In this document: piece by piece, positions 1-33,689 of the stretch | Numbering within the stretch: position 1 is the first letter of the stretch | Layout of the letters: the number at the start of each line of letters is the position of its first letter | Assembly (NCBI GenBank): GCA_021204025.1 | Contig: JAJQAC010000073.1 | Span: 1 to 33,689 of the forward strand | Direction: 5' to 3' | Source: Clostridiales bacterium | Lineage (GTDB): Bacteria > Bacillota > Clostridia > Lachnospirales > Lachnospiraceae | Length of the DNA stretch: 33,689 nt | Program-made: the position numbers and the translations under genes | Notes under the pieces: model-generated | Seen by the model: the letters and a program-made list of their open reading frames with translations, nothing else | Databases searched by the model: none | What the model was told of the DNA's origin: nothing

Positions 1-30
1 TATAAAAAATCAACTTTAGGAGTAATTACT

Positions 31-61
31 TACCACATAACTTCCATTATGTGGTATTTTT
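31..61. terminator. Perfect 10-bp stem-loop, probable terminator
   Basis: Arms at 31-40 and 47-56 are exactly complementary around a 6-nt loop, and five T residues follow on the plus strand. It lies just past the recombinase stop codon. The T tract favours ending a plus-strand transcript that enters from outside the window, but the stem could also close the minus-strand recombinase transcript. Confidence 0.6.
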
Positions 62-72
62 GTATCCGGCGG

Positions 73-918
73 CTAGGCGGCCACAACCAGAGCCATTTCA
101 TCCAGGATCCGCACCTGCTTTTTCCACCCGCACCGCACGTAGAGGCGGGTGGTATTCAGGTTGGAGTGTCCCAGAACGTCCGCCAGATTTGCCAGGTTCT
201 TTTCCTGTTCATAATAGATGCAGGCAAACAGGTGCCGCAAATTGTGCGGGAATCCTTTGCTGCGGGCAACGCCTGCCATCTCGCAGAGCTTGCGGATCTC
301 ATGATAAAGATTGCTCCGGTCGACCGGCTTTCCGCCGCGCGTGACAAATACGCTTCCTTTCGAAATCCTGTTTTCTCCGATATACGTTTTCAGCAGCGTG
401 ATCAGTTTTTGCGGCAGGATGATCCGCCGGTTTTTCCCCTTCATATTCACATCCGCATATCCCGCCCGGACGGATTCCACCGTGATGAAACGCAGTTCGC
501 TTACCCGGATGCCGGTGGAGCAGATTGCCTGTAATATATGCCAGAGACGCATCTTGCCCGCGGTCTTCGCCGCGTCCAGCAGTTTGCCATATTCCTCCCG
601 GCTCAGTTCCCTGTCTTCTCCCCGGAACAATCCTTTCTGCGATTTGATCGTCTTTACCACACAGTCGTACCAGCCGAAAAATTTGAAAAACCCGTTCACG
701 CCCGCGAGCATACTGTTGATGCTCGTTACCAGATAATTCTTCGATAAAAATTCTTTATACCGGATCATGGTCTCCTTATTGATCCCTTTTCCCCGGACAA
801 ACGACCGGAAAACCTCCAGATCATGCAGATATTTCTGCAAGGTTGCCGTACTCTTCTCTTCCTCAATCAGATGACATCTGTAATCCTCTACCATCTGCTT
901 TGTAATCACTCGTTTCAA
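73..918 (-). CDS. Tyrosine recombinase / integrase
   Basis: A 281-residue site-specific recombinase of the phage-integrase (XerC/D-like) family, which cuts and rejoins DNA through a 3'-phosphotyrosine intermediate. An N-terminal SAM-like core-binding domain spans roughly residues 1-100 and the catalytic domain roughly 105-275. The full catalytic set is visible: Arg138 (in STGIRVSEL), the Lys160/Lys162 hairpin, His225-x-x-Arg228, His251 (LGHSN) and the nucleophile Tyr260 (TTRLYV). I chose the TTG start at 918 because AAGGAGG at 927-933 sits 8 nt before it. The frame stays open to about 1032, but that extension would cross a terminator hairpin and has no ribosome binding site. No excisionase, relaxase or phage gene is visible beside it, so the type of element is unknown. 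The AT-rich module that follows suggests acquired DNA. Family assignment is secure; the substrate site is not. Confidence 0.93.
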   Translation of the reverse strand: MKRVITKQMVEDYRCHLIEEEKSTATLQKYLHDLEVFRSFVRGKGINKETMIRYKEFLSKNYLVTSINSMLAGVNGFFKFFGWYDCVVKTIKSQKGLFRGEDRELSREEYGKLLDAAKTAGKMRLWHILQAICSTGIRVSELRFITVESVRAGYADVNMKGKNRRIILPQKLITLLKTYIGENRISKGSVFVTRGGKPVDRSNLYHEIRKLCEMAGVARSKGFPHNLRHLFACIYYEQEKNLANLADVLGHSNLNTTRLYVRCGWKKQVRILDEMALVVAA

Positions 919-994
919 TTTTCTGTCCTCCTTAGGATTGTAAGATTCTGTCTTCAAAGAAACATCATAACCCGGCACACTGGTTTCCGTAAAG

Positions 995-1024
995 AAAAAA
1001 CCGGCGCTTTCGCGCTGGTTTTTT
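995..1024. terminator. Strong A/T-flanked hairpin in the recombinase leader
   Basis: A 13-bp stem with one G-T wobble (arms 995-1007 and 1012-1024) encloses a four-base loop, which reads GAAA on the minus strand. Six A and six T residues on either side let it act as an intrinsic terminator in both directions. It sits about 75 nt upstream of the recombinase TTG codon, so it either shields the gene from upstream transcription or acts as an attenuator in its leader. Confidence 0.7.
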
Positions 1025-1092
1025 CTCCGCACCCCCTTCTATAAAAAATTGACTGTCGGTTGCTGATCAATCAACAAAAAATACCTCTTCGA

Positions 1093-1121
1093 TTGACAAA
1101 ACGTGTCGATCCGAGTATGAT
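1093..1121 (+). promoter_or_regulatory. Near-consensus sigma-70 promoter with a long leader
   Basis: TTGACA at 1093-1098, a 17-nt spacer and TATGAT at 1116-1121. The next coding start on this strand is 1369, about 240 nt beyond the predicted transcription start. The gap (part of the gene-free stretch 1025-1368) is AT-rich. It contains a small hairpin (AAGCC...GGCTT, near 1140-1155) directly followed by a TGAAAAAC/GTTTTTCA stem near 1157-1174. I see no open frame of note in it. Confidence 0.6.
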
Positions 1122-1334
1122 ATGAGCAGGTTACACCAAAAGCCAAAAACGGCTTGAAAAACGTGTTTTTCAGGATATTCTAATAATTGATTCTGCTTTC
1201 CATCCGCATAGAGCATAAGTCCCCCAGTATCATGAATCTGATTTATATCAATTGTAGTGTTTTACACAAATCAAGAATTTTCGTCATATAATCACTGTAT
1301 TTTTATAAATTTTCAAGTTAAGGCGTTGCAAAAA

Positions 1335-1348
1335 TTACATATATGTAA
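1335..1348 (+). promoter_or_regulatory. Perfect 14-bp palindrome, candidate antitoxin operator
   Basis: TTACATATATGTAA is a perfect palindrome ending 20 nt before the toxin start. It fills the 17-nt spacer of a possible promoter (TTGCAA 1326-1331, TAAAAT 1349-1354), although that promoter would leave only a very short leader. Autorepression by an XRE-type antitoxin at such a dyad is common in type II toxin-antitoxin operons, so this is the likely operator. That role is inferred from position. Confidence 0.5.
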
Positions 1349-1368
1349 TAAAATATAAAGGAGCACTC

Positions 1369-1791
1369 ATGAATAAGAAAGAAGCGTTTGAATCATTGCG
1401 CAAGTTTTTAGCTGATTATTCTTTTCATCCTCTATTTTTAGAAGAGCTCAAAAGCCTTTTAAATAAAGAGTTAAAAGGGAAAGAACGCGTTTTTTTCAAG
1501 TGCCTTGCTACCCAGTTAAACTATATAAAGCTATTTGGCGTCATGGTTCATACCACTGACGGGCACGAAAAAATCCATGGATTTGATAGTCATTATTACT
1601 CTATCCATCTTGAACATTCTCAGTTTAATGTTCGTTTTTTGGTTCACATTGACGACAAAAGCACCCCAACATTTTTATGTGCTTTCTACGAAAGATCCGG
1701 ACACAGGACAACCAGCTATGAAAAATATACGTCAGTTTTAAAAACACGCTATAACGAAACGCAGGAGGTTGATAATAATGAGCAAAATTAA
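1369..1791 (+). CDS. Putative RelE/HigB-superfamily toxin
   Basis: A 140-residue protein, first gene of a three-gene operon, with AAAGGAG five bases before its ATG. The N-terminal 50 residues are helical and charged. The rest resembles the RelE/HigB/Gp49 fold in layout: a Y-S-I-H-L strand, then V-R-F-L-V-H-I, then F-L-C-A-F-Y with a basic tail (ERSGHRTTSYEKY). Members of this superfamily are mostly ribosome-dependent mRNA endonucleases. The strongest support is context: its 3' end overlaps by 14 nt a gene for an XRE-type DNA-binding protein, the usual HigB-then-HigA order. Sequence similarity to characterised toxins is low by eye, so the fold call is moderate. Base composition is clearly more AT-rich than the region beginning at 2519, consistent with transfer. 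Confidence 0.55.
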   Translation: MNKKEAFESLRKFLADYSFHPLFLEELKSLLNKELKGKERVFFKCLATQLNYIKLFGVMVHTTDGHEKIHGFDSHYYSIHLEHSQFNVRFLVHIDDKSTPTFLCAFYERSGHRTTSYEKYTSVLKTRYNETQEVDNNEQN

Positions 1792-2245
1792 AAAATGCAA
1801 TATTAACGACCTGTTCTCTCTATTTGAAGAAACATTATCTCCAGGAGATATTCTATCTGCAAAATTACAGGCCCAGGTATCCACTGCAATTACGAAAGAG
1901 CGAAAAAAACTCGGGATGACTCAGGCTCAGTTTGCAAGACACATCAATGTTACGCAATCTTTGATATCTCGCTGGGAATGCGGTAATTATAATTTTAGTG
2001 TTGATAAAATTGCCGACATTGCATCCAGACTTGATTTAGACGCGGATATCACATTTGTTCCCATGGCTGCTCGCCGATCACTTACTGAATGCAGGCAAAA
2101 AACAGTTTCTTCCAGCCCGCAGCCAACAACACTAATTTATTCCCCTTCTCTAGCCATAAATCGGGGTACTACTTACACGGGTAAATCATTTGACAAATAT
2201 CTATCTAATGCAGAGGAGGATAAACAATATGTTACAGTATGTTGA
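1778..2245 (+). CDS. XRE-family antitoxin (HigA-like)
   Basis: A 155-residue DNA-binding protein. A classical Cro/C1 helix-turn-helix lies at about residues 34-90 (ERKKLGMTQAQFARHINVTQ, then SLISRWECG). The roughly 65 C-terminal residues are low in recognisable structure and could bind the toxin. ATG at 1778 is preferred: AGGAGG at 1763-1768 is 9 nt upstream, and the in-frame TTG at 1769 would touch that site. It overlaps the toxin gene by 14 nt, and its own end overlaps the next gene by 17 nt, so all three are translationally coupled. It should neutralise the upstream toxin and repress the operon, probably at the palindrome at 1335-1348. The HTH is certain; the antitoxin role is inferred from order and overlap. 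Confidence 0.75.
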   Translation: MSKIKKCNINDLFSLFEETLSPGDILSAKLQAQVSTAITKERKKLGMTQAQFARHINVTQSLISRWECGNYNFSVDKIADIASRLDLDADITFVPMAARRSLTECRQKTVSSSPQPTTLIYSPSLAINRGTTYTGKSFDKYLSNAEEDKQYVTVC

Positions 2246-2459
2246 TACTTTTGCCTGTTCCTGGAGTCAAGAATCAGGAAACGTCGTTATTCATTTCATG
2301 CAGAAAGAACCAATTGTCGAAGAAGGAACAAATAATATTACCGAAATCACTAATCCAGTTTCTTCCATCATCATGAACAAAGACGGGGCTAATGCGCTAT
2401 TTTCTTTATTACAGGATGTATGTAAAGATGGAATATCATGCAAAGACAAACCTGAATAA
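2229..2459 (+). CDS. Small third protein of the toxin-antitoxin operon (DUF3467-like?)
   Basis: A 76-residue acidic protein starting at ATG 2229, behind AGAGGAGG at 2212-2219. It begins inside the antitoxin gene, so it belongs to the same transcript. The layout is strand (VVIHFMQKEP), strand (NPVSSIIMNKDG) and helix (ANALFSLLQDV). This resembles the small DUF3467-type proteins, which have a F-x-x-D/H-F strand, an S-R/S-I-I-L strand and a helix ending in LLxxLQDN. Three-gene toxin-antitoxin operons with a SecB-like chaperone are known, but SecB proteins are about twice this length, so this is not simply that class. The function is unknown; a regulator or chaperone of the antitoxin is a reasonable guess from its position. 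Confidence 0.6.
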   Translation: MLQYVDTFACSWSQESGNVVIHFMQKEPIVEEGTNNITEITNPVSSIIMNKDGANALFSLLQDVCKDGISCKDKPE

Positions 2460-2477
2460 TATCATATTTTTATATGT

Positions 2478-2501
2478 TGCGGACAACTTCGGTTGTCCGT
2501 A
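2478..2501. terminator. UUCG-loop hairpin between convergent genes
   Basis: Arms at 2480-2487 and 2492-2499 pair perfectly around TTCG, with a wobble and an A-T pair extending the stem to ten pairs. It lies between the plus-strand toxin operon and the minus-strand membrane-protein operon. There is no strong T tract on either side, so termination may be weak or the stem may protect 3' ends. Confidence 0.5.
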
Positions 2502-2518
2502 AACGCAAAATCACCCGC

Positions 2519-3937
2519 CTAGTTTGCAGCTGAGTTTTGTGGCAATATACATAAATTCGAATATCGCCGTATCTGCCGAATCGCCTTTACATAACTGCGA
2601 TACTCCGCCCCTGTCAATGTTACCGTCTCTCCCCCATAGAAAATACCATCCAGAAGTTCTGCCAATCTGACAAGAGTTTCTTTATTTTCCAAATATTCCT
2701 GAGAATTCTGCTCACTTTGTACTTCCTGCAAACTGCCGGGATCTGACTCATCGATCAGTCCCTCCCGGCTCAGTCTCCGCACATATCCCCCCGGCGATTC
2801 TCCGGGCTGTCTGCGCAGTCTGTGTCTTCTCCCTGTCCGCTCTGCCAGCACCAGGAGTCCCTGCGGACTTCTGCGCCCACGCAGATAATGCCACTCAAAT
2901 ATAATCGCATCGGCAAAGTTTCTTAAAAGCGCCGCAAACATCGGCAGCAGATAGCTTTTTCGCACGACTCTGTGACGATTCGCACGTATCCCCGCCCGGA
3001 AGATCTTTTTATCACGGAGCTGATACAGAATCCATATCGCCAGCCCCGCCAGCAGCAGACCAAAGATCAAGGCGAACACCCATGCGGGGAGAAGTCCGGC
3101 GCTCTCTTCTTCGACAATTTCCGCCATCTCTCCCATCGTAACCGGGCTTTCCTGTGTCATGTTCTGCGGAGCGTCCGGCAAGATGCGGATCAGGAAGAGG
3201 ATGATCGCCGCCAGCACGTTCCCGATCGCCCCAAAGATCACTGACAACACTGCCCCGACTCCCTTTGCAATCACAAGGAATACATCAACCGCGCTGTGGA
3301 TCTGCCCGGACGCGACGCCGACCGCCGCTCCGGTCACCAGGATAAATGCCAGCGGCAGCGCCGCCAACACGATCTTTCCCGCCGCGCTTGCGCCCTGGAT
3401 CCGGTGTCCCTCCTCCGCATGGACCCGCAGATGTCCGATTACCAGCAGGTCAAACGCGACTGCCCCCAATGACAGTCCCCACAGTATCTGCCGCGAAGTT
3501 CCCGCCGCATATTCAGTATACAGATAAAATGCCAGCACTACGATCAGCGTATCCACATATCCCAGGATCGTATTGGCCTTTGGCAGACGATATGCCGCCA
3601 CCGCCGCATGGACCCCGATAAAAAACGCCACGACTCCTGCCAGAAGTCTCATATCCGCGAGATACGACACCGACTGAAGCCGGAGGCATACCGCAATCAC
3701 CTCTCCCGTAACCGCAGCGCCCTGCACAATCAGAAAAACCGTCCACGTGGTCCCAAGGGAAATCAGAAGCATCCCCAGGGACAGCTGGATCGCGATCCCC
3801 CCGAGCCACACAGCCAGATCGCAGGAAAACTCCCATCCGCCGATCAGCGGTATCAGGCCGATCGCCAGCATACTGATCGCAACATCCGAAAGAAGCACAC
3901 TGAAACTACGCAGGTATTCCCATATCCGCTCTGCCAT
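2519..3937 (-). CDS. Multi-pass membrane protein of the MoxR/DUF58 cluster
   Basis: A 472-residue integral membrane protein. About eight to ten hydrophobic segments fill residues 15-260, and one more lies near 295-315 (WVFALIFGLLLAGLAIWILY). A basic cytoplasmic C-terminal domain follows, with a helical LAERTGRRHR...YVRRLSREG...VRLAELLDGIFYG...YRSYVKAIRQI pattern like the DUF4129-type tails found beside MoxR and DUF58 genes. ATG at 3937 is chosen because AAAGGGG lies about 8 nt upstream and the DUF58 stop codon is one base away; an earlier in-frame codon at 3967 lies inside the DUF58 gene. It is the last gene of the operon. These clusters usually include a transglutaminase-like protein, but none is seen here. 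The biochemical role is unknown. Confidence 0.75.
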   Translation of the reverse strand: MAERIWEYLRSFSVLLSDVAISMLAIGLIPLIGGWEFSCDLAVWLGGIAIQLSLGMLLISLGTTWTVFLIVQGAAVTGEVIAVCLRLQSVSYLADMRLLAGVVAFFIGVHAAVAAYRLPKANTILGYVDTLIVVLAFYLYTEYAAGTSRQILWGLSLGAVAFDLLVIGHLRVHAEEGHRIQGASAAGKIVLAALPLAFILVTGAAVGVASGQIHSAVDVFLVIAKGVGAVLSVIFGAIGNVLAAIILFLIRILPDAPQNMTQESPVTMGEMAEIVEEESAGLLPAWVFALIFGLLLAGLAIWILYQLRDKKIFRAGIRANRHRVVRKSYLLPMFAALLRNFADAIIFEWHYLRGRRSPQGLLVLAERTGRRHRLRRQPGESPGGYVRRLSREGLIDESDPGSLQEVQSEQNSQEYLENKETLVRLAELLDGIFYGGETVTLTGAEYRSYVKAIRQIRRYSNLCILPQNSAAN

Positions 3938-3938
3938 A

Positions 3939-5297
3939 TCAAGCACCCCTTTCTTTCTGTTGCTCATCCTCCGGTTCCCGGATCCTGCCGGCGGTTTCCA
4001 TCAGTATTTCATCCGCATACAGGCAGGCTCCTGTATCGGCGCCGCGTCGGTTTAAGATGATCCGATGCACCTTACCTGTACCGAGCAGTTCTGATATTTC
4101 CTCATATCCCGCCATTTTTTCATTCATGCTGCAGATGTAGATATCCCCGCAAAGATGTGTGACCGGCCAGAATTCCTCCCAGGGGAAGATAGTCCTTTTT
4201 CCCTCGTAATCGATCCGCGCCAGCGCTTCCATACAGCGCGTCAGATCGTCTCCGTCCGCCGTCGGCATGACCAGTACCGTCTCATGTCCTGTGTAAGCTG
4301 GGATGATCAACGCGGACGGGATTCCGTGCTCGGATATCCCCTGTGCGACCGAAGCGATCAGACTGATCATGGTCTCCATCTCCTCCGGCTGAAACTCCGG
4401 CACCAGCTCGTCCGATGCCGTCCCATTGGTATATTCCCGCTTTACCATCCTGTGAAAAGACTCCAGATCCAGGATAAACGCCGCGCACCCGGGCATCACC
4501 GTCTCATAGAGTTTGATCTCCATCCGCCCGCTCATCGCCAGCCGTCTCCAGTTAATCCTCTTGACCGAATCGCCGGGCGTGTACGGCCGGCTGCCTTTCA
4601 GTATCGTGACATCCTCCTGCTGTCCGCGGTTTCGCGCCGCAGCTTCCTGCGACATTTTCAAAAATGGCTGCACATTGACCGGCATAAGCCGCGGATACAC
4701 CACCAGCTGTACCGGCGTCGGCAGAGGATACCGCTTTCCCTGCGCCGACAGGCCGAACCCATCTCCCGCCTGCAGATTGGCCTCTGTGACGCAGGTCCAT
4801 CCACGCCGCAGTGTGACCAGTGTTTCCTCCCAGGTAATCTCCTGCTGCCAGAGCAGCCAGACAAAACGCTCACGGATCCCGGTAATTGCATCTGCCCCAT
4901 GCTCCATCACAAACCAGAACACCTCTCCGTCGTCATCCGTCTTTAACAGTTCCTTTTTGCCGACCGGCAAGATCACATCCAGCCAGACCAGCGGGAATAT
5001 ACTGAGATTGCGGACTGTAAGTTTCAGGCTGAGCGTACCGCCCGCATGGCAGCAAGCCGTCCCGGTCTCTACTCCCAGACGGATCCAGCTCAGGATCCCC
5101 TGGCTCCAGAACCACGAGGAAAAACACAGCAGGAAAAAGAAGCACAAAAAGGCGCCGACAATCTGCGCCCGAAAGTAGATTGCCAGCACCGCAAAAAATA
5201 ACAGTACGCCCAGTCCCGGGAGGGTGACAAAACGACTTGTTTTACTCTGTCCCACCTCCTGAACCGACTTTGGTTTGGCTGCGTTCTCCGATTTCAT
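3939..5297 (-). CDS. DUF58-domain membrane protein
   Basis: A 452-residue protein with two adjacent membrane helices near residues 20-65 (VTLPGLGVLLFFAVLAIYF, then an LCFFFLLCFSSWFW stretch). A beta-rich region follows, then the DUF58 signature RPYTPGDSVKRINWRRLAMS and a vWA-like C-terminal half (AAFILDLES...). DUF58 proteins are regularly encoded next to MoxR AAA+ ATPases and are thought to be their partners. The start at 5297 overlaps the MoxR stop as ATGA, showing translational coupling. The frame is open about 270 nt further upstream, but that part lies over the conserved C-terminus of MoxR and is not protein-like. Function in cell envelope or stress biology is known only by analogy. Confidence 0.88.
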   Translation of the reverse strand: MKSENAAKPKSVQEVGQSKTSRFVTLPGLGVLLFFAVLAIYFRAQIVGAFLCFFFLLCFSSWFWSQGILSWIRLGVETGTACCHAGGTLSLKLTVRNLSIFPLVWLDVILPVGKKELLKTDDDGEVFWFVMEHGADAITGIRERFVWLLWQQEITWEETLVTLRRGWTCVTEANLQAGDGFGLSAQGKRYPLPTPVQLVVYPRLMPVNVQPFLKMSQEAAARNRGQQEDVTILKGSRPYTPGDSVKRINWRRLAMSGRMEIKLYETVMPGCAAFILDLESFHRMVKREYTNGTASDELVPEFQPEEMETMISLIASVAQGISEHGIPSALIIPAYTGHETVLVMPTADGDDLTRCMEALARIDYEGKRTIFPWEEFWPVTHLCGDIYICSMNEKMAGYEEISELLGTGKVHRIILNRRGADTGACLYADEILMETAGRIREPEDEQQKERGA

Positions 5298-6274
5298 TTC
5301 CCGGCTCCCCTGGTTTCCCTGAAAATTTCCTTCCGTCCGGGCGGCACCGGTGTTCCTTCCATCAATTCTTCCAACACCGATTCCGCCGTCTTTTTCTGAA
5401 ATCTGGCCTCGCTGGTCAACACCACTCGATGCGCCATAACCGCAAGCCAGATCGTCTGGATATCCTCCGGGATCACATAGCTCCTCCCCTGCATCGCCGC
5501 ATACGCCTTGCTCCCCTGATAGAGGCTGCGGGACGCGCGCGGGCTTCCTCCCTGCTTTAACCACGGACACTCACGGGTCTTATGTACCAGATCGACGATA
5601 TAACGGCTGCAATAATCCGAGACACTGACCTCTGCCGCCTCCCTGCGCAGCTCCAGCAGGATCTGTGGCGTCGTTACTGTGCGGATCTCCTCATACGGCG
5701 TACGGCTGCCAAGGTGCTTTAAGATCTCCACTTCTTCTCCTGCCTCCGGATAACCCATCGACAGACAGACAAAGAAACGATCCATCTGCGCCGCTGGCAA
5801 CTGGAATGTACTCTCCCGCTCCACCGGATTCTCTGTCGCCAGCACCATGAACGGCTGCGGGAGCGGCAGCGTCGTCCCATCGATCGTCGTCTGTCCCTCC
5901 TCCATCGCCTCCAACAGCGCCGACTGTGTGCGGGGGATCGCACGGTTGATCTCGTCCGCAAGCAGGAGATTGGTATGAACCGGTCCTTTCACCAGTTCAA
6001 AATCCGTTGTCTTCTGATTAAATACCGTCATGCCGACGATATCAGACGGAAGCAGATCCGGCGTAAACTGCAAACGTTTGAAATCACATCCCAGCGCGAT
6101 CGCCATGGTCTTAACCAGCGTGGTCTTGCCGCTTCCCGGCAGATCATTCAGCAATACGTGGCCGCCGGAAAAGATCGTCATCAGGATCATATCGATCTGG
6201 CGGCGCTTGCCTACGATAATTTTCTCTGTCTCCTGCTCCAGAAGTTTTGTGTAATCTGCTATTCTTTGACTCAT
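5294..6274 (-). CDS. MoxR-family AAA+ ATPase
   Basis: A 326-residue cytoplasmic AAA+ ATPase. Walker A is GSGKTT at residues 47-52 (within LLNDLPGSGKTT) and Walker B is LLLADE at 103-108. The MoxR hallmarks EMTV-like VGMTVFNQ, ATENPVE and AQMDRFFV, and an arginine-finger segment, are all present, and length is normal. MoxR proteins act as chaperone-like ATPases on the proteins encoded with them, often with a von Willebrand A domain partner; here the coupled DUF58 gene provides that. The start is supported by GGAGG five bases upstream. The preceding gene ends 30 nt upstream with no terminator between, so the rhodanese fusion gene is probably in the same transcript. Confidence 0.93.
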   Translation of the reverse strand: MSQRIADYTKLLEQETEKIIVGKRRQIDMILMTIFSGGHVLLNDLPGSGKTTLVKTMAIALGCDFKRLQFTPDLLPSDIVGMTVFNQKTTDFELVKGPVHTNLLLADEINRAIPRTQSALLEAMEEGQTTIDGTTLPLPQPFMVLATENPVERESTFQLPAAQMDRFFVCLSMGYPEAGEEVEILKHLGSRTPYEEIRTVTTPQILLELRREAAEVSVSDYCSRYIVDLVHKTRECPWLKQGGSPRASRSLYQGSKAYAAMQGRSYVIPEDIQTIWLAVMAHRVVLTSEARFQKKTAESVLEELMEGTPVPPGRKEIFRETRGAGK

Positions 6275-6304
6275 GCTTCCTCCAATTGTAAATATGACTT
6301 GTCA

Positions 6305-7654
6305 TCATCCGCTCTGGCTGCCCGGATTTTCTTCCGCACCTCTGCACATATCATTTCTATCATACTCATCCAGAAAATGATGCCGCACCCCCTGCTCTTT
6401 ATACGCGATCACCGTATTCAGGTTGACATTTTCCACACTCTTAAAGATATTGCTCTCGACAAAAGGATTGGTCTTTTTCATCTCAGCAATCAGCTGTTTG
6501 ACCTCCTGGCGTTTCGAATAACCCGTGCCGTCCGGACGGCAGGTCGTGCAGCTGTCTGTAAAGCGGCACGCGCACTGGATGAACTGCAGACCATTATAAT
6601 CGCGCCAGTGTTTGATATCGTCCTCGCGGATCAGATACAGGGGGCGGATCAGCTCCATCCCCTCAAAGTTGGTACTGTGCAGCTTTGGCATCATCGTCTG
6701 CACCTGTCCGCCGTAGAGCATCCCCATGAGGATTGTCTCGATGACATCATCATAATGATGTCCGAGCGCGATCTTATTGCATCCCAGTTCCTTCGCCTTG
6801 CTGTAGAGATACCCCCGCCGCATCCTGGCGCACAGATAACATGGAGACTTCTCGATATCATAAACCGCCTCAAAGATCGAAGATTCAAAAAATGTGATCG
6901 GCACTTCCAGAAGTCTGGCGTTATTTTCGATCACTTTGCGGTTCAGCTCACTGTAACCGGGATCCATGCACAGAAAAACAAGCTCAAACGGGAACTTGTG
7001 ATGCCGCTGCAGCTCCTGAAAGAGCTTTGCCATCAGCATCGAATCCTTACCGCCGGAGATACAGACTGCGATCTTATCATTCTCCCGAACCAGTTCATAC
7101 TCGCGGATCGCTTTGGCAAACCGGGAGAAAAGCTCTTTGTGAAAACGTTTGCGGATACTCTTTTCTACGTCAAGTGCTTTCTGCGAGCGGCCGTTCGATT
7201 TTCTCTCACCACGCTGCCCGTGTTCAGAGTCGTCTGCTACCTCTTTATCATCCTTCTGACAAGCATCTGGTTCTTCCTTTTTCCCTGCAGATTTTACAGC
7301 TGTCGATGGGGCATTCTCGCCATTGATCCCGCCCGCTTTCTCTTCTTCCGCGTTCATCTCAGTCACAAGCCAGCCATGGTAACCGCCCGCAAGGCTGTAA
7401 AACTGCTCTCCGCCGTTTTCACGAAGCTCCCCGGCACATTCCTTACTGAAAATCCCTCTGGTGCAGTAAAGGATCATCTTCCGATCGGCAGGAAGTTCTT
7501 CCCATGTCTCCTCCAGCTTCTCCCGCGGGATATTGACCGCACCCGGGATCATGCCGTATGCCGTGTCAAAAGCAGATCGAATATCGATCAGACGATAGGA
7601 TCCGGCCGGAAAGTTCTTGATCTCTTCCCAGGTTAATTCCAATGTTTCACTCAT
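6305..7654 (-). CDS. Rhodanese-TtcA fusion (tRNA thiolation-type PP-loop ATPase)
   Basis: A 449-residue two-domain protein. Residues 1-100 form a rhodanese domain with the D-I-R and G-A-x-N-I-P motifs and the sulfur-carrying Cys64 in LYCTRG. Residues 100-165 are a charged, low-complexity linker. Residues 165-435 form a TtcA/TilS-type N-type ATP pyrophosphatase with PP-loop SGGKDS at 200-205, GHHYDD at 298-303, Cys272/Cys275 (CYLC) and Cys361/Cys363 (CACRF). In TtcA such cysteines hold a 4Fe-4S cluster used in 2-thiocytidine formation in tRNA. Fusing a persulfide carrier to the thiolase would supply sulfur in cis. The domains are clear; the tRNA substrate is inferred. The ribosome binding site (AGAGG) is about 12 nt from the ATG, rather far. 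Confidence 0.88.
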   Translation of the reverse strand: MSETLELTWEEIKNFPAGSYRLIDIRSAFDTAYGMIPGAVNIPREKLEETWEELPADRKMILYCTRGIFSKECAGELRENGGEQFYSLAGGYHGWLVTEMNAEEEKAGGINGENAPSTAVKSAGKKEEPDACQKDDKEVADDSEHGQRGERKSNGRSQKALDVEKSIRKRFHKELFSRFAKAIREYELVRENDKIAVCISGGKDSMLMAKLFQELQRHHKFPFELVFLCMDPGYSELNRKVIENNARLLEVPITFFESSIFEAVYDIEKSPCYLCARMRRGYLYSKAKELGCNKIALGHHYDDVIETILMGMLYGGQVQTMMPKLHSTNFEGMELIRPLYLIREDDIKHWRDYNGLQFIQCACRFTDSCTTCRPDGTGYSKRQEVKQLIAEMKKTNPFVESNIFKSVENVNLNTVIAYKEQGVRHHFLDEYDRNDMCRGAEENPGSQSG

Positions 7655-7686
7655 ATAAAATAGTAACCTCTGTTATTTTACGATGT

Positions 7687-7772
7687 ACAGGTATCTATCT
7701 GACAGGTTATCCGTCTTTTCCATGCCCGCCACGGATACCGACCCATTGCGGTTCAACCCGCTAAGTACCTGT
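7687..7772. other. Structured intergenic segment, possible RNA leader
   Basis: Within the gene-free stretch 7655-8000. ACAGGTA at 7687-7693 can pair with TACCTGT at 7766-7772, enclosing two hairpins. One is GGTTATCCGT 7705-7714 with ACGGATACC 7731-7739, one T bulged. The other is GCGG 7748-7751 with CCGC 7758-7761. A second ACAGGT at 7702-7707 could compete for the same partner. The predicted minus-strand start lies inside the outer arm, so the full closing helix may not be transcribed. I do not recognise a known riboswitch class. Confidence 0.35.
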
Positions 7773-7773
7773 T

Positions 7774-7802
7774 ATTATACTTTCTAAAATTCGAAACATC
7801 AA
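7774..7802 (-). promoter_or_regulatory. Sigma-70 promoter for rhodanese-TtcA operon
   Basis: Read on the minus strand: TTGATG at 7802-7797, a 17-nt spacer and TATAAT at 7779-7774. Transcription would start near 7767, leaving a leader of about 113 nt before the ATG at 7654. It probably also drives the MoxR, DUF58 and membrane-protein genes. Confidence 0.6.
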
Positions 7803-7840
7803 CTGTTAATCATGAAAAAGAAGTAACGGTAAAATCAGAC

Positions 7841-7870
7841 TTGCCAGACACTTTCGGAAGGATATATAAT
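7841..7870 (+). promoter_or_regulatory. Sigma-70 promoter for nucleotidyltransferase gene
   Basis: TTGCCA at 7841-7846, an 18-nt spacer and TATAAT at 7865-7870 (a 16-nt spacing to TATATA is also possible). The predicted start near 7877 gives a leader of about 125 nt made almost entirely of hairpins. Confidence 0.5.
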
Positions 7871-7880
7871 ATAACTTATC

Positions 7881-7966
7881 GGAAGTTGCGTCAGCAACTG
7901 CCAATAAAAGGCGCATGCTTCTACGCCGTAAAGATTATAGGATTCCGCGAAGCGAGTTCCTATAAT
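7881..7966 (+). other. Three consecutive hairpins in the leader of the MNT gene
   Basis: Hairpin 1: GGAAGTTGC 7881-7889 with GCAACTGCC 7894-7902, one mismatch, four-base loop. Hairpin 2: GGCG 7910-7913 with CGCC 7924-7927. Hairpin 3: ATTATAGGA 7934-7942 with TCCTATAAT 7958-7966, perfect, with an inner CGC-GAA-GCG mini-stem. They end 35 nt before the start codon. They may be a regulatory leader, a DNA binding site or remains of a small mobile repeat. Confidence 0.4.
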
Positions 7967-8000
7967 ATAGAAAAAAGAAGTCCCGGGAAAGGAGCCGCAT

Positions 8001-8282
8001 ATGGCAAATCTGTCAATCGAAGAAATTTTAGATCAGGTGCAGGCCCTGTGCCAAAAACATCAGGTAGAGCATCTGTATCTCTTTGGCTCACGCGCAACCG
8101 GTACGGCGACCGAAACCAGCGACATTGATATTATCATCAAAGGAGGCGTCCGGATCTCCGACCTGAAGGAATCCATCGATAAAATCCCGACGTTGAAAAA
8201 AATTGATATCTTTGAATACGAGAAATGTAAAAATCAATATCTGAAAGAGGACATGGATCGCTATGGACGCAAAATTTATTAA
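8001..8282 (+). CDS. MinT-type nucleotidyltransferase
   Basis: A 93-residue minimal nucleotidyltransferase with the fold signature GSRATG at about residues 30-35 followed by SDIDI, giving the G-S-x(9,11)-D-x-D pattern that binds nucleotide and metal. These short proteins usually pair with a HEPN-domain protein. In the best-studied pairs the nucleotidyltransferase is the antitoxin that modifies a HEPN RNase toxin. AAAGGAG lies six bases before the ATG. The partner frame starts inside its last codons at 8263 but stops after 40 codons, so the enzyme may now be an orphan. An N-terminal frame running in from 7841 is an unrelated shadow. The domain call is firm; activity is unknown. Confidence 0.88.
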   Translation: MANLSIEEILDQVQALCQKHQVEHLYLFGSRATGTATETSDIDIIIKGGVRISDLKESIDKIPTLKKIDIFEYEKCKNQYLKEDMDRYGRKIY

Positions 8283-8385
8283 CCGTTATAACAGCTATTG
8301 CAGCAGTCTCTGTGCACTGGAAAAAGAAGGTGCTGTCGCTTTAACGAAAAAAATTCGTTGCGACAACCCCTTCTCAACAGATTGA
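8263..8385 (+). pseudogene. Truncated HEPN / NTase-partner remnant
   Basis: An open frame of 40 codons starts at ATG 8263, overlapping the nucleotidyltransferase end by 20 nt, the usual coupled arrangement of MNT-HEPN pairs. Its beginning (MDAKFINRYNSYCSSLCALE) looks like the N-terminus of NTase substrate-binding HEPN proteins, which run to about 130 residues. After about 20 residues the sequence becomes unlike the family (ALTKKIRCDNPFSTD) and stops at 8383-8385. The break coincides with the inverted repeat at 8326-8373 and with the convergent Uma2 gene end at 8374. A deletion or an insertion next to that gene is therefore likely. The catalytic part of HEPN is absent, so no RNase activity is expected. 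Confidence 0.6.
8321..8373 (-). terminator. Terminator of the Uma2 gene, overlapping the HEPN remnant
   Basis: On the minus strand, immediately after the Uma2 stop codon, an imperfect 18-bp stem (plus-strand arms 8326-8346 and 8356-8373) is followed by five T residues (plus A at 8321-8325). The ascending arm occupies codons of the HEPN remnant on the other strand. Confidence 0.65.
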
Positions 8386-8937
8386 AACCCCGCTCAAAAA
8401 CAAATCTGCTATCGTAATTGCAAAACCATGGTAAATCCCTACTTCGATTTCCTGATCAAATGAAAAAATTGTCGGTGCAACGTCCTGCTCGTAACGGTAC
8501 ACGGTCGTGCTCCCCTTATCCGGATCGACAATCCAGTACTCCCGGACACCGGTCTCCAGATATAACGTATTTTTCCGACTATAATCATGTTTTCGACTGC
8601 CCGGAGACACAACCTCGATAATCCAGTCCGGAGCACCGATGCATTCCCGATCCGTCAGTTTGCTCTTATCACAGATTACCGAAATATCCGGTTCCACCCA
8701 GTTTTTATCCGACGCATCCAGGTTAACCGCAAACGGTGCCGGTATCACTTCACACTCTCCCCGATGTGCGGCAATATAATTACCGATGATCCTTGTCAGC
8801 TGGGCTACCAGCCTCTGATGATTAAGACCGGACGGAGCCATATCGTAAAACTGTCCATCAATTAACTCTGCACGACAATGATCCGGCAAATTCCAATAGT
8901 CATCCGATGTATAATGACATTCTTTCGGTAATGGCAT
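8374..8937 (-). CDS. Uma2-family (DUF820) PD-(D/E)XK nuclease-like protein
   Basis: A 187-residue protein of the Uma2/DUF820 family, whose fold is that of PD-(D/E)XK restriction endonucleases. Family landmarks in order: AELIDGQFYDMAPSGLNHQR near residues 22-42; V-E-P-D-I-S-V-I near 81-88; the core D-W-I-I-E-V-V-S-P-G-S near 103-113; then Y..K..LY...GVREYWIVDPD. The aspartate in PDISV and the glutamate in IEVVSP are the expected metal ligands, so the site looks intact. The start is supported by GGAAGGAG six bases upstream. No methylase or partner gene adjoins. The cellular role of these proteins is unknown; they are often found as scattered paralogues and near mobile DNA. Confidence 0.88.
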   Translation of the reverse strand: MPLPKECHYTSDDYWNLPDHCRAELIDGQFYDMAPSGLNHQRLVAQLTRIIGNYIAAHRGECEVIPAPFAVNLDASDKNWVEPDISVICDKSKLTDRECIGAPDWIIEVVSPGSRKHDYSRKNTLYLETGVREYWIVDPDKGSTTVYRYEQDVAPTIFSFDQEIEVGIYHGFAITIADLFLSGVSIC

Positions 8938-8989
8938 AAACGGCTCCTTCCATTTTTTATTTCAGGTTCTGCAAGAACTCATTTGTTTT

Positions 8990-9018
8990 ATCATAACAAA
9001 AGATATCCTTTTCTTCAA
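8990..9018 (-). promoter_or_regulatory. Sigma-70 promoter for Uma2 gene
   Basis: Minus strand: TTGAAG at 9018-9013, a 17-nt spacer and TATGAT at 8995-8990. The start near 8983 gives a 45-nt leader containing the small dyad GTTCT-TGC-AGAAC. Confidence 0.5.
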
Positions 9019-9081
9019 GTTCCGTTTCGCAAAACCAAAGATTAAAAGCGAAAGGACATTACCAATGGAACCAATAACTAT

Positions 9082-10134
9082 TTATTGATCAAGCAGAAAC
9101 GACACATGCTCTCCCTGATACAGCATACTTTCCGCTCCCATCATGGTCAGAGGAGTTCCTGTCAGTCCGCCGTTCAGATATGCCATTGCGTCCTCATATG
9201 CGTATTGAATATACTCAGCAGACGACGGATAATCATGATGTCCCGCAAAGATATAAGACACATCATCCTTGTAATTCATCAGCTTTTTCATGCTGTCTGC
9301 ATAATCCTGCATACTCACATTTTCCCCGGTCATAATGACAGGCCCAGGCTGCACACTGTCGCCGCTGATCAGGATCCCATGATTCCGGTCAAGCAACGCA
9401 ACGCTTCCCTCGGTATGACCCGGTATCTCAATCACTTCAAAATCAAAATCACCGCAGGTAAGCTGATCGCCTTCGCTGATATCATAGTACGTAACTCCCT
9501 CCGGCAGCAGCGGCGCGTCTTTCTCATTAATATAGCAGGAATCAAAGGCGCCGATCCCTCCGATATGATCCGGGTGCCCGTGTGTGATCACTACCTCTAT
9601 CGGAAGGTCCGTAATCGTGCGGACAAGCTCTGTTACCTGATCATCCGCCATCAGCGTATCGATCAGCATTGCCTTATCTTCACCTACAAACAGATAAGCT
9701 CTGGTCCGCGGCTCATCCAGCACATACATATTTTCCATAAATTCATCGATGGTCACTGTGATCGCACTGCTCCCCCAGGAACCGGAACTGTTTTCCTCCT
9801 CCGACGACTCATCTGATTCTGCTGTATCTTCCGCAGATGACATTTCTTTCGTCTGAACCGTTCCGCCTTCTGTCCACGCTCCGTTTCCGTCTACCGCATA
9901 TCCGTCCGGTGTTATGATCCCTGTCACCAGATATCCCTCCCCATTAAAATAGTAACACTCGCCGATACCATCTTCATCACTGTCAATCCATTGCCAGGCA
10001 GATACCGGATAAGTCCCATCCTCCTCCTGCCACCATTTCCCGACGCTGTTTTCTTTCCATTCTCCCGCCATCGCTGAGAATGACATGGCAAGCGTCAAAC
10101 CCGCCGCCAATACTGCCACGTACCTTTTCTTCAT
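9082..10134 (-). CDS. Secreted MBL-fold hydrolase with wall-binding-like repeats
   Basis: A 350-residue exported protein. Residues 1-23 are a signal peptide (basic start, hydrophobic core, cleavage near AMA-GEW). Residues 24-95 are W/Y/G-rich (KWWQEEDG...AWQWIDSDEDG...CYYFNGEGYLVTG), resembling choline-binding/cell-wall-binding repeats. Residues 96-122 are an acidic Ser/Glu linker. Residues 125-350 form a metallo-beta-lactamase fold with the zinc motif HGHPDH at 185-190, GHTEG, S-G-D and a late GHH. The order suggests a hydrolase tethered to the cell surface. The substrate cannot be told, since MBL-fold enzymes cover many reactions; the closest style is the glyoxalase II-like/hydroxyacyl group, not an obvious antibiotic enzyme. 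GGAGA-type ribosome binding site upstream of ATG 10134. Confidence 0.85.
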   Translation of the reverse strand: MKKRYVAVLAAGLTLAMSFSAMAGEWKENSVGKWWQEEDGTYPVSAWQWIDSDEDGIGECYYFNGEGYLVTGIITPDGYAVDGNGAWTEGGTVQTKEMSSAEDTAESDESSEEENSSGSWGSSAITVTIDEFMENMYVLDEPRTRAYLFVGEDKAMLIDTLMADDQVTELVRTITDLPIEVVITHGHPDHIGGIGAFDSCYINEKDAPLLPEGVTYYDISEGDQLTCGDFDFEVIEIPGHTEGSVALLDRNHGILISGDSVQPGPVIMTGENVSMQDYADSMKKLMNYKDDVSYIFAGHHDYPSSAEYIQYAYEDAMAYLNGGLTGTPLTMMGAESMLYQGEHVSFLLDQ

Positions 10135-10267
10135 GTTTTTCTCCTTTCCTTTGTTCTGGCCTGCGCTTTGATTCTCTTATCCACCGTTTAGCAACGACCG
10201 AAGCGGAGCGTAGAACAGATGCAGCGGTCTGCTGCAAAATTTCCAGATCCGCCCGTGCACATAAGAG

Positions 10268-10309
10268 AAAAAAGGGGATTCATCGATGTGTATACATTCT
10301 ATGAATCCC
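10268..10309 (-). terminator. Intrinsic terminator / leader attenuator before the MBL gene
   Basis: Minus strand: GGGATTCAT (10309-10301) pairs with ATGAATCCC (10283-10275) around a 17-nt loop, followed by a run of six T (plus A at 10268-10273). It ends the upstream peptide operon. Because a near-consensus promoter lies between that operon and the hairpin, it also sits about 33 nt into the predicted MBL transcript. Confidence 0.7.
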
Positions 10310-10348
10310 TCTGTAGGCCATAAATATTCAGCTCACTGATATGATTTT

Positions 10349-10377
10349 ATCATATTCGAATATTTTTCAGTTGTCAA
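10349..10377 (-). promoter_or_regulatory. Strong sigma-70 promoter upstream of the leader terminator
   Basis: Minus strand: TTGACA at 10377-10372, an exactly 17-nt spacer and TATGAT at 10354-10349. Transcription would start near 10342. The first structure met is the terminator at 10309-10268, and the MBL gene begins about 210 nt downstream. Confidence 0.65.
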
Positions 10378-10417
10378 GAAAATCTCTCTGATACAGCATA
10401 CCATCCGCTCCCGTCCG

Positions 10418-11824
10418 CTACCCGATCTTCGGAAAAATCCTGCTCCCGTAGCGGGCTCCAAATACCTGCCCCTCTTCATTCCGCACAGCTGTCATATACA
10501 CATCTGAGTATTTCTTTTTCACAATGCCCTGCCATGGATAGACAGGAAGCAGATCAACCGGTTCCCCATTGACTGTCATGGCCAGACTTCCGTCCGTTTC
10601 CTCCGTCAGAAGAAACCGGTCTCCCTCGCCAGACACATATTCGCCCTTCAACTGCTGTTTTTCGTTTTCTGTCCATCTGCGAAGAGAATGTGTCACAACT
10701 TCTTTCATGGGCAAGCCGCAGTACAATCGCAAAGCCGCCTCCGCAATCGCGTGAACCGGCACATCCATCGTATTACATAAAACCACAACGCCAAGCTCCG
10801 CCTGAGGGCAGAAACAGAAGTTGGAAGATACTCCCGGAAGACTCCCGCCGTGTTCCACCACTGTCATATCTCCCATCTGACGGATCTCCAGTCCATATCC
10901 ATAATAAACTCCGGGCTTTACAATCTGTCTCGGCTTGCACATCTCCTCAATAGAATATCGGTCTATGATCCGCTTTCCGTTGATTCCCTCTCCCTCATTC
11001 AGATACATGGCGGCGTACTTCAGCATATCTCCCAGTGTCGACTTGAGTCCTCCGCCTCCCTGAAGAACGAACGCATCGTTCTGAAAGTCCCGGTCTGCCC
11101 GCCAGCCGCCGTCCCGCGTCCGTGTATACAGGACTGCCGCATTATCATCCAGCGTGTTCCGGATAAAGCTGATATTGCTTCGCTCCATATCCAGCGGTTT
11201 CAGAATATGTCTGTCCAGATAGTCTGCAAAGGAGCTGCAGTCGGAATGTCTTCTCACGATGTCAGACAGCAGTCCGAAACCATCGTTACAGTAACTCATT
11301 CTCTGACCCGGTTTTCCGGTAAACCGGGTCTGGCTGTCCAGCCTTCCGGCTACCCGCCGGATCCCCTCGTCTGCAAAATCATTCCGGTAGATCAGTTCCC
11401 GTTCCCTGGAATCTTCGATTCCCATCTCTCTGGCTGTCTCGTCTACTACAATGCGGGGAAGAGGGAAATATCCGCCGCTGTGACACAAGAGATGCCGGAT
11501 TCTCACCGGCTCTTTCTGGTTTTTATTGGTAAATTCCGGGATGTAGTCCTTTACCGGGTCATCCACATTCAGCATTCCACACTGCTGCATCTGCATCACT
11601 GACAACGCGGTAAACGATTTCGTCACTGACGCCATGCCGAAAATCGTGTCCCGATGGATCGGCAGCTTTCTTTCCGCGTCTCTCCATCCAAAGTATCTCT
11701 CGTACAAAATCGTTCCGGCCGCGTCTGTAACTCCCAGCGCTATCCCTCTCGCGTGGCAATCCTCCATAATCTGTCCGACCAGGTTCTCCAGATCCTGCCT
11801 GGATTTTTCCGTCATAAAATTCAT
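10418..11824 (-). CDS. Cytoplasmic class C-type serine hydrolase
   Basis: A 468-residue member of the beta-lactamase/penicillin-binding-like serine hydrolases (class C, DD-peptidase and D-aminopeptidase group). All three active-site motifs are present: Ser66-V-T-Lys69, Tyr178-C-Asn180 and His325-G-G. The last 100 residues form a separate beta-rich C-terminal domain. No signal peptide or membrane helix is seen, so it acts inside the cell, unlike true beta-lactamases. It is the last gene of the peptide-uptake operon, and its ATG overlaps the epimerase stop (ATGA). A role in hydrolysing imported peptides, perhaps ones with D-residues, follows from that context. A second in-frame ATG three codons on is possible as start. 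Confidence 0.88.
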   Translation of the reverse strand: MNFMTEKSRQDLENLVGQIMEDCHARGIALGVTDAAGTILYERYFGWRDAERKLPIHRDTIFGMASVTKSFTALSVMQMQQCGMLNVDDPVKDYIPEFTNKNQKEPVRIRHLLCHSGGYFPLPRIVVDETAREMGIEDSRERELIYRNDFADEGIRRVAGRLDSQTRFTGKPGQRMSYCNDGFGLLSDIVRRHSDCSSFADYLDRHILKPLDMERSNISFIRNTLDDNAAVLYTRTRDGGWRADRDFQNDAFVLQGGGGLKSTLGDMLKYAAMYLNEGEGINGKRIIDRYSIEEMCKPRQIVKPGVYYGYGLEIRQMGDMTVVEHGGSLPGVSSNFCFCPQAELGVVVLCNTMDVPVHAIAEAALRLYCGLPMKEVVTHSLRRWTENEKQQLKGEYVSGEGDRFLLTEETDGSLAMTVNGEPVDLLPVYPWQGIVKKKYSDVYMTAVRNEEGQVFGARYGSRIFPKIG

Positions 11825-12906
11825 GAGAGCATATCCCCCTTTAAATGACGGATCCCCAGCCCGGAGTCTTCCGATAGGATCAGGCGTCTGGTATCCCGCA
11901 CCTCAAACCCTCCTTCAAACGGAACATCTGACAGGAAAAAACAGGCATCCAGATCCGCTCTTGTGACATTTTTCATGGCAGCCCCCAGAGCGGCCGACGC
12001 GTTGACGGCGATCCCGCTTTCTTCCACCATGCAGCCCAGCATACACTCTACTCCGGCTGCTTCCGCTATGTGAATGATCTTCTTCGCCTCATAAATGCCC
12101 CCACATTTCATCAGCTTGATATTGATCAAATCCGCCGCCCGTTCCGAAACCAGCTTCAGAGCATCCTTCGCGTCCCAGCAGCTCTCATCTGCCATCACCG
12201 GCACGAGGCTGTGAGCCGTCACGTACTTCAGGCCTTCCAGGTCATAACGCGCCACGGGCTGCTCCACCAGTTCGATGTCATATTCGTTCAGGCGGTTTAA
12301 AAACTCCACAGCTTCTTTCCTTTTCCATCCCTGATTCGCGTCAAGACGGATCTTCACCCCGTCTCCCACAGCCTCGCGGATTGCCCTGACGCGCGCGAGA
12401 TCACTGACAATATCCGTTCCTACTTTTGTCTTAATCACACGAAATCCGGCCTGTACATGCGCTTTCGCCTGCTCCGCCATTACTTCCGGCGCGTCGATTC
12501 CCACTGTAATATCTGTCTCCAGTTCGTTACTTAAACCTCCCAACAGCCGATAAAGAGGAAGCCCCGCGGACTTCCCCATAATATCATGACAGGCAATATC
12601 AATCGCGGCTTTCGCTGTCCCCGCATATGCCACCACCCGGTTCATCACTGTATAAACTGCTTCCATATCCCTGGGGTCCATCCCGACCAGCTTCTCTTTC
12701 AGCACACGGATGGTTGCCACCGTTCCCTCCAGATTCTCTCCTGTAATCAGCGGGCCGGGAGCTCCTTCTCCATACCCTGTGATCCCTTCGTCCGTCTCAA
12801 CTTCAACCAGACAGCTGACCGCATGGGTAATCACCCCGAGAGAAATGCGAAACGGGCGCGCCAGCGGCGCCCGCATCAAATGTATCTTTATGTCTGTGAT
12901 TTTCAT
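11821..12906 (-). CDS. Dipeptide epimerase-like enolase-superfamily enzyme
   Basis: A 361-residue enolase-superfamily (muconate-lactonizing subgroup) enzyme with a capping domain at 1-125 and a barrel after that. Catalytic residues line up: Lys159-x-Lys161 (IKTKVG), metal ligands Asp189 (LDANQGW), Glu215 (VEQPV) and Asp240 (ADES), and the second base Lys264 (NIKLMKCGG). This arrangement fits L-Ala-D/L-Glu-type dipeptide epimerases and o-succinylbenzoate synthases. The adjoining peptide transporter and absence of menaquinone genes favour a dipeptide epimerase. ATG 12906 overlaps the upstream ATPase stop as ATGA; an upstream in-frame extension would lie inside that gene. The exact dipeptide is unknown. 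Confidence 0.88.
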   Translation of the reverse strand: MKITDIKIHLMRAPLARPFRISLGVITHAVSCLVEVETDEGITGYGEGAPGPLITGENLEGTVATIRVLKEKLVGMDPRDMEAVYTVMNRVVAYAGTAKAAIDIACHDIMGKSAGLPLYRLLGGLSNELETDITVGIDAPEVMAEQAKAHVQAGFRVIKTKVGTDIVSDLARVRAIREAVGDGVKIRLDANQGWKRKEAVEFLNRLNEYDIELVEQPVARYDLEGLKYVTAHSLVPVMADESCWDAKDALKLVSERAADLINIKLMKCGGIYEAKKIIHIAEAAGVECMLGCMVEESGIAVNASAALGAAMKNVTRADLDACFFLSDVPFEGGFEVRDTRRLILSEDSGLGIRHLKGDMLS

Positions 12907-13940
12907 GATTCCATGTTCCTCTTCGATTCCTTCTTTGTCTCTTTCCCCGCACAGTTTCCGCAAAAATGGCAGGCGCAGAAATGGCCGTTTCCCAGATCAC
13001 GCAGCTCCGGCTTTTCCACAGAGCAGATATCCGCAGCCATAAAGCATCTGGTATGAAAAATGCATCCGGACGGCGGGTTGGCCGGACTCGGCAGATCGCC
13101 CTGCAGCAGGATTTTCTTCCGTTTACTGTGGCGCTCCGGTACGGGGATCGCAGAAAGCAGGGCCTGTGTGTAAGGATGACAGGGAGTGGCAAACAGATCC
13201 TTCTTATCTGCCATTTCCACCACATGTCCCAGATACATAACCATAACCCGGTCAGAAATATGCTTGATTACACTCAGATTATGGGAAATAAAAATATAAG
13301 CCATCCCCATAGACTCCTGAAGATCCCGAAGCAGATTCAGTACCTGCGACTGAATCGACACATCCAGCGCGGATACCGGCTCATCGCAGACAATCAGGGA
13401 TGGACTGAGCGCGATCGCTCTGGCAATGCCGATTCTCTGTCTCTGGCCGCCGGAAAATTCATGAGGGTAACGGTTATAATATTTGGGATTTAATCCCACT
13501 ACTTTCATCACCCGGATAACCTGTTCTCTGGTCTCTTCCCGGGTAGCGTACCGCTTCTGAATGTTCAGAGGCTCCGCGATGATCTCTCCCACCGTCATTC
13601 TCGGATTCAGAGACGCATAGGGATCCTGAAAGATGATCTGCATATCCGAGCGCATCTTTCTCAGTGTTGCTTCTTTTGCCTTTGTAAAATCTTCTCCCTT
13701 ATATAAGATTTCTCCCGAGGTCGGCTCGATCAGACGGAGAACCGAACGCCCCATCGTCGACTTTCCGCATCCGGACTCTCCTACAACTCCGAGCGTTTCC
13801 TTTGGCATCAGGGTAAACGATACATCATCTACCGCTTTAATATAAGTTTTTTCCCTGGAAAGAAACGCCGACTTTGCAGGGAACAGCTTTCTCAGATGCC
13901 GGACTTCCAGCAGGGGAACCTGGCCCGTATGTTCGTTCAT
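12903..13940 (-). CDS. Peptide ABC transporter ATPase (OppF/DppF type)
   Basis: A 345-residue ATP-binding subunit. Walker A is GESGCGKST, the ABC signature is SGGQRQRIGIARA, and Walker B is LIVCDEP followed by VSALDVS and the H-loop ISHNLS. The C-terminal oligopeptide extension (HPYTQALLSAIPVP...CIFHTRC) identifies the Opp/Dpp subfamily. This class carries a cysteine cluster near the end, here CIFHTRC...CSVEKPE...CACHFCGNC, compatible with a 4Fe-4S cluster seen in some Opp/Dpp ATPases. It overlaps its neighbours on both sides by four bases. It powers import with the OppD-type partner encoded immediately upstream. Confidence 0.93.
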   Translation of the reverse strand: MNEHTGQVPLLEVRHLRKLFPAKSAFLSREKTYIKAVDDVSFTLMPKETLGVVGESGCGKSTMGRSVLRLIEPTSGEILYKGEDFTKAKEATLRKMRSDMQIIFQDPYASLNPRMTVGEIIAEPLNIQKRYATREETREQVIRVMKVVGLNPKYYNRYPHEFSGGQRQRIGIARAIALSPSLIVCDEPVSALDVSIQSQVLNLLRDLQESMGMAYIFISHNLSVIKHISDRVMVMYLGHVVEMADKKDLFATPCHPYTQALLSAIPVPERHSKRKKILLQGDLPSPANPPSGCIFHTRCFMAADICSVEKPELRDLGNGHFCACHFCGNCAGKETKKESKRNMES

Positions 13941-14932
13941 TCAACATTCTCCTTCCATTCCTGCGTGTATTTAAAACAGCGGACCAACCGTCCTTCCGCG
14001 TTCACAAGTTCCGGCATACGCTCCTGACAGATCGCCCGGGCCTCCGAACACCTAGGACAAAAGGCGCATCCTTTTGGCATATCGTCAAAGCTCGGAACCA
14101 TGCCCTCGATAACGCTCAGGCGTTCCGAATCATCGCCATCCAGCTTCGGGATACAGTGCATCAGTCCATAGGTATAAGGATGCATGGGTTTTTCAAAAAT
14201 CTGATCACAGGTCGCCTTCTCCACCACTTTGCCCGCATACATAACCATGACATCATCCGCTACCTCCGCAATCACGCCCAGATCATGGGTAATCATCATA
14301 ACAGAGGTACCCGTTTTTTCTTTCAGTTCAATGATCAGATCCAGGATCTGCGCCTGGATCGTCACATCCAGCGCTGTCGTCGGCTCATCGCAGATCAGCA
14401 GTTCCGGGCTGCAGCACAAAGCCATCGCGATCATCACCCTCTGCCTCATTCCACCGGAAAGCTGATGCGGATACTCATCAAACCGTTTTTCCGGCAATGG
14501 GATTTTCACCATTTTGAGCATCTCGATTCCCTTTTCACGAGCCTGGCGCTTCGTCATCTTTTCATGGAGCATGAGTGCCTCCATGATCTGTTCGCCGACG
14601 GTAAACACCGGATTCAGGGATGTCATCGGTTCCTGAAAAATCATGGCGATCTTTTTTCCGCGGATTTTCCGCATCTCATCCTCATTCTTTTTCAGGAGGT
14701 CTTCCCCTTCAAACAGGATTTCCCCTCCGGCGATTTCCCCCGGCGGGATCTCCACCAGTCCCATGATCGATAGAGAGGTAATACTCTTTCCACAGCCGGA
14801 TTCTCCTACAATTCCCAGGGTCTTTCCCTTTTCCACAGAAAAAGATACATCATCAACCGCTTTTGAAAAACCCGCGTCGGTGTGAAAATAAGTTTTTAAA
14901 TGTTTTACTTCTAATATTTTATCTTCCATCAT
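13937..14932 (-). CDS. Peptide ABC transporter ATPase (OppD/DppD type)
   Basis: A 331-residue ATPase partner of the preceding entry. Walker A is GESGCGKSI, the signature is LSGGMRQRVMIAMAL, and Walker B is LLICDEPTTALDVT, with the H-loop ITHDLG. The OppD-style tail HPYTYGLMHCIPKL...GCAFCPRCSEA...C carries cysteines in the usual spacing. The open frame reaches a GTG at 14938 that overlaps the ribosome binding site GAGGAGG (14938-14944). ATG 14932 (5 nt spacing) or ATG 14929 (8 nt spacing) is the true start; I give 14932. The gene begins 10 nt after the permease stop. Confidence 0.93.
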   Translation of the reverse strand: MMEDKILEVKHLKTYFHTDAGFSKAVDDVSFSVEKGKTLGIVGESGCGKSITSLSIMGLVEIPPGEIAGGEILFEGEDLLKKNEDEMRKIRGKKIAMIFQEPMTSLNPVFTVGEQIMEALMLHEKMTKRQAREKGIEMLKMVKIPLPEKRFDEYPHQLSGGMRQRVMIAMALCCSPELLICDEPTTALDVTIQAQILDLIIELKEKTGTSVMMITHDLGVIAEVADDVMVMYAGKVVEKATCDQIFEKPMHPYTYGLMHCIPKLDGDDSERLSVIEGMVPSFDDMPKGCAFCPRCSEARAICQERMPELVNAEGRLVRCFKYTQEWKENVE

Positions 14933-14942
14933 CCGCACCTCC

Positions 14943-15860
14943 TCAGGCTTTCAGTTTCGGGTCAAGGGCATCCCTCAGTCCATCGCCAAAAATATTAAAC
15001 GCAATCACGGTTATCATAATCGCCACACCCGGCATAATGCTGTACAACGGGCGGTAGCTGATAAAAGTCTGGGCCGCGCTTATCATGTTGCCCCAGGATG
15101 GCGTCGGCGGCTGGATACCGATCCCCAGGAAACTTAAGGACGCCTCATACATAATCGCGTTCGGGATCCCCAGCGTAACCAGTACAATGATCGTAGATAA
15201 ACAGTTCGGGATCAGCCCTTTCATAATAATCCAGAAAGTAGAAGCTCCGCTGGCACGGCTGGCCTCAATATATTCCTTTTCCTTCAGCTGCATCACGGAA
15301 CCGCGGATCATTCTGGCTGTTCTCACCCAGGTAAGCAGACCCAGCGCGACAAACAGGTTCATCACACTCTTTCCCATAAACGTTATAATCGCCATCGCAA
15401 AGATCAGATCGGGAAACGCCTGAAAGATCTCCATGATTCTGGAAATAATGCTGTCAATTTTTCCTCCGTAATAACCTGCAACCGCACCAAGCGTCACTCC
15501 GACCAGAGATGCTACCACCTGAGCGGAAATCCCGATACTGATTGACACCCGGGAGCCATAAATGATTCTCGAAAGAATATCTCTCCCATATTCATCCGTA
15601 CCAAACGGATGCGCAAATCCCGGCTCCGCCAGAACCGCCGAATAATCCTGAAAAGTCGGATCATAGGGAGCAATAATCGGAGCAAAGATCGCAACCAGGA
15701 TCAGAACAACCAGGATTCCTGCGCAGATCATCGCCATTTTATTCTTTTTTAACCGTTTCAGGCTGTCCGCGTAGAAACTGGAATATTCCATTTCACTTTC
15801 AAGCATATCCTGCTCAAACTGTTTCTGTTTGTTGAAAAAGGATATCAGCTTCTTTCCCAT
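14943..15860 (-). CDS. Peptide ABC transporter permease (OppC/DppC type)
   Basis: A 305-residue inner-membrane permease. A long cytoplasmic N-terminus (residues 1-40, charged) is followed by the first helix (MAMICAGILVVLILVAIFAPIIA, split here by family as one TM), then five further helices. The OppC N-terminal signature PYDPT and G-T-D-x-x-G-R-D-I-L-S-R-I-I-Y-G-S-R motif are present, as is the EAA loop that docks the ATPases (EYIEASRASGAS...HLIPN-like GLIPN). Its ATG shares one base with the stop of the partner permease (TAATG), showing coupling. It forms a heterodimer with that permease. Confidence 0.93.
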   Translation of the reverse strand: MGKKLISFFNKQKQFEQDMLESEMEYSSFYADSLKRLKKNKMAMICAGILVVLILVAIFAPIIAPYDPTFQDYSAVLAEPGFAHPFGTDEYGRDILSRIIYGSRVSISIGISAQVVASLVGVTLGAVAGYYGGKIDSIISRIMEIFQAFPDLIFAMAIITFMGKSVMNLFVALGLLTWVRTARMIRGSVMQLKEKEYIEASRASGASTFWIIMKGLIPNCLSTIIVLVTLGIPNAIMYEASLSFLGIGIQPPTPSWGNMISAAQTFISYRPLYSIMPGVAIMITVIAFNIFGDGLRDALDPKLKA

Positions 15861-16792
15861 TATGACGCTCCTTTCCCATACCGGATTCTTGGATCCAGGA
15901 ATGCATAAGACAGATCGACGATCAGATTGACAATAACAAAGACAAACGCAATATACATCACGGTCCCCTCCAGGAGAGGAAGGTCACGGTTTGACATCGC
16001 ATCTACCGCCAGTTTGCCGATACCCGGGATAGAAAACACCTTTTCAATCAACATGGAACCCGTCAGCATATATCCAAAGTCCGTGCCTACCAGCGTAACA
16101 ATGGGAATCATCGCATTTTTCAATGCATGTTTTAAGACTACCACCCACCGTCTCACGCCTTTGGCCCTGGCCGTCCGGATGTAATCCTGTCCCATGACCT
16201 CCAGCATGCTTGTCCGGGTAATTCTGGCCATGCTTCCCGCGTACCTGGCCCCAAGCGCAATACTTGGCAGAACGTAGCTCGCAACAGAATCAAAACCTGA
16301 AATCGGCAGAACCGCCAGCTTCAGCCCGAAAACAATCTGCAGGATAATGGCGACCCAGAAAGCCGGAGCCGATACACCGATTATTGCAAGAATCATAACA
16401 AAAGTGTCAATTCCTTTTCCTCTTTTCACCGCGGAAAAAATGCCGCTGGGAATGCCTATGATCGCCGCAAAGACAAACGACATACAGGCCAGCTTGAGAG
16501 TAACCTTAAAACAACGGAAAAGAGCGTCCGATACAATTTCCTTGGTAAAATAGGAGGTCCCAAAATCCAGATGGACAGCTCCCTTAAGGAAATTTAAATA
16601 CTGTACATAATAGGGCAGATCCAGTCCAAGCTCATGCCGGACTTTAGCAATTGTCTCCGGGTCAGCTCTTTTTTCCAGCATAAGCGCCACCGGATCACCC
16701 GGTACAATCTGCAGCAGGATAAAAGTAATCAGGCTGATGCCGATGAGTACAAAGATCGTCTGAGCCAGACGTTTTGCTGTATAAGAAAGCAT
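15860..16792 (-). CDS. Peptide ABC transporter permease (OppB/DppB type)
   Basis: A 310-residue permease starting MLSYTAKRLAQ, the typical OppB N-terminus with the first membrane helix at residues 10-30 and the PGDPV motif just after it. Six membrane helices are predicted by eye. The EAA loop reads DYIRTARAKGV...LKHALKN. ATG 16792 is preferred over an in-frame codon at 16831 because AGGAGG lies five bases before it. The gene is separated from the binding-protein gene upstream by a terminator-like hairpin, so it may be expressed at a lower level. Confidence 0.93.
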   Translation of the reverse strand: MLSYTAKRLAQTIFVLIGISLITFILLQIVPGDPVALMLEKRADPETIAKVRHELGLDLPYYVQYLNFLKGAVHLDFGTSYFTKEIVSDALFRCFKVTLKLACMSFVFAAIIGIPSGIFSAVKRGKGIDTFVMILAIIGVSAPAFWVAIILQIVFGLKLAVLPISGFDSVASYVLPSIALGARYAGSMARITRTSMLEVMGQDYIRTARAKGVRRWVVVLKHALKNAMIPIVTLVGTDFGYMLTGSMLIEKVFSIPGIGKLAVDAMSNRDLPLLEGTVMYIAFVFVIVNLIVDLSYAFLDPRIRYGKGAS

Positions 16793-16818
16793 GGTTTCCT
16801 CCTGTTGTGTGTATAGTA

Positions 16819-16863
16819 AAAAGAGGGACATCGCCCCATAGCTGGCGCGTCTGTCCCTCTTTT
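16819..16863 (-). terminator. Terminator-like hairpin between binding protein and permease genes
   Basis: A perfect 12-bp stem (arms 16819-16830 and 16852-16863) ends with a T-rich stretch on the minus strand. It lies 14 nt past the binding-protein stop codon. Partial termination or 3'-end protection here would give excess binding protein over permease, the usual stoichiometry in peptide transporters. Confidence 0.65.
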
Positions 16864-16876
16864 CAGGAACCGGCAG

Positions 16877-18526
16877 TTACTGAATATCAGCGTCCTTCCA
16901 GAACATACGGAACGTAGAATCAATCTCAAACCCGGTCACATCCGGATTTAACAGATAGAATTTCGTTTCATTATACAGAGGCGTGGTAGCCCAGTCCTCT
17001 CTGGTCATAATGTGCTCTGCCTTCTCATAAATCTCCTGTCTCTCTGCCGTATCGGTCGTCGCAATACCATCCTGCAGGAGCTGATCAAATTCATCATTAT
17101 GCCAGAAGCTTGAGTTCGTATCGGTCTTCGTCATCGGATACAGCATGCTCTCCGGATCCGAGTAATCAACATACCAGTTGGAAATACCGCAGTCTACGCC
17201 GCCGGAAAGTTTCATGTCTGACCACGCGGAGGAGTCAACCTGCTCTACCTCCACATTGATTCCGGAAGCCTTCGCCTGCTGCTGGAATGCGGTCGCGATT
17301 GCCACATTACCCTGATACTTGGTGTTTACCGTCACTCTCAGATCAATGCCGTCCGGATATCCGGCCTCAGCCAGAAGAGCCTTCGCCTGTTCCGGATCAT
17401 ACTCAAACTCCGGCAGACTGTCATCATGTCCGATAATGCCCGCGGGGATGTAGGAAGTCGGAACGGTTGCCGTCCCATGAAGGATGCTGTCGCAGATTGC
17501 CGCGCGGTCAACCGAAAGGGCAATCGCCTGTCTTACCTTCGCATCCGGATATGTTTTTGTATTCACTGTCAGCATATAGCAGCCGGTAGGCTGAAATCCA
17601 TGCATCGCTCCGCTCAGCTCCGGATTGCTGGAGTAAATCGGATATACGGAAGGATCCACGTCAACGTAATCCACGTTACCCGCCTGATATTCCAATACCT
17701 GCGTATTCACATCCTCGATGAACTTATAGCTTACCCCATCGAGCTTTACGGCGCCGCCGTGATAATCATCAAACCGTGAAAGCTCTACGCCCACGCTGGT
17801 CTGATAGCTGTCCATCTTGAACGGTCCGGTACCATACAGTACCTTCATGCCCCAGGTATCTCCGGCCTCCTCACAGGCTGCCTCCGGATAAATGGCGGTA
17901 TACGCGGTAGAAAGCACCGACAAAAACGGCGCGTAAGGGATCTTCAGCTGAATCGTAAAGTGTGTATCGTCCTGAACCTCGATCCCGGACAGTTCATCCG
18001 CCTCACCGCTGCTCAGTTCATCATATCCCACTACGTTTTCCAGAAGCGTAGCCATCTTGGCGAGCTTCACCAGACGCTCATAGGAATACTTGACATCGGA
18101 AGCCGTCAGAGTCTCTCCATTGTGGAACTTCACATCCGGCAGTAATTCAAAGCTGTAGGTCAGCTGATCCTCCGATACCTCCGGCATATCCGCGAGAAGT
18201 ACTGTTTCAAGGCTGCCGTCACCATTTGTCTTCAGCAGAGATTCCGACACATTATCCGTGATCTTCATAATAATGCTGTATGTATACTGCTGCGGATCCA
18301 AAGCTACCTGCGGGTCAACCGCAGCCACCCGGATGATCTTATCTCCGGCAGATTCTGCCGGTGCTTCTGTCTGCGCAGCCTCCGCTGCTGTCTCTCCCTC
18401 CGCTTTCGTCTCCTCAGCCTGAGCCGCAGCCTGCGTCTCCGTGGACGTACTGCCAGATCCGCCACAGGCAGACAAAGCTACCGCTGCAGCACAAAGAATG
18501 GCAATCCCTGTCAGTTTCTTTTTCAT
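16877..18526 (-). CDS. Peptide-binding lipoprotein (family 5 solute-binding protein)
   Basis: A 549-residue extracellular solute-binding protein. Residues 1-20 are a lipoprotein signal peptide ending in the lipobox LSAC, with Cys21 as the lipidated residue. A Thr/Ala/Glu-rich linker runs to about residue 62. The mature domain has family 5 landmarks: FELLPDVKFHNGETLTASDV, GTGPF and the V-R-Q-A-I-A-L-S-V-D-R motif. It delivers peptides to the permeases encoded downstream. First gene of the operon; GGAGGAG is 11 nt before the ATG. Ligand class (di-, oligo- or muropeptide) cannot be read from the sequence alone; the epimerase later in the operon hints at dipeptides. Confidence 0.93.
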   Translation of the reverse strand: MKKKLTGIAILCAAAVALSACGGSGSTSTETQAAAQAEETKAEGETAAEAAQTEAPAESAGDKIIRVAAVDPQVALDPQQYTYSIIMKITDNVSESLLKTNGDGSLETVLLADMPEVSEDQLTYSFELLPDVKFHNGETLTASDVKYSYERLVKLAKMATLLENVVGYDELSSGEADELSGIEVQDDTHFTIQLKIPYAPFLSVLSTAYTAIYPEAACEEAGDTWGMKVLYGTGPFKMDSYQTSVGVELSRFDDYHGGAVKLDGVSYKFIEDVNTQVLEYQAGNVDYVDVDPSVYPIYSSNPELSGAMHGFQPTGCYMLTVNTKTYPDAKVRQAIALSVDRAAICDSILHGTATVPTSYIPAGIIGHDDSLPEFEYDPEQAKALLAEAGYPDGIDLRVTVNTKYQGNVAIATAFQQQAKASGINVEVEQVDSSAWSDMKLSGGVDCGISNWYVDYSDPESMLYPMTKTDTNSSFWHNDEFDQLLQDGIATTDTAERQEIYEKAEHIMTREDWATTPLYNETKFYLLNPDVTGFEIDSTFRMFWKDADIQ

Positions 18527-18622
18527 TTTACCATGCTCCTCCTTTTATGATAGTTGCAGCTGTTCCTGATAACGGGCTTCCTGTATCGGAGATCCCGTCA
18601 TCCCGGACAGTTACTTATATTT

Positions 18623-18647
18623 ATTTTAGCTCCATAAGGACTAAAAT
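18623..18647. promoter_or_regulatory. Inverted repeat upstream of the peptide operon
   Basis: ATTTTAG at 18623-18629 and CTAAAAT at 18641-18647 are exact inverted arms with a nearly symmetric core (TCC-ATA-AGGA). It lies about 100 nt before the binding-protein start, and on the minus strand it overlaps a weak TTGATT-N16-TAAAAT promoter candidate. Another possible -10 (TATAAT, 18669-18664) lacks a good -35. An operator role is inferred from position. Confidence 0.35.
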
Positions 18648-18718
18648 CAAAATAAAAAGTCTCATTATATATTCCCGGACACCGTCGTCTGCGGAATATA
18701 CAACTGAAACCTTAATAT

Positions 18719-18764
18719 ACCGGTTATTTCGGATATTCTGACATCTGTCATACGAAAAACCGGT
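18719..18764. repeat. Nested inverted repeat in the 18527-19030 gene-free stretch
   Basis: ACCGGTTATTTCG at 18719-18731 and CGAAAAACCGGT at 18753-18764 form an inverted pair with one extra base. Between them TGACA-TC-TGTCA (18739-18750) is a second, smaller dyad. The rest of 18527-18916 is AT-rich with no gene seen. It may be a regulator binding region for the peptide operon. Confidence 0.35.
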
Positions 18765-18916
18765 TTCTATTATTTTTACAACAGCCAGAAGAATAATAAT
18801 AATTCACAATTTCTTAATATTTATGAAAAGTTTAACATATTATTCGGGACTGGTCAATACATTTTCAAACAAAAACCCTTCACTAAAAACCTTTTTTCCT
18901 AAGTGACTGTGAAATT

Positions 18917-18970
18917 AAAAAAGCAGTGCTAGGCCGCAGGTTTTAAGCCCTGGCTCAGCACTGCTTTTTT
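18917..18970. terminator. Bidirectional terminator ending the sugar-use operon
   Basis: A perfect 14-bp stem (arms 18917-18930 and 18957-18970) has six A and six T residues at its ends, so it terminates in either direction. On the minus strand it follows the iron alcohol dehydrogenase stop by about 60 nt and closes the sigma-54-driven transcript. Confidence 0.85.
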
Positions 18971-19030
18971 CATCTGACTTTATTTTTCGCTCTTTCTTCC
19001 TGATTCTATTGTATGGAGTAAATCCTGTTA

Positions 19031-20233
19031 CTACAATGCCATTTCGTAAATCTTCTTGATATCATCTTTGTAGAGGTGTTTAAAGAATGCTACATACCCG
19101 ACTCCATTGGAGTCCGCACATTTCTGAGCCATCTCATCGATCTGCTCCGGTGTCGGATGGATATTCATCTCAGACATACTGGTGGGCATACCGATCTTAT
19201 GACACCATTCCTCAAAGGCTTCGATTCCTTTCATGGCGGTTCCGTTGATGTCGGAGAAGTCTTCCGAAACTCCCATCACGCGAACAGCGAATTTCGCAAA
19301 CCTCGCAGGATTGGTACTCATACAGTATCTTGCCCAGCTGCCCCAGACCGCGCAGAGACCGGCGCCATGAGTCATATCAAACATACCTTCCATCTCCGCC
19401 TGGAGTTTGTGGGGACCCCAGTCTGCCATACGTCCGCAGCCGGTCAGTCCGTTGTGGGAAAGACTTCCGGCCCACATCAGTGTTGCGCGGGCGTCGTAAT
19501 TGGTCGGTTCCTTCATGGCTACAATCGCCGCCTCCTTTACTGATATCATCAGCCCTTCGGCGATATGATCCACCAGATCCGTTCCCTCGACATTATGGAA
19601 ATAACGCTCCATCGTGTGCATCATGATATCAGCCGCACCGCAGGCTATCTGGTATTTGGGAAGGGTAAAGGTAATAACCGGATCCAGAATCGCAAAAAGC
19701 GGACGGCCGATATCATTCAGGTAAGTGCGTTTCACATGATCCTCATCAATCGTAATCACCATGGCGTTGCTCATCTCTGAGCCGGTCGCGGCAATCGTGA
19801 TGATGCAGCCCAACGGTGCGATTTTCACCTTCTCTTTTGGTATCTTATGAAGGCTGAGATCCAGTACCAGATCCAGGATATCAAAATCATCATTTGCGAT
19901 GCCATAGGCAATCGCCTTTGCCGAATCAACTGCACTTCCGCCACCTATGGGCAGTATAAAATCCACACCTTCTTTTTTACACAGTTCGATTCCCTTGCGG
20001 ACCAGACTCAGCCTGGGATTGGGGACGACGCCGTCCAGATCGATATATTCCAGGCCGGCGTCCGTAAGGCTTTTATGTACCTTGTCCAGGATTCCATTTT
20101 CCTGCAGGAACGTATCGCCGTAGTGAACCAGCACCTTGTGAGCTCCACGGGACGCGATTTCCTTCCCCACTTCCAGCTCAGCGTCACGCCCGAATATGAC
20201 TTTTGTAGGCGCATAATAAGTAAAATTATTCAT
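19031..20233 (-). CDS. Iron-containing alcohol dehydrogenase (group III)
   Basis: A 400-residue group III dehydrogenase of the butanol dehydrogenase/YqhD-FucO type, converting aldehydes and alcohols with NAD(P)H. The nucleotide-binding glycine stretch is LPIGGGSAVDSAKAIA. The metal ligands follow the family spacing: D and H in AADIMMHTMERYF, H in SLSHNGLTGCG and H in MTHGAGLC. ATG 20233 is chosen: AAAGGAG lies 9 nt upstream, while the earlier ATG at 20242 directly abuts that site. It is the last gene of the PTS operon, behind the zinc dehydrogenase. The likely task is to reduce the aldehyde made by the upstream aldolase, as FucO does with lactaldehyde; that is inference. Confidence 0.92.
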   Translation of the reverse strand: MNNFTYYAPTKVIFGRDAELEVGKEIASRGAHKVLVHYGDTFLQENGILDKVHKSLTDAGLEYIDLDGVVPNPRLSLVRKGIELCKKEGVDFILPIGGGSAVDSAKAIAYGIANDDFDILDLVLDLSLHKIPKEKVKIAPLGCIITIAATGSEMSNAMVITIDEDHVKRTYLNDIGRPLFAILDPVITFTLPKYQIACGAADIMMHTMERYFHNVEGTDLVDHIAEGLMISVKEAAIVAMKEPTNYDARATLMWAGSLSHNGLTGCGRMADWGPHKLQAEMEGMFDMTHGAGLCAVWGSWARYCMSTNPARFAKFAVRVMGVSEDFSDINGTAMKGIEAFEEWCHKIGMPTSMSEMNIHPTPEQIDEMAQKCADSNGVGYVAFFKHLYKDDIKKIYEMAL

Positions 20234-20273
20234 TTCAGACATCTCCTTTTCCGAAACATTCCTGATGCTGCTG

Positions 20274-20300
20274 TCACAGATCGTTTCCCGCTCTCTGTGA
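20274..20300 (-). other. Intercistronic hairpin between the two dehydrogenases
   Basis: TCACAGA 20274-20280 pairs with TCTGTGA 20294-20300. There is no T tract, so transcript processing or stability is more likely than termination. Confidence 0.4.
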
Positions 20301-20324
20301 TTTCGCAGATCATAACCTCACTGC

Positions 20325-21389
20325 TTATTCTTCATCCATCCGGATCACACAGCGATACGTATTTGGCTTACAGGCATCGTCATAAGCCTGCTTACACTCA
20401 CTCAGCGCATAGGTTCCCTGGATTACCTGACTCATATCGACGGCTCCGCTCTGCATCAGTTTGATCGCCAGCAGGAAATCCTTGTCTACCGAGCCGACCG
20501 TGCCGATAATCTCATGCTCCAGCGTATGCAGACGTCCCAGCTTTACCGGTACCGGATCGTCCGGGATCTGATTACTGTAGAGCACGATGCGTCCCGGAGT
20601 CGCCAGCAGCGAATAATACTGATCAAAGAATTTTGACGAGGCAATGCTGTAAAATACAACATCCACTCCTCTGCCTTCGGTTATCTTACTGATAAATTCT
20701 CCGATATCCTGTGTTGCCGGATCCACCACATAATCGGCTCCGGCTTTCAGTGCTTTTTCGCGCCTTTCCGGATCCATCTCCGCCATGACGACTCTCGCTC
20801 CCACTCTCTTCGCAACCTGGACATGCAGGATACCCATGATACCGGCTCCGATAATGACACACGTCTCGCCCATCGCAAGGCGGGCACGCCGGATGCTGTG
20901 AATGACATCGGATAACGGCTCCGTGATGCACGCATACTCAAAGTTCACCTCAGCCGGGAACTTAAACACCTCGGTCGGTTTGCGGACAATATACTGTGAG
21001 AAACATCCCTGCAGATTCATCGGCGTATCAATCGTCGGCGGGACTGCCGGTTTGCTGAAATTCGGACCATGTTCACAATGTCCCAGTCCCAGGATGCAGT
21101 TCTGGCAGGTCATGCAGTGGATTCTGCCGACCGTAACATTGTCACCGACCTCATATCCTTTTACATTTTTACCAACTGCCACGACAATGCCCGCTCCCTC
21201 GTGTCCGCCGACACGCGGAAAGAAGCTCTTCACTTTCCCATCATACGGCCTCTGGTCAATGGTGCAGATCGATGAACGCATCACCTTGATCAACAGCTGA
21301 TCGTCACTGTACTTCGGTATCTCATATTCATGGGTCGTGACCTCATGCACTCCGGTCACCACCACTGCTTTCATTTTTTCTGGAATCAA
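20325..21389 (-). CDS. Zinc-dependent MDR dehydrogenase (polyol/sorbitol type)
   Basis: A 354-residue medium-chain dehydrogenase of the sorbitol/threonine dehydrogenase branch. The catalytic zinc site is Cys in SSICTIDQ, GGHEGAG and a later E in ITEPLSD. The structural-zinc loop reads CMTCQNC...GHC, with four cysteines. The Rossmann glycine motif is GAGIMGIL. The first codon is TTG at 21389: AGGAGG lies 8 nt upstream, while the next ATG (21374) is 23 nt away. Within the operon it follows IIB. A natural role is oxidation of an imported polyol phosphate to a ketose phosphate, as galactitol-phosphate dehydrogenases do. Substrate is unproven, and sugar dehydrogenases cannot be assigned by sequence alone. 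Confidence 0.9.
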   Translation of the reverse strand: MIPEKMKAVVVTGVHEVTTHEYEIPKYSDDQLLIKVMRSSICTIDQRPYDGKVKSFFPRVGGHEGAGIVVAVGKNVKGYEVGDNVTVGRIHCMTCQNCILGLGHCEHGPNFSKPAVPPTIDTPMNLQGCFSQYIVRKPTEVFKFPAEVNFEYACITEPLSDVIHSIRRARLAMGETCVIIGAGIMGILHVQVAKRVGARVVMAEMDPERREKALKAGADYVVDPATQDIGEFISKITEGRGVDVVFYSIASSKFFDQYYSLLATPGRIVLYSNQIPDDPVPVKLGRLHTLEHEIIGTVGSVDKDFLLAIKLMQSGAVDMSQVIQGTYALSECKQAYDDACKPNTYRCVIRMDEE

Positions 21390-21452
21390 TGATATTACCT
21401 CCTGTCATTACTTTCATTTAAATTTGATCCGGTTATTTGATCAGCCTATAGC

Positions 21453-21938
21453 CTATTTCACCAGCTTCTTTAACGGCTTTTTCGAATCCATATCGCAGAT
21501 ATTCTGCCCATAGACATAGACACCGCGGGCGTCGATACTCTTTAACTGCGCGATTTCCTCGTCCGTCGCGTAAAAATAACCTCTGACTATCTTCTTTCTT
21601 CCGGATCCTCCGCCCATATTTCCTACATTCAGTTCTTTCAGTTCTACACCAAGATCCAGCAGCTGTACAAACGCGAGCGGCGTCTTGGCCAGGATCATAA
21701 CACGCGTATCCGGGCCCTTCAATTCATCGCTACAGAGCAGCTCTGCCGCGTCTTTGACCGTATGCACATATACCTTCACACCGCTTGGAGAAATACTTGT
21801 AAACAGATTTACCAATACCGGGTTTGCCGCCGCAGCGTCATCCGCGATCACGATCTGCTTCGCGTTTACCTCACCGATCCATTTCATAACAACCTGTCCG
21901 TGGAGAAGTCTCTCGTCAATTCTCGCAAAAATGATCAT
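21453..21938 (-). CDS. PTS mannose-family IIB component
   Basis: A 161-residue cytoplasmic phosphocarrier of the mannose/fructose/sorbose PTS family. The start MIIFARIDERLLHGQV contains the phosphorylated His13, and the family signature LNVGNMGGGSGRKKI appears near residue 105. It receives phosphate from the IIA encoded about 7 kb upstream and passes it to sugar bound by the IIC-IID permease. AAGGAAGG lies six bases before the ATG. It follows the permease gene after a 96-nt gap holding a perfect hairpin, whereas many mannose-type operons place IIB before IIC. Confidence 0.95.
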   Translation of the reverse strand: MIIFARIDERLLHGQVVMKWIGEVNAKQIVIADDAAAANPVLVNLFTSISPSGVKVYVHTVKDAAELLCSDELKGPDTRVMILAKTPLAFVQLLDLGVELKELNVGNMGGGSGRKKIVRGYFYATDEEIAQLKSIDARGVYVYGQNICDMDSKKPLKKLVK

Positions 21939-21965
21939 TGTCTGCCTTCCTTTCTTTTTTATAGT

Positions 21966-21989
21966 GGAGGGATACCGGGGTATCCCTCC
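21966..21989 (-). other. Perfect 11-bp hairpin between permease and IIB genes
   Basis: GGAGGGATACC 21966-21976 pairs with GGTATCCCTCC 21979-21989 around a 2-nt spacer. On the minus strand it is followed by an A-rich stretch, not T, so it probably marks a processing or stability element, not a terminator. Confidence 0.5.
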
Positions 21990-22034
21990 TCAGCCATTCT
22001 CAGGTTTTTCTATCCTCTTCTTCTTCGTTCCGCT

Positions 22035-23663
22035 TTATGCGCAGATGCCAAGCGCTCCCAGTGCAAACGCTCCAAAGAATACCACGCACAGCAGCAGTAC
22101 GGTGCTCATCTTTCTCTTCTTCAGGATGCCAAAGCAGCACAATGTCAGTGCCAGCGGCAGAATACCTTTCATAATCGCGTCCAGCATCGTGGTCTGTAAA
22201 TTAACGTCCGCAATTACCAGGCCCAGATTCAGCTTCACCGTCGAAGCAGCCAGTGCGCCAAACGCGACACAGCCGACAATCCCCGCGATATTCGTGAAGT
22301 AATTCGCCGCTCCGGATGAATACAGCTTCTCGATCAGTGCGCCGCCATATTTATACCCCAGCCAGCCGATCAGAATCGCCGCCACTACCTTGAAAATGAC
22401 AAAACCAAAATAGGTAAAGTACACGCCGGCGATACTGCCCGCCAGTACCATACTGATACCGACCGACTTAATAATCGTATTGTAAACACTCTGCACCATC
22501 GGATCGCCGATTGCCGCTACCGGTCCCTGCATCGAGGAGCCGAACGCGCGGATCGTCTCTGGTGTGATATTCTCATTGCCGAGTGCGCGCTCCTCCTCCA
22601 TCGCTACATAAGGAGCGACCAGCATGCCCAGGAACTGATAGTTGGTATTGATAAACTGCGTATGCTTTTCCAGTTCTTCCATCTGACGGTTGACGTCACC
22701 CGGATACAGCTTTTTCATTACTGTAGACAGACCGAGCATAATTGCTTCCGCGTTCTTTGTCGCGGTGTTATTGCCCCACTCGATAAAATTCTCGGTGATA
22801 AAGGTCGCTTTGATCGCGTCCTTTGCGGTAAGAATATGATTCTTTCTTACCTCTGCGTTCTTAAAGAACGACAGATCCAGCGTACCGTTCTGAATTCTGC
22901 CGTAGGTATAGATCACCAGTACGCAGACCGCGAGCACTACCAGTACCAGCGTGCTCAGCCCCAGATATTCGCACAGGATAAAGGAGATAATCATATAGAA
23001 AATCTTGCCATTACCACCGATAAATACCAGACCCAGGCCGATACCAACTGCCGGAAGCGCATTGCCGGCTACATTCAGTCCGGTCGACGCCCATGCGGGA
23101 AGATTGTTCATCGCCGCTGAGATCTGGTCGATTCCCAGCACCATCACGAGGAACATCATGATCGTGAAGATCGCTACTTTAAAGAACATATTCGCGGCGC
23201 CCCAGAACCACATTGCTCCCGGATTGCGTTTCTCTACGGAGCGGTCAAGGTTAGCGGTGAAAAAACACGCCAGGGTATTCACCCAGTTTCTCAGGGAAGC
23301 AAACGCGATACCGACCGGAACCGCGATCGCCAGAGCAGCCTCGTATCCCAGACCGCCTTTAAAAGCTACTACGACGCCGACTACCGTACCGATCATCGGG
23401 TTCGACGGCTGTGTGCCTCCTACGGAGATAACGCCCATATAAATCAGGCCGATATAAGCTCCAAGGATCGCCCCGTCCATCGGATGTCCCAGGATCAGGC
23501 CGATCGCGTAACCAAGGACCAGCGGCGGTGTCAGAGAATAACACAGCATATAGATTGGTCCAAATGAAATCGCGCATCCAAACAACAGCGCAATCAGAAA
23601 ATATTGAAGTGTCGACGGATTTGCCACCAGTGTGGCTGTCCATGTTGCAGCATCCGGTGCCAT
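22035..23663 (-). CDS. Fused PTS mannose-family IIC-IID permease
   Basis: A 542-residue membrane protein joining the two permease subunits that are normally separate. Residues 1-255 are a IIC (ManY/SorA-like) domain with many helices and the motifs LGHPMDGAILGAYIGLIYMG and GGTQPSNP. Residues 275-542 are IID (ManZ-like): the start TFITENFIEWGNN differs somewhat, but the core E-L-E-K-H-T-Q-F-I-N-T-N, then FGSSMQGPVAAIGDPMVQSVYNTI and the three C-terminal helices are typical. The joining stretch (TYGRIQNGTLDLSFFKNAEVRKNHILTAKD, given here as one charged linker about residues 252-281) is cytoplasmic. AGGGGG about 8 nt before the ATG. The frame is continuous with no internal start signal that I can see. 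Confidence 0.9.
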   Translation of the reverse strand: MAPDAATWTATLVANPSTLQYFLIALLFGCAISFGPIYMLCYSLTPPLVLGYAIGLILGHPMDGAILGAYIGLIYMGVISVGGTQPSNPMIGTVVGVVVAFKGGLGYEAALAIAVPVGIAFASLRNWVNTLACFFTANLDRSVEKRNPGAMWFWGAANMFFKVAIFTIMMFLVMVLGIDQISAAMNNLPAWASTGLNVAGNALPAVGIGLGLVFIGGNGKIFYMIISFILCEYLGLSTLVLVVLAVCVLVIYTYGRIQNGTLDLSFFKNAEVRKNHILTAKDAIKATFITENFIEWGNNTATKNAEAIMLGLSTVMKKLYPGDVNRQMEELEKHTQFINTNYQFLGMLVAPYVAMEEERALGNENITPETIRAFGSSMQGPVAAIGDPMVQSVYNTIIKSVGISMVLAGSIAGVYFTYFGFVIFKVVAAILIGWLGYKYGGALIEKLYSSGAANYFTNIAGIVGCVAFGALAASTVKLNLGLVIADVNLQTTMLDAIMKGILPLALTLCCFGILKKRKMSTVLLLCVVFFGAFALGALGICA

Positions 23664-23734
23664 AAATATTTCCCCCTTTTCGTAATTTATTTTCCTTCTC
23701 TTTTATCATATCGTGATGCAGACCATGAGATTTT

Positions 23735-23759
23735 CCTGCACGGTTCACAGCCGCGCAGG
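23735..23759 (-). other. Intercistronic hairpin between aldolase and permease genes
   Basis: CCTGC-A-CGG at 23735-23742 pairs with CCG-C-GCAGG at 23751-23759, with one mismatch and a 7-nt loop. There is no T tract. Confidence 0.4.
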
Positions 23760-23785
23760 TGTCTCCTGACATTACTCATGATCTC

Positions 23786-24646
23786 TTAGTAACGGTTTGC
23801 AGAACCGAACAGTTCCATATAATGACGGCATTTCGCGGTGAATCCTTCGTTAAACGCGTTCACCTTGGCATTGAAGAACGGCGGAAGTTTCCCACTCTTT
23901 TCAGCTTCCTGCAGATGCGCGATGCCGGCTGCCGGCAGATCCGTAGCAATGTTGATCTTATTAATACCGCTGTGTGACAGCCGATACAGATTGTCATCAC
24001 CCGTACTGCTGCCTCCGTGCAGAACCAGCGGAAGATCCACGATCTTCTTCACCGCTTCCAGACGATCAAAATCAATATGCGGCGTACCCTTGTACATACC
24101 ATGTGCGGTGCCGATCGCAACTGCCAGGGAATCGCAGCCCGTACGTTTTACATATTCTGCTGTCAGATCAATATCCGTCAGGTTCGTGACGCCGTCCACA
24201 GCATAATTATTTCCCTGACCGACATGCCCCAGCTCAGCCTCCACGCTGACGCCGCATGCATGGGCGATCCGGACCAGATCAGAAACCTTCTGAACGTTTT
24301 CTTCATAAGGAAGCTCGCTGCAGTCCGCCATGATAGAGGTACATCCTGCCGCGATACAGCAGATCCAGGATTCAAAACAGGGGCCGTGATCCTGCTGGAT
24401 CACAACCGGAGTCCGCGAACGATCCGCCAGGATACTCAGCTGCTGGACATAATCATTCAGCCATCTCTTTCCTGCAAAGCTGCCATAAGGCCCATGAAAA
24501 TGGATGTCCAGGATAACCGGAGCCCCGATTTCCTCCGCTGCGTTCACGATACAACGTCCGGTTTCCACATTGATAATATTGGGAGCACAGACCGCATACC
24601 CATCCCTCTTTGCCGCATTTAACACTTCACTCGCATTTACTAACAT
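23786..24646 (-). CDS. Class II ketose (bis)phosphate aldolase
   Basis: A 286-residue zinc-dependent class II aldolase of the FbaA/GatY/KbaY family, which splits ketose phosphates to DHAP and an aldehyde. Seen in order: N-terminal F-N-type strand AVCAPNIINVET; the catalytic/zinc segment QQDHG; VEAELGHVGQG; GTAHGMYKG; the phosphate-binding LHGGSSTGDD; and NKINIATDL. ATG 24646 is chosen because AAGGAAGG is nine bases upstream; the ATG at 24655 would touch it. It is the first gene after the -24/-12 promoter at 24708-24723. No sugar-phosphate kinase is in the operon, so a ketose 1-phosphate is a likelier substrate than a bisphosphate; that is inferred. Confidence 0.92.
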   Translation of the reverse strand: MLVNASEVLNAAKRDGYAVCAPNIINVETGRCIVNAAEEIGAPVILDIHFHGPYGSFAGKRWLNDYVQQLSILADRSRTPVVIQQDHGPCFESWICCIAAGCTSIMADCSELPYEENVQKVSDLVRIAHACGVSVEAELGHVGQGNNYAVDGVTNLTDIDLTAEYVKRTGCDSLAVAIGTAHGMYKGTPHIDFDRLEAVKKIVDLPLVLHGGSSTGDDNLYRLSHSGINKINIATDLPAAGIAHLQEAEKSGKLPPFFNAKVNAFNEGFTAKCRHYMELFGSANRY

Positions 24647-24707
24647 ATGAATCATCCTTCCTTTCGTTATTATTTTTTCATACATATTAGTAGTTATCTT
24701 TATTAAT

Positions 24708-24723
24708 AGCAAAAACCGTGCCA
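24708..24723 (-). promoter_or_regulatory. Sigma-54 (-24/-12) promoter for aldolase-permease-dehydrogenase genes
   Basis: Minus strand TGGCAC-N5-TTGCT, an excellent match to the sigma-54 consensus with GG and GC in the proper 10-base spacing. It begins directly after the TAG stop codon (24726-24724) of the preceding gene. The start would be near 24697, about 50 nt before the aldolase ATG. It is almost identical over 23 bases to the site at 29203-29218. Confidence 0.85.
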
Positions 24724-25455
24724 CTACTCATTAGTCAGAAAATCCGTTTTCGTATCTGTCCCTGTCACCACCATTCCCCTGCGCGCAGTTTCCTGTAGAA
24801 TATACTGCATAAAATACGCATAAGGACTGGCGGACAGAGGTCTGCGCGAACCTTTCCGATAAAGGTAAGCGCTTACATGCTTTTCTCTGATCTTTGCCTG
24901 ATATTCCTTCGCCTCGTAATCAAACAGATGCTGGATGCATCCGGCTTCCGCATCGGAGAGGAGCCTGTCACAGGCTTCATAATCTCTGGCGGAATATCTT
25001 CCGGCAAAAATATCCTCCACCATCTGATCCGGGTCCTCCGCCCTGACCGGGAGAAGCATAGACATACGCCCGGTTTTCCGGGCCTTTGCCCAGAAGACAC
25101 GAAAACCGTCTGTCGTCTCACGAAAGTATATGATCCGACTGTTTTCAGCGCCGGAAATTTCATAAAAAAATTTCTGCACCGGATCACAGGATCGATAGCA
25201 AGCGTAAGACTTCGGGATCTTCATTGGCTCATTTTGCTTTTTTCCCCTCTCCGGGTAATGATAATACCGCACCGGATCGGCAATTTTACCGCTGTCTCTT
25301 TTCCCATACAATTCGTATGCGTAATACACTACTGCCGACACAAATATCAGCGCCAGAATACCGCAGATCACATTTCTCGTCTGAATGGTCAGCCAGATAA
25401 AAAACACCGCGGAAAGAGTCGGAATCATCAGTGTGTTTCCTGTTTTTTTCAGCAT
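24724..25455 (-). CDS. Unknown membrane protein of the sigma-54 PTS locus
   Basis: A 243-residue protein I do not recognise. Two closely spaced membrane helices occupy about residues 8-48 (TLMIPTLSAVFFIWLTI, then a second ending AVVYYAYELYG). The remaining 190 residues form a charged cytoplasmic domain with a conserved-looking aromatic stretch (RYYHYPERG) and a central beta region (SRIIYFRETTDGFRVFWAKARKTGRMSMLLPV, described here as one segment of strands). A helical C-terminus contains AYLYRKGSRRPLSASPYAYF. AAGGAGG is seven bases before the ATG. It follows the HPr gene by 40 nt, and its stop codon abuts the second sigma-54 promoter, so it belongs to the first transcript. A link to sensing or regulating the PTS is possible, but nothing in the sequence shows it. 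Confidence 0.7.
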   Translation of the reverse strand: MLKKTGNTLMIPTLSAVFFIWLTIQTRNVICGILALIFVSAVVYYAYELYGKRDSGKIADPVRYYHYPERGKKQNEPMKIPKSYACYRSCDPVQKFFYEISGAENSRIIYFRETTDGFRVFWAKARKTGRMSMLLPVRAEDPDQMVEDIFAGRYSARDYEACDRLLSDAEAGCIQHLFDYEAKEYQAKIREKHVSAYLYRKGSRRPLSASPYAYFMQYILQETARRGMVVTGTDTKTDFLTNE

Positions 25456-25495
25456 ACCTGCGCCTCCTTATACTGTTCCCGCATCACAAACCCTG

Positions 25496-25762
25496 TCACA
25501 GATCTCCCAGACCGCCTTCTACCGCCGAAACCAGTGCCTCCAGGGCTTCTTCTTCCCCCTGTCCATCCGCCACAATCCGGATACTTTCCCCATACTTCAC
25601 CCCGGCTGAAAGGACTTTCATCAGGCTTTTGCTGCTAAATCGCCGTCCATTCTTTTCAATATAAATCTCGCAGGGATACTTCATGGCAGTTTTGACAAAC
25701 ACACTCGCCGGACGCGCATGGATCCCCATCTTATTGACAACGGTTACTTCTCTGCTCTTCAT
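25496..25762 (-). CDS. HPr-like phosphocarrier dedicated to this PTS
   Basis: An 88-residue HPr protein. The active-site histidine is His15 in GIHARPAS, and the regulatory serine region is intact: Ser46 in SSKSLMKVL, followed by SAGVKYGESIRI. It moves phosphate from enzyme I to the IIA component. A genome normally has one general ptsH beside ptsI; this copy stands alone inside the sugar locus, so it is probably a specialised paralogue. Ser46 suggests it can still be modified by HPr kinase. Residues around Ser46 (M-K-V-L in place of the more common M-G-V-M) are slightly unusual. GGAGG is 8 nt before the ATG; levR ends 61 nt upstream. Confidence 0.93.
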   Translation of the reverse strand: MKSREVTVVNKMGIHARPASVFVKTAMKYPCEIYIEKNGRRFSSKSLMKVLSAGVKYGESIRIVADGQGEEEALEALVSAVEGGLGDL

Positions 25763-25823
25763 AACTGTTTCCTCCGTTTTGTTCTATTCTGGCAAACGGC
25801 TTTCTGTCGTTTCCCATCATTCC

Positions 25824-28649
25824 TCATTCCTTTTTCCCAAACGTCTCATCCATTTTCGGCAGCGTGAGCATAAAATAAAAACATTCCGCATCCGACACGC
25901 GAAATCCTCCGGCTCCAAAGCAGCGGTTCAGCATCTCCTTCAGATACGTAAACCAGTCTTCGGAACGGGAAATCTCATCCTGCCCTTCTTCCAGCAGTTC
26001 GAGCGGGCTGTCATTCACAATTCGTTCCAGCATACTGGCGGCATGCATAAAAATTCGCAATTCGATGTTATCAGGCAGTTTATTTTTATAAACTTCCCGT
26101 TCCAGAGTCCGGATCACATCGGAAATACACCGCGTCCCCATTTCCCGGTCCACACTCGGCGCCAGGACACAGAAATTATCAATCTGCGTCTGACTGGCCG
26201 GTTCCTCCCGCTCCTCATGAATCCAGCCGATATAGGGAGGCATGCTCCAGTCAGCCAGAATATTCATAATCTTATCAATTCCTGCCGGCGAAAATACTGT
26301 ATCAGCAAGGATAAACGGAACCCCCGGTATATCAGGATTGACTGTCCCTACGATCAGTTTCAGATCTGACCCATATGCCGCGGCTTTCGCTCCCACATCA
26401 TCCACGGAACTGACCGCGACCACACGCAGCGACGGAATCCGCAGTTCCTGCTCCAGAAACTTTCTCATCTGTTCCGCGCTGCCAACGCCGGTGACACAGA
26501 TTGTAAAAATAACTTTTTCACCGGATGAGCCTCTCTCCGCATCCATATCGCCCGCTCCCGCCACCGATCTTTGAAAAAACCACTCCATCTGTTCTCTGTA
26601 ATCGGCAATCGTCTTATGATACATGTCCTCAAGTGAAAGCTGTTGTGTCATGGTATTGCGGCACGCGATCACCGCCATACGTTCTTCCAGCAAAGTGACC
26701 ACCTTGCAATGGATGCCCGTCGCCTCATACAGAGCTTCTTCCGTACCACAGAATTGCTGACAATCCGTAAAGATCAGATTGCCCTTCTCTCCATGGTGCT
26801 GCTTGATGTCAAAACAAAGCATCTCAAAGGCTTTCCGCACTCCCAACATATCGCCATTCTCTACACAGTAGACATGATCCGCTCCAAAAAGGGAACGAAC
26901 ATACCCCACGATACTCGCTGCGACATTACCGCTGCAGGATATCATCGTAATGTGGACGTCCGGTTTCCAGCGGTTTTTCACCGTCTGACTGAGAAATGCA
27001 GCGAGGAAGCCAATCTCATCGTCAGTAATCCCTGTATTCAGATGATCGCTGAGCCATTCTCTCTGCTTTTCCAGGAACTGTGTCTCACTCCGGTAGCGGC
27101 CGATAATTTCCCGGAGATTCGGAGGCAGAACCAGATTACCGGACCGTGCCCGGCTCACATACTGCTCCAGATGCATGGCCAGCAGAATCGGCGTCTTCTG
27201 TGGATAAGTACGATCCAGTTCAATCGCCACCATGCCAAGCAGCTTCATCGCCACCGGCAGGATCTTCGGGGAGATAGCATGTTCCATCGACAGCAGTCCC
27301 TGATTCACCGCGCCGTATTCACTCCCCAGCATCTCAAAATAACGGTCAATCTGACCGATCACCATCTGCCGGAGTTCTTCGCCCGCCAGCCCCATCTTCC
27401 GGCCTTCGTCGATCAGATGAAAGACCTGATCATAGATATCAACAAACTGCAGCGTTTCATCAGAATCAAACTTCTCCGGTTCTCTTGTCGTCACGTGCAT
27501 ATCCGCATGAAACCAGTCAACACCCCGATCAATCTCCCGCGGTAAATCAGACGCAATCGAATAGACCTGAAAGGACAGATCATGGAGTGTAACCGTAATC
27601 TCTCCCGTCTGTGGCAAAACTCCATCCTTTAAAAGCGCCTTGGCGCACGAAAGCTGGACCGCATTCTTTAATGTCCCCAGATTGATCCGCGCGGCATAAC
27701 CCATCAGGGTATTGAGTACATCTCGCTTCACGCAGATTGCCCGGCTGATATGCTTTGCTTCCTGCGCATAGAAGCTGCGAATGAATTCCGGCCACTCACG
27801 CATCGGCCGCTCCGAAAGCGTCGGCAGCTGCAGAAGAACCGGCATCCGGCGGATAAACGTATCGATCAGCGTCGTATTGGAAACCGGCTTTGTCGTCGCG
27901 CCGATCAGCATAAAATGTGCTTCCCGCTTTGTGTTTTCCCCCACCCGCCGAAAATATCCGGTATCCAGCAGCGTAAAAAACAGTTCCTGACTCGTACCGG
28001 ACAGGCAGTGAATCTCGTCAAGGAAGAAAATGCCTCCGTCTGCCTCCTCCACAAGGCCCGGCCTGTCCGCGATCGAACCGGTGAATGCTCCTTTCTTCGA
28101 TCCAAATAAAATCGAGAGAAGCAGCTGCGGATTGTCCGCATATTCCGCACAGTTAAAATGCACAAATGGTACTTCTCTGTCATAGCAGCCAAACGCATGG
28201 ATCTCATTCGCGTATTCCCATACCGTACGGGCAAACGTTGTTTTTCCGATCCCGGTCGGTCCGGTAATCAGCATATTCAGCCCAAACGGCGGATAAGAAA
28301 CCGCCGCTTTCGCGATACTGATCAGGTGCTTCAGGCTTCCGTTGCTGCCTACCAGTTTGGAAAATGCGTCCTCATTTACCGTAGATTCCGCATAGGCAGA
28401 AGATGTTTCCGGTATCCGTCCGTTTTCTTTCTCTGCATCTGCGGCCGAAGTGTCGTTTCCTGCCGGGAAAAAACGTACATTTTTCTTTCCTTCTCTTCGC
28501 AGGAAACCTTTCTCAACCAGTTTATTTAATTCCACAGAAGCATCATTGCGCCAAATTCCCAGATCGCCTGCGACCTGCTGTGCCGTTACACCTTCCTCCG
28601 CATGTTGCATTACAAACTGAAGGATTCGATCCTCCCGACGCTTACTCAT
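25824..28649 (-). CDS. levR: LevR-type sigma-54 activator with PTS regulation domains
   Basis: A 941-residue enhancer-binding activator. An N-terminal winged HTH (1-60) is followed by an AAA+ domain at about 95-340 with Walker A GPTGIGKT (130-137), the sigma-54 contact loop GAFTGS (187-192) and Walker B GGIFFLDEIH (205-214). PRD1 is at about 385-560, an EIIA-Man-like domain at 565-690, an EIIB-like domain at 712-800 with Cys in TICVTGVGSA, and PRD2 at 820-940 with a conserved His869 in FMHAASMLER. Order and length match B. subtilis LevR, where the PRD2 histidine is the negative phosphorylation site. The EIIA-like motif reads ISCSGN where a histidine-glycine is usual, so that site seems lost. 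ATG 28649 (AGGAG 8 nt upstream) is preferred to GTG 28658. Confidence 0.92.
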   Translation of the reverse strand: MSKRREDRILQFVMQHAEEGVTAQQVAGDLGIWRNDASVELNKLVEKGFLRREGKKNVRFFPAGNDTSAADAEKENGRIPETSSAYAESTVNEDAFSKLVGSNGSLKHLISIAKAAVSYPPFGLNMLITGPTGIGKTTFARTVWEYANEIHAFGCYDREVPFVHFNCAEYADNPQLLLSILFGSKKGAFTGSIADRPGLVEEADGGIFFLDEIHCLSGTSQELFFTLLDTGYFRRVGENTKREAHFMLIGATTKPVSNTTLIDTFIRRMPVLLQLPTLSERPMREWPEFIRSFYAQEAKHISRAICVKRDVLNTLMGYAARINLGTLKNAVQLSCAKALLKDGVLPQTGEITVTLHDLSFQVYSIASDLPREIDRGVDWFHADMHVTTREPEKFDSDETLQFVDIYDQVFHLIDEGRKMGLAGEELRQMVIGQIDRYFEMLGSEYGAVNQGLLSMEHAISPKILPVAMKLLGMVAIELDRTYPQKTPILLAMHLEQYVSRARSGNLVLPPNLREIIGRYRSETQFLEKQREWLSDHLNTGITDDEIGFLAAFLSQTVKNRWKPDVHITMISCSGNVAASIVGYVRSLFGADHVYCVENGDMLGVRKAFEMLCFDIKQHHGEKGNLIFTDCQQFCGTEEALYEATGIHCKVVTLLEERMAVIACRNTMTQQLSLEDMYHKTIADYREQMEWFFQRSVAGAGDMDAERGSSGEKVIFTICVTGVGSAEQMRKFLEQELRIPSLRVVAVSSVDDVGAKAAAYGSDLKLIVGTVNPDIPGVPFILADTVFSPAGIDKIMNILADWSMPPYIGWIHEEREEPASQTQIDNFCVLAPSVDREMGTRCISDVIRTLEREVYKNKLPDNIELRIFMHAASMLERIVNDSPLELLEEGQDEISRSEDWFTYLKEMLNRCFGAGGFRVSDAECFYFMLTLPKMDETFGKKE

Positions 28650-28675
28650 TGCATTCACTCCTATCTTTTTTATCA

Positions 28676-28708
28676 GGGAACGCAGAATACACGGATTTTC
28701 TGCTCCCC
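28676..28708 (-). other. Hairpin between IIA and levR genes
   Basis: Arms 28676-28687 and 28698-28708 pair over ten bases with one bulge. There is no T tract on the minus strand. It may lower levR output relative to IIA or protect the IIA message. Confidence 0.45.
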
Positions 28709-28718
28709 GACTGATCCG

Positions 28719-29138
28719 TTAGTTAAATTCAAAAAATGATTTCACATCCACGAGACTCTCCTTTCCGGATTCCGTCACTGCATCGATCAATTCCTGTCCG
28801 GCAAGATTTCCCCGGAAATTCAGAGCCTCGATCAGTATCGGCAAATTGACTCCGCAAAGTCCATAAATTCTCGTCTGTGCGCACTGCTCCATCACCTGAT
28901 TAAATGGCGTGCCGCAAAAAAGATCAAAAAGGATGATGGATCCCTCCGGCATCTCACCATATACCCTCATCGCTGCTTTCCCGTAGGCCCGGATATCCGA
29001 ACCATCATAAAACGGCATTGCCTTCACACCGTCAAAATCACCGTAAATCATTTTTGCCGACCCGATCAGTCCTTCGCAGAGAGAACCATGAGACAGGATC
29101 AGGATACCGGGCAGCTTTTTCTCCATTTCGTTTTCCAT
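28719..29138 (-). CDS. PTS mannose-family IIA component
   Basis: A 139-residue cytoplasmic phosphocarrier. The phosphorylated residue is His17 in ILILSHGSLCEG. The second family landmark, ILFDLFCGTPFNQV near residues 68-81, has a cysteine where glycine is common. It passes phosphate from HPr to IIB; in LevR systems IIA and IIB also report sugar availability to the activator. First gene of the operon driven by the -24/-12 site at 29203-29218, about 54 nt of leader. GGAG is 9 nt before the ATG at 29138; an internal ATG four codons on is less well placed. Confidence 0.95.
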   Translation of the reverse strand: MENEMEKKLPGILILSHGSLCEGLIGSAKMIYGDFDGVKAMPFYDGSDIRAYGKAAMRVYGEMPEGSIILFDLFCGTPFNQVMEQCAQTRIYGLCGVNLPILIEALNFRGNLAGQELIDAVTESGKESLVDVKSFFEFN

Positions 29139-29200
29139 ACGCGATTACTCCATTTCTTTTCTGATTTGACCCGTTTCGGAGTCCCTTTCATACCCGTTTA

Positions 29201-29239
29201 AAAGCAAAAACCATGCCACTACGAGTAGTGACATGGTTT
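29201..29239 (-). terminator. rpoN terminator whose 3' arm is a sigma-54 promoter
   Basis: Minus strand, 20 nt past the rpoN stop: a 15-bp stem (plus arms 29208-29222 and 29225-29239, one mismatch, two-base loop) followed by TTGC and TTTT. The descending arm and T tract are the same bases as the -24/-12 promoter at 29218-29203. Confidence 0.8.
29203..29218 (-). promoter_or_regulatory. Sigma-54 (-24/-12) promoter for IIA-levR-HPr operon
   Basis: Minus strand TGGCAT-N5-TTGCT with the invariant GG and GC ten bases apart. The start would be near 29192, about 54 nt before the IIA ATG. It shares TAGTGGCAYGGTTTTTGC with the site at 24708-24726. Confidence 0.85.
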
Positions 29240-29259
29240 AATTTTTCTGATCCTGTTTT

Positions 29260-30624
29260 CTAACCAAAAACTTTTCTTCCGTCAGCATTCGGCAGCCCGA
29301 TCCCGCCCCGGTACTTCGCTACCGTCCGGCGGGATACGGATACTCCCATCTCTGTCAATTTTTCGCATATTTTCTGATCGCTGAGGGGACGATGCTTATC
29401 CTCTCTCTGTACGATTTCCCGGATATACTCCTGGATTTTCTCCGGCGTCTGCGCGCTCTCTGTCTCCGGATTTCCCACCGCCTTGGAAAAGAAATAATTT
29501 AACGGGTAAATTCCCCACGGACACTGGAGATATTTTCCTCTCACCGCTCTGCTCACCGTTGACTCATGGATATCCAGCTCGTTTGCCACATCCTGTAGCC
29601 GCAGCGGCCTGCGATTCCCCGGTCCGTTTTCAAAAAATGACTGCTGCAGCCGGACAATCGTCTCCGTCACCTTTGTGAGTGTAGAACCTCTCTGTGTAAT
29701 GCAGTTCATCACCCACTCTGCCTGCCGGAGCTTATTGCTGATATATTCCTTCGTCTCATCGGAATTATCCTCTTTGAGCATCTGACAATAATAACCATTG
29801 ATCCCCATCTTTGGATAAGCGTTGTCATTTAATAATATCTGAAAATAATCTTCAAATTTAACCACGGTAACATCCGGGCGGATATAATGCAGGTTCTCCC
29901 GCGAACTGAAACCGTTCCCCGGCTTCGGATTGAGGCTTCGAATCAGCTCGCAGTTTTTGCGGGCGTCGTCCAGAGAAATATCCAGAACAGCTGCAATCTT
30001 GTGGATCTGATTGCGTCCCAGCAGTTCCAGACAATCCCGGACGATTCGCTTCGCAACCGGAAGATCCCCCGGCATCCGGTCCAGCTGCAGAGACAGACAT
30101 TCTGCCAGATCTCTTGCTCCCACACCTGCCGGCTCTGCCGACTGCAGCATCTCAATATAGGAAACTGCCTCGAATTCTGTCAGACCAAACCGCCTGCACA
30201 GCGCATCGGCGTCCTCTTCCAGATAGCCGCGCGAATCCAGCGAATTTGCCAGATAATACAGCACTTCTTCCTCTCTTTGATCCCGACACAGGGGCGTCAT
30301 CTGCGAATAAACATACTCCGTCAGCGTCTCGTCTTCCCTTGCGGCAACGTTCCACTCTCCGTTCTCACGTGCCTCGTCCCGCTCCGCGCCGTAGTAAACC
30401 CGGTTCTGCTCATCCGTCGCATTCAGCCATTCCAGCTTGCGCTGGATATCCGACATCCGGTCGGTCTCTTCTCTGGTGTGTTCGATTTCCACCAGAGGGT
30501 TTTCCATTTCCTGCTCTTTGACAAACGCTTCCAGCTCCTGATTGTTCATCTGTAGGATTTCCGCGGACTGAATCATCCTTGGGGAAAGCGTTTGTTTTTG
30601 TGTCGCTGATAATTTCATGTCCAT
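29260..30624 (-). CDS. rpoN: RNA polymerase sigma-54 factor
   Basis: A 454-residue sigma-54. Region I at the N-terminus is glutamine/leucine-rich (LSATQKQTLSPRMIQSAEIL, then QMNNQELE) and interacts with activators. The core-binding region spans about 105-300. The DNA-binding HTH (LQDVANELDIHESTVSRAVRGKY) is near residues 340-365, and the RpoN box is SRRTVAKYR, one residue off the ARRTVAKYR consensus, near 435-443. Length is normal. GAGGT is seven bases before the ATG. It lies just upstream of a LevR-type activator and two sigma-54 promoters and on the same strand, suggesting the factor and its main targets are kept together. Its own promoter is of the sigma-70 type. Confidence 0.96.
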   Translation of the reverse strand: MDMKLSATQKQTLSPRMIQSAEILQMNNQELEAFVKEQEMENPLVEIEHTREETDRMSDIQRKLEWLNATDEQNRVYYGAERDEARENGEWNVAAREDETLTEYVYSQMTPLCRDQREEEVLYYLANSLDSRGYLEEDADALCRRFGLTEFEAVSYIEMLQSAEPAGVGARDLAECLSLQLDRMPGDLPVAKRIVRDCLELLGRNQIHKIAAVLDISLDDARKNCELIRSLNPKPGNGFSSRENLHYIRPDVTVVKFEDYFQILLNDNAYPKMGINGYYCQMLKEDNSDETKEYISNKLRQAEWVMNCITQRGSTLTKVTETIVRLQQSFFENGPGNRRPLRLQDVANELDIHESTVSRAVRGKYLQCPWGIYPLNYFFSKAVGNPETESAQTPEKIQEYIREIVQREDKHRPLSDQKICEKLTEMGVSVSRRTVAKYRGGIGLPNADGRKVFG

Positions 30625-30644
30625 AGTTCTTACCTCATGGACAA

Positions 30645-30673
30645 ATTATACTAAAATGTCGGGATAAAATCAA
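30645..30673 (-). promoter_or_regulatory. Sigma-70 promoter of rpoN
   Basis: Minus strand TTGATT at 30673-30668, a 17-nt spacer and TATAAT at 30650-30645. The start near 30638 leaves a leader of only about 14 nt, just enough for the ribosome binding site. Confidence 0.6.
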
Positions 30674-30784
30674 TCTTTTTTGGCAGTATTCGGCAGAGAA
30701 ACGTCAGTCAGAAGACTTTTGGTAATGAGTCCGTCCCTGAGAGGGACTACTTTATTGGTAAAATTTTTTAATCCGGATCTTAAA

Positions 30785-30823
30785 AAGGATGCCATATTTA
30801 ATGATTTCAAATACGGCATCCTT
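30785..30823 (-). terminator. Terminator of the copper ATPase gene
   Basis: AAGGATGCC(A)TATTT at 30785-30799 pairs with its complement at 30809-30823, 15 bp with one mismatch. A T-rich stretch follows on the minus strand. It lies just past the stop codon at 30831. Confidence 0.8.
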
Positions 30824-30830
30824 CATCTTT

Positions 30831-31040
30831 TTACTCGATTGCGAGCACTTTATAATCCTGATCCTCAACCGCTTTCTTTAACACTGCGTCGTCCACCGCA
30901 CTGCTAAGGCTCACTACCGCGGTTCCCTTCTCGTGGCTGACCTCTGCTCCGGCTACGCCTTCGATTGCTTCCAGCGTCTTTTTCACTCTTGCCTCACAGT
31001 GGCCGCACATCATACCTTCGATTTTCATTGTCTTTGTCAT
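30831..31040 (-). CDS. Possible separately translated CopZ-like chaperone
   Basis: An in-frame ATG at 31040-31038 lies within the copA frame. AAGGAG at 31055-31050 is exactly 9 nt before it. Translation here would give a 69-residue protein ([15 protein letters not shown]...), the normal size of the copper chaperone CopZ, with its CxxC intact. The -1 frame has TGA at 31044-31042, one base before the ATG, exactly where a separate copA would be expected to end. It overlaps the long reading frame entirely, so it is an alternative product, not an extra gene. Evidence is the sequence signals only. Confidence 0.5.
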
Positions 31041-33398
31041 TTCACTCGTCTCCTTTTTTTGATTTTCTTTATCATTCCCGGATCTATCATCGGTAAAGAC
31101 CGCTGATACAACCGCGGATTTCACTTTCTTATCATGGCTTGCGTCCCTGAGTTTGAAAAGATTCAACCGCAGCGCGTTGGATACCACGCAGAAGCTTGAC
31201 AGGCTCATCGCCGCAGCGCCAAACATCGGGTTCAGCTTCCAGCCAAAGAGCGGGATATAAACGCCGGCCGCTAACGGGATCCCGATCACATTATAAAAAA
31301 ACGCCCAGAATAGATTTTCATGGATATTTCTTAATGTCGCGCGGCTTAAACGGATCGCCGCCGGGACGTCGCTTAACCGGCTCTTCATCAAGACCACGTC
31401 CGCGGCGTCGATCGCGATGTCCGTGCCGGCGCCGATCGCGATGCCGATATCCGCACGGGTAAGCGCCGAGGCGTCATTGATGCCGTCGCCAACCATCGCC
31501 ACCTTGCCATGCTCCTTTAACTTACGGATCACACTTTCCTTACCGTCCGGCAGCACGCCGGCGATCACCTCGTCTACTCCGGCCTGTGCGCCGATCGCAC
31601 GCGCCGTCTTCTCATTATCGCCGGTCAGCATCACGACATGGATCCCCATGCCCTGCAGTTCTTTTACCGCCTGTGGGCTGTCTTCCTTGATCACATCTGC
31701 CACCGCGATAATACCGATCAGACTGCTGCCCTTCATAAACAGCAGCGGAGTCTTGCCCTGATCCGCCAGTTTCTCTGCCTGCATCTGCAGCGCCGCGCTC
31801 ACCGGGGTCTGACTACTGATAAACTTAAGACTGCCGCCGGTCAGCTTCTCCCCGTGCCATAACGCCGTCATACCATTGCCCGGCAGCGCCTGGAAGTCTT
31901 CGACTTCTTCCGTCTGCACTCCGGTCTCCTCGGCCTTTGCCAGGATCGCTTTTGCCAGCGGATGCTCGCTCTTTCGCTCCAGCGCATAGGCCGCCGCCAG
32001 CAGTTCTTCTGCACGAAATCCGTCCGCCGGAACCAGATCCGTCACTTTCGGTTCGCCGCTGGTGATCGTACCGGTCTTGTCCAGCGCCACGATCTGCATC
32101 TTACCGGCCTCCTCCAGCGAGACTGCCGTCTTAAAGAGAATACCGTTTTTCGCGCCCAGACCATTTCCCACCATGATCGCAACCGGAGTCGCCAGGCCCA
32201 GTGCGCATGGACAGCTGATCACCAGGACTGAGATTCCACGCGCCAGCGCAAACGCAAAATCCTGCCCTGCCAGCAGCCAGACGATCGTCGTGATGACCGC
32301 GATCGTAATCACCGTCGGTACGAAGATACCGGACACTTTGTCCGCGATCTTGGCAACCGGCGCCTTGGTCGCCGCCGCGTCGCTGACCATACGGATGATC
32401 TGAGAAAGCGTCGTATCCTCACCAACTCTTGTCGCCTCACAGCGGATAAAACCAGACTGGTTCACTGTGGCTGCAGAGACCAGATCACCCGGCGCCTTAT
32501 CCACCGGGATGCTCTCACCGGTCAACGCCGCCTCGTTGACCGCACTGCTGCCGTCCACGATCACACCGTCCACCGGGATATTTTCGCCCGGACGCACGAC
32601 GAAAACGTCGCCTTTATGCACCTGTTCAATCGGCACTGTGACTTCTTCCCCGCCGCGCACGATGACCGCGGTCTTTGGCGCGAGCTTCATCAGGCTCTTG
32701 AGCGCGTCGGTGGTCTTTCCTTTGGAACGTGCCTCCAGCATCTTACCCACAGTGATCAGGGTCAGAATCATCGCCGCGGACTCAAAATAAAATTCCATCA
32801 TATAGGTCATGACCGCATCCATGTCTCCGCGCACCTGCGCGTCCGTCATCGCGAAAAGCGCGTATACGCTCCAGACGAAAGACGCCATGGAACCCATCGC
32901 TACCAGTGTGTCCATATTGGGAGCGCGATGCAAAAGACTTTTAAATCCGCTGATAAAAAATTTCTGGTTGATCACCATGACGATCGCCGCGAGGATCATC
33001 TGCACCAGCCCCATCGCCACATGATTGCCATCAAACCATTTCGGCAGCGGCCATCCCCACATCATATGACCCATGGAAAAATACATTAAGACCAGCAGAA
33101 ATCCCAGCGAAGCGATCAGCCGCCGCTTTAACACCGGTGTCTCCCGGTCTTTCAGTGCGTCTTCATCGGCTGCCGCACGGCCGGAAGTGCCTGCCGCGGT
33201 GCCTTTGACTGACGCGCCGTATCCGGCTTCTTCTACTGCCCGGATAATGTCTGACGTTGCGGCGCTGCCTTCGACTCCCATTGAGTTGGTTAAAAGGCTT
33301 ACGGAGCAGGAGGTGACGCCGGGCACTTTGGATACGGCTTTTTCTACCCGTGCGCTGCATGCGGCGCAGCTCATACCTGTAACATTATATTGCTCCAT
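30831..33398 (-). CDS. copA: Copper P1B-type ATPase with C-terminal CopZ-like domain
   Basis: An 855-residue copper exporter fused to a metallochaperone domain. An N-terminal HMA domain has GMSCAAC (Cys11, Cys14). Eight membrane helices follow, with the transport motif [11 protein letters not shown] in TM6, the actuator TGES, the phosphorylation motif DKTGTIT, the nucleotide-binding SEHPLA region (HP) and GDGINDA. A second HMA domain occupies the last 69 residues (from Met787) with GMMCGHC (Cys798, Cys801). CopA proteins usually end after the last helix, and CopZ is a separate gene of that size. ATG 33398 starts the conserved HMA; AGGGAG lies about 12 nt upstream, rather far. The junction carries a slippery A run and an internal ribosome binding site. 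No CsoR or CopY gene is in the window. Confidence 0.93.
31053..31061 (-). promoter_or_regulatory. A AAA AAG slippery heptamer at the CopA/CopZ junction
   Basis: Codons read CAA AAA AAG in the zero frame, a canonical -1 slippery site of the type used in E. coli dnaX. A -1 shift adds three codons (GGA GAC GAG) then TGA. The seven-A run is also a one-base indel hotspot. Confidence 0.5.
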
Positions 33399-33444
33399 TG
33401 AAATGTTGGATCTCCCTTCTGTGAAATTTGGAAATTGCGTTATT

Positions 33445-33689
33445 GGCAACTCGCCCGTCCCTGAGAGGAAAACATATCCTCCGGGGACAGCTCGCGCTTA
33501 GGTTTCGGGTAGCGGTATTATGTCTATAGGAACTTTATCGGCAACTCGCCCGTCCCTGAGAGGAAAACATATCCTCCGGAGACCGCTCGCGCTTAGGTTT
33601 CGGGTAGCGGTATTATGTCTATAGGAACTTTATCGGCAACTCGCCCGTCCCTGAGAGGAAAACATATCCTCCGGGAACCGCTCGCGCTT
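33445..33689. repeat. 95-bp tandem direct repeat, at least 2.6 copies
   Basis: Units begin at 33445, 33540 and 33635 with an exact 95-base period; the third is cut by the window edge. Units 1 and 2 differ at only two positions, and all differences among the three copies fall within five bases (33485-33489, 33580-33584, 33675-33679). Each unit holds a partial hairpin (GTCCC...GAGGA with TCCTC...GGGAC, best in unit 1). On the minus strand it also holds a weak promoter candidate spanning the unit joint (TTGCCG-N16-CATAAT, 33544-33517), which could drive copA. Confidence 0.9.

Follow-up and report, generated by a model that had tools for sequence, protein, structure and literature searches.

Programmed ribosomal frameshifting in the copA gene of Escherichia coli was reportedly described in 2017 by Meydan et al. 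and by Drees et al. In gut Clostridia, the gene for the copper pump most likely makes two proteins in many lineages as well, to judge from the locus described here and its relatives. For E. coli, the accessible part of the source states that -1 frameshifting in copA yields a putative copper chaperone of 70 aa, encoded at the gene's 5' end (PMC5009743). Another way of obtaining two products from one gene is found in phage endolysins of the CTP1L/CD27L type, where an in-frame Shine-Dalgarno (SD) sequence in the linker lets the C-terminal domain be made by itself and altering this site abolishes the small product, as given in the available portion of PMC4777826. The CsoR regulon of gut Firmicutes, in turn, is described in the accessible sections of PMC4938975 as holding CsoR and CopA but not CopZ, which is called noteworthy there. 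In the literature searched, with subscription journals mostly outside reach, no report of an internal start in copA was recognised.

The window, meaning the whole 33,689-nt stretch of DNA that was analysed, carries a fused copA-copZ gene on its minus strand (30831 to 33398; all gene and junction features given below lie on this strand). Its reading frame opens with the ATG at 33398 and stays unbroken until the stop at 30831, giving 855 aa counted from that ATG, and a TTG upstream at 33449 is in frame too. The encoded domains are, in order, an N-terminal HMA (metal-binding) domain (33219 to 33389; PF00403, 64.2 bits), a P1B-type copper ATPase, a linker and a C-terminal CopZ-like HMA domain. Pfam assigned E1-E2_ATPase, Hydrolase and two HMA stretches to the product, and its score for the copper-translocating P-type ATPase model TIGR01511 (584.9 bits, cut-off 397) identifies it as a P1B-type CopA. 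The coding stretch of the putative free CopZ-like chaperone (30831 to 31040) comprises 69 aa with the motif GMMCGHC, the CxxC codons lying at 31007 to 30996. This C-terminal domain has both the HMA match (PF00403, 52.8 bits; cut-off 24.8) and the CxxC motif looked for in a CopZ, and its PDB matches (n = 11) include the CopZ entries 6ff2, 1k0v and 2qif. It is named CopZ-like here, and not a CopZ equivalog, because it scored under all the NCBIfam CopZ cut-offs (57.2 against 85, 54.3 against 91 and 46.7 against 95 bits). An Rfam scan of the window returned no matches.

Between the last ATPase helix (NALRLN) and the CopZ-like domain lies a fast-evolving linker (31041 to 31160), at whose end the zero frame reads AAT CAA AAA AAG GAG ACG AGT GAA ATG ACA. 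All the elements that a sequence-only reading had noted between the copper ATPase and the CopZ-like domain were confirmed: an A7 run (CAA AAA AAG; 31054 to 31060), an internal SD, AAAGGAG, within the codons AAA AAG GAG (31050 to 31056), a TGA in the -1 frame (31042 to 31044) and, 9 nt past the SD, an in-frame ATG (31038 to 31040), which is the proposed start of free CopZ. That reading took the junction to be built for more than one product; this appears to hold for the internal ribosome-binding site and ATG, which would be the working part, and not for the slippery site. Among the three products that it listed, CopA-CopZ and free CopZ find support and a terminated CopA does not.

We consider it very probable that one mRNA gives CopA-CopZ by read-through and a free 69-aa CopZ by in-frame internal initiation. 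Ribosomes from the copA start at 33398 would cross the linker uninterrupted and make the 855-aa pump with its C-terminal CopZ-like domain. Other ribosomes would bind the internal SD (31056 to 31050) and use the ATG at 31040, which shares the pump's frame, as their start; this internal initiation would supply a free 69-aa CopZ-like chaperone able to carry Cu(I) to the pump. An ordinary copZ ribosome-binding site would have been retained inside the reading frame, with both outputs under selection, and slippage at the A7 would play no part. The sequence alone gives the kept in-frame fusion, the SD and ATG kept at the nucleotide level and an mRNA that is open around the ATG. From these we infer initiation in cells, a stable free protein that would accumulate, and its role as a Cu(I) chaperone.

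As in E. coli copA, a single copper-ATPase gene would here yield a pump and a free putative chaperone of about 70 aa. E. coli uses the 5' end and a -1 frameshift, whereas here the C-terminal domain and in-frame internal initiation would be used, and no slippery site is conserved. The likeness to the CTP1L/CD27L endolysins, as far as the accessible text on them goes, consists in an SD in the linker, an in-frame internal start and, as proposed here, the C-terminal domain alone beside the full protein; the linker has the conserved SD, proper spacing and in-frame start of CTP1L-like genes. The two differ in that the endolysin is a phage lysis enzyme whose small domain assembles with the full enzyme, whereas the gene described here encodes a host metal pump. 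Split Clostridia loci, with copA followed by a separate copZ-like gene, hold the same two modules, but copA there stops before the second gene (e.g., L275 to L283, L289, L294, L295 and L297 to L303). Serving as a positive control, these split genes have an SD of at least 5 nt at the matching start in 26 of 26 cases.

Relatives were sampled at several taxonomic depths, with loci chosen by the authors and biased to strong matches. The family-level search covered 200 genomes, 188 of them with matches, from which 29 new loci and 100 stretches chosen among the matches listed were used. The class-level search covered 148 genomes (133 with matches) and supplied 30 loci, one being the window's own, and 60 stretches, about 40 of which were picked as looking split or partial and 20 as looking fused. 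The named-genome set consisted of the best 80 of 592 confirmed stretches. A first pipeline, based on regular expressions, gave 157 anchored rows, made up of 152 fused (147 non-identical) and 5 unfused, with L002, L024 and L095 lacking an anchor. It was replaced by a profile-HMM pipeline because 17 of the 80 named-set loci had no anchor. The profile-HMM pipeline handled 334 loci, a total in which some places occur more than once and the locus of the window is included, and anchored 329 at the ATPase end (all except L002, L024, L161, L163 and L164). Once repeats of the same junction and junctions whose CxxC could not be read had been taken out of the fused set, 277 distinct fused junctions remained.

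Within the same genus (24 genomes, own included), 23 genomes had a match and 22 a fused copper ATPase, the remaining match (G021) being a short HMA stretch. Among the 329 anchored loci, the C-terminal HMA stood in one open frame in 287, followed as a split gene downstream (in another frame or past a stop) in 26 and was absent within 700 nt in 16; the fused share is not a prevalence because the loci were hand-chosen among the matches listed, leaning to strong ones. Fused junctions of the class-level set span 26 family codes. To judge from this spread, the copA-copZ fusion is no recent joining of two genes. Linker length varied from 27 to 261 nt (9 to 87 codons) in 142 relatives, and most linkers were closed in both other frames (+1 open in 6 of 142, -1 in 4 of 142).

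On an ATPase tree of 68 chosen loci, built by a quick method with a midpoint root and with 26 of 65 inner branches weak, the fused/split label can be explained by 2 changes, where shuffled labels need 17.6. Nineteen of the loci labelled split have copZ-like as a gene of its own and form a single well supported group; the remaining one, L354, has no C-terminal domain (no HMA within 700 nt at its junction, L286) and sits among fused loci. Five fused rows group with the split clade. Because of these rows, the midpoint root and the weak branches, the tree does not give the order of the two states; the fused form may be older or younger than the split one, and transfer may have occurred from one lineage to another. 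Divergent second copies of copA were seen in G013 and G001 (L025 and L026); they are fused too and have their own internal SD and ATG, and L026 falls on the split side of the tree.

The internal SD and ATG were examined across the same junctions. Within the genus, AAGGAG followed by ATG a few codons later was present in every one of 22 junctions. Among the 277 distinct fused junctions, an in-frame ATG at the HMA start occurred in 264, and the SD matched at least 5, 6 and 7 nt in 240, 202 and 142, respectively. Matches of at least 5 nt were found in 128 of 148 junctions of the genus and family sets, 65 of 79 of the named set and 47 of 50 of the class-level set; 25 of the 26 class-level family codes have at least one such junction, and f10 has none in both of its fused loci. 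The fused gene with an in-frame ATG was present in Ruminococcus albus (SD of 8 nt), Schaedlerella arabinosiphila and Hornefia butyriciproducens (7 nt each), Acetatifactor muris (6 nt), R. flavefaciens and Gemmiger formicilis (5 nt each) and Butyrivibrio sp. FCS014, where the SD match is merely 4 nt. It was also present in MAGs labelled Christensenella (7 nt) and Treponema (5 and 6 nt). The Treponema-labelled MAG contigs with fused copA-copZ (L199 and L224) may reflect horizontal transfer or a binning error.

Matches of this length are rare at other internal ATGs. In the window, the internal CopZ start has the sole 7-nt SD match among 338 in-frame internal ATGs (open reading frames of at least 200 codons, non-genic ones included). 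Among 142 internal CopZ starts of the relatives, SD matches of at least 5, 6 and 7 nt were observed in 130, 112 and 82; the figures 130 of 142 here and 128 of 148 above, for a nearly identical set, differ because the two pipelines pick the ATG by slightly different rules. Other in-frame ATGs within the relatives' ATPase part had such matches in 113, 28 and 0 of 1264, the 7-nt match thus standing at none of 1264 against 82 of 142. Synonymous recoding by the ATPase's codon usage gave means of 78.5, 44.5 and 21.2 and maxima of 97, 62 and 33 in 1000 draws. This null is large (78.5 of 142 at 5 nt or more) because the Lys and Glu codons present permit AAGGAG.

Codon choice at the SD departs from that of its surroundings. 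The Glu codon at -12 was GAG in 108 cases and GAA in 5, against 42 and 218 among the flanking codons (Fisher p = 1.3e-51), and the Lys codon at -15 was AAG in 74 and AAA in 14, against 71 and 244 in the flanks (p = 4e-26). The SD occupies all three codon frames (109, 20 and 2 of 131), and the encoded residues therefore vary, e.g., KE or KGE. Across families, identity was 0.297 at fourfold third bases of the ATPase end, 0.343 in the linker and 0.754 at the SD (414 pairs, 30 loci). These patterns indicate that the internal SD is selected as nucleotides, synonymous positions included, and not as residues. The mRNA is also open at this place: the mean 40-nt MFE was -0.83 kcal/mol centred on the ATG against -7.31 kcal/mol in the ATPase, the least structured window tested, and the ATG region was more open than its synonymous recoding in 114 of 142 relatives. 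Residue and base composition explains most of this drop in MFE, the null already lying at -2.09 against an observed -0.92. The greater openness relative to the null also extends over the neighbouring windows between -30 and +45 and is not confined to the ATG.

Conservation of the SD might be given a meaning other than initiation. The SD and ATG could be inert leftovers of an old copA-copZ fusion, with the fusion protein as the sole product, and the ordinary SD before the second gene in the 26 split loci does suggest that the fused form may have inherited its own. We judge this very unlikely, since the other synonymous positions are saturated and the SD has kept its identity across families, with a synonymous bias of its own, and since the fused/split label requires two changes on the ATPase tree. 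A conserved SD would equally suit a translation pause that aids membrane insertion or folding of the pump and is no start at all. SD-like stretches past the last membrane helix could slow ribosomes. The SD, however, keeps a set distance from the ATG (8 nt, counted from the GGAGG end, in 104 of 131) and not from the membrane helix, from which the variable linker separates it; the ATG itself is conserved, and in L110 the SD and ATG stand together before the second HMA. A pausing role in place of initiation is, on these grounds, highly improbable.

The A7 run would offer a different route to two products. Programmed -1 frameshifting or transcriptional slippage at this run, as the sequence-only reading had suggested, would produce a truncated CopA ending at the TGA; the zero frame does hold the canonical A AAA AAG with a -1 stop shortly after, and frameshifting is recorded for E. 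coli copA in the accessible part of PMC5009743. The relatives make such slippage most unlikely as the conserved device. The A7 stands directly before GGA in just 5 of the 277 distinct fused junctions (L001, L003, L077, L130 and L203), and within the genus an A7 directly before GGAG is confined to the window species and to G006, its nearest relative, with other A7 runs placed elsewhere in some linkers. Of the 142 linkers, 41 contained A7 or a longer run, about as many as synonymous codon choice predicts (39.3 +/- 4.5); lysine-rich linkers and the A-rich start region account for these runs. The 142 linkers do not share a slippery heptamer closely followed by a stop in another frame, as E. coli-type copA frameshifting would require: zero-frame X XXY YYZ heptamers occurred in 36, against 44.7 +/- 4.9 expected, and the -1 stop is generic, that frame being open in merely 4. 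The truncated product would moreover differ from the fusion by the loss of CopZ only, and nothing seems to point to rare slippage at the A7 in the window species. The homopolymer at the junction could also betray a recent fusion of two genes through a single indel, which the sequence-only reading had offered as its other account, or an A run that was misassembled. Both are almost certainly wrong and are already refuted by the relatives, as the in-frame fusion is common to 22 of 24 same-genus genomes, to the family, to the 26 class-level family codes and to 287 of 329 anchored loci, and the A7 before GGA is as rare as stated. The same reading held that it would be refuted if all relatives kept the fusion in frame while lacking the slippery run or the ribosome-binding site; the fusion is indeed kept and the slippery run is mostly absent, but the ribosome-binding site is kept.

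Some junctions depart from the pattern and count against the preferred reading, in which free CopZ would arise by internal initiation. An in-frame ATG is missing from 13 of the 277 distinct fused junctions, and the SD match falls short of 5 nt in 37, a number that includes those 13. In L110 (G094:C38:8533-9305), the CopA frame runs on through two C-terminal HMA domains; the first has no start, and the second follows AAGGAGGAACTGAGATG, with the SD and an in-frame ATG before it. L140 (G153:C21) has no internal ATG and instead reads GAGGAGG followed by an in-frame TTG, a possible non-ATG internal start. In L140 and L101, both without the ATG, and in L074, which has the ATG and an SD match of 4, the junction is followed by a separate HMA gene that has an SD of its own. 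Some of the exceptions may therefore have moved or replaced the internal start.

The idea that a stand-alone CopZ makes up for a missing internal start was examined in a survey of small HMA frames (<170 aa) in 21 genomes, 7 without and 14 with the internal start, and the scores did not establish it. The best frames scored 62.7, 51.6, 48.8 and then at most 34.6 bits in the former, and 53.7, 53.6, 47.8, 46.4, 45.4 and then at most 42.0 bits in the latter. No small HMA frame was found in G217 and G171, both with the internal start. The other 19 of the 21 genomes do contain a further small HMA frame, so that a free HMA protein could nearly always have a source besides the internal start. The window's own genome has four HMA matches, two of them within copA. 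By eye, the third is a 131-aa frame adjoining the operon and apparently membrane-anchored, and the fourth is a 97-codon frame (92-aa open reading frame) beside an apparent second metal ATPase gene.

We think it likely, though with less assurance than for the locus itself, that in much of the class Clostridia CopZ has been annotated away and exists both as the C-terminal domain of CopA and as a free protein from a selected internal start, that both forms are kept across about 25 families, and that their ratio is set by two ribosome-binding sites on one CsoR-controlled mRNA, which would explain the apparent absence of CopZ from the CsoR regulon of gut Firmicutes. If so, the 'missing' CopZ of that regulon may be accounted for by a chaperone encoded within copA, and a one-frame gene call would report one protein where two are made. 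The 3' end and in-frame initiation would then form a second route to what E. coli reaches by frameshifting at the 5' end. About 260 natural junctions are at hand for studying internal starts that coexist with ribosomes passing through.

The surroundings of the gene offer some further observations. By eye, a CsoR-like gene lies just past the end of the window, upstream of copA; in L163 (about 1459 to 2400, contig C71, just outside the window), it is seen together with the 131-aa-frame HMA protein. Two similar palindromes of the ATACCCCGGCAGGGTAT type, also recognised by eye, precede the CsoR-like gene and may be compared with the dual CsoR sites mentioned in the accessible part of PMC4938975. 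On the other side of copA-copZ, the downstream gene (29260 to 30624, minus strand) resembles the sigma-54 factor RpoN, judged by eye from its translation. A tandem array of 95-bp units stands directly upstream of copA (33440 to 33689 and beyond), with 2.6 copies in the window, and continues past its end, adjoining an N-masked stretch. The core of this array, GTCCCTGAGAGGAAAACATATCC, has 30 occurrences in the genome at no more than 1 mismatch (control 0), and its copies often form inverted pairs 76 to 164 bp apart, that is, a dispersed palindromic element.
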